Source of the DNA: Mangrovibacter phragmitis
GTDB taxonomy: Bacteria; Pseudomonadota; Gammaproteobacteria; Enterobacterales; Enterobacteriaceae
Direction of reading: 5' to 3'
Length of the DNA: 64,000 nt
Assembly (NCBI RefSeq): GCF_001655675.1
Contig: NZ_LYRP01000043.1
Span: 1-64,000, forward strand
The position numbers and the translations under genes are program-made. Below, piece by piece: positions 1 through 64,000 of this stretch. The notes beneath the pieces are model-generated. The model did not search any database and had not been told where the DNA came from. It saw only the letters and a list, made by a program, of their open reading frames with translations. The stretch's first letter is position 1. Each line of letters starts with the position of its first letter.

Positions 1-259
1 ATCCCAGCGCCCTTCGGGTATGGGCAAGGCAGCAGCCGTGCGTAAAGTAATGGTCGACGGCGGCCTGTTTCTGCGAATCAGAGTAGCGCTCTTTGCGGGG
101 CAGGGAACTGATATTGCCACCGCTGGCTTCCCATGCCTGTACCCATCGCCGGAGGTTGCGCTCTGTGGGGTAGCCCAATTCACGAATAACAGAGGTGATC
201 TTTCTACCGAATTTAAAATAGAGCTCAATAGCACGAAGGCGCTCAGCTTTTGAATACAT
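1..259 (-). CDS. IS3-family transposase OrfA-type helix-turn-helix protein, partial
   Basis: This open frame runs leftward from ATG at 259-257 and leaves the window without a stop, giving 86 codons. The start has a good ribosome site (GGAGATAATTT ahead of ATG). The protein opens MYSKAERLRAIELYFKFGRK and contains a helix-turn-helix (ITSVIRELGYPTERNLRRWV, about residues 21-40) typical of IS3-family OrfA, which binds the IS ends and supplies the N-terminal part of the OrfAB transposase after programmed frameshifting. The partner orfB would lie left of the window. I infer the IS3 family from the HTH and the spacing; I cannot name the IS. Confidence 0.65.
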   Translation of the reverse strand, partial: MYSKAERLRAIELYFKFGRKITSVIRELGYPTERNLRRWVQAWEASGGNISSLPRKERYSDSQKQAAVDHYFTHGCCLAHTRRALG

Positions 260-300
260 AAATTATCTCCTGAGAGTCCAGGAAATCGTCCGCACCCCCA
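1..300 (-). mobile_element. IS3-family element, left end only, cut by the window edge
   Basis: A minus-strand IS whose left end lies at about position 300 and whose body runs off the window at position 1. Read on the minus strand, the sequence just inside 300 begins TGGGGGTGCGGACGATTTCC. That fits the TG-starting terminal repeats of IS3-family elements, and it is followed at a normal leader distance by the start of an orfA-like gene. The sequence right of 300 belongs to the interior of a different IS, so this copy appears to have landed inside another element. The exact end and the target duplication cannot be proved because the other end is outside the window. Confidence 0.6.
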
Positions 301-1256
301 AGCGGTCATTAGACAGTGTTGTTGACAACCTGGCGGCGGTGGCAACATTCTTCCTGTGACGGCAGACCCGAAGCAGTACGTCCAGTGCCCTATAATCGCC
401 TGAGTGTGAATGAAGAAGCACAGATACGGGATATCTGCCACCGGCCGGAATACGCGAGCCTGCCGCCATCCCAAATCGTGCCACGGCTGGCCGATAAAGG
501 CCTTTATCTGGCGAGCGAATCCACCTTTTATCGGGTGCTTCGCCGTTATGGAGAAGTCCATGGACGGGGACGTCAGTTACGACCACAACGGGTGCCCGCC
601 CCGACGACGTTCACCGCCAGTGCTCCCTGCCAGGTGTGGTCATGGGACATCACCTGGTTACCCTCGGTAGTGCGTGGCCACTGGTTTTATCTGTATATGA
701 TAACCGACCTGTACAGCCGGAAAATCACGGGTTACGAAGTGCATGAAACAGAAAGTGGCGAACAGGCCGCGGCGTTAATGCAGCGCAGTGTGATGCGAGA
801 GGGATGCTGGCGTCAGCCGCTGGTGCTGCATGCGGATAACGGGGCCGCCATGAAATCACAGACTCTGCAGATGAAACTGTATGAACTGAATATCACCACG
901 TCACACAGCACAGGCCACGGGTGAGTAACGATAACGCATATGCAGAGTCGCTGTTCCGTACGCTGAAATATGTGCCACAGTGGCCGTCATCGGGGTTCAG
1001 AACACTGGGTGAGGCGCGTCAGTGGGTGGAAAAATTTACCCACTGGTATAACGAAGAGCACCGTCACAGTGGGATACGATATGTGACCCCAGGGCAGCGT
1101 CACCGTGGAGAAGATAATGCCCTGTTGAAGCAGCGTGATGACCTGTACCGTATGGCCCAGAAAGCCCATCCTGAGCGGTGGTCAGGCAGAACGAGAAACT
1201 GGCAGCCGGAAGGCCCGGTAACGCTGAATCCTGAGCGGGAAAAACAGGCAGCCTAA
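301..1256 (+). pseudogene. IS3-family transposase OrfB, truncated and frameshifted
   Basis: The first reading frame (316-924) carries the N-terminal HTH_21-like segment and two of the three catalytic residues: the first Asp in SWDITWLP (about residue 111) and the second in LHADNGA (about residue 174). It stops at 922-924. The second frame (from about 921 to 1256) continues the same protein and carries the third catalytic residue, the Glu of NAYAESLF. In intact relatives the junction reads roughly SHSRP(R)VSNDNAYAE in one frame; here a small indel near 905-918 splits the DDE triad. Upstream of 316 the frame meets TAG at 310-312, so the first part of OrfB is lost as well. The family assignment is secure; the function is dead. 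Confidence 0.85.
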
Positions 1257-1285
1257 ATCAACCCAGGGTGCCAACTACCTTGACA
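301..1285 (+). mobile_element. IS3-family remnant, 5' truncated
   Basis: A remnant of a second IS3-family element containing most of a DDE transposase (orfB). Its left part is missing, apparently removed or separated by the neighbouring IS that ends at about 300. The right end is probably near 1285, where the sequence reads GGGTGCCAACTACCTTGACA; ending in CA suits IS3-family ends. With no left end and a frameshifted transposase it cannot move by itself. Confidence 0.6.
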
Positions 1286-1376
1286 CTTACCGACTGGATG
1301 CTTTTGGTATTGTGGTGATCCAAGTACCATTAGGACAACTACTGCAAGTACTTCTAATCATGGTTGGTGGTTCATA
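1286..1376. other. Short unassigned segment between the IS remnant and the DUF3800 terminator
   Basis: About 90 bp between the presumed IS right end and the terminator. One plus-strand frame ends in TAA at 1375-1377, immediately before the terminator stem, and is open back to the IS. It could be the last ~30 codons of a gene cut by the IS, but the predicted residues match no family I recognise and the frame may be chance. Confidence 0.2.
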
Positions 1377-1405
1377 AAAAAAAGCCCCGTAATGGGGCTT
1401 TTTTT
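1377..1405 (-). terminator. Rho-independent terminator after the DUF3800 gene
   Basis: Stem AAAAAAAGCCCC (1377-1388), loop GTAAT, stem GGGGCTTTTTTT (1394-1405). It starts one base past the minus-strand stop codon at 1407-1409 and has T runs on both sides, so it can work in both directions. Confidence 0.9.
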
Positions 1406-1406
1406 G

Positions 1407-2519
1407 TTAGAGATTAAATTTACTAAAGAGCCAATGTTGTTTGCTTAGTGGAATTACAAAGTTTGTCCCTTTAGGATCTCTACTACGATTTGGTGTTATA
1501 ATTCTATCAAATGTCGCGTGATATATAGTATCCATTTTTATTCCTTTGTACAGTAATCCATGTACATATCTATTCAAAAATCCAGCTATAATATCTGCTA
1601 TTTGTATACCAGTACTATCTTTAGAATCTTTGAATATTAATTTGGGGGTTTCAATAACTTTGAAATCACATGTAGGGATTTTTGGCATAATATCTACATT
1701 GACTGTTTTTATCTCAGAGATACAAAAGTCTAATGTGCTAGCAAATTCGCTAGAGGTATCATGTGTTAATACGATATCGGATAGTTTTCTTTTATGAATT
1801 TTATTGAGGCGAGCAATCTGGTTATAGAAACTATGTACGTTAGGCAGTAGTTTTATAACATTTCCATTACTATCTAAATCTGGAATAGGTACAAACCATT
1901 TAATAGCTACATCTGCTGAGTATCTACTTTTTCTGTATTCAAATTCTTGTAAAGTTTTATCAAACATTCTGCATGTGCCGCCATTATCATCTAGTGGATT
2001 ACTTTCACTAGAAAAGAATTCTTTCAGGCTCTCAATACATATGTTCAACTTTTCTTCGGATGGGTCTTTACATAACTCAGAGAATGTAGAGAAACAAATT
2101 TCTGGTGCAAATGTACTTATTATGTCTACCAATATGTTTCTTACTAACAGCAATTCATTGCTGTCTTCATTCTCCATTGCAGGTACTATAAGTTGATTTA
2201 CTATAGAAACTGCTACGTTACACTTTTTATCCATTACTTCACATACTAAAGTGTATTTTTCATCAATTACGAAATCAACTAATTCGTATACTAGTTCTGG
2301 ATTTTTAATATAATAATCTTGGGATTTCAGTTCAATTGATTCATCTATGCCGTGTCTTTTCTTCAAGGCACGTACAAAACCTTTCATTCTACTAATTTTC
2401 CCTTCTGCTACTCCCACGCATGAATGAGTGAAAAGGGGCTGATTAGCAAATCCCATGTCATTTTTTTTATTAATCAAATCACCTGTGTTACCACTTTCAT
2501 CTAAGAAATATTCCATCAT
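1407..2519 (-). CDS. DUF3800 domain protein
   Basis: A 370-residue soluble protein. Its N-terminus MMEYFLDESGNTGD holds the acidic YxDESG motif that opens DUF3800 proteins (Asp7, Glu8). Near the C-terminus, about 305-317, IQIADIIAGFLNR is the second family signature with a conserved Asp (309). The two acidic motifs far apart in sequence suggest a metal-dependent, RNase H-like active site; this is inference, as the family has no settled biochemical role. An in-frame TTG at 2531 exists, but the ATG at 2519-2517 overlaps the upstream stop by one base (TAATG), which makes translational coupling the better start. The gene is strongly AT-rich compared with the chromosome and lies in the island next to IS remnants, so it was acquired horizontally. 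DUF3800 genes are common in mobile and defence islands, but no defence activity can be read from this sequence. Confidence 0.8.
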   Translation of the reverse strand: MMEYFLDESGNTGDLINKKNDMGFANQPLFTHSCVGVAEGKISRMKGFVRALKKRHGIDESIELKSQDYYIKNPELVYELVDFVIDEKYTLVCEVMDKKCNVAVSIVNQLIVPAMENEDSNELLLVRNILVDIISTFAPEICFSTFSELCKDPSEEKLNICIESLKEFFSSESNPLDDNGGTCRMFDKTLQEFEYRKSRYSADVAIKWFVPIPDLDSNGNVIKLLPNVHSFYNQIARLNKIHKRKLSDIVLTHDTSSEFASTLDFCISEIKTVNVDIMPKIPTCDFKVIETPKLIFKDSKDSTGIQIADIIAGFLNRYVHGLLYKGIKMDTIYHATFDRIITPNRSRDPKGTNFVIPLSKQHWLFSKFNL

Positions 2520-2728
2520 TACCAATCCCAATCTACAGTAGTGTCCAATCCTCTCAGATTTGTATGTTCAGTACGTGTAGCCTGTAGAACGGTTTCACCA
2601 GTGGCGATAGAAACTATATCAAATGACTCTATTTCAGTTTGTCCAAGAGAACCTCTTTTCCTGAAATTGGTTCGGACGTAGTTGTACTGATCTCTTGGGT
2701 AATCCCGTTCAAATTGTTCTTCTGTCAT
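2519..2728 (-). CDS. Small acidic protein coupled to the DUF3800 gene
   Basis: A 69-residue protein of unknown function beginning MTEEQFERDYPRDQYNYVRT and ending in VDWDW. It has no signal peptide or membrane segment. A purine-rich GAGAGAAT lies about 11 bases before the ATG. Its TAA stop (2521-2519) shares a base with the ATG of the DUF3800 gene, so the two are one translational unit and may act as partners. It shares the low GC of its neighbour. The upstream gene, the island ybhA copy, ends only 24 bp away, so all three could be read together. Confidence 0.6.
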   Translation of the reverse strand: MTEEQFERDYPRDQYNYVRTNFRKRGSLGQTEIESFDIVSIATGETVLQATRTEHTNLRGLDTTVDWDW

Positions 2729-2752
2729 GGTTATATTCTCTCGTCTAAGTCA

Positions 2753-3592
2753 CTAAATCACTTCTTCCCTAACGATTTCGAAGTACTGGTTTACTACATC
2801 AGCAATTCCAGTTTCCGTATTGTTACCTATTACTAAATCAGCACACGCTTTCACTTCATCAACAGCGTTACCCATAGCAACACCCAGGCCAGCAGTCTCC
2901 AACATACTTAGATCGTTGAAATTATCACCAAAGGCCATAACCTGGCTCATAGATAAGCCTTGCGATTCTACCCATTGTGCCAAGCGTTTACCTTTACTGT
3001 TTCCGGCTTGTGCTATGTCCACTTGATCGTGCCAAGACCATTCACAAGCAAGGCCAAGCTCACGCTCTACTATCTGACCAAAGCGATGTAGTTTTTCAGT
3101 ATCAGAATCAGTAAGGGCGAATTTCCATATAGCATCAACATCTTGCGATGCTTTACTAAGAGAGGGTACTTGTTTGAATACTGGACGTTGCGACTCTGGA
3201 AGAGATTTAGCCCAATTCTCTGTACGGATAATATGCCCCGTTGAATTTTGATAGAACATTGCATCATCGGCATACATCAGACTATGAACATTGTAACTAT
3301 CAAGTAGGTTTACTAATTGAGTAGCTTGTTCTGGTTGTAATGGGTCTGAGGCAATAACTCTTTTTTCGGCGTAATCGTACAATAAAGCACCGTTACAACA
3401 TATAGCTGGTGTATTCAGTGCTAATGCCTGATAAAAAGGATGGATGGCTACAAAGTGCCGTCCGGTAACTATGACAACCTTTGCCCCTGATTTACGGGCA
3501 TTCTGTAGGGCAGTTAATGAGGCTGGTAAAATAGTTTTTTCTGGCGTCAATAAAGTGCCGTCCAGATCAAGGGCGATTACCTGATAGTCCAT
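2753..3592 (-). CDS. ybhA: Full-length YbhA-type HAD phosphatase carried by the island (xenolog)
   Basis: A 279-residue Cof-type HAD-superfamily phosphatase. Motif I DLDGTLL (about residues 8-14) carries the nucleophilic Asp, and motif IV GDNFNDLSM near the C-terminus binds Mg. In E. coli YbhA is a pyridoxal-phosphate/sugar-phosphate phosphatase of 272 residues; the CCNGALL and WSWHDQVDI segments match that lineage. I place the start at ATG 3592-3590, preceded by AGGTGA at 8 bases; the frame is open further upstream but only through non-homologous sequence. It differs from the resident N-terminal fragment at about one residue in four and is more AT-rich, so it is a copy from another species brought in by the island. 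It probably restores the activity lost when the resident gene was split. Confidence 0.85.
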   Translation of the reverse strand: MDYQVIALDLDGTLLTPEKTILPASLTALQNARKSGAKVVIVTGRHFVAIHPFYQALALNTPAICCNGALLYDYAEKRVIASDPLQPEQATQLVNLLDSYNVHSLMYADDAMFYQNSTGHIIRTENWAKSLPESQRPVFKQVPSLSKASQDVDAIWKFALTDSDTEKLHRFGQIVERELGLACEWSWHDQVDIAQAGNSKGKRLAQWVESQGLSMSQVMAFGDNFNDLSMLETAGLGVAMGNAVDEVKACADLVIGNNTETGIADVVNQYFEIVREEVI

Positions 3593-3965
3593 GTAGTGAT
3601 TCACCTGATTTTGGTATGTAGTTTTTCCGATAGTACACCGCTTTGCGGCTACGACGAAACAAGGTGAAGAGTCTTGTTGAGCACTGGAACAGCGTTGGAT
3701 ACTGGCGTATTGCCTTAGATGGGTGGAAGTGTTGTAATAAGCGATACACACTCAAATAAGTGCCATTACAGCAGATGGCAGGTGTATCCAGGCGCAGAGC
3801 CTGATAAAAAGGGTGTATAGCGACGTGATGGCGCCCCGTCACAATCAAAACCTGGTAACCTGCCTGCTTCGCTTTTTCCAGCGCAGCAAGGGATTCAGGC
3901 AAGATGGTTTTTTGTGGCGTCAGTAAAGTGCCATCTAAATCAAGTGCAATAACACGATAAGTCAT
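3567..3965 (-). pseudogene. ybhA: Resident ybhA, 5' fragment broken by island insertion
   Basis: Starting at ATG 3965-3963, the first 71 codons match YbhA: motif DLDGTLLTP, then VTGRHHVAIHPFYQAL and CCNGTYL. After that the sequence leaves the family abruptly at about 3750 and runs through unrelated residues to a stop at 3567-3569, inside the start region of the island copy. The gene sits where ybhA belongs, divergent from pgl. The lost 3' part should lie at the far end of the island, left of the window. The 71-residue piece contains motif I but neither the cap nor motifs II-IV, so it cannot be active. Confidence 0.85.
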
Positions 3966-4106
3966 TTAAGGTTCCATTACGAAAGGGTCTGGTTCGATGG
4001 TACACCGTTGGCGCCAACAGGAAAACTCCCGGCGCCACTTGCACCGGGTACTGTCGGCTGTCCTTCTGCCCGTCGCTACCAGGCTACCGTGATAACAGGA
4101 GTATTC

Positions 4107-5102
4107 ATGAAACAAATCGTCTATACCGCCAGTCCTGAAAGCCAGCAAATCCATGTATGGCAGCTTGATACCAGCGGTGAGCTGACCTTGCGCCAGGTTG
4201 TGGATGTCGCAGGCCAGGTTCAGCCCCTGGTTATCAGCCCGGACAGGCGTTTTCTGTATGCTGGTGTACGCCCAGAATTCAGGGTTATCGCCTGGCATAT
4301 CTCCCCGGAAGACGGCACATTGTCCGATGCCGGCCATGCTGCGTTACCTGGCAGCCCTACGCATATCTCAACCGACCACACCGGGCGTTTCTTATTCTGT
4401 GGCTCTTATAATGGTGGTTGTGTCAGTGTGACCCCACTGAACGACGGCCTGCCGGGTGAAGTGGTTGAAGTGATTGAAGGCCTGGAAGGGTGTCACTCTG
4501 CCAATATCAGCCCGGATAATAAAACTTTGTGGGTACCGGCATTAAAACAGGATCGCATCTGCCTGTTTACCCTGGAAGACAGCGGTAAATTAACACCGCA
4601 AAAACCGGCAGAAGTGACCACGGTGGAAGGGGCTGGCCCTCGCCATATGGTATTTCATCCTGGTGGGCAGTTTGCCTACTGTGTTAACGAACTCAACGGC
4701 ACTGTTAATGTCTGGGCACTGAGTGACCCACACAACCAAATCGCCTGTGTGCAGACCATTGACATGATGCCGTCTGATTTCACTGGCACCCGCTGGGCGG
4801 CAGACCTTCACATTACACCTGACGGCAGGCATTTATATGCCTGCGACAGAACCTCCAGCCTGTTAACCATTTTTACTGTTTCGGAAGATGGCAGTGTACT
4901 GGCGCTGGAAGGCTTCCAGCCAACAGAAACGCAGCCGCGTGGGTTCAATATTGATAACAGCGGCAAGTATCTGATTGCGGCAGGCCAGAAATCGCACCAT
5001 ATCGCGGTTTATGAAATTAAAGGCGAGCAAGGTTTGCTGGAAGAAAAAGGGCGTTATGCCACCGGCCAGGGGCCAATGTGGGTGGTGGTGAATTCGTTGT
5101 AA
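4107..5102 (+). CDS. pgl: 6-phosphogluconolactonase
   Basis: 331 residues, the length of E. coli Pgl (YbhE). It hydrolyses 6-phosphoglucono-1,5-lactone to 6-phosphogluconate in the cytosolic pentose phosphate pathway. The protein is a seven-bladed beta-propeller of the lactonase family; repeated blade motifs such as [26 protein letters not shown] and [14 protein letters not shown] are visible. The frame is open upstream to 4008, but the homologous start [10 protein letters not shown] at 4107 has AACAGGAG upstream and is chosen. It diverges from the broken ybhA. In E. coli four genes (ybhDHIJ) separate pgl from ybhC; here they are absent and the two genes converge on a shared terminator. Confidence 0.95.
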
Positions 5103-5151
5103 AACACAGGTAGCTATGTGTGCCACTGCCCGTGCCACATCCTGCCAAAAT

Positions 5152-5185
5152 AAAACGCCGCAGGAATGACTCTGCGGCGTTTTTT
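5152..5185. terminator. Bidirectional terminator between pgl and ybhC
   Basis: Stem AAAACGCCGCAG (5152-5163), 8-base loop, stem CTGCGGCGTTTT followed by more T. The A run on the left and T run on the right serve both convergent genes. Confidence 0.9.
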
Positions 5186-5201
5186 CAGTCTAACCGGGGC
5201 G

Positions 5202-6506
5202 TTATTTTTTGGTATTAAGAACCACTTTGCTGCCTAACCCACGGTTATTGAATTCCCACATACGGTTGAAATTCACATCGTTCAGGTTGCGAACCCATTT
5301 TTTATCCTGCTCACTGCCAGTATTGCCAGCAAACGGGCGTTGGGAGTCTTTGGCTGTACCCCATGGATGAGCAGTGTTAAACCCGGCGTTAATGACACTG
5401 TCGCGAATCACTACCTGGCCGTTGGCGCTTTGCCCTGGAACGTAACCATTTTCGGCACCTAAATCCCATGCGCGCCCAAGTTGAGCCACTCCATCACCGG
5501 CTGCGTTGAATTCGCTGTTAAGCGCCAGGAAGCCATAGTAGATGTCAGGCAGGGTTGCAGGTGCGAACACATAGCCTTCTTTCTGAGTGCGGCTGTTCAC
5601 CACATTGAAACGGGTGTTTTCAAACACCACGGCACCACGGCCAGATACCAGGTCAACATCTCCTTCGATATAGCTGTTGGTTACCAGTGTACGTGGCTGG
5701 CCGGTGGTCATCATCCGGTTATTCACATCACTGTTAGTTACAAAGAAGGTGTTCTGGCGGCCAAGAATATTCACATTGTTAATCTGAACCTGGTCGCCAT
5801 CGCTGCGCAATGCTACGGCTTCGTGGTTACCGGCATCCACACTGTCACCCAGGGTGTTCTGAATGGTCAGGTTCTGCAATTGCAGGCCGCTGTTTTGCGA
5901 CCAGACAGCAGCTGAACACATAATCCCCATCTCTGCACCACGCCGATTCAGGCAGTTCTGGTACATGTACCATGCAGATTTACCCGGCATAAATTGCCCG
6001 GCAGGGTTAAGGGTTTTACGCCAGGTTGCTTTGTCCATACGCGCATCCAGCGCCAGGCCGATTTTGACATCAGCAGGTTTGGCTCCGGTTCCGTACAGCG
6101 TCAGGCTGCCTGGAGCCGCAGGAATATACACCGCTTCCTGATAATCGCCGGGCATAATCGCGATATACAAACGGTGGCTGGCATGGCGGGCCATTGCCGC
6201 ATCAACGGCAGACTGAATGGTGTTTTGTGTCACTCCTGGCGTACCAGCCGGGCCAACGACAAAATCAGCCTGAGCAGGTAAGGTGATACCTGTGGGTTTC
6301 CAGGGCTGAGCGCTGGGTGTCATGCTGGAAAAATAGCGGGAAGGCACAAAGTTCTGCGCTTCATCCGCAGACAGCACCGGGCGTGACTGGCTTCCCGGCG
6401 CAACCTGTTCTGACGGACGGTCCTGAGGCGGTACAGATTTACATGCCGTTAAAGTCAGGCCGAAGGCAAGAGCCAGTGCCAGGCGAGAAACCGAAAGAGT
6501 GTTCAA
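5202..6506 (-). CDS. ybhC: Outer-membrane lipoprotein of the pectinesterase family, YbhC
   Basis: About 434 residues. A lipoprotein signal LALALAFGLTLTAC-K ends in a lipobox whose Cys would be lipidated. The mature part is a right-handed beta-helix related to pectin methylesterases; segments such as VDAGNHEAVALRSDGDQVQI and GRQNTFFVTNSDV are characteristic. E. coli YbhC is an outer-membrane lipoprotein with acyl-CoA thioesterase activity and no proven pectinesterase role. I choose a TTG start at 6506-6504, which has AAGGAG six bases ahead and matches the E. coli N-terminus (MNT.SVSRLALALAFG). An ATG at 6527 gives seven extra residues but has no clear ribosome site. Confidence 0.92.
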   Translation of the reverse strand: MNTLSVSRLALALAFGLTLTACKSVPPQDRPSEQVAPGSQSRPVLSADEAQNFVPSRYFSSMTPSAQPWKPTGITLPAQADFVVGPAGTPGVTQNTIQSAVDAAMARHASHRLYIAIMPGDYQEAVYIPAAPGSLTLYGTGAKPADVKIGLALDARMDKATWRKTLNPAGQFMPGKSAWYMYQNCLNRRGAEMGIMCSAAVWSQNSGLQLQNLTIQNTLGDSVDAGNHEAVALRSDGDQVQINNVNILGRQNTFFVTNSDVNNRMMTTGQPRTLVTNSYIEGDVDLVSGRGAVVFENTRFNVVNSRTQKEGYVFAPATLPDIYYGFLALNSEFNAAGDGVAQLGRAWDLGAENGYVPGQSANGQVVIRDSVINAGFNTAHPWGTAKDSQRPFAGNTGSEQDKKWVRNLNDVNFNRMWEFNNRGLGSKVVLNTKK

Positions 6507-6553
6507 GGGTTGCTCCTTGCTTAGCAAAAAAAGGGAACGTTTCAGTAAAGTTT

Positions 6554-6568
6554 GCTTTTTTATACTAA
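6554..6568 (+). other. attB: Lambda-type attB core, unoccupied
   Basis: GCTTTTTTATACTAA is identical to the 15-bp common core of the phage lambda attachment site as known from E. coli. It sits in the same place, between ybhC and ybhB. Flanking bases TTT on the left and GTTGAG on the right resemble the integrase core-type sites. No prophage separates the two genes, so the site is empty. Confidence 0.85.
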
Positions 6569-6619
6569 GTTGAGCAAAACAGGAAGCCGATTTATGTATC
6601 GGCCCCTAAAAAAGCATAT

Positions 6620-7096
6620 TCAGCGGTACATTGCGGTAAGTGTGGCATTCCCTAAGGTATGAAAATGCACATTAAAGCCAACCATCGCCCCGCTGGAATG
6701 GGTATCGACATCTATCTGTGCAACATCCAGTGCATGCACCGTGAAAATATAGCGGTGGCGTTCACCAGCTGGCGGCGCCGCGCCACCATACTGGCTGTTA
6801 CCAAAGTCAGTGCGTGTCTGTAATGCTTTACCAGGCAGCGGGGCGATACCGGAGCCTGCACCCTGTGGCAGTTCGCGGGTCTCTGCCGGGATATTGGCAA
6901 CTATCCAGTGCCACCAACCTGAGCCTGTCGGTGCATCCGGGTCATAACAGGTGACAACAAAACTCTTAGTGCCTGCCGGGGCATCATCCCAGGAGAGTTG
7001 GGGGGAGACGTTATCTCCCTGGTAGCCCATTCCGTTAAATACATGGCGGTCTGGCAGCGTCTGCCCGTCCTGAAAATCCGTGCTAAACAGTTTCAT
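6620..7096 (-). CDS. ybhB: PEBP/Raf-kinase-inhibitor-like protein YbhB
   Basis: A 158-residue cytosolic protein of the phosphatidylethanolamine-binding family. The ligand-pocket signature CYDPDAPTGSGWWHWIVANI (about residues 50-69) and the C-terminal HRYIFTVHALD segment are clear. E. coli YbhB has the same length. Its physiological role is not settled; it was linked to kinase inhibition by homology. It follows bioA on the same strand after 60 bp and could receive read-through from the bioA promoter. The empty lambda attB lies just past its 3' end. Confidence 0.93.
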   Translation of the reverse strand: MKLFSTDFQDGQTLPDRHVFNGMGYQGDNVSPQLSWDDAPAGTKSFVVTCYDPDAPTGSGWWHWIVANIPAETRELPQGAGSGIAPLPGKALQTRTDFGNSQYGGAAPPAGERHRYIFTVHALDVAQIDVDTHSSGAMVGFNVHFHTLGNATLTAMYR

Positions 7097-7156
7097 GATA
7101 TCTCCCGTGAGTGGTTGTCTGGCAAGTGTAGAGCATCTGCCAGTGGCAGGGGAAAC

Positions 7157-8458
7157 TCAGCCGCCATTAATGTTAAACAGAGACGGTTGCTCCACGGCCA
7201 GAGTGGTGGCCCGGGTGAGTTTGGTCAGCTCCTGCTCACAGATAATAAAGGGTGGCATCAGGTAGATTAGCCGCCCGAAGGGTCTTACCCAGACACCTTC
7301 ATCCACAAAGAAGCGTTGCAATGCGGCCATATTTACCGGATGCACGGTTTCTACAACACCAATTGCCCCCAGTACCCGCACATCTTTTACTAACGCTGAC
7401 TGTGCCAGTGGCTGTAACTGTGCCTGTAGCTGGCGTTCAATTTTGGCAACCTGTGTTTGCCACTCACCAGTTTGCAGAATATCCAGGCTGGCACAGGCTG
7501 CGGCACAGGCCAGCGGGTTTCCCATAAATGTCGGGCCATGCATAAAACAGCCTGCCTCGCCATTACTGATAGTCCCGGCAATCTCCCTGCGGGCAAGCGT
7601 GGCGGAAAGGGTCATCGTACCGCCAGTCAGCGCTTTGCCCAGACACAGAATATCGGGGCTGATTTGGGCATGTTCACAGGCGAACAGCTTACCTGTTCGG
7701 CCAAAGCCGGTGGCAATTTCATCGGCAATCAGCAAAATGCCTTCGCGGTCACACATTTGCCGCACGCGCTTAAGCCAGTTGGGGTGGTAGAAACGCATGC
7801 CACCGGCACCCTGAACCACTGGCTCCAGGATGATGGCGGCAATTTCGTCACGGTGTGCCGCCAGCAACCGGGCGAAGGCAATAACATCCTGTTCATTCCA
7901 TTCGTCATCGAACCTGGATTGCGGGGCCGGGGCAAAAATATTATCCGGCAGGTAGCCTTTCCACAGGCTGTGCATGGAGTTATCCGGGTCACAGACCGAC
8001 ATAGCAGCAAACGTATCGCCGTGGTAACCGTGGCGAAACGTCATAAACCGGCGGCGTGGCTGGCCTTTTGCCTGCCAGTATTGCAATGCCATTTTCATGG
8101 CGACTTCAACAGCTACCGAGCCAGAATCAGCCAGAAAGACACACTCCAGCCCGTCCGGGGTCATCTCAACCAGCTTGCGGCACAACGTTATGGCGGGCGC
8201 ATGGGTAATGCCACCAAACATCACATGGGGCATCGTATCAATTTGCTGCTTCATTGCCTGTGTCAGGTGTGGGTGGTTATAGCCATGAATTGCCGCCCAC
8301 CATGAAGACATCCCGTCTACCAGTTGTCTGCCATCCGCAAGTGTCAGAGTACAACCTTGCGTGCTGGTGACCGGGTAAACCGGTAATGGATTGGTCATCG
8401 ACGTATACGGGTGCCAGATATGGCGCTGGTCGAAATCCAGACCATGTTGATCGATCAT
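7157..8458 (-). CDS. bioA: Adenosylmethionine-8-amino-7-oxononanoate aminotransferase
   Basis: A 433-residue class-III, PLP-dependent aminotransferase that makes 7,8-diaminopelargonate from KAPA using S-adenosylmethionine as amino donor, the third-last step of biotin synthesis. Visible motifs are [11 protein letters not shown], the [15 protein letters not shown] cofactor loop, the [12 protein letters not shown] strand and the PLP lysine in [10 protein letters not shown] (about residue 275). I choose ATG 8458, directly after the operator as in E. coli; an in-frame ATG at 8473 lies inside the operator half-site and has no ribosome site. It is transcribed away from bioBFCD and repressed by BirA through the shared control region. 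Confidence 0.95.
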
Positions 8459-8462
8459 ATTC

Positions 8463-8495
8463 TTGTAAACCATTTTAAAAAGATTTAGTTTACGA
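8463..8495. promoter_or_regulatory. bioO: BirA (biotin) operator, proximal to bioA
   Basis: Left half TTGTAAACC (8463-8471) and right half AGTTTACGA (8487-8495), with GTAAAC and GTTTAC 17 bp apart. It matches the E. coli bio operator in position and in its A+T centre, although the right half is weaker. Biotinyl-AMP-bound BirA dimers would block the overlapping divergent promoters here. Confidence 0.85.
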
Positions 8496-8504
8496 CACTA
8501 AAGC

Positions 8505-8540
8505 ATGTAAACCAAAAATAACAGCCTTTAGTTTACAACT
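8505..8540. promoter_or_regulatory. Second BirA-type operator, proximal to bioB
   Basis: ATGTAAACC (8505-8513) and AGTTTACAA (8530-8538), with GTAAAC and GTTTAC 18 bp apart, the same spacing as the E. coli bio operator. It lies about 43 bp from the first operator on the bioB side, upstream of the bioB ribosome site. By half-site match it is at least as good as the first. Confidence 0.7.
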
Positions 8541-8584
8541 ATCAGCTCAGATTACAGCTCATATCACTTATTCTGGAGATGCCA

Positions 8585-9622
8585 GTGGCACATACTCAAC
8601 GTTGGACAATGTCGCAAGTTACCGCTCTGTTTGAAAAACCGCTTCTTGAACTTCTGTTCGAGGCTCAACAGGTACATCGCCAGCATTTTGATCCTCAGCA
8701 GGTTCAGGTCAGCACCTTGCTGTCGATTAAAACCGGGGCCTGCCCGGAAGATTGTAAGTACTGCCCACAAAGTGCCCGTTATAAAACAGGCCTGGAATCA
8801 GAACGCCTGATGGAGGTGGAGCAGGTGCTGGCTTCTGCCAAAAAAGCGAAAGCAGCAGGTTCAGGCCGCTTCTGTATGGGGGCTGCGTGGAAGAACCCTC
8901 AGGACCGCGATATGCCGTACCTGGAACAAATGGTGAAAGGGGTTAAAGCGCTGGGGCTGGAAGCCTGTATGACACTGGGCACACTGACTGGCAGCCAGGC
9001 ACAACGGCTGGCGGACGCCGGGCTGGATTACTATAACCATAACCTGGACACCTCACCCGAATTTTACGGCAACATTATTACCACCCGTACTTACCAGGAG
9101 CGCCTCGATACTCTGGGCAAAGTACGTGATGCCGGAATTAAAGTGTGTTCAGGGGGAATAGTGGGCCTGGGGGAAAGCGTAAACGACCGTGCCAGTTTGT
9201 TGCTGCAACTGGCAAACCTGCCCACACCTCCGGAAAGTGTGCCGGTTAATATGCTGGTGAAAGTGAAAGGCACACCACTGGCAGACAACGACGATGTTGA
9301 TCCTTTTGATTTTATCCGCACCATTGCGGTAGCCCGTATCATGATGCCTTCTTCCTGGGTCCGCTTATCCGCCGGGCGTGAGCAAATGAATGAACAAACC
9401 CAGGCCATGTGTTTTATGGCAGGGGCTAACTCGGTGTTCTATGGCTGCAAACTGCTCACCACACCTAATCCTGAAGAAGATAAAGACCTGCAATTGTTCC
9501 GCAAACTGGGGATCAACCCGCAAACCACACAAGTCAGCCATGGAGATAACGCCCAGGAAAGTGAATTAACTGAGCAGTTATTACATGCAGACACCGAACA
9601 ATTTTACAATGCCGCACTCTGA
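8585..9622 (+). CDS. bioB: Biotin synthase
   Basis: A 345-residue radical-SAM enzyme that inserts sulfur into dethiobiotin, the last step of biotin synthesis. The radical-SAM cysteines CPEDCKYC fall at about 53, 57 and 60; the conserved [37 protein letters not shown] and RLSAGREQM segments are present. I choose GTG at 8585 because TCTGGAG sits six bases ahead and the product then starts [11 protein letters not shown], colinear with E. coli MAHRPRWTLSQ. An ATG at 8579 directly abuts the GGAG and is less likely. First gene of bioBFCD; its TGA overlaps the bioF ATG (TGATG). Confidence 0.96.
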
Positions 9623-10776
9623 TGAGCTGGTCGCAACGTATTGATAACGCGCTGTCAGCACGGCGCGAGCAAGGTCTGTGGCGCGCAAGGCAGGTGCGCC
9701 ACCCGGGCACTGAGCGCATGTTCTCCGACGGGCAGCAGCAGTGGCTTAACTTTGCCAGTAACGATTACTTAGGGATGAGCCAGCACCCTGCGGTTATCCG
9801 CGCCTGGCAAGCCGGAGCCGCGCGCTATGGTGTGGGAAGTGGTGGCTCCGGCCATGTCACTGGCTATACCCGCGCCCATGCTGAGCTGGAAACGTCTCTG
9901 GCTGGCTGGCTGGGCTACCCGCGCGCCTTACTGTTTATTTCTGGTTTTGCAGCCAACCATGCTGTAATCAGCGCACTAATGCAGCAAGGCGACAGGCTGC
10001 TGGCCGATAAGCTGAGTCATGCCTCGTTACTGGAAGCAGCTATACAGTCACCTGCCGTGTTGCGCCGTTTTGCACATAATGATGCCGGTTCTCTGGGGCG
10101 TTTACTTGCTGGTGGGCATACCGCAGAGCAACTGGTGGTCACGGAAGGGGTGTTCAGTATGGATGGCGACCAGGCACCACTACCTGAACTGGCCCGGCTT
10201 GCCGGGCAGTCTGGTGCGTGGTTGATGGTGGATGACGCCCATGGCATTGGCGTGCAGGGCGAGGGAGGCAGGGGAAGTTGCTGGCAGGCCGGTATTCAGC
10301 CAGATGTTCTGGTGGTGACCTTTGGTAAAGCCTTCGGTGCCAGTGGGGCTGCGGTATTGTGCAGTGAAGCCGTTGCCGATTACCTGGTCCAGTTTGCCCG
10401 CCACCTGATTTACAGCACATCGCTCCCACCTGCACAGGCCGAAGCACTCAGCGCCGCACTGGCCGTGATCCGCCACGCTGATGAAGCCCGGGAAGCACTT
10501 CAGCGCCATATTGGGCATTTCCGGGCCGGAGCGGCGGGTTTGCCCTGGGCGCTGTGTGAGTCATCTACGGCGATTCAGCCACTGATAATTGGTGATAATG
10601 CCCGTGCATTGCACCTTGCTCAGTGCCTGCGCGAGCAGGGCATCTGGGTGACAGCGATACGCCCGCCGACCGTTCCACCCGGTACCGCCCGGTTGCGTTT
10701 CACATTGACGGCGGCTCACCAGCCAGAAGATATCGACCGCTTACTGGAGGTGTTGTATGCCCTTGCCCGTGAATAA
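9622..10776 (+). CDS. bioF: 8-amino-7-oxononanoate (KAPA) synthase
   Basis: A 384-residue PLP enzyme of the alpha-oxoamine synthase family that condenses pimeloyl-ACP with alanine. [14 protein letters not shown] near the N-terminus, the glycine-rich [13 protein letters not shown] loop, VDDAHGIG, and the PLP lysine in [12 protein letters not shown] (about residue 236) are all present. The length equals E. coli BioF. Its ATG overlaps the bioB stop, and its 3' end overlaps bioC by 20 bp, so the four genes are translated as a tight operon. Confidence 0.96.
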
Positions 10777-11515
10777 AGCAGCCGTGGCGGCAGCCTTTGG
10801 GCGTGCTGCTTCTGGTTACGACAAACATGCGCAATTTCAACGTGAAAGCGGCCAGCAGCTTATTACCATGCTGGGTGACATTTCTCCTTCCCGGGTACTG
10901 GACGCCGGGTGCGGTACCGGCTGGTTCAGCCGCTACTGGCATCAGCGTGGTGCAGCTGTTACCGGACTGGATCTCTCCGTTGCCATGCTGGAGCAGGCAA
11001 GCCTGCACAGCCCGGCAATAGAGTTCCTGTGTGGCGATATAGAAGCATTGCCACTTCCTGATGCCAGTGTTGATCTCGCCTGGAGCAATCTTGCTATTCA
11101 GTGGTGCGCGGATCTACGCCTGGCGCTGAGTGAACTCTGCCGGGTAACCCGCCCCGGAGGGCATGTCGCGTTCACAACACTGGCAGCAGGGTCGCTGCGT
11201 GAATTACACCAGGCATGGCGTGCGGTTGACCAGCGTAGCCATGGCAACCACTTCCTGCCCCGGCAAGCCATTGACGACGCCTGTCGCGGCTGGCAGTGCC
11301 AAATAAACACAGTCACCGTACGTGAACGCTGGGCTGATGTGCTGAGCGCAATGCGTTCCCTGAAAGGAATTGGCGCCACGCATTTGCACGCCGGGCGCGC
11401 CCCTGCCACGTTAACCCGGCAACAGCTTCAGGCGCTGTCACTGGCCTGGCCGCAGGAGGCGGGTGAATACCTGTTAAGTTACCAGTTAATAGTAGGAGTG
11501 ATTACGCGTGAGTAA
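10757..11515 (+). CDS. bioC: Malonyl-ACP O-methyltransferase BioC
   Basis: A 252-residue class-I SAM methyltransferase. It caps the malonyl carboxyl group so that fatty-acid synthase can build the pimeloyl chain. The SAM-binding loop [11 protein letters not shown] is at about 47-57, and [11 protein letters not shown] and [13 protein letters not shown] are BioC-specific. The start ATG 10757 has TGGAGG seven to eight bases ahead. It overlaps bioF by 20 bp and bioD by 8 bp. The partner esterase BioH is encoded elsewhere in enterics and is not in this window. Confidence 0.95.
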
Positions 11516-12188
11516 ACGTTGGTTTGTTACGGGAACGGATACTGAGGTCGGGAAAACTGTTGCCAGTTGTGCGCTGTTACAGGCGGCAGCACAGCACGGG
11601 TTTTGTACTGCTGGTTACAAGCCAGTGGCGTCAGGCAGTGAATCCACGCCGGAAGGAATACGTAACAGTGATGCACTGGCTTTGCAGCGCAACAGTACCG
11701 TACCGCTGGCCTACCACCAGGTAAACCCACTGGTCTTTCTGGAACCCACTTCGCCGCATCTGGTCAGCCGGGATACCGGGCAGCCCATTACCTTTCCCGT
11801 AATCTCTGCCGGGTTAGCTGCGCTGGAGCCTCTTGCCAGTTGGGTACAGGTTGAAGGTGCTGGTGGCTGGTTCACGCCACTGAGCGAAGAGAACACTTTT
11901 GCTGACTGGGTGGTGCAGGAACAATTGCCAGTGATTCTGGTGGTGGGGGTTAAACTTGGGTGTATCAATCACGCCATGCTGACTTTACAGGCAATTCGCC
12001 AGTCCGGGTTACCTGTTGCAGGCTGGATTGCTAATACTGTATTACCGCCAGGCGCTCGTCATCTGGATTATCTGTCAACATTACGCCAGCGGCTGGACGC
12101 GCCTTTTCTGGGAGAAATTCCTTTTCTGGAACACGCGGAAACACATACCAATCTTGGGCAGTATCTTGATATCACTGCCCTGATTTAA
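11508..12188 (+). CDS. bioD: Dethiobiotin synthetase
   Basis: A 226-residue ATP-dependent carboxylase that closes the ureido ring of dethiobiotin from diaminopelargonate and CO2. The P-loop variant GTDTEVGKT is at about 8-16, and VEGAGGWFTPL is the conserved substrate strand. It starts at GTG 11508 inside the last codons of bioC, with AGTAGGAG upstream. Last gene of the operon. No obvious terminator follows; the convergent ABC gene begins 11 bp beyond the stop. Confidence 0.95.
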   Translation: MSKRWFVTGTDTEVGKTVASCALLQAAAQHGFCTAGYKPVASGSESTPEGIRNSDALALQRNSTVPLAYHQVNPLVFLEPTSPHLVSRDTGQPITFPVISAGLAALEPLASWVQVEGAGGWFTPLSEENTFADWVVQEQLPVILVVGVKLGCINHAMLTLQAIRQSGLPVAGWIANTVLPPGARHLDYLSTLRQRLDAPFLGEIPFLEHAETHTNLGQYLDITALI

Positions 12189-12198
12189 TCTTGCGGCA

Positions 12199-12909
12199 TT
12201 ACGGTGCTATCCAGTCTGAAACCATATTGTCATCCAGCATTGTCAGGTCGCCCTGTGCAACGTTGCGCCCGCGATGCAGCAGGCAAAATTTATCCGCCAC
12301 CCAACGGATAAATGACAACCGTTGTTCAACCAGCAGTATTGTCAGGCCAAATTCCTGGTTCAGGCGGCGTAATGTCTGGCCCAGGTCCTGAATAAAACTG
12401 GTGCCGCGGCCATTAGTCGGTTCGTCCAGAATCAACAGTTTGGGGTCGTTCACCAGCGCTCTTGCCAGTGCCAGTTGCTGTTGCGTATCGCCAGCCAGGT
12501 CACCACCACGTACCTGGCGCAGGGTATACAATTCCGGGAACAATTCATAAACCAGCGGCGAAATTCGCTTATGTTGTTCACCTGCAGCCATCATGGCGAT
12601 ATGCAGGTTCTCTTCCACACTCAATTGAGAGAAAATCCGTTTATCCTGAGGAACATAGCCTATTCCCAGGGCTGTACGCCCCTCTGGCGGGCGGGTCAGC
12701 AAATCTTCTGGCGGGCAGCCTTGTGCCTGCCAGAGCATACTGCCACTTTGTACCGGTATATGGCCGGTAATACAGTTCACCAGCGTTGTTTTACCAACGC
12801 CAGGCGCGCCAAGCAGGCAAATGCATTGCCCTGTGGGCAAGTCCAGGTCAACATTCCATAATGTATGTTTTTCACCATAAAATTGGTTAACAGCACGTAA
12901 ACTCAACAT
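12199..12909 (-). CDS. Orphan UrtE-like ABC transporter ATPase with degraded signature motif
   Basis: A 236-residue ATP-binding subunit most like UrtE/LivF of urea and branched-chain amino acid importers; the MLSLRAVNQFYGEKHTLWNV start and YELFPELYTLR segment point to UrtE. Walker A GAPGVGKTT (34-42) and Walker B LLILDEP (158-164) are intact, but the ABC signature, normally LSGGQQQ, reads LAGDTQQQ (138-145), and the region after Walker B (TNGRGTSF) is also unusual. No permease, binding protein or urease gene is nearby. In E. coli bioD and uvrB are adjacent, so this is an extra gene. AGGAGGACATT ahead of the ATG is a strong ribosome site. Either a decaying relic or a repurposed ATPase; the frame is fully open. 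Confidence 0.75.
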   Translation of the reverse strand: MLSLRAVNQFYGEKHTLWNVDLDLPTGQCICLLGAPGVGKTTLVNCITGHIPVQSGSMLWQAQGCPPEDLLTRPPEGRTALGIGYVPQDKRIFSQLSVEENLHIAMMAAGEQHKRISPLVYELFPELYTLRQVRGGDLAGDTQQQLALARALVNDPKLLILDEPTNGRGTSFIQDLGQTLRRLNQEFGLTILLVEQRLSFIRWVADKFCLLHRGRNVAQGDLTMLDDNMVSDWIAP

Positions 12910-12937
12910 AATGTCCTCCTCCCGGACCGGTTGTACG

Positions 12938-13225
12938 TCAGGCTATTCCACTCAGGCGTAAATTCACCCGGCGCTGGTAACCACTCATATAACCACAGCG
13001 TCCTGCATCACTTTCTGCCAACAGGAAAGGGGTTGAGCTCCAGTCTGGTAATCTGTGCAATTCTCTTGCCAGAAAGCGTAACCACGACAGAAATTTCCAC
13101 GAACCAGGACGATACTTACAAAAAACACTGGTTTTGCACCCCACAACTAAGACTTTGGTTGCACTGTGCACTTTGGCAGTGCTTTGCTGAGGATAATTTT
13201 GGTGCAGCGTGTTGACACAAAACAA
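12938..13225 (-). pseudogene. Possible 3' remnant of a gene upstream of the UrtE-like gene
   Basis: A 95-codon minus-strand frame ending 28 bp before the ABC gene. The last ~50 residues (WLRFLARELHRLPDW then STPFLLAESDAGRCGYMSGY) look protein-like, while the first part does not and has no ribosome site. It may be the tail of a deleted operon partner. I do not recognise the family; it is not the UrtD C-terminus that would be expected in a urea transporter operon. A chance frame is possible. Confidence 0.25.
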
Positions 13226-13377
13226 ATCCCTGTCTGGTCTGGTGCAAATTTTGTTATCAGGTCATCAACAAAAAAGAGGGCTGCCAGCGAAAAAATTTTG
13301 CCGGAAAATTTTTTATACGCTGTTTTTGTAAGAAAGCCGCAATTCAGCGGACTATGTCCTTAAAGGGCTTAAAGCAG

Positions 13378-13400
13378 TTATCCACTATTCCTGTGGATAA
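13378..13400. promoter_or_regulatory. Pair of convergent DnaA boxes
   Basis: TTATCCACT (13378-13386) and the inverted TGTGGATAA (13392-13400, perfect TTATCCACA on the other strand). A weaker third box, TGGGGATAA, is at 13601-13609. DnaA boxes are known upstream of E. coli uvrB, so the arrangement seems conserved. Confidence 0.65.
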
Positions 13401-13699
13401 CCTTGTGCATTAGAGTTAGAAAACTCACGGCAGGCGAGAGAATACGCGGCTTTCACCTGAATTGATGTTAAAGCCACCTTTATTTAAATAGTAATAAATA
13501 TCAAATAGTTATATAAAATCAATCCTTCACGGTAATGCTGCGGGTTGTGTCTTAAAACTTTCATGACATCTCTTGACAATTGTTAAAAATGGAAAAATTC
13601 TGGGGATAACCTGGTCATTGCGGATCTTGCTGGTATAAACAGCGGGTGTTTGTGCCAAACATGTCATTTTGTACTGTCATTTAGCGCGCTCACTACCGA

Positions 13700-13719
13700 T
13701 ACTGGTTATTTAGCCAGTA
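13700..13719. promoter_or_regulatory. LexA (SOS) box of uvrB
   Basis: TACTGGTTATTTAGCCAGTA is a 20-bp imperfect palindrome with the outer TACTG...CAGTA of the LexA consensus and CTGG/CCAG in place of CTGT/ACAG. It lies 76 bp before the uvrB start, where an SOS operator is expected. Confidence 0.75.
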
Positions 13720-13794
13720 ATTAGGGTTGGCAAAAAACGGTATGGCAGTTAAAATTGCATCTTCCTCCCGCCATGGTGCAACAGGTCTTCTCTT

Positions 13795-15816
13795 ATGAGT
13801 AAATTGTTCAAATTACACTCCAGCTTTACGCCATCCGGGGACCAGCCCGATGCCATTCGTCGCCTGTCTGAAGGGCTGGAAGATGGCCTGGCGCACCAGA
13901 CACTGCTCGGTGTAACCGGATCAGGGAAGACATTTACCATCGCGAATGTTATTGCAGACCTGCAACGCCCTACGATGGTGCTGGCACCTAACAAAACACT
14001 GGCGGCGCAGCTCTATGGCGAAATGAAAGCGTTTTTCCCGGAAAATGCGGTTGAGTATTTTGTTTCTTATTACGATTACTACCAGCCGGAAGCCTATGTT
14101 CCCAGCTCTGACACCTTTATAGAAAAAGACGCATCAGTAAATGAGCACATCGAACAGATGCGGCTTTCAGCCACCAAAGCACTGCTGGAACGGCGTGATG
14201 TGGTTGTAGTGGCATCTGTTTCTGCCATTTATGGTCTGGGTGACCCGGACCTTTACCTGAAAATGATGCTGCACCTGACGGCCGGAATGCTGATTGACCA
14301 GCGCGCTATTTTGCGTCGCCTGGCAGAGTTGCAGTACACCCGTAACGACCAGGTGTTCCAGCGCGGTACTTTCCGGGTACGTGGTGAAGTTATCGATATC
14401 TTCCCGGCGGAATCTGATGATATCGCCCTGCGGGTTGAATTGTTTGATGAGGAAGTTGAACGGTTGTCGTTATTTGACCCACTAACCGGGCAGGTGGAGT
14501 CTGTTATCCCGCGCTTTACTATTTACCCGAAAACCCATTACGTCACACCCCGCGAACGTATTTTGCAGGCGATGGAAGAAATCAAAACCGAACTGGCGGA
14601 CCGGCGCAAGGTGTTACTGGCAAATAATAAATTACTCGAAGAGCAACGCATCACCCAGCGTACACAGTTTGACCTCGAAATGATGAATGAACTGGGGTAT
14701 TGCTCGGGAATTGAAAACTACTCGCGCTTTCTTTCCGGGCGCGGACCGGGAGAGCCGCCACCAACATTGTTTGACTACCTGCCCGCAGATGGCCTGCTGG
14801 TTATCGATGAATCTCACGTTACCGTGCCGCAAATAGGCGGGATGTACCGCGGTGACCGGGCACGTAAAGAAACGCTGGTTGAATATGGTTTCCGGTTGCC
14901 TTCCGCGCTGGATAACCGCCCACTCAAATTCGAAGAATTTGAAGCCCTGGCACCGCAAACCATTTATGTTTCTGCCACACCGGGTAATTACGAGCTGGAT
15001 AAATCCGGCGGTGAAGTAATAGACCAGGTTGTACGCCCTACAGGTCTGCTGGATCCACTGATAGAAGTGCGCCCGGTAGCTACTCAGGTGGACGATTTGC
15101 TCTCAGAAATTCGCAAGCGCACGGCCATTAATGAACGAGTGCTGGTTACCACTCTGACGAAACGTATGGCGGAAGACCTTACCGAATACCTTGAAGAGCA
15201 CGGTGCCCGTGTGCGCTACCTGCACTCCGATATCGACACAGTCGAACGCATGGAGATTATCCGCGATTTGCGCCTGGGCGAGTTTGATGTACTGGTGGGG
15301 ATTAACTTGTTGCGCGAAGGCCTGGATATGCCGGAAGTGTCGCTGGTGGCAATACTGGATGCTGATAAAGAAGGCTTCCTGCGTTCTGAGCGCTCACTGA
15401 TTCAGACTATTGGGCGTGCGGCGCGTAACCTCAACGGCATGGCGATTCTGTATGGCGATAAAATTACACCATCGATGGCAAAAGCCATTGGTGAAACCGA
15501 ACGCCGTCGCGAAAAACAGATGCTCTACAACAAAGAGCATGGCCTGGTGCCAAAAGGCCTGAACAAGAAAGTGGTGGATATCCTGGCGCTGGGCGAAGGG
15601 GTAATGAAAACCAAAGCGAAACGCGGTAAGACGCGTGGCGGAGACGCTGCTGCACGCACTGTCGCGCAAGATATGTCACCGAAGGCCATGGAGCAGAAAA
15701 TCCATGAACTGGAAACACAGATGATGACTCACGCGCAAAATCTGGAATTTGAAGAGGCGGCAAAATTACGCGACCAGCTACAGCAATTGCGCGCGTTGTT
15801 TATTGCTGCCTCATAA
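13795..15816 (+). CDS. uvrB: Excinuclease ABC subunit B
   Basis: 673 residues, as in E. coli. UvrB verifies DNA damage after loading by UvrA and recruits UvrC for dual incision in nucleotide excision repair. Helicase motif I GVTGSGKT spans 39-46, the damage-probing beta-hairpin region includes [14 protein letters not shown] (about 90-103), the DEAD-like box is VIDESHV, motif VI is QTIGRAARN, and a C-terminal UVR coiled-coil that contacts UvrC occupies about 630-668. Controlled by the LexA and DnaA boxes upstream. It ends 2 bp from the convergent ybhK stop. Confidence 0.97.
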
Positions 15817-15818
15817 TC

Positions 15819-16727
15819 TTAGCTGCTTTTCTGTAGTGCCAGGTCGATGGCCTGGCGCAACCGCTGGCGGTCATGGCGGTAGGGGACATCACTGGCTGCC
15901 AGGGCAGTCTGGATCACGGTTTTGGCATCATGGCTTGCGGGTAGAGTGTTATATTCACCGGTAATAACCGTACTGATAACAGGTTTCCCTATTGCCTGCT
16001 CCATTATGTCCAGCCGCTCATCCAGCGTCAGTAAGGCCGCTGCGCTGTGCTCTTTCCCCAGATTATCAATAAACACCACTTTTGCCTGAGTACGGCGCAG
16101 TGCTTCAGTTAACTCAGGCATGAGTAAAATCGGCATCAGGCTGGTATAAAAACTTCCCGGTCCAATAATCACCAGGTCGGCTTTTTCCAGAGCCAGAACT
16201 GCTTCGCGGGTGGCACAAACCTGCGGGGACAATTGCAACCTTTGTGGAGGTACCCTGAGCTGGTCAATATTTACCTCTCCCCAAACTTCATGGCCCTCGT
16301 TATCTGTGGCCAGTAAATCCACAGGTTGCTCAGACATCGGGATCAAAAACGCATCCACATGCAGCCAGGTACGAATCAGGTTAATGGCTTCCAGTGGGCG
16401 TACACTCAGGTGATCGAGTGCTTTAAGAATTAAATTCCCCAGGTTGTGGCCAGCTAACTCGCCATTGCCACTAAACCGGTATTCAAATAACGCCGATGCC
16501 ACGCTCGGGTCGGTAATCAACTGGTTCACGCAATTACGCAGGTCGCCCCACGCAATGCCCCCTTCGGAACGGCGAATGCGCCCGGTTGAACCGCCATTGT
16601 CTGTGGTGGTGACAATGCCAGTCAGGCGTTGGCCTAAAAAGCCCAGTGCAGACATTACTCGTCCAAGCCCATGACCACCACCCAGAGTGACCACACAATC
16701 CAAATCGGCCAGTGCCCGGCTGCGCAT
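15819..16727 (-). CDS. ybhK: YvcK/CofD-like putative gluconeogenesis factor YbhK
   Basis: 302 residues, equal to E. coli YbhK. A Rossmann-like protein of the 2-phospho-L-lactate transferase (CofD)/YvcK family. The GGGHGLGR loop at about 16-23, the [13 protein letters not shown] motif at about 41-53 and the [15 protein letters not shown] strand mark the family. Relatives in Bacillus bind UDP-sugars and affect gluconeogenic growth and cell shape; the enterobacterial role is unproven. Converges on uvrB and diverges from moaA across the riboswitch region. Confidence 0.92.
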
Positions 16728-16962
16728 AGGTTTTCCTTATAAAACATATTTACTCCTTAAATTACCTGAATAGCGGTTAAAAGACGAACCTTTGGCAAGG
16801 GAAAATGACATCTGTCAAAGCAATGCCTGCAAACAACAGCTATTTTGTCGCGAAAATGCAGAATTGTGTCGATATATACTTGTTTATATAGCGAAAGTCG
16901 TCTGGCGCTTCATGCCAGAAAGCGCTACTATCCTGCTAACCCGGTTTCAGAAATCTGAAACT

Positions 16963-17071
16963 GACACTCAAGCCCTGGCGCCTGTGTCGCAAGATATGGT
17001 GCCCTGGCCGTGGCGATGCGTCGTCACCAGGGTGCAGAAAGAAATGCCTGCATCTCCCGTATTTGGAAAGG
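16963..17071 (+). ncRNA. Molybdenum cofactor (Moco) riboswitch upstream of moaA
   Basis: The leader resembles the Moco RNA motif known from E. coli moaA: an opening CTCAAGCC, a long stem built from GTGCCCTGG and CCAGGGTGC, the invariant CAGAAAGAAATGCCTGCATC strand and a 3' end CTCCCGTATTTGGAAAGG that includes the ribosome site. Cofactor binding is expected to shut off translation of the moa operon. A separate 7-bp hairpin GTTTCAG/CTGAAAC precedes it at 16944-16961. The 349 bp between ybhK and moaA holds nothing else clear. Confidence 0.85.
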
Positions 17072-17076
17072 TGTAC

Positions 17077-18066
17077 ATGGTCTCTCAACTTACCGATGCA
17101 TGGGCGCGTAAGTTCTATTACTTGCGTCTGTCTGTGACTGATGTTTGCAACTTTCGTTGCACATATTGCCTGCCAGATGGCTACAAACCGCACGGCGTGG
17201 CGAACAAAAGCTTTCTCAGCCTCGATGAAATTCGCCGGGTCACTCGTGCGTTTGCCGCGGCAGGCACCGAAAAAGTTCGCCTGACCGGTGGTGAGCCCTC
17301 TTTACGCCGCGACTTTACCGATATCATTGCTGCCGTTCGTGAAAATGCTTCTTTGCGCCAAATCGCTGTGACTACCAACGGTTATCGCATGGCGCGTGAT
17401 GTGCAGCAATGGCGTGATGCCGGGCTGACAGCAATTAACGTCAGTGTCGACAGCCTTGATGCCCGGCAGTTCTACGCCATAACCGGGCAGGATAAATTCC
17501 GCCAGGTTATGGACGGGATTGATGCCGCGTTTGCTGCCGGGTTTGAGCGTGTGAAAGTCAATACCGTGCTGATGCGTGACGTGAACCACCACCAACTGGG
17601 CACCTTTCTTGCCTGGATTAAAACCCGGCCAATTCAATTACGCTTTATTGAACTGATGGAAACCGGCGAGGGCAGTGAACTGTTTCGCCAGCGCCATGTT
17701 TCCGGCATGGTGATTCGCGACCAGCTTCTGGAACGCGGGTGGATCCATCAGATTCGCCAGCGCAGTGACGGGCCAGCTCAGGTCTTCTGCCACCCGGATT
17801 ACCAGGGCGAAATTGGCCTCATCATGCCCTATGAGAAAGATTTCTGTGCCAGTTGCAACCGCCTGAGAGTGTCATCCATTGGCAATCTGCATTTATGCCT
17901 GTTTGGTGATGGCGGCATTCCGCTGCGTGATTTACTGGCAAACGACCAGCAACAGGGCGAATTGCAGGCACGTATCAGCCAGGCGCTGGCCGGTAAAAAA
18001 CAGACCCATTTCCTGCATCAGGGAAATACGGGGATCACGCAGAACCTGTCGTATATCGGTGGGTAA
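17077..18066 (+). CDS. moaA: GTP 3',8-cyclase MoaA
   Basis: 329 residues, as in E. coli. A radical-SAM enzyme with two 4Fe-4S clusters that makes 3',8-cyclo-GTP, the first step to molybdopterin. The N-terminal cluster motif is CNFRCTYC (Cys24, 28, 31); the C-terminal cluster uses the cysteines in FCASCNRLR and LHLCLFG. The protein ends in GG, required for activity. The frame is open upstream to 16792, but ATG 17077 with GGAAAGG ahead gives the homologous [19 protein letters not shown] start. First gene of moaABCDE. Confidence 0.96.
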
Positions 18067-18086
18067 GCGTTCGTAAGGAGAGAATC

Positions 18087-18599
18087 ATGAGTCAGGTAAG
18101 CAGTACATTTATTCCGGCGCGTGTCGCTGTCATGACGGTGACTTCACACCGCACTGAAGAAGAAGATTCATCGGGCCATTACTTGCGTGATGTTGTCACA
18201 GAGGCGGGGCACCAGGTGGTGGCAAAGGCGATTGTCAGTGAGAACCGTTATGCCATTCGCGCCCAGGTATCGCAGTGGATTGCCAGTGATGATGTCCAGG
18301 TGGTGCTGATTAACGGCGGAACCGGGTTGACTGAGGGCGATCAGGTTCCTGAAGCCCTGTTGCCTCTGTTTGACCGTGAAATTGAAGGGTTTGGTGAAGT
18401 GTTCCGCATGCTGTCTTATGAAGAAATCGGCACGGCGACATTGCAGTCTCGGGCAGTGGCTGGCGTGGCAAACCGCACAGTAATTTTCGCCATGCCGGGT
18501 TCAACCAAAGCCTGTCGCACTGCCTGGGAAAATATTATCCAGCAGCAACTCGATGCACGCCAGCGCCCGTGTAACTTCCATCCTCATCTCAAGAAATAG
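18087..18599 (+). CDS. moaB: Molybdopterin adenylyltransferase-like protein MoaB
   Basis: 170 residues, the E. coli length. MoaB belongs to the MogA/MoeA fold; [20 protein letters not shown] is the conserved molybdopterin-binding loop. In E. coli MoaB is catalytically weak or inactive and MogA does the adenylylation. TAAGGAGAG stands upstream of ATG 18087. It lies 20 bp after moaA and 2 bp before moaC. Confidence 0.95.
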
Positions 18600-18601
18600 T
18601 T

Positions 18602-19087
18602 ATGTCGCAATTAACCCATATTAATGCGGCTGGCGAAGCTCATATGGTGGATGTCTCCGCCAAAGCTGAAACAGCCAGGGAAGCCAGAGCGGAAGCGTTT
18701 GTCACTATGCATCCGGACACGCTGGCGATGATTGTTGAAGGGCGTCATCACAAAGGTGATGTCTTCGCCACAGCGCGTATCGCCGGTATTCAGGCCGCCA
18801 AACGCACCTGGGAATTGATCCCTCTGTGCCACCCATTATTGCTCAGCAAAGTGGAAGTTCACCTGGAAGCGCAGCCTGCGGAAAACCGGGTGCGTATTGA
18901 ATCAGTCTGCCGGCTGAGCGGTAAAACCGGTGTCGAAATGGAAGCGCTCACTGCAGCTTCAGTTGCCGCGCTGACCATTTACGATATGTGTAAAGCGGTT
19001 CAGAAAGATATGGTCATTGGCCCGGTACGTCTGCTGGCGAAGTCGGGCGGTAAATCAGGTGATTTCAGGGCGGTGCAGGATGATTGA
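18602..19087 (+). CDS. moaC: Cyclic pyranopterin monophosphate synthase MoaC
   Basis: 161 residues, as in E. coli. It converts 3',8-cyclo-GTP to cyclic pyranopterin monophosphate. Conserved stretches are [15 protein letters not shown], the [14 protein letters not shown] active-site histidine motif and [20 protein letters not shown]. It starts three bases after the moaB stop, and its end overlaps the moaD start by 8 bp. Confidence 0.95.
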
Positions 19088-19325
19088 TGTACTTTTTTTC
19101 GCACAAGTGCGTGAACTGGTTGGCTGTGATGCTTTGCGCCTTGATGCCTCATTTTCTTCTGTTGAAGCGCTACGCCAGCACCTGGAAAACCGGGGCGGGC
19201 GCTGGGCTTTGGCACTGGAAAGCGGCAAATTATTAGCAGCTGTTAACCAGACGCTGGTCCCTCTCGACCACGCTATTCAGGCGGGCGACGAGGTGGCCTT
19301 TTTCCCCCCGGTCACCGGAGGCTGA
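19080..19325 (+). CDS. moaD: Molybdopterin synthase sulfur carrier subunit MoaD
   Basis: 81 residues, a ubiquitin-like sulfur carrier. It ends in FFPPVTGG; the C-terminal GG is adenylylated by MoeB (also in this window at 52.6 kb) and thiocarboxylated. The ATG at 19080 lies inside the last codons of moaC, and starting there gives the exact E. coli length. The frame is open further upstream only through moaC sequence. Confidence 0.95.
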
Positions 19326-19326
19326 T

Positions 19327-19782
19327 ATGGAAGAACAAACACGCATTGGTGTGGGGCGCGACAACATTGATGTCGGCGCCGAATATCAGTGGCTGGCGGC
19401 GTGCGATGACGACGGTGCTGTGGTGACATTTACCGGAAAAGTGCGTAACCAAAATCTGGGTGATAATGTCAGCGCACTGTGCCTGGAACATTACCCAGGC
19501 ATGACGGAAAAAGCGCTGGCAGAAATTGTTGCCACCGCGCGTGAACGTTGGCCGCTGCAACGTGTAACCGTTCTTCACCGTATTGGCGAAATGTACCCAG
19601 GTGAAGAAATTGTATTTGTCGGTGTGACCGGTGCACACCGCAGCAGCGCTTTTGCCGCGGCAGAATTCATTATGGATTACCTGAAAACCCGGGCTCCGTT
19701 CTGGAAACGGGAATCGACTGAGCAGGGGGCTCGCTGGGTTGAAGCTCGTGAAAGCGATAAAGTTGCTGCAGAACGCTGGTAA
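19327..19782 (+). CDS. moaE: Molybdopterin synthase catalytic subunit MoaE
   Basis: 151 residues. With MoaD it transfers two sulfurs onto cyclic pyranopterin to form the dithiolene. FTGKVRNQN, EHYPGMTEKAL, HRIGEMYPGEEIVFVGV and the AEFIMDYLKTRAPFWKRE segment with the catalytic lysines identify it. Starts one base after the moaD stop; last gene of the moa operon. Confidence 0.95.
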   Translation: MEEQTRIGVGRDNIDVGAEYQWLAACDDDGAVVTFTGKVRNQNLGDNVSALCLEHYPGMTEKALAEIVATARERWPLQRVTVLHRIGEMYPGEEIVFVGVTGAHRSSAFAAAEFIMDYLKTRAPFWKRESTEQGARWVEARESDKVAAERW

Positions 19783-19850
19783 GACTGCGCATTACAGCTG
19801 AATGTGGTAGTCTGAAGGCCTGTTTTTCCATCAAAATCAGAGGATATGTC

Positions 19851-20561
19851 ATGGACCGCTTCCCACACGCCAATGGCACAATCGTCCAGAACACCCGCAC
19901 CGGGCTGCAAACCTATATGGCGCAGGTGTATGGCTGGATGACTTGTGGCCTGTTACTGACGGCATTTGTCGCCTGGTATGCCGCAGCGACTCCGGCAGTC
20001 TTGATGTTTGTTTTTTCCAGTAAGCTAACGTTTTTTGGTTTAATCATTGCTCAACTGGCGCTGGTGTTTGTTCTGTCCGGTATGGTGCATAAACTGAGTG
20101 GCGCTATGGCAACCACGCTGTTTATGCTTTATTCCGCGCTAACCGGGCTGACGTTGTCGAGTATTTTTGTGGTTTATACTTACTCGTCTATCGCCAGCAC
20201 ATTTGTGGTGACCGGGGGGATGTTTGGCGCAATGAGCCTGTATGGGTACACTACGAAGCGTGATCTGAGCAAATTCGGCAGCATGCTGTTTATGGCCCTG
20301 ATCGGTATTGTTCTGGCTTCTGTAGTCAACATCTGGCTGAAAAGCACCGCGTTAATGTGGGCTGTGACCTATATTGGTGTGGTGGTTTTTGTTGGCCTGA
20401 CAGCCTGGGATACCCAGAAACTGAAAAGTATTGGCAGCCAGATTGATACCCGTGACAGCACCAACCTGCGCCGCTACTCCATTATGGGTGCCCTGACGCT
20501 GTACCTTGATTTCATCAACCTGTTCCTGATGATGTTGCGTATTCTCGGCAACCGCCGTTAA
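19851..20561 (+). CDS. ybhL: Bax-inhibitor-1 family membrane protein YbhL
   Basis: 236 residues with seven predicted transmembrane helices, of the UPF0005/BI-1 (LFG) family. MFMLYSALTGLTLSSIF-type and GYTTKRDLSKFG segments and the C-terminal ALTLYLDFINLFLMMLRI are conserved with E. coli YbhL. Bacterial BI-1 proteins such as BsYetJ leak calcium in a pH-dependent way; the enterobacterial role is unknown. It has its own ribosome site (AGAGGATAT). E. coli ybhM, its usual neighbour, is missing here, so ybhL converges directly on ybhN. Confidence 0.92.
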   Translation: MDRFPHANGTIVQNTRTGLQTYMAQVYGWMTCGLLLTAFVAWYAAATPAVLMFVFSSKLTFFGLIIAQLALVFVLSGMVHKLSGAMATTLFMLYSALTGLTLSSIFVVYTYSSIASTFVVTGGMFGAMSLYGYTTKRDLSKFGSMLFMALIGIVLASVVNIWLKSTALMWAVTYIGVVVFVGLTAWDTQKLKSIGSQIDTRDSTNLRRYSIMGALTLYLDFINLFLMMLRILGNRR

Positions 20562-20565
20562 GCGC

Positions 20566-21585
20566 TTATTGCAGCCCGGTGGCGCGCGTTTTAACCGCGC
20601 CCACCTGGTTGCGCTTTCCCTCGCCTTCCTTGCGTAATTTTTCCGCCCGGCTTTCCAGTACGGCATAACACACCGCTGCAATGATTAATGGGATAAAGTA
20701 ATACAATGCCCGCCAGACCAGTAACGCGGCAATAATACTGCCGTGGCTGATTTGCGAGGCAGGTAGCAATGCCAGAAACACCGCTTCCAGTACCCCAATC
20801 CCGGCCGGAATATGAATAATCACCCCCGCAATACTGCTGAGTAATGTCACTGCCAGTACCGTCATAAAATCAACCTGTTGCTGCATCAGTAACCAAATTG
20901 TTGTGCCCATAATCAGCCAGTTCAGTGCAGACAACAAAAACTGCGTTATGGCAAAACGGGCTCCTGGCAGGCGTATTCGCCGCCCACGGATTCGCCACGT
21001 TCTTTTCGGGGAGAAAGAGCACAACAACAGCCAACAGATGCTTAACGCGAGTAATACCCCGCCAATACAGCGCAGCGTCAGCGTATCAATGTACCACCCT
21101 GCGGGCAGGTGCAGCGCACCAAAAGTAAACAGTATCCCGCCTACCAAAATATAACCCAGCCAGTTAGTCATAATACTAAAAGAAAAAATCCGGGCGATAG
21201 TGCCGCTACCCAGGCCTAACCGCGAGTACAGCCGGTAACGCATACCAATTCCACCGACCCAGGTGCTTAGTGTCAGGTTAAAGGCATAACAAATAAAAGA
21301 CACCAGCATGACTACCCGGGCAGACAGACCGTGCCCGGACCATGACCGGCTTAATAAATCATACAGACCATAGATGGTGTAGCTGATAACCACTAATCCG
21401 GCTGCACCGAATAGTGCGTTGCGGTTATAGGTCATTAAGGACTGCCAGACCTCCTGCCAGTCAACCTGGCGGGCATAAAGCACAAGCAATACCACAACAA
21501 CCAGTAGAAATACGCCAGATAATCCTTTTTTGATTCGGCGGCGGGAGTGGGAGCTGAGTGAGCGGTGCAGTAACGACATTGTCAT
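20566..21585 (-). CDS. ybhN: Lysylphosphatidylglycerol synthetase-type membrane protein YbhN
   Basis: 339 residues with about eight transmembrane helices, of the UPF0104 (AglD/MprF flippase-like) family. Conserved segments include VSFICYAFNLTLSTWVGGIGMRYRLYSRLG and SSIAGVIIHIPAGIGVLEAVF. It overlaps clsB by 4 bp (ATGA) and is the last gene of ybhP-clsB-ybhN. The E. coli protein is 318 residues; the extra length is mainly at the two charged ends. Role unproven, but its coupling to a cardiolipin synthase suggests phospholipid handling. Confidence 0.92.
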   Translation of the reverse strand: MTMSLLHRSLSSHSRRRIKKGLSGVFLLVVVVLLVLYARQVDWQEVWQSLMTYNRNALFGAAGLVVISYTIYGLYDLLSRSWSGHGLSARVVMLVSFICYAFNLTLSTWVGGIGMRYRLYSRLGLGSGTIARIFSFSIMTNWLGYILVGGILFTFGALHLPAGWYIDTLTLRCIGGVLLALSICWLLLCSFSPKRTWRIRGRRIRLPGARFAITQFLLSALNWLIMGTTIWLLMQQQVDFMTVLAVTLLSSIAGVIIHIPAGIGVLEAVFLALLPASQISHGSIIAALLVWRALYYFIPLIIAAVCYAVLESRAEKLRKEGEGKRNQVGAVKTRATGLQ

Positions 21586-22826
21586 TGTCCTCCTGAGTCC
21601 GTAGTGGCATGTTGGTCCTGTTGCTCAAGCTCAGGCTGAACTGGCGGCCGGACACGGGTAATACGTGGTGTGTGAGCAGGCAACCAGCCCACCATTGCCG
21701 GGAAATGCCGTACAAAGTGGAAGGCGAGAACACTGCAAGTCAATCCCCACCAGCGAGGGCCAGGCAACAATACCCGGTCTGCCTGGGTTTGCTCTGCGCT
21801 CTGGCTTATCAATTTCATCAGGTTATCGCGCAATGTCTGGTTGAACTCACGGTCATGAATCACCAGGTTGGCTTCAAGGTTCAGTGACAAACTAAGCGGG
21901 TCGAGGTTGCTGGAGCCAACTGTTGCCCAATGGCTGTCCATCACAGCAACTTTGCCGTGTAACGGGCGCTGCTGGTATTCATAAATATGGACACCGGCTT
22001 TGAGCAGGTAAGGGTAGAGCAGGCGGGCCGCGGTTTTTACCATCGGAATGTCGGGCTCGCCCTGCAAAATCAGTTTAACGCTGACACCACGGCGTGCTGC
22101 GTTTCGCATGGCATGCAGCAGCCGGTACCCCGGGAAGAAATAGGCATTGGCAATAATCACCTCACGGCGTGCCCGGGCCAGCATACGCAAATAATAACGC
22201 TCAATATCATCCGGATGGCGGTTGTTATCACGCCAGATAAACAGCGCCTGTGCTTCTCCAGCCTGGTTCTGGTCCTGCGCTCTGTGCCGATGCCAGCGCC
22301 AGCGGCGTGTTCGGGTACTTTCCGGCAGGTTAGCAATAACAAACTGTTGAATATCGCTGACCACCGGGCCACGAACCGCAACGGCATAATCCTGTTTGGC
22401 TTCCGGTCCGTAACTGGTGAGGTGTTCAGCGGAGTAATTAATGCCACCAACAAACGCCAGTTCACCGTCAATTACCACTATTTTGCGGTGCATCCGGCGG
22501 AACAGATTAGTTCGCATACCAAGAAACAGCGGTGACGGGTCGTAATAACGTACAACCACACCCGCCTGAGTCAGCGTATTGATAAATGTCTCGCTCAGAT
22601 CAGGGGAACCATAGCCATCCATCAACACTTCTACCTGTACACCACGCTGTGCCGCTTCCAGCAATACCTGGTGCAGTGCCTGGCCTGCGTTATCATCAAA
22701 CCAGATGAATGTTTCCAATAACACCTGCTTTTTCGCCTGGCTTATGGCGTCGAAAACTGCCGGATAATAAGCGTCGCCATTCTCCAGTAACGTAATCTGG
22801 TTACCGCTTCTCCATGTCGTTTTCAC
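21582..22826 (-). CDS. clsB: Cardiolipin synthase B
   Basis: 414 residues, phospholipase-D superfamily (YbhO). Two HKD motifs are present: HRKIVVID at 113-120 and HGKVAVMD in the C-terminal half, each followed by the conserved Gly/Asn strand (AFVGGIN and [12 protein letters not shown]). ClsB makes cardiolipin from phosphatidylglycerol and, in E. coli, can make PG by head-group exchange. Start overlaps the ybhP stop by 4 bp. It has no N-terminal membrane helices, unlike ClsA. Confidence 0.95.
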
Positions 22827-23575
22827 AGACTAATCTCCACCGCTAATGGCGCATGATCCGACAAACCACGCCACGGGCCCGAAGAGAAGGGCAAAGGTTT
22901 GCACTGTTTCACATGGCGCACATAAATCCTGTCAAGACGCAAAAAAGGGTACCATACCGGGAATGTGCGGGCCGGTTTGCCAAACTCGCGGCTGAATACT
23001 TCTTCCATACCATTCTGCTCATGCAGACGTGGGTGGAGCCGTTGCCGCCAGTCATTAAAATCGCCTGCCACAACCAGTGGCGCATTCTCAGGCAGTTGGC
23101 AAATCACTGCCCACAGTTTTTCCAGTTGTGCCTGGCGATGTGGTTCTTTAAGCCCCAGGTGAACACAAATAACATGGAGTGGCACGGGCTTGCCGGGTAT
23201 GTTGAGGCGGCAGTAAAGCAGGCCTCGTTGTTCATGTCCTTCGATGGAAACGTCAATATTCTCGCTGTGTTCAATTGGAAAGCGCGATAAAACTGCGTTC
23301 CCGTGGTGACCTTCCGGATAAACCGCATTGCGCCCATAGGCATAATCGCGCCAGACTGTATCGGCCAGATACTCATAGTGACTGGCTGTTGGCCAGCCGG
23401 GTACAGCCCGTGCCAGAGTTTGGTGCTCACCGCTGACCTCCTGCAGGCAAACAACGTCGGCGAGTGTTGCACGCAAAGCATCGCGCAGTGCTGGCAGTGA
23501 AAAGCGGCGGTTAAAAGCAGTAAATCCTTTATGTGTGTTTATTGTTAGAATTTTGATAATTGAATGTGAAGGCAT
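22823..23575 (-). CDS. ybhP: Endonuclease/exonuclease/phosphatase family protein YbhP
   Basis: 250 residues of the EEP fold, matching E. coli YbhP (253). Motifs [52 protein letters not shown] and [11 protein letters not shown] contain the expected metal-binding and catalytic Asn/Glu/Asp/His. The substrate is unknown; coupling to clsB suggests a lipid phosphodiester. First gene of the operon, divergent from ybhQ. Confidence 0.93.
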
Positions 23576-23648
23576 GGTGCCGATTTCCTCCTTGTTTTGT
23601 TTCTGTGTGCAAATAAAGTGTAGTGTTTGTCACAAAAAACTGGCGGGA

Positions 23649-23664
23649 TACGGAATTTTCCGTA
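23649..23664. promoter_or_regulatory. Perfect 16-bp palindrome between ybhP and ybhQ
   Basis: TACGGAATTTTCCGTA is a perfect inverted repeat (7-bp arms, TT centre) located midway between the divergent ybhP and ybhQ genes. It looks like a dimeric repressor site, but I cannot name the regulator. Confidence 0.4.
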
Positions 23665-23713
23665 AAGTGCGGTACTCTGATTAGTAGTCAAAAAATCCGT
23701 CAGGAGAGAAGAC

Positions 23714-24133
23714 ATGAAATGGCAACAACGACTTCGTGTCGCAACAGGCCTGAGTTGCTGGCAAATTATTCTGCATTTGCTGGTTATAGCCGTGCTGGTT
23801 GCCGGCTGGATGAGTCAATCCCTGGTTCAGGTTGGTATTGGTCTGTGTCTGTTATACACACTGACTTTAGTGATGATGCTGGCGTTACAGCGTTTTCATG
23901 ACGGCTGGCTCCGGGAGTTAGGTGATTTTCTCGAAGAGCTCACCACCACATGGTATTTTGGTACGGCGTTAATATGCCTGTGGCTGTTATCCCGTGTTTT
24001 TCAGAGCCATCTGGTGCTGGTGCTTGCCGGCGTGGTTATCCTCGCCGGGCCTGCAGTTGTGTCGTTACTGGCAAAAGACAGCAACCGACGTCGGTCAGGC
24101 AATTTTTCTGCGAAACATAGCGTACGCCGCTGA
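23714..24133 (+). CDS. ybhQ: Inner-membrane protein YbhQ
   Basis: 139 residues with four predicted transmembrane helices; E. coli YbhQ has 136. [18 protein letters not shown] and [16 protein letters not shown], followed by [16 protein letters not shown], are the conserved parts, and the C-terminus is basic (KHSVRR). Function unknown. Its last 39 bp overlap the 3' end of ybhR on the other strand, and both C-termini are family-typical, so the overlap looks genuine. Confidence 0.92.
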
Positions 24134-25198
24134 TCCGGTTATGGCCGTTATAACTAATAACGGCCATAAGCTTCGCCACACAATACTAAAATCCGCATCT
24201 TTCAGGTAAATCTCTTTGGTGATGTCGGTGAAATGCCGAATTGGGTTTACCCATGTCAGATCCTGTAACCACACAGGCATGTTCTCTACCGGAGAAACAT
24301 ACCCGGAAAGCAAAATGGCTGGCATCATAAATACAAAGACGCCTATAAACGCCTGTTGCTGGGTTGAACACAGCGACGAAATCAGCAGGCCAAACCCTAC
24401 CAGCGATAACCCGTAAACCAGCATGGTGAAATAGAACAGCAGCAGAGAACCGGCAAAGGGGATCTGGTAAGCCCATATGCCCACACCCAACACAATCGAT
24501 GCCTGAAAGCAGGCGACAATTAAGGCTGGTACGGCTTTGCCAACAAAAATCTGCCAGGTGGCGAGCGGTGAAACCAGCAACTGGTCCAGTGTGCCTTGCT
24601 CGCGCTCGCGGGCAACAGACAGTGACGTTACAATCATCACACCAATGGTGGTAATCATGGCTATCAGCGACGGGACAACAAACCATTTGTAGTCCAGATT
24701 TGGGTTATACCAGTTGCGCACCACCAGTTCACTGTTGTTCTGTTTCTGCCCGTTAAGCAGCGATTGCTGGTAATCATTGACTATCTGCTGCACATAACGG
24801 GCCGCAATTTGCGCGCTGTTTGAGTTGCGCCCATCCAGCAGTAACTGTACCTGGGCTGGGGTAAGCTGGTCCAGGTCGCGGGAAAATGTGGGCGGGAACC
24901 GCACCACCAACAATGCCCGCTGGTTATCAATAACATCACGAATCTGACCGGGGCTGTTGAGCTGTAAAATATGGGAAAATGCTTTTGCCTGTGCAATGCG
25001 CTGAGTCAGTTCGACCGAGTGTTTGCCGTTGTCTTCATTATAAATAGCCACTGTCGCGTTGGTGACCTCCAGTGTGGCGGCAAACGGGAACAGCACCACC
25101 TGAAGAATGACCGGCATTATCAGGATTGCGCGGGTTTGCGGCTCCCTTAACAGCGACTGTAATTCTTTACGGATAAGCGTCCACAAACGGTGCAGCAT
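24095..25198 (-). CDS. ybhR: ABC exporter permease YbhR
   Basis: 367 residues, ABC-2 type permease of the DrrB/YhiI class: an N-terminal transmembrane helix, a ~150-residue periplasmic domain, then five C-terminal helices. [20 protein letters not shown] and the [25 protein letters not shown] segment are diagnostic. Last gene of the cecR-ybhGFSR operon, 6 bp after ybhS. With YbhS, YbhF and YbhG it forms a drug/cation efflux pump (cefoperazone, Na+/Li+ export reported in E. coli). Confidence 0.94.
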
Positions 25199-25204
25199 AG
25201 CGTG

Positions 25205-26353
25205 TTACTCCCTGTCGAGCCGGCGGCTGGTTTTCAACATGGTCAGCCCAATAAACAGTACCGCAGAGGCAATTAAAAACAGCACATTGACCACCAGAAC
25301 TGAAGTGATATTGCCCGCGAGAAACAGTGTTTGCAGGGTACTGACAAAGTAACGGGCCGGGATAATGTAGGTCACGATACGGATAATGGCGGGCATACTG
25401 TCTATCTGGAATATAAAACCGGACAACATAATTGAAGGCAAAAAAGCAGCGTTCAGCGCAACTTGCGCGGCATTAAACTGGTTACGTGTCAGTGTGGAAA
25501 TCAGCAGGCCCATACCCAGCGTGCTGAGCAAAAACAGGCTGGAGATAAGAAATAAAATCAGCAGCGAACCACGCCAGGGAACACCCAGAATAAATACCGA
25601 CACCAGCATACACAGCAGCATAGCCAGCATGCCGAGAAAGTAATAGGGAACCAGTTTACACAGTAGTAACTCCGTGCGGGTTACTTCGGTGGACAACAGC
25701 GCTTCCATGGTGCCGCGCTCCCACTCACGGGCAATCACCAGTGAAGTGAGGATAGCGCCAATAACTGTCATGATAATGGTAATGGCACCGGGAATTATAA
25801 AATGGCGGCTGATAGCTGCCGGGTTGAACCAGTAGCGGGTTTGTACATCAATCAGGGGTTGGAATGATTCACCACGGTCTTCAGCACGTTGTTGCTGCCA
25901 GATTTGCCAGATACCCTGAGCATAGGCCTGCACAAAGTTGGCGGTATTGGGTTCACTGCCATCCGTTATCACCTGAATTGGGGCAGTATCGCCATTGCGG
26001 GCCATTTGCTCCGCAAAGTTGACCGGAATGGTAATGATGCCGCGTATTCTCCCGGCCTGCATCAGGTCAACCAAATGCTGGCGATTATCGCTAATTGTCG
26101 GGGCAATGAAAGGCGAAGCACTGACAGTGTGAGCAAAAGAGAGTGCTTCCTCACTTTGCTGATCCAGCAACACACCCACATGTAACCGGCTGGAATCCAG
26201 GTTTATGCCATAGCCGAAGATAAACAGCAGCATCAACGGAATGACCACCGCAATCAGCCAGCTACTCGGATCGCGAATAATCTGGCGGGTTTCTTTAATG
26301 CACAGCGCTCTTACGCGATGCCAGGAAAGGATGCTATTGGTGGCCACTGGCAT
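25205..26353 (-). CDS. ybhS: ABC exporter permease YbhS
   Basis: 382 residues, the paralogous ABC-2 permease of the same pump, with the same layout as Ybh[40 protein letters not shown] and [20 protein letters not shown] are conserved. The start at 26353 overlaps the end of ybhF by 20 bp; a start a few codons later would match the E. coli length (377). Confidence 0.94.
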
Positions 26354-28079
26354 GCTCCTTGTCCCACTGGTGAATCAGTTGAATAAAGGCCTGTTCCATA
26401 GTCGGATCGGCCATTTCGTCGTTGGCTGCACTGGCTTTCAGCGCATCAGGCGAACCACTGGCGATTAACTTACCACGATAAACCAGCCCGATACGGTCGC
26501 AATACTCGGCTTCATCCATAAAGTGAGTCGTCACCATCACGGTGACGCCGCGCTCCACCATACTGTTAATGTGCAACCAGAATTCGCGGCGGGTCAGGGG
26601 GTCAACACCCGATGTCGGTTCATCAAGAAACAGAATGTCCGGTTCATGCATTAATGAGCAGGCCAGCGCAAGGCGTTGTTTAAACCCCAATGGCAGGGCG
26701 TCAGTTGCCTGATTCGCCACGGACTGGAGGTTGAAGGCATCAGTCATGCGTTGGATCTTTTCTTGCTGGCGCACGCCGCGTAAACCGTAGATCCCGGCGA
26801 AGAAACGCAGGTTTTGGGTTACTGTCAGATTGCCATACAGCGAAAATTTTTGCGCCATATAGCCCAGGTGCTGGCGGGCTTTCCCTGAACTGGTTTTTAA
26901 GTCCATATTAAGCACCAGTGCCTGGCCATCGGTGGGAACCAGCAAGCCACACATCATCTTAAATGTTGTGGATTTCCCGGCACCATTTGGCCCCAGCAGG
27001 CCGAAGATTTCACCGCGTTTTACAGCGAAGTCAACATGGTCCGTCGCTGCAAAATCACCAAATTTTTTGGTCAAGTCACGGGCTTCAATTACGGTTTCCC
27101 CTTTATTGCCTTCAACCTGATGCAAAATCGCGCCCAGCGGGGATTCACGGGTTTTGGTCCCGCCTAACAAGTCAATAAAAGCGTCTTCAAAACGTGGCTG
27201 TGTTTCCCGAAAACAGCTTTCGGGTAATGACAGGCTGGCTGCAAGCCCGGCAATGGCTGAAGAGGAATTAACAATCAGGCGAACCGAATGACCCTGAATC
27301 ATTCCGTCGCTCACGCAAGGCTGGCGCAGAGCATGCTGAAGCAGTGGGCGATTTTTCCCTTCCGGGCTGGTAACAAGCCAGGTGCGCCCGGCGATTTGTT
27401 GAGTGAGTTCATCAGGCGCGCCCTGGTAAAGGCGTTCACCTTCATTCATCAACAACACTTCCCGGCACTGTTCCGCTTCATCCAGGTAGGATGTGCTCCA
27501 TAAAATCAGCATGCCGTCATTCGCCAGTTCATGGACCATACGCCACAATTCCCGCCGTGAAATAGGGTCAACCCCCACGCCGGGTTCATCCAGCAACAAG
27601 ACACTGGGCTGGCCGACCAGGGTGCAGGCTAACCCCAGCTTTTGCTTCATCCCACCTGATAATTTCCCTGCCAGGCGTTTGGTAAATGGCCCCAGGTCGG
27701 TAAATTCCAGAAGCTGATTAAATACTTGCTGACGTAGCTTGCCACGAACACTGCGCAAATCGGCGTACAGGTTCAGGTTTTCCATCACCGTTAAATCTTC
27801 GTACAGGCCAAATTTCTGTGGCATATAGCCCAGCATGCTGTGTAACTGTGTATCGTCACGAATAGGGTCAAGGCCCAGTACCTCAATCCTGCCTTCACTC
27901 GGTGTCAATAAGCCTGCCAGCATACGCATTAATGTTGTTTTACCGGCACCATCGGGGCCGACCAGGCCAGTGACAGCACCTGCTGTAATTACCGTATTCA
28001 GGCTGGCAACGGCAGGACGGTTGAGCCCACGAAAATGTTTGACGACATTCTCCAGCCTTATTGTCGCCGCCTGGCTCAT
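26334..28079 (-). CDS. ybhF: ABC exporter tandem ATPase YbhF
   Basis: 581 residues with two fused nucleotide-binding domains. Domain 1 (about 5-230) has Walker [10 protein letters not shown], signature LSGGMKQKL and Walker B LLLDEP. Domain 2 (about 330-560) has Walker [10 protein letters not shown], Walker B LFLDEP and a signature read as LPLGFKQRL; that deviation is also remembered from E. coli YbhF and is not a local defect. It powers the YbhSR permeases. Its ATG overlaps the ybhG stop. Confidence 0.95.
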
Positions 28080-29068
28080 TACTGCTCTCCTTCAAACCGA
28101 ATGGTCACCGGCATTCCCTGGCGTAGCGTGTCATCGGGGTGGGTAACAATAATACGCAGACGGTAAACCAGGTCGGTGCGCAGGTCCGGCGTTTCGACGG
28201 TTTTCGGGGTAAATTCTGCTGTGGGTGAGACAAAACCAATTTTGCCTTTCCACGGGTTACCGGGGCGGCCATCGATATAAATCAGTACATTACGCCCGGG
28301 CACTGCCTGGCCGAGATTTTTTTCGTCTACATAAGCGCGCACCCAAACCGGGCGGGTTAATGACAACGTCAGCACAGTACTGCCAGCACTTAACATCGTG
28401 CCGGGTTCTACTGCGCGTGTCAGCAGAGTACCACTTGATGGAGCAGTCAGGTCGGTATCGTTTAAATCCAGTTGCGCCTGAGCCAGGGCCGCCTGGGCTT
28501 GCTCCAGACTGGCTTTGGCTTCAGCAATTTCCTGCGGACGATTACCCGCTTTGTACTGGCTGAGTTTATCTTCTGCGGATTTCAGGTTGGCCTGAGCCTG
28601 AATACTTGCCGAGCGGGCATTGGCTAAATCATCGGCGGAGTTGACCCGCTGTTGCCATAATGCCTGCTGGCGTTGATAGTAACGGGTAGCGTACTGGGCG
28701 GCGGCCTGGGCCTGTTTCACTGCGGCAGCGGCCTGGGCGATTTCTTCGCTACGGTAGCCTGCCATCACCAGGTCATATTTCGCCTGTGCGGCGTCTTCAT
28801 TAGCCTGGGCCTGTGCCAGCGCAATGGTGTAAGGTTTTTTATCCAGCATACCGAGTGTTTCGCCTGCTGTGATTTTATCGCCTTCGTCTACATTCAGTTC
28901 TTCAAGACGCCCTCCGACACGAAAGCTCATATTCACTGTTCGAATATCGACATTGCCGTAGAGTGTCAGTGTGTTATCCTGGTGTTGTTGGTACCACCAG
29001 ACACCGGCACCAGCTACAACAAGAATGAATAAAATCACAATTGCAATCAGTGGCTTGCGGTGTTTCAT
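28079..29068 (-). CDS. ybhG: HlyD-family membrane fusion protein YbhG
   Basis: 329 residues. An N-terminal signal anchor ([20 protein letters not shown]), a biotinyl-lipoyl-like half, a long coiled-coil hairpin (about 90-210, rich in [21 protein letters not shown]) and the barrel domain ([18 protein letters not shown]). It links the YbhFSR ABC complex to an outer-membrane channel such as TolC. Lies 11 bp after cecR. Confidence 0.95.
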
Positions 29069-29079
29069 GCCAGCGTTCC

Positions 29080-29754
29080 TCAGTGTTGAGACAGTCCGTA
29101 TAAAATAAAATCAATATGCGATGCGATAACGTTGCTAATCAGACCAACTTTTTGATTATCAAATTGTGTCCAGCCCATGCGTAGTAAAATGGTTTCGCGC
29201 CCGAGACGAAAGGCGAGGATCTCACCCAGCAATGCGTGGGTATGTAAAATGGTTTCGGTGTCCAGTGGGTCACGCCCACAGTAACAGGCGATTAATGCAC
29301 ACAGGTGATCGTGCATGGGAGCAATAACCTGGTCATGAATCAGTGTGTAAGCGGCTGTGGGGGAAAGTTGTTCGCGGGAAATAAATTTACTCAGGTTGAG
29401 TGTTTCATCTGAGGTCAGTAATTTGCACATATGGCCGCAGGCCAGGTGAATTAACTCGCGTACTGCTGTTTTGTCTGGCTGTTTGCGGGAAAGTAGCTGC
29501 ACAGCGGAAGCGACATGTGGCTGGAAATTATGGCTGATAAAATCAGCTATCCATTGCGCACAGGCCATATACAGTTCTTCTTTTGAACCAAAATAGTAAG
29601 TAATGGCGGCAATATTTTGGCTGGCCTGCGTTGCAATGTCGCGTGTGGTTGCATGCAAACCAAACTCACCAAATTGAGCTATTGCGGCAGTAATTAATTG
29701 GTTTTTAGCGAGTTCACCCCGAGAGGTGACGGGCGTATTCATCGTATTCATCAC
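29080..29754 (-). CDS. cecR: TetR-family regulator CecR
   Basis: 224 residues (YbiH). The N-terminal helix-turn-helix [20 protein letters not shown] is followed by [10 protein letters not shown]; the C-terminal part is the CecR-type effector domain. In E. coli CecR represses its own operon (cecR-ybhGFSR) and the divergent rhlE, and affects sensitivity to cefoperazone and chloramphenicol. Its operator is visible just upstream. Confidence 0.95.
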
Positions 29755-29768
29755 CAGAGTCAGTGAAA

Positions 29769-29790
29769 CTTAATCAATCATTTGATTAAG
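29769..29790. promoter_or_regulatory. CecR operator
   Basis: A perfect 22-bp inverted repeat with 9-bp arms CTTAATCAA and TTGATTAAG around TCAT. It lies 15 bp upstream of cecR in the cecR-rhlE divergent region, the position expected for CecR autoregulation and control of rhlE. Confidence 0.75.
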
Positions 29791-30012
29791 TCTATGCCAG
29801 CTTTTGGTATATGGCTACTGGCAGCGTATTATTTTGCAGAAATTTCTGTTCGCGGGAATTTATGCAGTGCAATGGAAAAGCTGTTACACTCCGCCGCTTC
29901 ATGACACTGTGGTTGTGTCACTGTTGTTTGGCTAAGGGTCCTCCTTGCCATTAAAACGACGATCCCTGGGAACTACGCCGTAAACTGCGGGCAGGGTGAG
30001 TGAGGAGTTGTT

Positions 30013-31380
30013 ATGTCTTTTGAATCACTCGGGTTAAATCCGGCAATTTTACAGGCAGTAGCTGAACAGGGGTATAGCGAGCCAACCCCCATTCAACAAC
30101 AGGCGATTCCGGCAGTGCTTGCCGGACGCGACTTAATGGCCAGCGCGCAGACCGGGACCGGGAAAACCGCCGGGTTTACCCTGCCATTGTTGCAGAAGTT
30201 GTCTCAGTCGCCGCATACGGTCAGTGGCAAACGCCCTGTCCGGGCTCTGATTCTTACGCCAACCCGTGAGCTTGCTGCACAGGTTTGGGAAAATGTGCGT
30301 GCTTACAGCAGCCACCTGAAACTGCGTTCACTGGTGGTTTATGGTGGTGTCAGCATTAACCCACAAATGATGAAGCTGCGTGGTGGCGTAGACATTCTGG
30401 TTGCCACCCCTGGGCGCTTGCTGGATCTGGTGCACCAGAATGCAGTCAGCCTGGATAAAGTTGAAGTGCTGGTGCTGGATGAAGCAGACCGCATGCTGGA
30501 TATGGGCTTTATCCATGATATTCGCCGTGTGTTGGCAAAACTACCGGCAAAACGCCAGAACTTGCTGTTTTCTGCAACCTTCTCCGATGAGATTAAACAC
30601 CTGGCATCCGGGCTCCTCAAAAACCCGGAAGTGATTGAGGTTGCACGCCGTAATGCACCTTCAGAGCAGGTGACACAATATGTGCATCTGGTTGATAAAA
30701 AACGTAAGCGTGAATTGTTGTCTCACCTTATTGGCAAAGATAACTGGCAGCAGGTACTGATCTTCACCCGCACCAAATACGGTGCCAACCACCTTGCAGA
30801 GCAATTGAATAAAGACGGTATTAGCGCTGCGGCTATTCATGGTAATAAAAGCCAGGGAGCCCGTACCCGTGCTCTGGCCGATTTTAAATCCGGCGCGATT
30901 CGTGCACTGGTGGCGACAGACATTGCTGCACGCGGTATTGATATTGAATCACTGCCTTATGTGGTTAACTACGAGCTGCCAAATGTACCGGAAGACTATG
31001 TCCACCGTATTGGGCGTACCGGGCGCGCGGCAGCAACCGGGCAGGCTGTGTCACTGGTGTGTGTGGACGAACACAAACTGTTAAAAGATATTGAGCGTTT
31101 ACTCAAACGCCCAATACCGCGTATGGCGATTGACGGCTATGAGCCAGATCCGTCTATCAAAGCGGAACCGGTGGAAGACCGCCAGTCGCGTGGCCGCCGT
31201 GGCGCCGGACAAGGGCGCGGTAGCCGGCCTTCAGCCGGGGCTCCGGCAAAGAAACGCACCTCCCGGCCAGAAAACAGCAATACCCGGCCTGAAAATGCCA
31301 GTGGCAAACCGGAAAAACGCCCGGCAAAACCTCGCCGTTCGCGTGCCCCCAGAAAAGAGAATGGCAGTAACAGCCAGTAG
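30013..31380 (+). CDS. rhlE: ATP-dependent RNA helicase RhlE
   Basis: 455 residues. A DEAD-box helicase that takes part in ribosome assembly and RNA turnover. Motifs in order: Q motif at about 22-29, AQTGTGKT (45-52), [27 protein letters not shown] and HRIGRTGRA. The C-terminal ~70 residues are a basic, low-complexity tail (repeats of RP, GRG, PENAS) typical of RhlE. Divergent from cecR and probably under CecR control. Confidence 0.96.
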
Positions 31381-31537
31381 TAGCCTGGCGGGCTGGTGTA
31401 AACCTGCCCAGCCATCCAGTTAACTTCCTGCCTGTTGGCCAGCTCCGGTAATTCTGGTGCACAGAATTGCCGGCTCTCTTCCAGTAAACTATTTTGCCCC
31501 AAAAAGCAGTTCAGCCAGCCACGAAAAAATGCCACAA

Positions 31538-31557
31538 TAGTGGTTGTTTATACAGTA
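31538..31557. promoter_or_regulatory. LexA (SOS) box of dinG
   Basis: TAGTGGTTGTTTATACAGTA sits 11 bp before the dinG ATG and is almost the same as the remembered E. coli dinG operator; one half reads TTGT rather than CTGT. So close to the start, it probably overlaps the transcription start. Confidence 0.8.
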
Positions 31558-31568
31558 CAGGAACTGCA

Positions 31569-33752
31569 ATGGCCTTATCCGCGGCACAAAAGGCGCAAAT
31601 TGCCGCATGGTACAAAGCGCTGCAACAACAAATCCCCGATTTTATCCCCCGTCCTCCCCAACGGCACATGATTGCCGAAGTGGCAAAAAACCTGGCGGGT
31701 GACAGCGGCCGGCATTTGGTTATTGAAGCGCCTACCGGTGTAGGTAAAACGCTCTCCTATCTGATTCCGGGTATTGCCCTTGCCCGGGACGAAAAAAAAA
31801 CGCTGGTGGTCAGTACTGCGAACGTCGCGTTACAGGATCAGATCTACAGTAAAGATCTCCCTCTTCTCAGCAAGATTATCCCCGAATTACGTTATACCGC
31901 CGCTTTTGGTCGTGGGCGCTATGTTTGCCCGCGAAACCTGGCAGCGCTCGCCAGCGATAACAGTAGCCAGGGGGATCTGCTGGCGTTTCTTGATGATGAC
32001 CTCACACCGAAAAATAAAGCGGAACAACAGCGCTGTGTGGCATTAAAAAAAGACCTCGACAGCTACAGTTGGGATGGCCTGCGTGACCACACTGATAAAG
32101 TTATTGATGACGGGTTATGGGCGCGCCTGAGCACAGACCGCGCCAGTTGTCTTGGCAGCAACTGCCATTGGTACCGGGAGTGCCCTTTCTTTGTGGCCCG
32201 CCGTGAAATTCGTGAAGCTGAAGTGGTGGTGGCGAACCATGCGCTGGTGTTGGCGGCAATGGAGAGTGAATCTGTATTACCAGAGCCAGATAACTTGCTA
32301 CTGGTGCTGGATGAAGGCCACCATATACCAGAAGTTGCCCGTGATGCACTGGAAATGAGTGCTGAAATCACGCCTGGCTGGAGCCGCCTGCAACTGGACT
32401 TATTTTGCAAACTGGTCAACACCTGCCTGGAACAGTTTCGCCCTAAAACGGTTCCTCCCCTGGCAACACCGGAGCGCCTGGCAAACCATTGTGAAGAAAT
32501 CACTGAACATCTTGCCGGACTGGTTGCACAATTTGATTTGGTGCTGCCAGCCACAGAAGAAGGTGATTACCGTTTCCCCATGGGGGTTTTGCCTGAAGAT
32601 ATCATGGCTCATTGCGAACGCCTGGCAAAACTGACGGATGCGCTGCGTGGCCTTGCCGAATCCTTCCTGAATGATTTAAGTGAACGCACCGGGCAGCATG
32701 ATATTGTGCGGTTGCACCGCCTGATTCTGCAAACCAACCGGGCTTTTGGTCACTTTGAGGCGCAGAGTAAATTGTGGCGGCTGGCTGCAATGGAAAAGGC
32801 CTCCGGAGCGCCAGTATCAAAATGGTTTACCCGTACTTTTCAGGATGGTCAGGCTCACCTGTTTTTCCACTGTGTTGGTATTCGTGTCAGCGATCAACTT
32901 GAGCGTCTGCTGTGGCGGCAAATTCCCCATATTGTGGTGACTTCGGCCACATTGCGTTCTCTGAACAGTTATACCCGTATTCAGGAGCTCACCGGGTTAC
33001 ATGAAAAACGGGGTGATACCTTCGTTACGCTGGATTCCCCTTTTAACCACGTTGAGCAGGGGAGCATTGTGATCCCACAAATGCAAACCGATCCTCAGCC
33101 GGCAACAGAGCGTCAGCATATTGCCGAAATGGCGGCTTTTTTCCGTGAGCAGCTCAAAGCAGGCAAGCACAAAGGGATGCTGGTGCTATTTGCCAGTGGG
33201 CGTGCAATGAATATTTTTCTTGAAGCTGTACAGGATCTGCGCCTGGTGTTACTGGTGCAGGGGGATCAGCCCCGTTACCGGCTGGTTGAACTTCACCGTA
33301 AGCGTGTAAGCCAGGGGGAAACCAGTGTGCTGGTTGGGTTGCAGTCTTTCGCCGAAGGCCTCGATTTGAAAGGTGAACTGTTAAGCCAGGTTCATATCCA
33401 TAAAATTGCATTTCCCCCTGTGGACAGTCCGGTGGTGATTACCGAAGGGGAGTGGCTGAAAAGCCTGAAACGCTACCCGTTTGATGTGCAAAGCCTGCCA
33501 GGTGCCTCTTTCACACTGATTCAGCAAGTGGGTCGCCTGATTCGTAGCCACAGCTGCTGGGGAGAAGTGGTGATTTATGACCGGCGTTTGTTGACAAAAA
33601 ACTATGGTAAAAGGTTGCTGGATGCGTTACCTGTATTTCCTATTAGCCAGCCTGAGCTACCAGCGGTTCTTCGCTCTGCAAAACCGGACAACCCGGAAAA
33701 AAAACGCAGGCGCTCACCTCGCCAGGCTCGGGAAAAACGAGGCAGAGAGTAA
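31569..33752 (+). CDS. dinG: ATP-dependent DNA helicase DinG
   Basis: 727 residues. An XPD-like, Fe-S-containing 5'-3' helicase that removes R-loops and D-loops. Walker A EAPTGVGKT is at 53-61; the four cluster cysteines are Cys120 (GRYVC), 194, 199 and 205 (SCLGSNCHWYREC); the DEAH-like box reads LDEGHH; QQVGRLIRS is motif VI. The frame is open upstream to 31494, but ATG 31569 with AGGA ahead and the MALSAAQKAQIAAWYKAL start matches E. coli, and the longer form would cover the LexA box. Confidence 0.96.
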   Translation: MALSAAQKAQIAAWYKALQQQIPDFIPRPPQRHMIAEVAKNLAGDSGRHLVIEAPTGVGKTLSYLIPGIALARDEKKTLVVSTANVALQDQIYSKDLPLLSKIIPELRYTAAFGRGRYVCPRNLAALASDNSSQGDLLAFLDDDLTPKNKAEQQRCVALKKDLDSYSWDGLRDHTDKVIDDGLWARLSTDRASCLGSNCHWYRECPFFVARREIREAEVVVANHALVLAAMESESVLPEPDNLLLVLDEGHHIPEVARDALEMSAEITPGWSRLQLDLFCKLVNTCLEQFRPKTVPPLATPERLANHCEEITEHLAGLVAQFDLVLPATEEGDYRFPMGVLPEDIMAHCERLAKLTDALRGLAESFLNDLSERTGQHDIVRLHRLILQTNRAFGHFEAQSKLWRLAAMEKASGAPVSKWFTRTFQDGQAHLFFHCVGIRVSDQLERLLWRQIPHIVVTSATLRSLNSYTRIQELTGLHEKRGDTFVTLDSPFNHVEQGSIVIPQMQTDPQPATERQHIAEMAAFFREQLKAGKHKGMLVLFASGRAMNIFLEAVQDLRLVLLVQGDQPRYRLVELHRKRVSQGETSVLVGLQSFAEGLDLKGELLSQVHIHKIAFPPVDSPVVITEGEWLKSLKRYPFDVQSLPGASFTLIQQVGRLIRSHSCWGEVVIYDRRLLTKNYGKRLLDALPVFPISQPELPAVLRSAKPDNPEKKRRRSPRQAREKRGRE

Positions 33753-33755
33753 AGT

Positions 33756-34721
33756 ATGGATTACCGTAAAATTATCAAAGAAATTGGCCGGGGTAAAAAT
33801 CATGCCCGGGATCTGGACTGCGCAACCGCTCAGGCATTATATGCCAGCATGTTACGCGGAGAAGTTCCCGACCTGGAACTGGGCGGGGTATTAATTGCGT
33901 TGCGTGTGAAAGGGGAAGGCGAAAGCGAAATGCAGGGTTTTTATCAGGCTACGCGCGCGCATACAATGCAGCTTTCAGCCCCGGCTGGCAGGCCAATGCC
34001 TGTCGTTATTCCCAGTTATAACGGCGCACGTAAGTTACCGAACCTGACACCGCTACTGGCATTGTTACTTTCCCGGCTGGGTTTCCCGGTTGTGGTCCAT
34101 GGTGTGAGTGATGATCCGGGCAGGGTAATCACAGAAACGCTGTTTGCTATGATGGGTATCGAGGCGGTGCATTCATGCGGCAAGGCTCAGGCGGCGCTGG
34201 AAGGCAATAAACCTGTTTATATACCTGTCAGTGCATTGTGCCCGCCACTGGCTGTTCAACTGGCACTGCGCTGGCGGATGGGCGTGCGTAACAGTGCTCA
34301 CACGCTGGCAAAGTTGCTGACACCTTTTCCGGAAAATGCAGCATTACGGCTCTCGAGTGTATCGCACCCGGAATATTTATCCCGCGTAAGCCAGTTTTTC
34401 CAGTCAGTGGGTGGCCAGGCGCTGGTTATGCATGGAACTGAAGGGGAAGTGTACGCCAACCCATTACGTTGTCCGCAAATAAACTGGGTGAATGCAGCAG
34501 GTGAGCAGGTGGTTTATAGCCGTCAGGCAGAAGTCAGCCCGGCGCCGGTTTTCCCTTCTGGCAAAGACCCTCAACTGACTGTTGAGTGGTTAACACGCTG
34601 CTTGCGCGGTGAAGAGCCGGTGCCGGAATCTATTCAGATTCAGTTGGCATGTTGTTTACTGGCGGCAGCAGAAGTCTCAACGCTGGAAGAGGGTTTACAA
34701 CGGGTGAGGCAATTAATTTAG
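33756..34721 (+). CDS. ybiB: TrpD2-like DNA-binding protein YbiB
   Basis: 321 residues, structurally like anthranilate phosphoribosyltransferase. MDYRKIIKEIGRGKNHARDL at the start and the IPSYNGARKLPNLTPLLALLL segment are characteristic. In E. coli YbiB binds nucleic acid without sequence preference and is SOS-linked through dinG; the phosphoribosyltransferase activity is lost. It starts 3 bp after the dinG stop, so it belongs to the dinG operon. Confidence 0.94.
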   Translation: MDYRKIIKEIGRGKNHARDLDCATAQALYASMLRGEVPDLELGGVLIALRVKGEGESEMQGFYQATRAHTMQLSAPAGRPMPVVIPSYNGARKLPNLTPLLALLLSRLGFPVVVHGVSDDPGRVITETLFAMMGIEAVHSCGKAQAALEGNKPVYIPVSALCPPLAVQLALRWRMGVRNSAHTLAKLLTPFPENAALRLSSVSHPEYLSRVSQFFQSVGGQALVMHGTEGEVYANPLRCPQINWVNAAGEQVVYSRQAEVSPAPVFPSGKDPQLTVEWLTRCLRGEEPVPESIQIQLACCLLAAAEVSTLEEGLQRVRQLI

Positions 34722-34891
34722 TGCAGTGTAAGCATAAAAAAGCCACCGCGTGTGGCCCGGCCACAACACCCGGTTTCAGGCAAAATAGTGGCAGGTATGG
34801 CGGTGGCTGAGCCTGATATTCAGGCAAAAGCAAGGGTAAATAACACAGAGAAGTACAACCCACAGGGTGGGTTTCAGGCATTCCATATAAA

Positions 34892-34922
34892 TTGAGGCCG
34901 GCTCGTGAAGAGCCGGCCTCAA
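34892..34922. terminator. Strong 13-bp hairpin between ybiB and the flavin reductase gene
   Basis: Stem TTGAGGCCGGCTC, loop GTGAA, stem GAGCCGGCCTCAA, a perfect inverted repeat. There is no proper T run on the plus side and only TTTATAT on the minus side, so it may be a structural element of an RNA rather than a classic terminator. Confidence 0.5.
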
Positions 34923-34998
34923 CAACGTTCTGTACAAAAATAGCGATGGTGGACACCATCCGGTGAAACAGGGTGGTTCCGTGCAGGTACGTCTTTTT

Positions 34999-35073
34999 AT
35001 GTCTTGTCTTACTCTGTTGGCGCTATTATCTCAGTCTTTCCCGCCTGGCGGCTATGTAAAAACCTTGTTGTAG
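34999..35073 (+). CDS. Possible 24-residue hydrophobic peptide
   Basis: ATG 34999 to TAG 35071-35073 encodes a short peptide beginning MSCLTLLALLSQSF and ending in YVKTLL. A weak AGGT lies about 11 bases upstream. The hydrophobic start and the hairpin-rich leader recall leader peptides or type I toxins, but there is no family match I know; a chance frame is quite possible. Confidence 0.2.
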   Translation: MSCLTLLALLSQSFPPGGYVKTLL

Positions 35074-35113
35074 TTATTCAAAATAATTGAATCTGGTTGT
35101 TTGTGATAAAAGA

Positions 35114-35743
35114 TTATCTGCGGTCATCGGGCCGGATAAGATCAAATCTTAGTGACTCATCAATCCCGTAGTAAGCACTGGGGCCACCAGCCCGCATAAC
35201 CGGGTGGGCTTTTGCCGTCTGGTAAACCCCGTCTTCCAGCAGGTGAGTGGCAATATGTACTGCGACAACTTCGCCTAATACCAGCCAGGTATTTAGCTTT
35301 TCTTCTGCGGCATTAGTGAGCTGAATGCACTGTGTCAGTTTGCATTCAAAATTGACCGGGCTTTCACTGACACGGGGGACGGGTATTTTGCGGGAAGCCG
35401 CCGGAGTTAACCCGGCAAGCGCGAATTCATCCACTCCTGCAGCAACAGATGCTGATGTTTCATTCATGGCACTGGCAAGCTCGCGAGTGACCAGGTTCCA
35501 GGCAAAGTAGCCAGTACGGGTAATATTTTCCACGCTGTTTTTCCACCCGGAACTGGCGAATCCAATAATGGGTGGCTGGTAGTTGAAGCAATTGAAAAAA
35601 CTGTAAGGGGCAAGGTTGGCAACCCCTTGTTCATTGACTGATGAAATCCAGCCAATTGGGCGGGGGCCAATAATCGCGTTCAGTGGATTATGGGGCAAAC
35701 CATGTCCCCGTTCAGGCTCATAATAGTAGTACTCAGTGGTCAT
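35114..35743 (-). CDS. Flavin reductase-like FMN-binding protein
   Basis: 209 residues of the flavin-reductase-like/flavoredoxin family. The N-terminal NPLNAIIGPRPIGWISSVNE, ANLAPYSFFNCFNYQPPIIG and GYFAWNLVTRELASAMNETS segments form the split-barrel FMN site. No signal peptide or membrane segment. E. coli has other genes (ybiC, ybiJ, ybiX, fiu region) at this spot, so this is an accessory insertion between ybiB and rlmF. The substrate is unknown; no partner monooxygenase lies nearby. Confidence 0.85.
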   Translation of the reverse strand: MTTEYYYYEPERGHGLPHNPLNAIIGPRPIGWISSVNEQGVANLAPYSFFNCFNYQPPIIGFASSGWKNSVENITRTGYFAWNLVTRELASAMNETSASVAAGVDEFALAGLTPAASRKIPVPRVSESPVNFECKLTQCIQLTNAAEEKLNTWLVLGEVVAVHIATHLLEDGVYQTAKAHPVMRAGGPSAYYGIDESLRFDLIRPDDRR

Positions 35744-35858
35744 TTTTTTGCAGCCAGTTAATAACAGGTAACCAACAGGCTAGCACAAGGTATATGGCTT
35801 GCACTTTACCTTGTTATGCTGAACGCGTATCTTACGCGCCCGGACACAAGGAGCCAGG

Positions 35859-36800
35859 ATGAAACAGATTGCTGAAAAAACGCAGTTGCACCCGCGTAAC
35901 CGCCACCAGGGGCGTTATGATTTTGACCGTCTGGTTCAGGCGCTGCCTGAACTGGGGAATAAAGTAATACTTTCACTTCGCGGGGAGAAAACCGTGAATT
36001 TCGCGGACCCTGAAGCGGTTAAAATGCTTAACCGTGCATTGCTGGCGGCGGATTACGGCATTCAGCACTGGAATATTCCTGAGGGTTTTCTGTGCCCACC
36101 AGTGCCTGGCCGGGCTGATTATATCCATCATCTGGCTGATTTACTGGCTCAGACAGGTAAACAGGGGATACCGCACTCAGCCAGTCTTCTGGATATTGGT
36201 ACCGGGGCGAATTGTATTTACCCGCTGATTGGGCAGCATGAGTATGGCTGGCGTTTTACCGGAACGGATGTGAGTAAAGAAGCGCTGAGCCACGCCCAAC
36301 AGATAATTCAGGCAAACCCCGGGCTGAGTACCAGGATTCGTTTGCGCCGCCAAAAAACACCAGGTGCTATTTTCGCCGGGGTAGTTACGAAAACTGACCG
36401 TTTTGATGCCACGTTATGTAACCCGCCTTTTCATGCCTCCGCTCAGGAGGCACTGGAAGGTAATACCCGCAAACGCAAAAACCTGGGGCTTAACGATGCC
36501 ACACCTGCACTCAACTTTGGTGGGCAGCACAGTGAGTTATGGTGCGAAGGGGGAGAACTGGCCTTTATTCGCCAGATGGTGGTGGAGAGCCGCACTATTG
36601 CCCGCCAGGTGTTATGGTTTACTTCGCTGGTATCTAAAGCAGAACATATGCGCAGCATTGAGCATGCTTTGCGTGAAGCTGGTGTGGCTATGGTGGTGAA
36701 ACAGCCTATGTCACAAGGGCAAAAGCAGAGCCGTTTCATTGCCTGGAGCTATCTGTCACCGGAAGAACGGCTTGCCTGGGCGAAGAAATGGGTTAAATAA
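35859..36800 (+). CDS. rlmF: 23S rRNA m6A1618 methyltransferase RlmF
   Basis: 313 residues (YbiN). A SAM-dependent N6-adenine methyltransferase acting on A1618 of 23S rRNA. The SAM loop [15 protein letters not shown] is at about 109-123, and the catalytic NPPF is in [25 protein letters not shown] and [13 protein letters not shown] are family marks. ACAAGGAGCCAGG precedes the ATG. A shared terminator separates it from the convergent glnQ. Confidence 0.95.
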
Positions 36801-36803
36801 CTA

Positions 36804-36836
36804 AAAAGGGCAGAGCCAGTCGTGGCCCGCCCTTTT
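36804..36836. terminator. Terminator between rlmF and glnQ
   Basis: AAAAGGGC (36804-36811) pairs with GCCCTTTT (36829-36836), with an inner GCCA/TGGC stem. A and T runs on the two sides suit both convergent genes. Confidence 0.7.
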
Positions 36837-36854
36837 GCTCTCAGTATACTGAAT

Positions 36855-37577
36855 TCAGGAAACGTGTTGCAGAAACTCCTGCAAACGCTGGCTTGGTGGG
36901 TTTTCAATAAGCTCTTGTGGATTGCCGTCTTCTGCAATACGACCTTTATCAATAAAGATCAGGCGTGAGGCGACTTTTTCTGCAAACCCAACTTCGTGTG
37001 TAACGATAACCATCGTCATACCTTCTTCTGCCAGGTCCTGCATTACTTTAAGCACTTCATGGCGTAATTCAGGATCCAGTGCAGAGGTGGGTTCATCAAA
37101 CAGCATCATTTTCGGTTTAACTGCCAGTGCCCGGGCAATGGCAACACGTTGTTGTTGGCCGCCAGACAGCTCAGACGGGTAATGATGCGCCCGTTCTGCC
37201 AGCCCTACTTTCGCCAGCAAGTCTTTTGCCAGCGCTTCAGCGTCTGGTTTGGACATACCGCGTACCCGGGTTGGGCCAAACATCACGTTTTCCAGCGCAG
37301 TTAATTGTGGGAACAGGTAGAACTGCTGGAACACCATTCCGGCTTCCTGGCGAATCAGGCGTTCGTCTACTTTGGGATCATTAACCTTCAGGCCATCAAC
37401 AAACAGCTCGCCGCTGGTTATCTCTTCCAGTTTGTTAATGCAACGCAGCAAGGTGGATTTGCCAGAACCAGACGGGCCAATGATAACTACCACTTCACCC
37501 TGGTTAATTTTTAAATCGATATTATGCAGCACCTGGGTTTGCCCAAAATGCTTGGATACATTCTTAAATTCAATCAC
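36855..37577 (-). CDS. glnQ: Glutamine ABC transporter ATPase GlnQ
   Basis: 240 residues, as in E. coli. Walker [10 protein letters not shown], signature LSGGQQQRV, Walker B MMLFDEP and the switch His in VTHEVGF are intact. It energises high-affinity glutamine import with the GlnP membrane dimer and periplasmic GlnH. Its ATG overlaps the glnP stop by 4 bp; last gene of glnHPQ. Confidence 0.97.
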
Positions 37578-38233
37578 AGGATTTTCATCCTTTTCTCAAA
37601 GCGACGCAGGATAAAGCTCAGAACAAGAGTAATGATGAGATAGATAACCGCAACAGCACTCCAAATTTCCAGTGCCCGGAAGTTACCGGCAATAATCTCC
37701 TGGCCCTGACGGGTCAGTTCGGCTACCCCAATGACTATAAACAGTGAGGTATCTTTAATGCTGATAATCCACTGGTTACCCAACGGTGGCAACATACGGC
37801 GTAAAGCCAGAGGCATAATGACATAGCGAATGGTTTCCCTGCGGGATAAACCTAATGCCAGGCCTGCTTCACGGAAGCCTTTATGAATAGACAGCACCGC
37901 ACCGCGGGTGATTTCTGCAATATAGGCACCGGAGTTGATCATAATCGTGACAACAGCTGCTGTCAGGGGGTCAATACGCAAATCCTGGAAAGCCATTGGT
38001 AGTGCAAAGTAGATAAACATCACTTGCACGACAATTGGCGTACCGCGAATAACTTCAATGAATACCAGTGCGATGAGGTTAGCGATTTTACCGCCGTAAG
38101 TACGGGCAAAACCTGCTGCCAGGCCAATGATTAAGCCGCCAATTAACCCGAGGACGGAGATCCACAATGTTAATTTTGCGCCTTCCATTAAGGCGGGTAT
38201 GGCAGGCCAGATGGCGCTCCAGTCAAACTGCAT
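37574..38233 (-). CDS. glnP: Glutamine ABC transporter permease GlnP
   Basis: 219 residues, the E. coli length, with five transmembrane helices of the HisMQ family. The EAA loop that docks on GlnQ is [22 protein letters not shown]-like at about 140-160. It follows glnH after 79 bp containing a hairpin, which likely sets the lower level of permease relative to binding protein. Confidence 0.96.
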
Positions 38234-38267
38234 GATGGGTTCCTGTTACCGTGTTTTTTAAAAATAG

Positions 38268-38293
38268 CAGGGGCGACCGAAAGAGCGCCCCTG
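38268..38293 (-). terminator. Intercistronic hairpin between glnH and glnP
   Basis: CAGGGGCG (38268-38275) pairs with CGCCCCTG (38286-38293). On the coding strand it is followed by CTATTTTTAAAAA, an imperfect T run. It probably stabilises the glnH message and attenuates reading into glnPQ. Confidence 0.6.
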
Positions 38294-38312
38294 AGACTGC
38301 TTTATTTTTTTA

Positions 38313-39062
38313 TTATTTAGGCTCGGTATCGAACCATTTTTTATAGATAGCGTTGTAAGTACCGTTCGCTTTCAGAGTTTTCAGCGCTGCGTTAACTTTA
38401 TCACGCAGTTCTTCGCTGCCTTTCGGGAAAGCAATACCATATTCCTGTGCTTCCAGCGATTTACCTACCGCTTTGAACTGACCATGACCCGCGGTTTTGA
38501 TGAAGTATAAAATGTTTGGCGTGTCGTGCAGCACAGCGTCAGCACGGTTGGTGCCCAGTTCCATATACGCGTTGTCAATATTGGGAAACTGGTGCAGTTC
38601 TTTGGTTTTGATATGCGCTTTAGCGTAATCAACTGAGCCGGTACCACTTTTCACTGCAACAATTTTGCCATCTAAATCTTTGACACTTTTAATGTCGTTA
38701 TTGTTGGCTTTGACCATTACCAGCAGACCACTGTGGTAGTAACCATCAGAAAAATCGACCGCTTTTTTGCGTTCGTCAGTGATGGTGATGCCCGCAATGG
38801 CTGCATCAATATTTTTTGTTTGCAGTGCAGGAATAATCCCGCTGAAGTCCATCGGTTTCAGTGTGTAATTCAGTTTCGCTTCTTTAGCGATAGCGGCCCA
38901 CAGGTCCACATCAAACCCGACGTATTTATCGCCTTGTTTGAATTCAAATGGCACAAATGCAGTATCGGTTGCCACAATCAGTTTTTTCTCTGCTGCGTGC
39001 GAAGAAGAAACAGCAAAGGCCAGGGTAAGTGCAGCCAGTGAGACTTTTAAAATAGACTTCAT
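38313..39062 (-). CDS. glnH: Glutamine-binding periplasmic protein GlnH
   Basis: 249 residues. A signal peptide of about 23 residues (cleavage after SSSHA) precedes the two-lobed SBP family-3 domain; [39 protein letters not shown] and [18 protein letters not shown] carry the ligand residues. It delivers glutamine to GlnPQ. Transcribed first in the operon from a nitrogen-regulated promoter region. Confidence 0.97.
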
Positions 39063-39112
39063 AGCGTTTCCTTAGTTAAACCTTGGGGCAAGCCCCTGCG
39101 AAAGCATGCGCA

Positions 39113-39132
39113 ACATGAAAAAATCGTGCCAG
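39113..39132 (-). promoter_or_regulatory. glnHp2: Sigma-54 promoter of glnH
   Basis: On the minus strand CTGGCACGATTTTTTCATG has the -24 TGGCAC (39131-39126) and a -12-like TTTCAT, as in E. coli glnHp2. It lies about 50 bp upstream of the glnH start. Confidence 0.8.
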
Positions 39133-39205
39133 ATTTACAACATATTGTTTTTGCTTATGAGGGATATGTAACATCGCACAAACAGTGATGCAAGATAGTA
39201 TTAAT

Positions 39206-39259
39206 GCACTGTTTTGGGGCTTTGTTATGGTGCAATGCATCACTCACCAACAGGGTGGT
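39206..39259. promoter_or_regulatory. Candidate NtrC enhancer sites upstream of glnH
   Basis: TGCACTGTTTTGGGGCT (39206-39222) and CTCACCAACAGGGTGGT (39243-39259) both resemble the NtrC pattern GCACC-N5-GGTGC with mismatches. Their place about 75-140 bp upstream of the sigma-54 promoter fits enhancer function. Neither is a perfect match. Confidence 0.4.
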
Positions 39260-39347
39260 GGTTTTTGATGCGTATTCCGCTGAAACAATAGCCGTATTTT
39301 ACGTATTTGCAACCAATTAGACTTATCTTATTTACCTGGTTCGAAAA

Positions 39348-39371
39348 AAAAGCGCACTGGAGTGCGCTTTT
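39348..39371 (-). terminator. dps terminator
   Basis: Stem AAAAGCGCAC with GTGCGCTTTT, loop TGGA. On the minus strand it is followed by a run of eight T, just downstream of the dps stop. Confidence 0.85.
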
Positions 39372-39426
39372 ATGGTGCATGTCACTTTAGTTAACGGTTT
39401 AACTATGTGTTATGGCCGCTGTAGTT

Positions 39427-40251
<825 letters not shown>

Positions 40252-41145
40252 TTAATTAATATCAATTCTCTGAATTTGTGCATCACGACGCAGGGTCATG
40301 GTAGAGCCTGCAGATGCAACAATAATAGAAATAAGCGCCAGCCCCTGAGGCCAGGTGAGTGTTTCACCAAGAAAAATTAACCCGGAAATAGCAGCAAGGG
40401 CTGGCTCCATACTCATTAGTGTGCCAAATGTACGGGGTGGCAGACGAGTAAGGGCAATCATTTCCAGGGAATAGGGCAGTGCGGTGGATAACAACGCGAC
40501 ACACAATCCCACAGGGAGTACAGCCCACTGCCATAACCCGGCACTGGCCTGAAACATACCCAGTGGCACAAAGATAATAGCGGCTATCAGTGATCCCATA
40601 GCCACAGTAGCCGGTCCATGATCAGCCCCTGCGCGGTGACCAAAGAGTATATACAGTGCCCAAAACGCGCCCGCCCCCAGTGCATACAACGCACCAGCTA
40701 AATCCACTCCGGCAACATTTTTCCCCAGAGGCAACAGAAACCATAAGCCCAGTATCGCCAGAATCACCCATACAAAGTCAACAACCCGCCGCGACGAAAA
40801 GAGGGCAACGGCGAGTGGGCCAGTAAATTCCAGTGCCACAGCAATGCCTAATGGAACGGTGCGAATAGACAGGTAGAACAGGTAGTTCATTGCCCCCAAC
40901 GCAATACCGTACACCAGTAGAGGAATACGCTGCTCCGCAGTAAAACGCAATCTCCAGGGTTTAAAGAAGAGTGCCAGCATCAGTGTACCCAAAGCCAGAC
41001 GTAACGCAGTCACACCCGGCGCGCCAACCTCAGGGAAAAGTGATTTAGCCAGCGATGCGCCACTTTGAATAGAAATCATGGCAATTATCAGAACAAAAAC
41101 AGGGAGCAAAGCAGATTTTAGGGATTTGCGCAGTTGTGCTGGCAT
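40252..41145 (-). CDS. rhtA: Threonine/homoserine exporter RhtA
   Basis: 297 residues with ten transmembrane helices from two EamA repeats (DMT superfamily). It exports homoserine, threonine and related amino acids. GASLAKSLFPEVGAPGVTALRLALGTL and VALEFTGPLAVALFSSRR are conserved with E. coli (295 residues). I choose ATG 41145 with AAAGGA upstream; the frame is open to 41190 but the added residues are not homologous. The protein ends QRIDIN, like E. coli. Confidence 0.94.
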   Translation of the reverse strand: MPAQLRKSLKSALLPVFVLIIAMISIQSGASLAKSLFPEVGAPGVTALRLALGTLMLALFFKPWRLRFTAEQRIPLLVYGIALGAMNYLFYLSIRTVPLGIAVALEFTGPLAVALFSSRRVVDFVWVILAILGLWFLLPLGKNVAGVDLAGALYALGAGAFWALYILFGHRAGADHGPATVAMGSLIAAIIFVPLGMFQASAGLWQWAVLPVGLCVALLSTALPYSLEMIALTRLPPRTFGTLMSMEPALAAISGLIFLGETLTWPQGLALISIIVASAGSTMTLRRDAQIQRIDIN

Positions 41146-41515
41146 GAGCGTCCTTTCATCAACAGATTTAGTCGTTAGGCCACAAGGCAAAAGCGACGCT
41201 TATTCTAGTGGATTTTAGTGGGGCTGGTTGATGTTCTATTGAAAAAAAATGGTGGAAGGCAGCATACAATAGCCATCCATTGAGCTTATGAATATAACGC
41301 GTATTAGGAATAATCCTTTATTAATACAAATTATAAGTGATTAATAAACAAGCGGTGGTTGGTTTACTTATATGAAAAATAAGGAAAACTAATCTTCAGG
41401 AAAGTTTCTGTTACAGGAAATTCTGCTTTAGACAACACAAAACGGCAGGAGTTTCTTTCATAAGTTTGATATATTGGAAACTTACGGAATTATTTGAAGC
41501 ACATTTGAGGTGGTT
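41146..41515. other. Divergent rhtA-ompX control region
   Basis: 370 bp, very AT-rich, without a gene. The last 15 bases (TTTGAGGTGGTT before the ompX ATG) are the ribosome-binding segment that the sRNA CyaR is known to pair with in E. coli ompX. No promoter box could be assigned with confidence. Confidence 0.6.
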
Positions 41516-42025
41516 ATGAAAAAAATTGCATGTCTTTCAGCACTGGCTTGCGTTCTGGCCGTTTCCGCAGGTTCTGCATTTGCAGGTACCAGCACTGTTA
41601 CTGGTGGTTACGCTCAGAGCGATATGCAGGGCGCTGCTAACAAAGCTGGCGGTTTCAACCTGAAATACCGCTATGAATTTGATAACAGCCCGCTGGGTGT
41701 AATCAGTTCCTTCACTTATACCGAAAAAAATCGCAGTGAAGACAGTGTGTACCATAAAAGCCAGTACTACGGCATCACTGCAGGTCCTGCTTACCGCATC
41801 AACGACTGGGCAAGCATCTACGGTGTAATTGGTCTGGGCTATGGTAAATTCCAGCAGACTGACTACCCGGAAAAAGGCGATATGAGCGACTACGGCTTCT
41901 CTTATGGCGCTGGTCTGCAGTTCAACCCGATTGAAAACGTCGCGCTGGACTTCTCCTATGAACAAAGCCGCATTCGTAGCGTTGACGTTGGCACCTGGAT
42001 CGCTGGTGTAGGTTACCGCTTCTAA
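41516..42025 (+). CDS. ompX: Outer-membrane protein X
   Basis: 169 residues. A 23-residue signal peptide (ends SAGSAFA) precedes an eight-stranded beta-barrel of the Ail/Lom/OmpX family; GGFNLKYRYEFDNSPLGVI, YYGITAGPAYRINDWASIYG and SYGAGLQFNPIENVALDFSY are the strands, and the protein ends in Phe. The ATG at 41516 is preferred over GTG 41510 because GAGGTG then has proper spacing. A terminator follows at 42042-42072. Confidence 0.97.
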   Translation: MKKIACLSALACVLAVSAGSAFAGTSTVTGGYAQSDMQGAANKAGGFNLKYRYEFDNSPLGVISSFTYTEKNRSEDSVYHKSQYYGITAGPAYRINDWASIYGVIGLGYGKFQQTDYPEKGDMSDYGFSYGAGLQFNPIENVALDFSYEQSRIRSVDVGTWIAGVGYRF

Positions 42026-42041
42026 TCCCTTTTCAGGGAAT

Positions 42042-42072
42042 AAAAAATCCGCCTGATGGCGGATTTTTTTTG
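42042..42072 (+). terminator. ompX terminator
   Basis: AAAAAATCCGCC, loop TGAT, GGCGGATTTTTTTT. A textbook rho-independent terminator 17 bp after the ompX stop, and usable from the opgE side. Confidence 0.92.
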
Positions 42073-42104
42073 CCTGCGATAATTTGTACTCCGCGAATGT
42101 ACGT

Positions 42105-43688
42105 TTAGCGCGAAGCTGCCCCAAAGCTGTCTTCACCCAGTTCCTGCCAGAGTATTTTTCTTAACTTGAAATTGGTGACATAACGCGGGCCTGCAGACTC
42201 TGCAGAGTGAAAGGTATATCGCCACGGAATCTGTTGGGTTTTGATGCCAGTCCATTGTGAAAAGAACAGCAAAAAATCATTTGCGGAACGTGGTGTCGTA
42301 TTCACGTTGTGTGCTGTGTCATCGCTGGACAGTACCAAAAACGGTACCTGGTAATTCTGGTGGAACTTATCATCATGCGCGAGATACTGCCTTTGTGTAC
42401 CGCGCTCGCGAAAAGTTAACCCATGATCAGAAAAGTAGGCCAAAGAAAAAGATTCACCACTTTGCTGCAATTGCTGGTAGAGATTTTTTAACAGCATATC
42501 AGTTTGGGTAATACTGTAGAGATAACAGGATGTCTCTTCAGATACCACAAAGGTGCTGTAATGCCCTTGTGTGCGGTCACAGGCTTGTGGGTGAGATCCC
42601 ATGAGATGCAGCACGATAAGTTGCGTTGGCTGGCGCTTTACCGCCAGCACCTGAGCCGTGAGAGACAGGAGTGAAGTGTCCTGACTATTTTTGTTATCTT
42701 CAAAATCGCCATCTTTGAGAAATTGCACTTCGTCTGCACGACGGGCAATGCTGGCGATGGGTGTATCATATTGCCCGATTTTACCCTGGTTAGAAAACCA
42801 CCATGTCTGGAAACCAGCGCGATTAGCCAGTGTAACGATATTGTTCTGGTATTGCGGCTTACTGTTTTCAATCAGATTTAGCGTCAGCCCAAGCGATTTT
42901 TGTGTTGATGCGCTTGCAGATATGTAGTCGGAGTACAGGACGCCATTGGCGTGGCTTGCGAAAGGCGTGTTATCCCATTGACCGCCAAACGCACCCAATG
43001 CATCACGGCGTGCACTTTCACCAATGACCAGAACATAGATATGGTAGCGTGCTGCCACTTGCGTAATCTGCCAGGTATCTTTTTGTGCGGAGAGTCGCTG
43101 CATGCGTTTGAGTTCGCGTACTACTGACTGGTTATTCTCCGCGACATCTTTCACAAATCTTGCTACCGGGTAACCGGTATCTTTCAGCGCGAAAACCCCC
43201 CCGTATACCCGGTTTTGCACTGGAGCAATAAAAATACACACCAGGCTGAAGGCACAACAAATACCAGTAACATAACGTTTTGGTTGTGCTGCTTTTATCG
43301 GCCTGCGCAGAGCATATACCGTGAGTGAAAAAATGAGGAGAGTGACGGCGTAACTGTACCACGGAAAGAGCGTCAAAATTTCGGTCGACTCTTCCATATT
43401 TGTGGCATGCAGAGCCAATAATGTATTGAAGTTGGGAGCACCCCAAACCATGGCAAATGGATAGTAGAATGCGGCAAGCAGACCAGATATCAGAATAAGT
43501 AATTTCTGGCATCTGGGGGCCAGTGTATGAAGAGCAATGAGCAGAGAAGCAAATGCAAACGTATAGAAAAAACTGATGCCATAGCCCATGGATGTATTAA
43601 TAAAAAAAGCCAGAACAAAATAAAATAATGGCCAGAAATCAAACGATAAACGTGTAATGGCGGGTGTGTCTTTAGTAATAAAGCTCAT
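42105..43688 (-). CDS. opgE: Phosphoethanolamine transferase OpgE
   Basis: 527 residues, the E. coli YbiP length. Five N-terminal transmembrane helices (about 10-170) are followed by a periplasmic alkaline-phosphatase-fold sulfatase domain. VIGESARRDALGAFGG carries the metal ligand Glu and the region SASASTQKSLGL the nucleophilic Thr/Ser; YFSDHGLTFRERGTQ and HDKFHQNYQVPFLV supply Asp/His ligands. In E. coli it adds phosphoethanolamine to osmoregulated periplasmic glucans. Confidence 0.94.
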   Translation of the reverse strand: MSFITKDTPAITRLSFDFWPLFYFVLAFFINTSMGYGISFFYTFAFASLLIALHTLAPRCQKLLILISGLLAAFYYPFAMVWGAPNFNTLLALHATNMEESTEILTLFPWYSYAVTLLIFSLTVYALRRPIKAAQPKRYVTGICCAFSLVCIFIAPVQNRVYGGVFALKDTGYPVARFVKDVAENNQSVVRELKRMQRLSAQKDTWQITQVAARYHIYVLVIGESARRDALGAFGGQWDNTPFASHANGVLYSDYISASASTQKSLGLTLNLIENSKPQYQNNIVTLANRAGFQTWWFSNQGKIGQYDTPIASIARRADEVQFLKDGDFEDNKNSQDTSLLSLTAQVLAVKRQPTQLIVLHLMGSHPQACDRTQGHYSTFVVSEETSCYLYSITQTDMLLKNLYQQLQQSGESFSLAYFSDHGLTFRERGTQRQYLAHDDKFHQNYQVPFLVLSSDDTAHNVNTTPRSANDFLLFFSQWTGIKTQQIPWRYTFHSAESAGPRYVTNFKLRKILWQELGEDSFGAASR

Positions 43689-43914
43689 AAGTTATGACAT
43701 CAAGAAACGCCGTTGCGACCCAGGCGGAAAGGTGTAGGTATACCTTGCTGTTTCATGTATCAGATTTTCTTATGCAAGGTGAGACGAAGATAAAGCGTTG
43801 CAGGGCTAACTTCAACGGGGCAGAGGCGTCCGTTTTGAGAGGAGGGTTACAAATTTGACAATAATATGACAGCCGCCGTTAACTGGCTGATTCACCACAG
43901 CAGATAAACAATTA

Positions 43915-44043
43915 TCAGGCGCGTTTGTCGTCGCAATCTCGATGTGAGCCGCTAAGCCGCTCACACAGCAATTGCAATAACATCAGGCGTACTTTAAAAG
44001 GAGAATGACTGAACACGTTTAGGCACCTCTTTACTTCATTCAT
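43915..44043 (-). CDS. mntS: Small manganese-regulation protein MntS
   Basis: 42 residues, starting MNEVKRCLNVFSHSPFKVRL, close to the E. coli MntS sequence and length. In E. coli MntS raises intracellular Mn, probably by blocking the MntP exporter, and is repressed by MntR with Mn. The frame is open upstream to 44115, but only the ATG at 44043 gives the conserved protein. It lies divergent from mntR with two MntR-type boxes between. Confidence 0.9.
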   Translation of the reverse strand: MNEVKRCLNVFSHSPFKVRLMLLQLLCERLSGSHRDCDDKRA

Positions 44044-44106
44044 TGTGGCCTCCCTGGTGGCATCAGTAGCGTTACCAACTTTCCATGCTGGTTGTGTTAT
44101 ATACAG

Positions 44107-44124
44107 ATATAGCATGAGCTATGT
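44107..44124. promoter_or_regulatory. MntR box 1
   Basis: ATATAGCATGAGCTATGT: half-sites ATAGC and GCTAT separated by four bases, as in the MntR consensus. It is placed about 65 bp upstream of the mntS start on the mntS side. Confidence 0.7.
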
Positions 44125-44127
44125 TAT

Positions 44128-44141
44128 ATAGCTATGGCTAT
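44128..44141. promoter_or_regulatory. MntR box 2
   Basis: ATAGCTATGGCTAT: again ATAGC and GCTAT separated by four bases, a perfect inverted repeat in its arms, centred 19 bp from box 1. The pair could bind two MntR dimers. Confidence 0.6.
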
Positions 44142-44224
44142 TTATGTTTTTTTTGCGTCAGGGACAGGCTGGATTACAATGACAGCCCCGTGATGACACC
44201 ATCGCGAAAGAAAGAGGAATCACT

Positions 44225-44704
44225 ATGGTCCGTCGCGCCGGAAAAAATAATACGGATAGCGCCACTCAATTAGTTAATGTTGAGGAACATGTTGAGGGTT
44301 TTCGTCAGGTTCGGGAGGCGCACCGACGAGAGCTGGTTGATGATTATGTTGAGCTTATTTCTGATTTAATTCGCGAAGTGGGCGAAGCTCGCCAGGTTGA
44401 TATGGCAGCCCGTTTAGGGGTCTCTCAGCCAACTGTCGCAAAAATGCTTAAGCGCATTGCCGGAATGGGGTTGATAGAGCAGATTCCCTGGCGCGGTATC
44501 TTTCTGACACCAGAAGGTGAAGCTCTGGCACAGGAAAACCGGGTGCGCCACCACATTGTGGAACATTTTTTATTAGCGCTCGGGATAAGCCCTGAAACTG
44601 CCAGGGTAGATGCGGAAGGCATGGAGCACCATGTTAGTGAAGAAACCCTCGCGGCATTTGCGCGTTTTACCCAACAACAGCAGAGTGAGCAGAAACCTTG
44701 CTGA
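44225..44704 (+). CDS. mntR: Manganese-responsive transcriptional regulator MntR
   Basis: 159 residues of the DtxR/MntR family. The winged helix-turn-helix [22 protein letters not shown] is at about 58-79; metal ligands lie in the dimerisation domain, in [12 protein letters not shown] and [12 protein letters not shown]. With Mn it represses mntH and mntS and activates mntP in E. coli. GAGGAATCACT precedes the ATG. The usual E. coli neighbour ybiR is missing; mntR converges directly on ldtB. Confidence 0.95.
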
Positions 44705-44718
44705 ATACGGGTAATAAA

Positions 44719-44740
44719 AAAGCGGCCCGCAGGCCGCTTT
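44719..44740. terminator. Terminator between mntR and ldtB
   Basis: AAAGCGGCC, loop CGCA, GGCCGCTTT, with an A run before and T-rich AGCTTTAGCTTTATTTTT after, so it serves both convergent genes. Confidence 0.85.
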
Positions 44741-44777
44741 AGCTTTAGCTTTATTTTTATAGAGACGCCGCATAGCC

Positions 44778-45698
44778 TCAGTTAAGGCGAACAGGCATAC
44801 CAGAGCGTTGCTCAATGGCCTGGCTCAGGACTTCCTGGTTAACGTCGGGTTCATTAGTCACAGCCTGAACGCTTTTGGTCAGGGCAATTGGAACCACTTC
44901 GTTATTGGTCAGTTGAGCTTCCGTTGTGGAAAGCGGATTATGCACTTCAATATACCGTGAACCATCTGGCTCGGTAGTGGCTTTTACCGGCTCATCAATA
45001 AACTGAACGCGGGTACCAACTGGTACATGGTCAAATAAATATTTAATGTCTTCAGCTCGCAGACGCACACAACCGTGGCTCACACGCAGGCCGATACCAA
45101 AGTTGGCGTTGGTACCGTGAATGGCGTACAGGCGGCCAATATACATCGCATACAGCCCCATCGGGTTATCCGGGCCAGCCGGAACAACGGCCGGTAACGG
45201 TTTACCCATCTCGGCATATTCAGCATGCATCTTGGCCGTGGGCGTCCAGGTTGGGCCGGCTTTTTTCCGCTCAACTTTGGTTACCCAGTTGATAGGCGTG
45301 TCTTTACCTAACTGACCAATACCAATTGGCAGCACGACAACCGTATTGGTACCTGCCGGGTAGTAATACAAACGCATTTCAGCACTGTTGATAACAATGC
45401 CTTCATGGGGGGTATCCGGCAAAATCAATTGTTGAGGAATGTTCAGGACGGTACCTGGTTTTGGTAAGTATGCATCCACACCCGGGTTTGCCTCAAGCAT
45501 GTTGGACAACCCCATTTGGTATTTTGATGCAAAATATTCCAGCGGTTGCCTGCTGCCGTCCGGAATAGTAACAACCTGATTTTGACCAATCAAACGGCTG
45601 CCGTCAGTGGGCAGGGGATAGGTCACAGCCGAGGCGGTTTTACAGAAACTCACCACAGAAAATGCTGCCAGTAAAAGAGTACGTAATTTCATGTTCAT
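44778..45698 (-). CDS. ldtB: L,D-transpeptidase LdtB
   Basis: 306 residues (YbiS). A signal peptide (ends KTASA, about 24), a LysM-like segment (about 40-90), and a YkuD catalytic domain with the HGTNANFG and SHGCVRL motifs; the Cys in the latter is the nucleophile. It anchors Braun lipoprotein to meso-diaminopimelate of peptidoglycan. The C-terminus ends SGMPVRLN as in E. coli. Confidence 0.96.
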
Positions 45699-45913
45699 AT
45701 TGCGCTATGCAAGTCACGATGCCACATGGGCCGTTGGTTGAAAAAACAGGTAGTGGCGCATTATAGGTTTATTCTTACTTGCTGGGAATTCAGATGTGGA
45801 TGAAATCACATTTTTTTTCTTCAGAGGGGAAAACGGAGCGAACCACTGACGGGCGTCATGGCAGGTTTTGTGGCATAATAGATCGTTTGTCACATTTTTT
45901 GGGAAGAGAGCCT

Positions 45914-47506
45914 GTGTTAGTCACCAGTAATATCACCATGCAGTTTGGCAGTAAGCCGCTGTTTGAAAATATCTCAGTTAAGTTTGGCGGCGGAAACCGC
46001 TATGGCCTGATAGGCGCCAATGGTAGCGGCAAATCCACCTTCATGAAGATACTGGGGGGTGACCTGGCCCCGTCCGTTGGGAATGTGTCCGCCGATCCGA
46101 ACGAACGTATTGGTAAATTGCGCCAGGATCAGTTTGCTTTTGAAGAGTTCACCGTGCTGGATACCGTGATCATGGGGCATGGTGAACTGTGGGAAGTGAA
46201 ACAGGAGCGCGACCGTATTTATGCCCTCGCTGAAATGAGTGAAGAGGATGGCTATAAAGTTGCCGACCTCGAAGTGAAATATGGCGAAATGGACGGCTAT
46301 TCCGCAGAGGCGCGCGCGGGGGAATTGTTGCTGGGGGTGGGTATCCCAATGGAGCAGCATTATGGTTTGATGAGTGAAGTGGCCCCTGGCTGGAAACTGC
46401 GTGTGCTGTTGGCACAGGCACTGTTTTCTAACCCGGATATTCTGCTGCTTGATGAACCGACCAACAACCTTGATATCGATACCATTCGTTGGCTGGAGCA
46501 GGTGCTTAACGAACGTGAAAGCACCATGATAATCATTTCCCATGACCGTCACTTCCTGAATATGGTTTGCACACATATGGCGGATCTCGATTATGGTGAG
46601 TTGCGTGTATACCCGGGCAACTATGACGAGTACATGACGGCGGCAACCCAGGCGCGTGAACGCCTGCTGGCTGATAATGCCAAGAAAAAAGCGCAAATTG
46701 CCGAGCTGCAGTCTTTTGTCAGTCGCTTTAGTGCTAACGCATCAAAATCCCGTCAGGCAACCTCCCGCGCCCGGCAGATTGATAAAATCAAACTGGATGA
46801 AGTGAAAGTGTCCAGCCGTCAGAACCCGTTTATTCGCTTCGAACAGGACAAGAAACTGTTCCGTAATGCACTGGAAGTGCAAAAGATTAAGAAAGGCTTT
46901 GATAATGGCCCGTTGTTCAGCGATGTGTCGTTGTTGCTGGAAGTGGGTGAACGTCTTGCTGTTCTGGGTACCAACGGTGTGGGGAAATCCACATTGTTGA
47001 AAACTCTGGTGGGTGAACTGACGCCTGAAGCTGGCGAAGTGAAATGGTCTGAGAACGCGCGTATTGGTTACTACGCTCAGGATCACGCGGCCGATTTTGA
47101 CAACGACCTGACAGTGTTTGACTGGATGAGCCAGTGGAAACAGGAAGGTGATGATGAGCAGGCAGTGCGTAGTGTGCTGGGGCGCTTGCTGTTCAGCCAG
47201 GATGATATTAAGAAACCTGCCCGCGTGTTGTCGGGTGGCGAAAAAGGGCGGATGCTGTTCGGCAAACTGATGATGGAAAAACCCAATATCCTGATTATGG
47301 ATGAGCCAACTAACCACCTGGATATGGAATCTATCGAATCGCTGAATGCCGCGCTGGAGCTGTATCAGGGAACATTGATTTTCGTTTCCCATGACCGGGA
47401 GTTTGTCAGCTCACTGGCAACCCGCGTGCTGGAGATAACCCCGCAACGTGTTATTGACTTCACCGGTGGCTATGAGGATTACCTGCGTAGCAAAGGTATT
47501 GAGTAA
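45914..47506 (+). CDS. ybiT: ABC-F protein YbiT
   Basis: 530 residues, the E. coli length. Two ABC domains without membrane parts: Walker [10 protein letters not shown] and GTNGVGKST, signatures near VAPGWKLRV and LSGGEKGRM, Walker [10 protein letters not shown] and LIMDEPTNH, joined by the basic P-site linker ([16 protein letters not shown]). ABC-F proteins bind the ribosomal E site and relieve stalling. I choose GTG 45914 because it gives the homologous [12 protein letters not shown] start; the frame is open to 45779 but those residues are not conserved. Confidence 0.94.
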
Positions 47507-47523
47507 CCCTGTTTGGTTTGAGT

Positions 47524-47564
47524 AAGTAGCGCGGCTTCCGGGAAGCCTGGAAGCCGCGTTACTT
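47524..47564. terminator. Bidirectional terminator between ybiT and the GH31 gene
   Basis: CGCGGCTTCC (47530-47539) pairs with GGAAGCCGCG (47549-47558), extended outward by AAGTA/TTACTT with one wobble pair. A long GC stem without strong T runs, between two convergent genes. Confidence 0.6.
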
Positions 47565-47587
47565 GCCAGCATAACTTCCGCGTGTTT

Positions 47588-49954
47588 TTAGCGCCTCCAG
47601 TGCATACTTTCCACACCGTTAATGACTAATCTGCGGGTTTCTCCCGCCGGAAGCTGTACATCAAGGCCTTGCCAGGCTGGCTGGTAATCCCCTTCGGCCG
47701 TTATTGTTAACTGAATTTCTTCAGCAGTACATGTCATCGCCCAGTTAACCCACAGGGCGTTACCCGTCTGGTAACCCCAACTTTCACCGTCGTCTTCAAA
47801 CAGCATGCCATTACAACTACCCGGGTTACGCAATGGGAACAGTTGTAGTGTGCGTTTGTTATCAGCCGCAGGGTTAACATGGCCGATATTCCCACTCAGT
47901 GGCAACCCGGCTCCTGCCCGAACCAGTAAAGGCAAGGTTTCCAGCGGTGCCGGGCGGGTTACCCACTGGCCGCCAGCAAACCATTCACCCGTATAGAAGT
48001 CATACCAGCCAGCCTCATTGTCTGGCAGCCATAATGTTCTTTCCCGGGCACCAGGCTCAACCACACTGGCAACCAGAATATCGCGGCCCAGCATAAAGTC
48101 ATCACACTCCACGAAGGTTTGTGCGTCATGCTCGTGGTCGAGGAATGTCGGGCGCAGCATCGGCTCATCATCCTGGTGCGCCTGCCACAATAAAGTATAC
48201 AAATAAGGGAGCAGGCGGTAACGCAGTGCAATGGCTCCACGAATAGCTGGCGTAACCGCCGGGTACATCCAGGGTTCATTCACCGTCTGGTCATCATTCC
48301 ATGAGTGAATGGTAAACCGTGGGTGCATGACACCATTCTGTACCCAACGAACAAACAACTCCGCATCAGGTTTGTCGCCCGAAAAGCCACCAACATCATG
48401 ACCGACGTTATACAGACCAGACAGGCTCATCCCAAGACCCATACGGGTGTTATAGCGCAGGGTTTGCCAGTTGGTCCGGTTATCACCACTCCAGGTCTGT
48501 ACGTAGCGTTGCATCCCGGCACAACCCGAGCGTGAAATCAAATATGGCCGCTTTTCTGGCGCAAACTTCTGTTGGGCTTCCATAGAAGCGCGCATCATCA
48601 GCAAAGGCATCACCGGGCGCATATGTTTAATGGCGACAGGTTGCCCAAAGCCGAAGCAGCGTGCTTCTCCATCCCAGACTTCATACTCGTTATTGTCATT
48701 CCAGGTGGAATCGATGCCTTTTTCCAGTAACTGGCGGGTAACGCCTTCCTGCCACCAGGCAATTGTAGCGGGATTGGTGAAGTCAAGATGAGAGCCTTCG
48801 TCGTCCCAGAAACAGGAGCGTTCAGGCTGTCCGGTTTCAGAATCCTGAATAAACAGTCCTTGTTCGGCAACCTGTGCATATTGTGGATGATCCTGCAACA
48901 GGCAGGGTTTGATATTCGCAGCCAGGTGTAACCCGGCATCATGGAACGCCGCACTGAGAGCATTGGGATCAGGCACTTTGTCGTAGTTCCAGTTAAACAC
49001 ATAACGCTTATTGTTAATGGAAGTGTAACCCGATGAAAGCTGGAAGGAATCACAGGGAATAGCATGTTGCTGGCACAGCGATATAAACTGCATTAACTGA
49101 TTCTGGGCATCCGGTGCATCGGTGTAATGCATGGTTGAACCGCTGTAACCCAGGCTCCATTTCGGGCCAAAAAAGGTTTTCCCGGTGAGGCGTACAAACG
49201 CTTTAGTGACATCCAGCACCTGTTTACCGGTAAAAATATAGTAATCGATATCGCCCGCCTCGGCCTGCCAGCGCCGGTAGGCGGTATGGTAGTTATCCAG
49301 TTCGTTACCTAAGTCAAACCAGCAACTGCTCAGGTTGTCGTAGAACAGGCCGAAACTGATATCAGGGCGGCGAGTAATGGTAAATGGAACGTGTTTATAT
49401 AATGGGTCTGTTGACTGGGCGTTATACCCCATAGCATCCAGATTGCGCATTTCGTAACGTTTGCCGTTGCGGACCAGATCGCCTGCTTTTTCACCCAGGC
49501 CGTAATAACGCTCCTGGGCGAACCGGCGCTGGTAGTGGGCAACGCCATCACCATGGGCATTGAGCAGGTAAGCACTGGTTGGCCGGTCGCTTGCCATAAA
49601 CTGCCACTCGCCTGCTGCATCACGGTAATGCCATTCCAGCCATAAAGGCTGATGAACGGTTACACGTAATTGTTCACTGGTAAGGGTGAGCGTAGCGCCT
49701 TGTTGTTCCGCGTCCATTGGCGGCAGGGTGAACCCGGTAAGTGCATCACGCGGGCGGCCAGAAATCGGTGTATCCTCTTCGCCTGGCGCTACAGACCAGG
49801 TGCGATCCAGACTCCATTTCCCCTGGCGTTTCAGGCTCACCCGGAACATACCCGGTTCTAAAAGAGTGATACAGAGCTGATGTTTTTCCTCAACATCCAG
49901 TACAGCCTGGTGCTCATCAATGTGCGCAACGCGCCAGTGTTTCAGGGTTTTCAT
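47588..49954 (-). CDS. Glycoside hydrolase family 31 alpha-glycosidase
   Basis: 788 residues, cytoplasmic (no signal peptide). A beta-sandwich N-domain, a (beta/alpha)8 barrel and C-terminal beta domains. The nucleophile is Asp420 in STWNDNNEYEVWDG and the acid/base Asp491 in TWSGDNRTNW, both in the alpha-glucosidase-like form of GH31 (WNDxNE rather than the xylosidase KTDFGE). It likely hydrolyses an alpha-linked glucosyl disaccharide or glycoside; the substrate is not readable. It is downstream of and co-transcribed with an MFS transporter (14 bp gap) and opposite a LacI regulator. E. coli has ybiU-fsaA here, so the locus is accessory. Confidence 0.9.
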   Translation of the reverse strand: MKTLKHWRVAHIDEHQAVLDVEEKHQLCITLLEPGMFRVSLKRQGKWSLDRTWSVAPGEEDTPISGRPRDALTGFTLPPMDAEQQGATLTLTSEQLRVTVHQPLWLEWHYRDAAGEWQFMASDRPTSAYLLNAHGDGVAHYQRRFAQERYYGLGEKAGDLVRNGKRYEMRNLDAMGYNAQSTDPLYKHVPFTITRRPDISFGLFYDNLSSCWFDLGNELDNYHTAYRRWQAEAGDIDYYIFTGKQVLDVTKAFVRLTGKTFFGPKWSLGYSGSTMHYTDAPDAQNQLMQFISLCQQHAIPCDSFQLSSGYTSINNKRYVFNWNYDKVPDPNALSAAFHDAGLHLAANIKPCLLQDHPQYAQVAEQGLFIQDSETGQPERSCFWDDEGSHLDFTNPATIAWWQEGVTRQLLEKGIDSTWNDNNEYEVWDGEARCFGFGQPVAIKHMRPVMPLLMMRASMEAQQKFAPEKRPYLISRSGCAGMQRYVQTWSGDNRTNWQTLRYNTRMGLGMSLSGLYNVGHDVGGFSGDKPDAELFVRWVQNGVMHPRFTIHSWNDDQTVNEPWMYPAVTPAIRGAIALRYRLLPYLYTLLWQAHQDDEPMLRPTFLDHEHDAQTFVECDDFMLGRDILVASVVEPGARERTLWLPDNEAGWYDFYTGEWFAGGQWVTRPAPLETLPLLVRAGAGLPLSGNIGHVNPAADNKRTLQLFPLRNPGSCNGMLFEDDGESWGYQTGNALWVNWAMTCTAEEIQLTITAEGDYQPAWQGLDVQLPAGETRRLVINGVESMHWRR

Positions 49955-49968
49955 CAGTGACTTATCCT

Positions 49969-51270
49969 TTAGTTACGTGCGGCGCGGCGTTCAGCAATGA
50001 ACATCACTAAGAAGACTGCGCCTATCAAATCGAAGAAGCCCATTGCAATAAACAGTGGGTTAAAACCAATCTTGTCGGCAGTGACACCAATAAGCAGTGA
50101 GAACAGGAAGCTGGCAATCCAGGCCGCAGAACCGCGCATGCCGTTTACTGTTGCCATCTGCCCTTTATCAAAGGACTCCACCACCAGGGCGCTTAACATG
50201 CAGGAGATGATTTGGTGACCAAATCCACCAATAGAGATAAGAACAATGGTGATGTACGGGTCACGGATAAAGGCCACGATGGCCAGTGAGATCATTAAAA
50301 AAGCACCGGTGACTGAACTGGCGACTACAGAGTTGATACGAGTGCAGCCAAAAAAACGGGTATATACGCGAGTCAGATAGCCGCTGGCAACACTACCAAG
50401 GTCGGCTGCGAGAAAGGGCAACCAGGCAAACATCGCTATCTGTTTAAGGTCCATACCATATTCTTTCGCCAGATAGAGTGGCACCCAGAAACTCAGCACA
50501 GCCCAGGCGGGTTCAGCCATAAATGCGGGAATGGCAATACCATAGAAGCGTTTGTTTTTTGACACTGTTTTCAGTGCAGTAAAAAAGGGCAGTTTAACTG
50601 CAGGAGGCTCGTTATCTTGCCTGATATAGTCAAGCTCGTTCTTGCTCAGATTCGGGTGTTTATCTGGATTGTGGTAAAAAACCCACCACAGAATTACCCA
50701 TAAAAAGGCCAGTACGCCAGTAAACATAAAGGCGCCCTGCCAGCCGAAAGATGCATGAGCGAAATAGATGATTGGTGGTGCAAGCATGGCACCAATCGAA
50801 AAGCCAACGCCTGCCCAGCCCGCCGCAACCGGGCGTTCTGATTTCGGAAACCACTCACCAATGGTTTTGGCGTTCGCTGGCGTAGCTGCGGCTTCAGAAG
50901 CGCCCATCATAAAGCGTAAAATAGCAAGGTGTATCCAGGAGCCGGCACCGGCATGCAGGATACACATCAGTGCCCACACCCCGGCACAAATCATAAAGCC
51001 TATCTTCAGGCCAATGACATCAATTAACCAACCGCACAGAGGCTGGAACAAGGTATAGGCCAACTGAAATGCACCGACAATCCACGAGTATTGTTCTGTA
51101 GTGATACCCAGGCTGGTTTTCAGTTCTGGTGCCAGAATACCGAGAGAGTTACGGGTTATATAGTTTACGGTGACGCCAAGTAAGAACAGCACCAGCATAT
51201 ACCAGCGCAGGTTTTTAATAACGCGGCGGGTTTTGCTGACCGCGACTGGGGTATTAATGTCCTGACTCAT
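49969..51270 (-). CDS. MFS transporter, anion:cation symporter (hexuronate/glucarate-like) family
   Basis: 433 residues with 12 transmembrane helices. DVIGLKIGFMICAGVWALM, FMMGASEAAATPANAKTIGEWFP-type and AAGWAGVGFSIGAMLAPP are typical of the ACS family that includes ExuT and GudP, which import sugar acids with protons. Linked to a GH31 hydrolase it probably brings in a (possibly acidic or charged) glycoside for cytoplasmic cleavage; this is inference. First gene of a two-gene operon divergent from a LacI-type regulator. AGAAAAAG precedes the ATG. Confidence 0.88.
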   Translation of the reverse strand: MSQDINTPVAVSKTRRVIKNLRWYMLVLFLLGVTVNYITRNSLGILAPELKTSLGITTEQYSWIVGAFQLAYTLFQPLCGWLIDVIGLKIGFMICAGVWALMCILHAGAGSWIHLAILRFMMGASEAAATPANAKTIGEWFPKSERPVAAGWAGVGFSIGAMLAPPIIYFAHASFGWQGAFMFTGVLAFLWVILWWVFYHNPDKHPNLSKNELDYIRQDNEPPAVKLPFFTALKTVSKNKRFYGIAIPAFMAEPAWAVLSFWVPLYLAKEYGMDLKQIAMFAWLPFLAADLGSVASGYLTRVYTRFFGCTRINSVVASSVTGAFLMISLAIVAFIRDPYITIVLISIGGFGHQIISCMLSALVVESFDKGQMATVNGMRGSAAWIASFLFSLLIGVTADKIGFNPLFIAMGFFDLIGAVFLVMFIAERRAARN

Positions 51271-51391
51271 TTCTTTTTCTCCACAAGACGGACGGTAGGG
51301 GATATGTCTCAGGTGTAATTGTTTATATGTTGTTGATAATTATTGAATTTATCTATCATCATTACCAGTGAAACTAGTATGGAAGCTAGCT

Positions 51392-51403
51392 GGTGAATTC
51401 ACC
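51392..51403. promoter_or_regulatory. 12-bp palindrome upstream of the MFS gene
   Basis: GGTGAATTCACC is a perfect palindrome in the divergent control region, 122 bp upstream of the MFS gene. It could be an operator for the neighbouring LacI-family protein, but a 12-bp palindrome can also be chance. Confidence 0.3.
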
Positions 51404-51513
51404 TTAAAGGAGAAAAAAAACAGGCAATAGCGGATTTTGTGCAAATATTCTCATACAGAGCCAAAATATTTTGTCATGATCGTTATCAGCCCGGTTATCG
51501 TCTTATTTGTAGA

Positions 51514-51533
51514 AAATGAAAATTTTTTCATTT
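51514..51533. promoter_or_regulatory. Perfect 20-bp palindrome upstream of the LacI-type gene
   Basis: AAATGAAAATTTTTTCATTT, 9-bp arms around TT, ends 23 bp before the regulator's start. Size and place suit an autoregulatory operator. It lacks the central CG of most LacI-family operators, so the assignment is uncertain. Confidence 0.45.
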
Positions 51534-51556
51534 CACAAATGGAGCAAGATCACAAA

Positions 51557-52627
51557 ATGGATAAAAAGCTAAAAATCACCGAAATTGCGGCGCGAACGCA
51601 GCTTTCCATCAGCACTGTTTCACGCGTACTGGCAGGAAAAGCCAATACCAGCCAGCGCGCTCGCGAACAGGTTATGGCCTGCGCCCGGGAACTGGGTGTA
51701 TTTCAGGGAATGGCGGCAGGCAGGCTGTTGCTTAACAGCATTGTGGTGTTTGCGCCACAACGGGCATTTGATGAGCGTTCAGATATCTTTTACTACCGGG
51801 TCATTCAGGGAATCAGTAAGGCAGTTGCTGCTCATGATGTCCGGTTACGGTTTTGTGCACTGGAAGAAAACGACAGTGATACCAATGCATTTCTGAGCCG
51901 CATGAACGAAAAAGAGACCGAGGCTGCACTGTTGTTGGGGATTGATGACCCACATATTCACGACCTGGTGGTCGACATCGGTAAGCCCTGTGTGTTGATT
52001 AACTGCCGCGACCAGAAAATGCGCTTGCCCGTCGTGGCACCGGATCATGCGTTAATTGGTGCTTTTGCCGCCAGTTACCTGTTTGATATGGGGCATAAGT
52101 CTGTCATGAATCTATTGTGCCTGCGTCGTTACACGATGGAGTTACGCCTGGCGGGGATTCGGGATGCCTGGGATGCCCATAACCTGCCATTTTCTCCGGC
52201 GGATAACTTGCTGATTGCCGAAAATTTTAGCGCGGCGGAAAGTGAACGTATTGTTGCTCAGTGGCTTGACGGCCTGCCTGCTTCTTGTTTACCCAGTGCT
52301 CTGTTGGTGGGTGGGGATTTTATGGCATCAGGCGCAGTAAGTGCCTTGCAAAAAGCCGGCTTGCGGGTACCGCAGGATATCTCTGTGATGAGTATTGATG
52401 GGTTCAATCTTGCCGTTATTCAGGATGTTTCCTTAACCGCAGTGCATGTCCCGCGTGATACGTTGGGCGAAGAGGCCGTGCATGTTTTACAACAGCGGTT
52501 GATTCGCCCTGAAGCCCCGGTCGGGACACTGTTACTCAATGGCTCGCTGGCGGTTCGCGATTCCGTCAGGCGTATCCGGCCAGGCAAACGCCCGGCCAGC
52601 GTACAGCATGACGGTCTGTATGGCTAA
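51557..52627 (+). CDS. LacI-family transcriptional regulator of the sugar locus
   Basis: 356 residues. The N-terminal helix-turn-helix ITEIAARTQLSISTVSRVLAGK (7-28) is followed by the hinge and a periplasmic-binding-protein-like effector domain (from about 55). The frame is open to 51437, but ATG 51557 gives the family-typical MDKKLKITEIA start; GGAG stands 13 bases ahead, rather far, so ATG 51539 cannot be excluded. Its position divergent from the MFS-GH31 operon makes it the likely local repressor. Its stop overlaps the convergent moeB stop by 4 bp, a sign of compact insertion. Confidence 0.9.
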   Translation: MDKKLKITEIAARTQLSISTVSRVLAGKANTSQRAREQVMACARELGVFQGMAAGRLLLNSIVVFAPQRAFDERSDIFYYRVIQGISKAVAAHDVRLRFCALEENDSDTNAFLSRMNEKETEAALLLGIDDPHIHDLVVDIGKPCVLINCRDQKMRLPVVAPDHALIGAFAASYLFDMGHKSVMNLLCLRRYTMELRLAGIRDAWDAHNLPFSPADNLLIAENFSAAESERIVAQWLDGLPASCLPSALLVGGDFMASGAVSALQKAGLRVPQDISVMSIDGFNLAVIQDVSLTAVHVPRDTLGEEAVHVLQQRLIRPEAPVGTLLLNGSLAVRDSVRRIRPGKRPASVQHDGLYG

Positions 52628-53382
52628 CTGGCTGCTGCGCCACAGACTTCACAGCCTGGATTGCGTGGCAGACGCATTTCCCTGAACTGCCCGCTCATGG
52701 CATCATACATCAGTATTTTGCCACGCACCGGAGTGCCAAACTGTGCCTGGACTTTAATCGCTTCCATTGCCTGAAGCGCACCAATAATCCCCACCAGTGG
52801 GGACATCACCCCGGCTTCCACGCAGGTGAGTGCATTTTCACCAAACAGGCGGCTCAGGCAGCGGTAGCAGGGCTCATCCTGTTGCCAGGTGAACACGCTG
52901 ATTTGCCCTTCCATACGAATCGCCGCACCAGACACCAGAGGTACTTTGTGGTTGAAGCAGCTCTGGTTAAGCTGGTTACGAGCGGTAACGTTGTCCGTAC
53001 AGTCAAGCACCAGCGTATGTTCCCTGACCAGATTGTCCAAATCACTGCCTTCCAGCAACGCATTGAGCACGGTTATCTGCACCAATGGGTTGATGGCAGC
53101 GAGCGACTGGCGAGCCGATTCCACTTTAGGCTGCCCCAGTTTCGCGTCGGTATGTAACACCTGGCGCTGCAGGTTAGAAACCGAAACTGTGTCGAAATCA
53201 AGCAATGTCAGGTGGCCGACGCCCGCCGCTGCCAGATATTGTGCTGCAGCACAACCCAACCCGCCCAGCCCGACAACCAGCATACGCGATTCTTTGAGCG
53301 CTTCCTGGCCCTCGAAGTCGAAACCGCGCAGTGAAATTTGCCGGTTATAACGCAGGATTTCGCCATCGGACAATTCAGCCAT
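52624..53382 (-). CDS. moeB: Molybdopterin-synthase adenylyltransferase MoeB
   Basis: 252 residues, E1-like ThiF family. It adenylylates the C-terminal Gly of MoaD. Nucleotide loop VGLGGLGCA at about 38-46, LLDFDTVSVSNLQRQVL, CTDNVTARNQLN, and two zinc CxxC pairs (CYRC and CEVC). The start ATG 53382 lies one base past the moeA stop and gives the E. coli-like MAELSDGEILRYNRQISLRG; the frame is open upstream only through moeA. Second gene of moeAB. Confidence 0.96.
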   Translation of the reverse strand: MAELSDGEILRYNRQISLRGFDFEGQEALKESRMLVVGLGGLGCAAAQYLAAAGVGHLTLLDFDTVSVSNLQRQVLHTDAKLGQPKVESARQSLAAINPLVQITVLNALLEGSDLDNLVREHTLVLDCTDNVTARNQLNQSCFNHKVPLVSGAAIRMEGQISVFTWQQDEPCYRCLSRLFGENALTCVEAGVMSPLVGIIGALQAMEAIKVQAQFGTPVRGKILMYDAMSGQFREMRLPRNPGCEVCGAAAS

Positions 53383-53383
53383 T

Positions 53384-54616
53384 TCAGCCCCCAAACAAGT
53401 GGTTAAACAACTCGACATCCACCCATTCACCCGGTTCGACATGGCCGCGTTCGCGTTCCAGCACGATGAAACAGTTACCCGTATGGAAAGAGCTGAATAT
53501 ATGGGAACCCTGGTTGCCAGTACTGCTGACCACTAACTCACCGGTGTCTCCGGTGTGCAAAATACCACGCTGGAAGTCCAGTCGGCCTGGTGATTTTTTC
53601 AGGCGCTGAGTGGTTTTCACCCGCAGGCGCTTGCCTCCTGCTAAACCGGTTTGCCCGCCAAGGCGGGCCAGCATGGGTAATACTAATTGGTAGAATGTTA
53701 CCGCGGCTGAGACTGGGTTGCCCGGTAGCCCACAGAACCAGCTATGGCTGAGCCTGCCAAAAGCAAAAGGCTTACCTGGTTTCATTGCCAGTTTCCAGAA
53801 ATGGATAGCACCCAGTTCATCGAGAATTTGTTTGGTGTAGTCAGCTTCACCAACAGAAACCCCACCGGAACTGATCACGACATCTGCCACCTGGTCGGCT
53901 TTCTGAAACGTTTCCCGCAGCAAAGCGGGGTCATCACGCACAGCACCCAGGTTGATCACTTCGTACCCGGATTGCTCCAGCATGACATGCACTGTTAGCC
54001 GGTTGGTGTCATAAATTTGCCCCGGGCCTAACGGCTTGCCGGGTTGCTGAAGCTCATCGCCTGTGGAGAACACGGCAACTTTTACTTTGCGCGTTACACA
54101 AACTTCACCAATGCCCAGTGAGGCAATCACCGGAATTTCCGCAGCCGTAAGGCGTTGCCCGGCTGAAAACACCACAGCGTTCCGGGCAATGTCTTCACCA
54201 CGGCGGCGAATGTTTTGATGTAACTTGATGGCGCGGTTAATCATAATGCCATCGTCACTGGCGGTAACGTCTTCCTGCATAATGACGGCATCACAGCCTT
54301 CAGGTACCGGAGCGCCAGTCATGATGCGTATACATGTTCCTGCAGGCCATTCTCCCGTGAAGGGTTGCCCGGCAAAAGCTTTACCGGCAACAGGCACTGG
54401 GGTACTGGCGGAAAAGTCTTCTTCCCGCAAGGCATAACCATCCATTGCGGCATTATCAAAGCCAGGGACATCGAGAGGGGAAAGAATATTCTCTGCCAGA
54501 ATACGGCCAAAGGCGGCGGTCAGGGGAACAATGTCGGTAGCCGAAATCGGTACGATTTGAGACAACATTTGTTCCAGCGCCGTATCAAGGGAAATTAACT
54601 CACTGGGCTGCGCCAT
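53384..54616 (-). CDS. moeA: Molybdopterin molybdenumtransferase MoeA
   Basis: 410 residues. It inserts molybdate into adenylylated molybdopterin. [15 protein letters not shown] near the N-terminus, [20 protein letters not shown], the MoCF_biosynth domain with [13 protein letters not shown], and [16 protein letters not shown] mark the four domains. First gene of moeAB, on the opposite strand from iaaA. Confidence 0.96.
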
Positions 54617-54861
54617 GTTAACGCTCCTGCGCTGGTAAAAAGAATGGCGGTTATTATGGCAGAAAATGCCCGGTCACAGAATGACGAATGATCCAGCCTG
54701 GCAAGCAGGCAAGTGGATGTACTGTCTACACTAAATAGTGCAGGTAACGAATCCAGCATTCGTTGTGGTTAACTGTTGCGAAATAAACTACTGACAGTAC
54801 AGTAACACATAATAATCACAGGATTATCTCATACTGACGATGCTATTCAGGACAGATCTCA

Positions 54862-55809
54862 ATGGAAAAAGCGGTGATAGCGATTCATGGTGGCGCAGGG
54901 ACACTTTCTCGCAGCAATACCAGCCCGGAAACAGCGCGCAAGTATACAGAGGCATTACACCAGACATTGCTGGCCGGGCAGGCAATCCTTGCGGCTGGCG
55001 GCAGTGCGCTGGATGCTGTGACCGAAGCCGTGCGCCTGTTGGAAGATATTCCGCTGTTTAATGCAGGTACGGGGTCAGTATTTACCCACGCCGCCACACA
55101 TGAAATGGATGCCTGTATTATGGACGGGCGGCGGCTTGATGCTGGTGCGGTGGCGGGTGTCCGTTGTGTGCGTAACCCCATTCTGGCCGCTCGTGCTGTA
55201 CTGGATAACAGCCCGCATGTCTTGCTCATCAGTGACGGAGCAGAGCAGTTTGCCCGTGAGCAGGGGCTGGAAATTGTGGCACCTGATTTTTTTTCCACAG
55301 CGGAACGTGCCGCGCAACTCCGCCAGGCTCGTGGCCAGGAGCAGGTGTTTCTTGACCACGATGTGCCAGTGCCACCGATTTCACCTGATACTAAATTTGG
55401 CACGGTAGGCGCTGTTGCCCTGGATTCACAGGGAAATCTGGCTGCAGCAACGTCTACAGGCGGTATGACCAATAAACGTCCCGGCCGGGTGGGCGATTCG
55501 CCATTACCGGGTGCCGGGTGTTATGCCAATAATGCTAATGTGGCTGTATCCTGTACCGGAACCGGAGAAGTGTTTATTCGTATGCTGGCAGCCTACGATG
55601 TAGCTGCGCTGATGGAATACAGTGGCGTCAGCCTGCCGGAAGCGGCTGACAGGGTTATTAAAGAGAAGCTGGTGGCGCTTAATGGTGAAGGTGGATTAAT
55701 TGCTATCGACCGTGAAGGCCACGTTGTGATGCCTTTCAACACGGAAGGCATGTATCGCGGTGTGGCCTGGGTCGGGGATATACCCAGTGTCGGTATCTGG
55801 CAGGAGTAG
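54862..55809 (+). CDS. iaaA: Isoaspartyl peptidase / L-asparaginase
   Basis: 315 residues, Ntn-hydrolase (plant-type asparaginase, YbiK). The precursor is cut before Thr181 in KFG-TVGAVALD to give alpha and beta subunits; Thr181 is the nucleophile, and STGGMTNKRPGRVGDSPLPG lines the site. It degrades beta-aspartyl dipeptides. First gene of iaaA-gsiABCD; gsiA starts 3 bp after its stop. The operon thus couples peptide import to cytoplasmic cleavage. Confidence 0.96.
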   Translation: MEKAVIAIHGGAGTLSRSNTSPETARKYTEALHQTLLAGQAILAAGGSALDAVTEAVRLLEDIPLFNAGTGSVFTHAATHEMDACIMDGRRLDAGAVAGVRCVRNPILAARAVLDNSPHVLLISDGAEQFAREQGLEIVAPDFFSTAERAAQLRQARGQEQVFLDHDVPVPPISPDTKFGTVGAVALDSQGNLAAATSTGGMTNKRPGRVGDSPLPGAGCYANNANVAVSCTGTGEVFIRMLAAYDVAALMEYSGVSLPEAADRVIKEKLVALNGEGGLIAIDREGHVVMPFNTEGMYRGVAWVGDIPSVGIWQE

Positions 55810-55812
55810 CCA

Positions 55813-57666
55813 GTGAGTATGCTGAGTCTGCCTGAAAACCAGGTTCTTTCCGTTTCTAATCTTAATGTTTCCTTCTCCGATGGCAGTCAGGATATTGCTG
55901 TGGTGAACAACCTCAGCTTTACGCTGGCGCGTGGGGAAACGCTGGCTTTGGTTGGTGAATCCGGGGCTGGTAAGTCCGTTGTTGCAATGGCCCTGATGCA
56001 ACTGACCGACCCGGCGGCGGGCAAAGTGAAGAGCGACGCCATGCTGTTGCGCAGGCGTAATGACCAGGTGGTTTCTCTCAGTGATATCAGTAAATCGCAA
56101 TTGCGTTCGGTACGCGGGGCTGATATTGCCATGGTGTTTCAGGAGCCGATGCGTTCACTTAACCCGGTGTTTACTGTGGGTGAACAGGTTGCCGAATCGA
56201 TTCGGCTTCATCAGGGGATGAGTATCCGTAATGCACTGCATGAAGCGGAACGGATGCTTGAACGGGTGCGAATTCCGGATGCCGGGCAGGTGATGTCACG
56301 CTATCCGCACCAGCTATCAGGTGGGATGCGCCAGCGGGTGATGATTGCTATGGCGTTGTCATCACGTCCGGCGGTACTGATTGCAGATGAGCCCACCACT
56401 GCTCTGGATGTGACAATTCAGGCGCAAATCCTTCAGCTAATTCGTGTTCTTCAGCAAGAAATGGAGATGGGGGTGATTTTTATCACCCATGATATGAGTG
56501 TGGTGGCCGGAATGGCTGACCGCATTCTGGTGATGCAGGATGGCTGCAAAGTGGAAGAGGGTGAAACCACTGAACTCCTGAGTGCTCCACAGCATCCTTA
56601 TACCCGCGAAATGCTGGCATCTGTTTTGCGTTTTGGCTCGATGCGGGGCACTTCACTTCCTCGTATCTTCCCACGGCCAAATAGTTTGGCAGGCACTGCA
56701 CAGGACATGCAGGATACAGTATGTGTACAGGAAAAACCTGTGCTGTCGGTATCCGGCCTGGTGGCGCGTTTCCCGATTCGCAGCGGGGTTTTTAACCGCG
56801 TTACCCGCCAGGTGCATGCGGTTGAACAAGTTAGCTTTGATTTGTGGCCGGGGGAAACGCTGGCATTAATGGGTGAGTCGGGTTGCGGTAAGTCTACAGT
56901 TGGTCGTGCGTTATTGCGCCTGGTGGCGAGTGCGGGTGAAGTTGAAATTAATGGCTGCCGTATGGACACCTTACACGGGGCGAAGTTACAGGCCGCTCGC
57001 CGGGATATTCAGTATATACCGCAAGACCCGTGGGCCTCTTTAGATCCGCGAATGACTATTGGTGAAACAGTGATGGAACCCTTGCTGATTCACCGGGTCA
57101 TGAACCGGGCCGATGCAGGCAAATATGTGGTTGAACTTTTAACGCGTGTGGGGTTGAAACCGGAACATGCGTTACGTTTCCCGCACCAGTTTTCTGGCGG
57201 GCAACGGCAGCGAATTTGTATCGCCCGGGCGCTGGCATTAAAACCTAAAGTCATTATCGCCGATGAGCCAGTGTCTTCGCTTGATATGCCTATTCGCGGG
57301 CAAATCATCAATTTGTTGATGTCGTTGCAGCGTGAAACCGGCATTGCGTGTTTATTAATTTCACATGACATGGCGGTGGTCGAGCGCATCAGCCACCGTG
57401 TGGCTGTCATGTATTTGGGGCAGATAGTGGAAGCAGGCACACGCCAGGATGTGTTCGATAATCCATTACACCCTTATACACGGCGCCTGCTGGCAGCGGT
57501 TCCGGTTATCGATCCTGCCCGCCGGCACCGGCCAAAAATTTTGTTGTCCGATGATCCGCCATCGCCCATCCGGCGTATTGGGGATGAGCCTTTTGTTGCG
57601 CCGTTACTGGAAGTTTCACCCGGCCATTTTGTAGCCCGTCACCCAATTTTTGGGGCGGTTTCTTAA
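55813..57666 (+). CDS. gsiA: Glutathione ABC importer tandem ATPase GsiA
   Basis: 617 residues with two Opp-type nucleotide-binding domains. Domain 1: Walker [10 protein letters not shown], signature LSGGMRQRV, Walker B LIADEP. Domain 2: Walker [10 protein letters not shown], signature FSGGQRQRI, Walker B IIADEP. The GTG at 55813 is chosen for spacing to CAGGAG at the iaaA stop; ATG 55819 is the alternative and loses two residues. Powers GsiCD import of glutathione bound by GsiB. Confidence 0.95.
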
Positions 57667-57708
57667 CCTCGGAGCCGGGCGTGTTAGCTCGCTTTTCAGG
57701 AGAATGTT

Positions 57709-59253
57709 ATGCGACAACGCAGTGGGCTTCTTTGGGGAATGTTGAGTGTTGCGCTGGTGGCCTGGTTTGCTTTCAGCCCTCCGGCGCTGGCAAGCAAAGA
57801 TATTATTGTGGCAGTAGGGTCCAATTTCACCACGCTGGATCCTTATGATGCCAATGACACGTTATCTCAGGCGGTAGCAAAGTCGTTTTATCAGGGATTA
57901 TTTGGCCTTGACCGGAATATGAAAGTTATCCCGGTGCTGGCGAAAACCTGGCAGATTTCTCCGGATGGCCTGCATTACACCATCACTTTGCGTCAAGGTA
58001 TTAAGTTCCAGGACGGTACAGATTTTAATGCGCAGGCGGTGAAAATAAACCTGGACCGGGCGAGAAACCCGGCAAACCGTCTTAAGCGTTATAACCTGTA
58101 CAAAGATATAACGCGTGTGGATGTGCTGGATACCTTCCGGGTACGCATTACGTTGAAAACACCGTATTCCGCGTTTATCAACGTACTGGCGCACCCGGCA
58201 ACTGTTATGATTTCCCCTGAGGCTTTGCATAAATGGGGGCCGCGTATTGGTTTTCATCCGGTTGGTACCGGGCCTTATGTGCTCGATACCTGGAATACCA
58301 CCGACTATTTACGGGTGAAGAAATTCCCCGGTTACTGGCAACCGGGCCTGCCAAAACTTGACAGCATCACCTGGCGTCCGGTAGTGGATAACAACACCCG
58401 GGCATCCATGCTGCAAACCGGAGAGGCCACGTTTGCGTTCCCCATTCCGTATGAGCAGGCGCCTGTTCTGGAGAAAAATCCGGATATTGAACTGGTTTCC
58501 ACGCCGTCTATCATGCAGCGCTATATCAGCATGAATGTTACTCGCAAACCGTTTAATGATATTCGGGTACGGGAAGCAATTAACTATGCGATTAATCGTG
58601 ATGCGCTGGTGAAAGTGGCCTTTGCCGGGTATGCCACACCTGCGACGGGAATTGTTCCACCGGCGATTGCCGGGGCAACGCAGTATGCTCCCTGGCCCTG
58701 GGATCCGGGCAAAGCACGCGAGTTATTGCGCGAAGCGGGCTATCCGAATGGTTTCACCACCACGTTATGGTCATCTCATAATCACAGTACGGCGCAGAAA
58801 GTGCTGCAATTTCTCCAGCAACAGCTGGCAACGGTTGGCATTCAAACCAAAATCACTGCACTGGATGCAGGAAGGCGGGCAGCATTAGTTGAGGCGAAAG
58901 ACCAGGCTGAAAGTGATGTGCGGTTGTTCTATACCGGCTGGTCTGCTTCAACCGGCGAAGCCAACTGGGCGCTGGCACCGCTGTTTGCCACACAAAACTG
59001 GCCGCCCGTATTGTTCAATACCGCGTTTTACAGTAACCCACAGGTTGACCGTAATCTGGCACTGGCTTTAAAAACAACCAATGAGCAAGAAAAAGCCCGT
59101 TTGTATAAGAGCACACAGGACATCATTTGGCATGATGTGCCGTGGGCTCCGCTGGTTGTTGAAAAGTTGGTTTCAGCGCATCGTAAGCAACTGACCGGTT
59201 TTTATGTCATGCCTGATACCGGGTTTAGCTTTGAAAATGCTGACCTTCAATAG
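57709..59253 (+). CDS. gsiB: Glutathione-binding periplasmic protein GsiB
   Basis: 514 residues, SBP family 5. A 28-residue signal peptide (ends SPPALA) is followed by the two-lobed dipeptide-type binding fold; [39 protein letters not shown] and [19 protein letters not shown] are family segments. CAGGAGAATGTT precedes the ATG. Third gene of the operon. Confidence 0.96.
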
Positions 59254-59331
59254 GTGTTGCTCACTGTGTGGCAGTCAGCGTAACTAAAGGGTAACTTTTT
59301 ATTATGAATAACAACTGGATGTAGCCGCGGC

Positions 59332-60252
59332 ATGTTGACTTATGTAGCAAAGCGCCTGCTCGGGCTTATCCCAACACTGTTTTTTGTCAGTGTACTGGTA
59401 TTTTTGTTTGTGCATTTGCTGCCGGGCGACCCGGCAAGGCTGATGGCCGGCCCGGAAGCAGGGCCTGTTGTTGTAGAGATGGTGCGCAAACAGCTTGGAC
59501 TGGATGCACCGTTATGGCAGCAATTTCTGCATTTTATTTGGCAATTGTTGCAGGGTGATTTCGGTATGTCGATGGTTTCTCACCGCCCGGTAACCGAGGA
59601 AATCGCTGCCCGCTTTATGCCCACATTTTGGCTGGCCTGCCTGAGTATGCTTTGGGCTGTCATCTTTGGCTTAATCAGTGGCGTGGTGGCGGCTGTCTGG
59701 CGCAACCGTTGGCCGGATTACCTGAGTATGGCGCTGGCAGTAACGGGTATCTCTTTTCCAGCTTTTGCCCTGGGAATGGTGCTGATTCAGATCTTTGCGG
59801 TGGATCTTGGTTGGTTTCCTGTCGTGGGAGCAGATACCTGGCACCACTATATTCTGCCTTCCATTACCTTAGGGGCGGGGGTTGCCGCAGTAATGGCCCG
59901 TTTCACGCGTGCGGCATTTGTTGAAGTATTGCAGGAAGAGTACATGCGTACCGCCCGGGCAAAGGGATTGCGGGAACAGGTGGTTATCCTTAAGCACGGC
60001 CTGCGTAATGCGATGGTGCCGGTTGTCACGATGATGGGCCTGCAATTCGGTTTCTTGCTGGGCGGTTCTATTGTGGTAGAGAAAGTCTTTAACTGGCCCG
60101 GGCTTGGCAGGTTATTGGTGGATTCAGTAGAAATGCGTGATTACCCGGTTATTCAGGCCGAAGTTCTGCTGTTTTCTTTAATCTTTATTCTGATAAACCT
60201 GGCTGTGGACGTTATCTATGCCCTGTTAAATCCGGCCATTCGTTATAAATAG
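59332..60252 (+). CDS. gsiC: Glutathione ABC importer permease GsiC
   Basis: 306 residues, DppB/OppB type, six transmembrane helices. The [28 protein letters not shown] segment contains the EAA loop that contacts GsiA. Length equals E. coli GsiC. It follows gsiB after 78 bp. Confidence 0.96.
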
Positions 60253-60270
60253 AAGGGTGTAACGCGTAAC

Positions 60271-61185
60271 ATGACTCTGTTTAACTGGCGACGCCAGGCA
60301 ATCATTAAAGCTATACCTGTGATGCATCCACTACGGGGTACACCTCCCTGGCGTACTTTCTGGGGCCGTTTTCGCCGCCAGCCCATTGCTGTGGCTGCTG
60401 GCGGATTCGTGTGCCTGCTGATAATCCTGGCTATTCTGGCGCCGTGGATTGCCCCTTACAATGCACAGACCTACTACGATTACGACCAACTGAATGCCGG
60501 GCCTTCACTGGCTCACTGGTTTGGTGTCGATTCCCTTGGCCGTGATATTTTTTCCCGTGTGCTGGTTGGCGCGCGTATCTCGCTGGCGGCCGGCGTTCTG
60601 GCAGTGTTTATCGGTATGGTTATTGGTACCGGGCTTGGGTTGGTGGCTGGTTATTATGAAGGCTGGTATGACCGGCTGATTATGCGCCTGTGTGATGTGA
60701 TGTTTGCTTTCCCCGGGATTTTACTGGCGATTGCGGTTGTGGCTGTGATGGGCAATGGCATGAGCAATGTGATTATTGCGGTTGCTATCTTTAGTATCCC
60801 GGCGTTTGCCCGCCTGGTCAGAGGTAATACGCTGGTATTGAAAAACCAGATGTATATTGAGTCAGTGCGCAGTATTGGTGCTTCTGACTGGGTGATTTTA
60901 GTACGTCATATTCTGCCTGGTACGTTATCATCTATTCTGGTTTTTTTAACTATGCGTATTGGATTATCCATTATTTCCGCATCCAGTCTTTCATTTCTGG
61001 GGATGGGCGCGCAATCACCAACTCCGGAATGGGGCGTGATGCTCAGCGAAGCCCGAAGCGATATGGTGATTGCTCCCCATGTTGCTATTTTCCCAAGCCT
61101 TGCTATTTTCCTGAGTGTCCTGGCGTTTAACTTGCTTGGTGACGGGCTACGGGATGCGCTGGAAGGCGATGACCTGAAATCATAA
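60271..61185 (+). CDS. gsiD: Glutathione ABC importer permease GsiD
   Basis: 304 residues, DppC/OppC type, six transmembrane helices preceded by a basic N-terminal tail. [19 protein letters not shown] and the EAA loop [20 protein letters not shown] are present. Last gene of the operon. In E. coli pdeI and dgcI follow; here the next gene is rimO on the other strand. Confidence 0.96.
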
Positions 61186-61250
61186 CGAAAATAATACCGG
61201 GCAGGCCAGCGAGAAGAGAAATACAGTTGGGTGCAAAACAGGTGTAATGC

Positions 61251-61280
61251 AACCTCAGGCTACAAAACAAGCCTGAGGTT
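61251..61280. terminator. Hairpin between gsiD and rimO
   Basis: AACCTCAGGCT (61251-61261), loop ACAAAACA, AGCCTGAGGTT (61270-61280): a perfect 11-bp stem between convergent genes. T runs are weak on both sides. Confidence 0.65.
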
Positions 61281-61294
61281 AGCGGGTTAACGGG

Positions 61295-62605
61295 TTAGCG
61301 AACCAGTGAACCCCACAGATCGTATTCGTCTGCGTTTTCCACCTTCACTTTAACAATATCCCCGGCTTTCAGGTGGGTCTCACCATTAAGGTATACTGCC
61401 CCGTCAATTTCCGGTGCGTCAGCCATACTCCGGCCAATCGCACCTTCTTCATCAGTTTCATCAATCATGACCAGAATTTCTCGCCCCACTTTTTCCTGCA
61501 GGCGTTCTGCAGAAATTTTCTGCTGCAACTGCATAAAGCGGTGGAAGCGTTCTTCTTTGATGTCTTCTGGCACTGGAGACGGAAGCTCATTGGCTGTTGC
61601 TCCCTCCACGGGGCTGTATTTAAAACAGCCAACACGGTCAAGGCGCGCTTCGGTAATGAAATCCAGCAGCATCTGGAAGTCTTCTTCTGTTTCACCCGGG
61701 AAACCGACAATGAAGGTTGAACGCAGGGTTAACTCAGGGCAAATTTCACGCCAGCGCTTAATACGCTCAAGGGTGCGCTCAACGGCCCCGGGGCGTTTCA
61801 TCAACTTCAGGATCCTGGGGCTGGCATGCTGCAACGGGATATCAAGGTAAGGCAGGATTTTACCTTCCGCCATTAACGGAATGACTTCATCTACGTGGGG
61901 ATATGGGTAGACATAGTGCAGACGAGTCCAGACACCAAGACGGGAAAGCTGTTCACACAGGCTGACCATGCTGGTTTTCACCGGCTGCCCATTCCAGAAC
62001 CCGGTACGGTGCTTCACGTCAACGCCGTAGGCAGAGGTATCCTGAGAAATAACCAGCAGTTCTTTTACTCCGGCTTCAACCAGGCGTTTGGCTTCATCCA
62101 ACACTTCACCAATTGCCCGGCTGTCGAGGTCACCACGCATGGAAGGAATAACACAGAAGGTGCAGCGATGGTTGCAGCCTTCTGAAATTTTCAGGTAAGC
62201 GTAGTGGCGCGGCGTTAGTTTTACGCCTTGTTTAGGCACCAGGCTGACAAACGGATCATGTTCAGGTTTGGGGGCATAGTGATGAACATGATTCAGCACC
62301 TGTTCATAGCTATGCGGCCCAGTAATTTCCAACACCTTAGGATGGACATCACGAATTTGATCTTCCTTTGCCCCAAGGCAACCGGTGACGATAACTTTAC
62401 CGTTTTCGTTTAAAGCTTCACCAATCGCTTCCAGTGATTCCTGGACTGCGCTGTCGATAAAACCGCAGGTGTTAACGATGACCAGGTCGGCGTCATCATA
62501 ACTGGGCACCACATCATAGCCTTCAGTACGTAATTCAGTCAGGATGCGTTCTGAATCCACCAGATTCTTTGGGCAACCTAACGACAGAAATCCAATTTTA
62601 GACAT
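61295..62605 (-). CDS. rimO: Ribosomal protein S12 methylthiotransferase RimO
   Basis: 436 residues. A radical-SAM methylthiotransferase that modifies Asp89 of ribosomal protein S12. The UPF0004 domain cluster cysteines are Cys11, Cys47 and Cys76; the radical-SAM motif CNHRCTFC gives Cys144, 148 and 151; a TRAM domain ends the protein. Slightly shorter than E. coli (441) at the C-terminus and loops. Confidence 0.96.
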
Positions 62606-62811
62606 TTTTTATACAGTTCATTGCTCATAATCGGGCGATTATACCCAGTCAGCCCCATTACAGCCACCTTCTGGCGGGTAGCTGAAATGTAAATTCTGTA
62701 ATCTGTTGGTCAAATATTGACCTGTGGCAGTATTCAGCACACTAAACAGATCTAGCCTTATTGTATTAGCCGGAATTATGTCTTCGGCTAATATCAAGGG
62801 AGGGATCAATA

Positions 62812-63195
62812 ATGACCGCAAGTAAATGCAAAGCTGAACTGATGGCAAAAATGACCGCAGCCCGGGCAGCGTTGCAGTGCTACTCAGAGTTGCGTCGGGC
62901 CAAAGGGTATATGTCCGTTAACGAAGGGCTGCAGTTACGAGAAACATTGCTGGCATTGTGCAATGACTTCCGTGACGAATGGCCTGCTATTCGGGATGAT
63001 TTGCCTGGTAGCGAAATTACTGATTTTCATCGGGCTATAGAAGCAGTGGCGTCGGCATCATTATGCTTATTATCGGGTGGGCACGATTGCCCCTCGTACA
63101 TAACGGTTGATGCCCGTAAATTACAGGCATGTATTGATGATCTCGATAAGTGCCTGAATCACCTTTGTTCACATGCTGAAGACGGGGTGACATAA
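62812..63195 (+). CDS. bssR: Biofilm regulator BssR
   Basis: 127 residues, the E. coli length (YliH). The segments LRRAKGYMSVNEGLQLRET and LLSGGHDCPSYITVDARKL match BssR. In E. coli it influences biofilm formation through indole and AI-2 signalling; the mechanism is unknown. AAGGGAGGGATCAATA precedes the ATG. Sequence divergence from E. coli is much higher than for neighbouring genes. Confidence 0.88.
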   Translation: MTASKCKAELMAKMTAARAALQCYSELRRAKGYMSVNEGLQLRETLLALCNDFRDEWPAIRDDLPGSEITDFHRAIEAVASASLCLLSGGHDCPSYITVDARKLQACIDDLDKCLNHLCSHAEDGVT

Positions 63196-63247
63196 TAATA
63201 TGCGGCGCGCTTCGGGAAAGAAGCGCGCCAGCTCGGCTTTTCGCGGG

Positions 63248-63877
63248 TCAACTGAGGGGAATCATCACAATACGCCGGAACGCCGGGCGCTGTGACAGGC
63301 GTTGATACCAGTTACGCAAATGTGGCCATTCAGGCCAGGTGATATCCAGGTTCAGTAACCCATAAACGATGGGAGCTGGGGCGATGTCAGCAATACCGAA
63401 CTCTTCGCCAGATAGCCACTCAGACTGTGCCAGAGCCTGATCCAGCATTGTCAGTAACTTTTCACACTCCTTGCGGCTTTGTTCAATACTTTGTTCGTCG
63501 CGTTGCTCGGGAGGGGTTCTTACCAGGCCAAGGTAAACTCCGCGAAAGGCGTAGGGAAGTGTGCTGGCAGCCCAGTCCATCCACTTTTCGCCCTGCGCGC
63601 GTTTTGCGGGATTTTCCGTCCACAGGCTTTGTTGGCCGTACTGCGCGGCCAGATAACGCACAATGACGTTGGATTCCCACAAGGTAATACCTGTCGTGTC
63701 ATCCTGCAGGCAAGGGATAAGTGCATTGGGGTTCATGGCCAGATATTCCGGGTCATGGGTTTTCCCAAACTGACCACCTGCCGGAATATTTTCATACTCC
63801 AGACCGAGTTCTTCCAGGCACCATAGAACTTTCTTCACATTGGTTGAGTTGTTTCTGCCCCAGACTTTTATCACCAT
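63248..63877 (-). CDS. gstB: Glutathione S-transferase GstB
   Basis: 209 residues (YliJ). A thioredoxin-like N-domain (KVWGRNNSTNVKKVLWCLEEL; active Asn/Ser region at about 8-12) and an all-helical C-domain. WESNVIVRYLAAQYG is the glutathione-binding motif. E. coli GstB acts on bromoacetate-type electrophiles. I choose ATG 63877, with GGGAGAAG directly before it; the frame is open to 63937. E. coli yliI, usually between bssR and gstB, is absent. Confidence 0.94.
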   Translation of the reverse strand: MVIKVWGRNNSTNVKKVLWCLEELGLEYENIPAGGQFGKTHDPEYLAMNPNALIPCLQDDTTGITLWESNVIVRYLAAQYGQQSLWTENPAKRAQGEKWMDWAASTLPYAFRGVYLGLVRTPPEQRDEQSIEQSRKECEKLLTMLDQALAQSEWLSGEEFGIADIAPAPIVYGLLNLDITWPEWPHLRNWYQRLSQRPAFRRIVMIPLS

Positions 63878-64000
63878 CTTCTCCCAACTAGTAAATGGAT
63901 TTGTCAGTATGCGCGCTGGTGCGTAATTTACCAACATGTTGTTTATTAATTAGTAACAATGAAAAGCAGGTTCCCAGGTTATCGCATAAACTTAAAAAAC

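Follow-up and report, generated by a model that had tools for sequence, protein, structure and literature searches.

An empty lambda-type attB in Mangrovibacter phragmitis has its core in a conserved element in front of ybhC

The attachment site of phage lambda in Escherichia coli (attB), which lies between gal and bio and has the structure B-O-B', is a textbook site; this chromosomal place is treated as neutral for insertions (PMC12263705; this and the other papers are cited from the accessible parts of their text). Functional lambda attB measures 21 bp, laid out as 7+7+7 bases of B, overlap and B' (PMC7581858), and over 300 off-site targets of lambda show good conservation of a cytosine at position -10 (PMC5605937). 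The related phage HK022 integrates between torS and torT, replacing the disrupted torS promoter with one of its own (PMC6814406). A C-to-G change in attB has been described as a specificity determinant; HK022 attB has it too, and the integrase substitution N99D favours it (PMC10863862).

We analysed 64,000 nucleotides of Mangrovibacter phragmitis (contig NZ_LYRP01000043.1, positions 1 to 64,000), called the window below. A pattern search located the 15-base lambda core GCTTTTTTATACTAA with 0 mismatches, identical to the misc_recomb core annotated in lambda J02459 (locus L002, 325-339). It is a single copy in the 4.94-Mb genome, where the reversed-pattern control gave 0 copies, and the chance expectation for an exact 15-mer is about 1e-4 per 64 kb with uniform bases. 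As in the lambda-type attB of E. coli, the core is flanked by ybhC and ybhB, both on the minus strand, with bioA and bioB beyond ybhB (gene names by comparison with E. coli). The closest named loci for YbhB are those of Mangrovibacter plantisponsor (94% identity) and M. yixingensis (92%), and ybhC probably starts at a TTG behind AAGGAG, inside the mechanical reading frame. No prophage lies between ybhC and ybhB in the window, and the core is uninterrupted. An earlier note, made from the letters of the window, had described an exact, empty lambda core between these two genes; the core, its emptiness and its position are upheld, and "exact" holds for the 15-bp core but not for the 21-bp attB, in which 19 of 21 bases are as in E. 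coli. The likeness to the E. coli site extends to the ybhC and ybhB neighbours, the core, the overlap and the conserved element described below, whereas the window differs at 6552 and 6569, and its genus has no occupant in the three genomes read. The window site is an ordinary, vertically inherited, empty lambda-type attB, a known kind of site.

Table 1 Features at the ybhC-ybhB junction of the window.
Feature	Position	Strand	Basis and remarks
ybhC, pectinesterase family (PF01095)	5202..6506	-	mechanical ORF 5202-6527
21-bp attB equivalent	6552..6572	+	B 6552-6558, overlap 6559-6565, B' 6566-6572
Lambda-type core, exact, 15 bases	6554..6568	+	pattern match, comparison with lambda
30-bp conserved element upstream of ybhC	6557..6586	-	alignment of 25; holds 12 of 15 core bases
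TATAAA, candidate -10 hexamer of putative ybhC promoter	6559..6564	-	inferred
Overlap TTTATAC, 7 bp	6559..6565	+	same in lambda and E. coli; layout after PMC7581858 (accessible text)
Possible ybhB terminator (hairpin, weak T tail)	6583..6606	-	1 found against 0.7 expected (shuffles)
ybhB, PEBP family (PF01161)	6620..7096	-	ORF, profile match, relatives

Our main reading, to which we assign a probability of roughly 0.7, is that this is an empty inherited attB whose core falls within an element belonging to ybhC, likely its promoter, that integrases of the lambda family use this element, and that enzymes with aspartate at residue 99 (D99) probably fit the window site best. We found the exact core, 62 copies of it, in 60 of 392 genomes of the family, against 9 of 392 genomes for the reversed-pattern control. 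Host sequence stands on both sides of 52 copies (19 genera) and on the left only, with foreign sequence on the right, in five (G087, G385, G071, G204 and G164; three genera); one further copy is an attR, the right junction of G164, and four lie elsewhere with unrelated flanks. Counted by genome, an exact-core site with its ybhC-side flank is present in 57 genomes from 20 genera, five of them occupied or with remnants. Wherever enough flank was read, in 36 genomes (31 empty, 5 not), ybhC is the gene directly after the core; this check covered 36 of the 57, and the other 21 were judged from 60-base flanks. Two of the chance copies (L039, L044) put through the same check had no ybhC. When two mismatches were allowed, all 60 of the relatives searched had a match, and reversed controls matched about as often.

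Use of the site was read from broken copies and from junctions. A 116-bp attB query matched 5372 of 5426 E. coli genomes. In 3457 of them a single place covers at least 80% of the query, and the unbroken site is absent in 1915 of the 5372. We sampled 40 rows at descending ranks: 26 were unbroken and 14 broken. In 13 of the broken rows the break falls inside query bases 50-68, a stretch made up of the core and four more bases, and the remaining one ends at query base 51 without a second place. In Cedecea colo, an attR bearing ccaGCTTTTTTATACTAAgttgagcg (L083) and an attL bearing cctGCATTTTTATACTAAgttggcac (L189) lie about 45.8 kb apart on one contig, and beside attL ends an integrase gene whose 356-aa product is 69% identical to lambda Int and matches PF00589 and PF09003. 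These junctions show that lambda-type integration occurs outside E. coli, in another genus. Like UViG 3300036796_000098, Cedecea colo combines insertion at the lambda core with GTTG in the host B' arm; both differ from the window by one mismatch in the host-side core (GCATTTTTATACTAA), one base off the phage core and outside the overlap. Their phages therefore accept a change at core position 3.

In the genome of a probable Escherichia sp. (G164; 92.4% identity to E. coli over ybhB-bioA), an integrase 99% identical to lambda Int is present, as are both junctions, which lie on separate contigs. Partial integrases beside the core in G204 (67% identity), G087 (75%) and G385 (95%) are remnants, since ybhB or bioA is too near for a whole prophage, and G071 has just a short C-terminal integrase match (34%) at the core. 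Among IMG/VR sequences, at least 119 loci carry the 19-base core, and in 114 of those listed a lambda-type integrase gene ends within 110 bp. The survey of relatives that the earlier note proposed thus found lambda-type integrases or their remnants at the core (Cedecea colo, the probable Escherichia sp., and g70, g86 and g163), and its suggestion that the empty site is a possible target for lambda-type integrases is supported by this use of the same core, with 0 of 3 Mangrovibacter genomes occupied. No integrase above 43% identity to lambda Int was found in the window genome, none above 38% in G001 (M. plantisponsor), and none at E 1e-30 in G002. Integrases of the lambda family recombine attP with the host element, as the junctions of Cedecea colo and the probable Escherichia sp., not of Mangrovibacter, show. 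Two of the loci have further peculiarities. In G071, a cluster that by eye resembles histidine-utilisation (hut) genes (L452, 22-7323) adjoins the core and ybhC, with the short integrase match between. In G385, which is of the genus of G164, the remnant (L181/L192) matches the first 34 residues of ybhB and the last 85 of Int, and it looks as if a deletion ran from the prophage into ybhB.

Conservation at the site extends past the core. We aligned 25 regions upstream of ybhC (23 of the 24 ybhC loci, the window and E. coli; L118 was omitted for its incomplete start) and averaged the frequency of the commonest base in blocks of ten columns. It reaches 0.91 in the block at 6587, 0.94 at 6577 and 0.98 at 6567, falls towards ybhC to 0.79 at 6557, 0.57 at 6547 and 0.58 at 6537, and is 0.74–0.90 at the beginning of the ybhC gene. 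Upstream of the element it is 0.47–0.61; not all columns there are intergenic, as some cover ybhB coding sequence or unrelated DNA. When 80 loci were scored for the minus-strand 30-mer of the element, all 24 that bear ybhC had 0–4 mismatches, and 55 of the 56 without ybhC had 11–14, within the 10–15 of shuffled controls; the sole exception, L083, has the element and then an insertion, being an occupied site. The element stays with ybhC where ybhB is remote: the distance to ybhB is about 4.6 kb in Kluyvera (L112, L130, L133, L140) and 0.4–1.5 kb in Kosakonia (L105, L141), and ybhB is out of range in L184, L185 and L186. A search of the genome for a second copy, such as a regulon would have, found none: the 21-base part 6565-6585 occurs once at up to 3 mismatches. 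Positions 6300-6800 gave no Rfam match, and the open-access literature, as far as accessible, yielded no paper with the element as its subject.

The presence of the empty lambda site in Mangrovibacter is explained by an element that has been retained in many relatives of E. coli and of which the core is a part. We propose that the core would be kept not for the phage but as the downstream part of a host element of about 30 bp before ybhC. Two loci of Enterobacteriaceae (L124, L126) that have kept the upstream half, cttgagcgaaacgggaagcc, with a degraded lambda core offer a natural test of the half the host needs. The Kluyvera loci have kilobases of DNA between element and ybhB.

It is conceivable that phages themselves keep the sequence, integration and excision homogenising the site without any host use. 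The match with lambda attP measures 19 bp in the window (GCTTTTTTATACTAAGTTG) and 15 bp in E. coli attB, so that attP shares more with attB outside E. coli than with that of E. coli, and the many matching E. coli genomes without an unbroken site also speak for such traffic. However, conservation runs on into GAGCGAAACGGGAAG, which is absent from the lambda attP region read, and L124 and L126 retain the upstream half despite their degraded core. Precise excision, moreover, restores the host arms. We consider homogenisation by phages unlikely. The element might instead be a terminator or other 3' element of ybhB, with the core merely its tail. A 9-pair hairpin overlaps the edge of the element, and by eye several aligned loci have the same stem, but the scan that scored it in the window did not score it in E. 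coli. Kluyvera and Kosakonia keep the element with ybhC at a distance from ybhB, the 55 element-free loci lacking ybhC do have ybhB, and ybhB falls within the flank read at just 11 of the 31 empty sites, the other 20 having ybhC. An origin in ybhB is therefore quite improbable. That the core is a chance 15-base match without phage meaning is refuted: chance copies exist, as the four exact cores with unrelated flanks demonstrate, but the flanks and the ybhC neighbour are shared and relatives contain the junctions of real insertions.

We return to an element that goes with ybhC and is probably its promoter region. The gap between element and residue 1 (numbered by the window reading frame) is 25–48 nt in 21 of 24 loci and 93–121 nt in three, so that the element has both the fairly fixed distance and the tie to ybhC of a promoter. 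A consensus scan found 0 full sigma-70 promoters here in the window and 0 in E. coli, just the -10-like TATAAA, so we call the promoter putative; the accessible open-access literature on ybhC contained no mapped transcription start. On integration, the -10 part would stay with ybhC and the upstream half (6566-6586) would be moved a whole prophage away, and lysogeny should therefore change ybhC expression, as HK022 affects torS. Expression data reported in the accessible text of PMC12263705 bear on this. With an lsr cassette inserted beside the lambda attB of E. coli strain 83972, ybhC changed by a log2 value of -3.44 in lag phase, -3.01 in exponential phase and -1.57 in a later phase; the authors regard the site as neutral and the effect as lsr-dependent. 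A cis effect on the putative promoter would simply explain the drop, and since the insert consists of regulatory genes, a drop in trans may be equally compatible with the design as described. An outward promoter scan of attL gave one site in L182, with a weak -10 and on the strand reading towards ybhC, a count not above chance (0.6 expected by shuffles), and no phage-borne replacement promoter in L189.

Two arm bases set the window apart from E. coli, 6552 (C>T) and 6569 (C>G). By our own numbering, 6552 is the position of the -10 cytosine of PMC5605937, as given in its accessible text, and the window has T there. TTT precedes the core in all three Mangrovibacter genomes, and CCT does so in 53 of the 62 family copies. 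The right arm begins with G in 52 of the 53 host arms read and with C in one. Of 5426 E. coli genomes, 5059 were matched by a 40-base query with C at the equivalent of 6569, and 5052 of these matches reached at least 99%; the same query with G matched one, and the remainder matched neither. That one, E. coli KR2009 (L432), is the only G-type B' arm found with this query among the 5426, and its site is empty. We placed the base of PMC10863862 at B' position 4 from the accessible text (C22 next to A21, with G8 opposite) and from HK022 attB in DH1; by this placement, 6569 is the published position that discriminates lambda from HK022. The 15-bp core and 7-bp overlap of the window are the bases of lambda attP, and the window B' arm is that of lambda's own C' arm, which also has G; it differs from E. 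coli B'. A comparison of the flanks with known integrase sites, which the earlier note had called for, shows two arm changes, 6569 at the discriminating base and 6552 off the favoured C (positions placed from the accessible text of both papers).

Residue 99 of the integrase may vary along with this base. Among the loci listed that have a lambda Int-like enzyme (at least 85% identity) beside the core, asparagine (N99) was found in 182 of 182 where the residue could be read, a redundant count because two IMG/VR locus sets overlap; the residue was unreadable in seven core loci at 95% identity or more and in five at 60–85%. Among the matches listed, four distinct integrases at the core that are less similar to lambda Int (Cedecea colo and UViGs 3300036796_000098, 3300046660_000196 and 2847562356_000005) have D99 together with the lambda-like R287, E319 and H329. 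For three of them the right arm of the host can be seen, and it is G-type each time. HK022 attB resembles the window site in lying beside a host promoter, in the same C>G base in B' (by our own alignment) and in a D99 integrase, but differs in overlap (AGGTGAA) and locus; HK022 Int and a 95% relative in G325, neither with a lambda core beside it, have D99 with K287, R319 and R329 in place of the R287, E319 and H329 of the integrases at the lambda core. The counterexample is G164, where an N99 enzyme (99% lambda) is paired with a G-type attR, the junctions being on different contigs.

Given the G at 6569, unlike E. coli, the best-fitting integrases are probably D99 enzymes, and the natural user of the window site is probably a D99 relative of lambda Int, as judged from few cases. 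Lambda's own N99 enzyme should be able to use the site, perhaps less efficiently; the case of G164 and the G in the lambda C' arm lead us to expect that lambda Int would work there. The pairing of one base (6569) with one residue (99) provides a natural test of integrase specificity.

Our analysis adds the host element, the two changes in the arms and the finding that a second genus has the site in use. The comparison offers a reason for the location of lambda attB, namely a conserved host element, and leads us to predict a cis effect on ybhC for insertions at attB. We offer more tentatively, at slightly less than even odds, the wider proposal that attB is the core of the ybhC promoter in the ybhC-bearing Enterobacteriaceae and is targeted because it is conserved, that every integration rewires ybhC, and that the single base change in the E. 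coli B' arm and the shift of lambda Int from D99 to N99 were coupled.

The earlier note also placed the empty core close to an occupied site in ybhA. Occupation is confirmed: the native 5' fragment of ybhA (3741-3965) lies in the window, with 2.8 kb between this site and the core, and another contig carries the displaced 3' part (C9:53657-54271). The closeness carries less meaning than the note implied, as no shared mechanism is visible and the ybhA occupant is of a different kind. ORFs of 614 and 630 aa beside the displaced ybhA parts match Resolvase, Recombinase and zinc-ribbon models and are, by these domains, large serine recombinases; a shared origin of the two sites was rejected on this difference in recombinase class. 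A full but divergent ybhA is present at 2780-3592, 68% identical to the intact gene of M. yixingensis, and in M. plantisponsor the same ybhA layout spans about 33 kb on one contig. One end of the ybhA element (2753-3965 with G000:C9:53657-56102; in M. plantisponsor, G001:C14:51654-86021) brings the complete divergent ybhA, and the opposite end the large serine recombinase. Its recombinase is 614 aa long in the window strain and 630 aa in M. plantisponsor, and the ybhA of M. yixingensis is intact.
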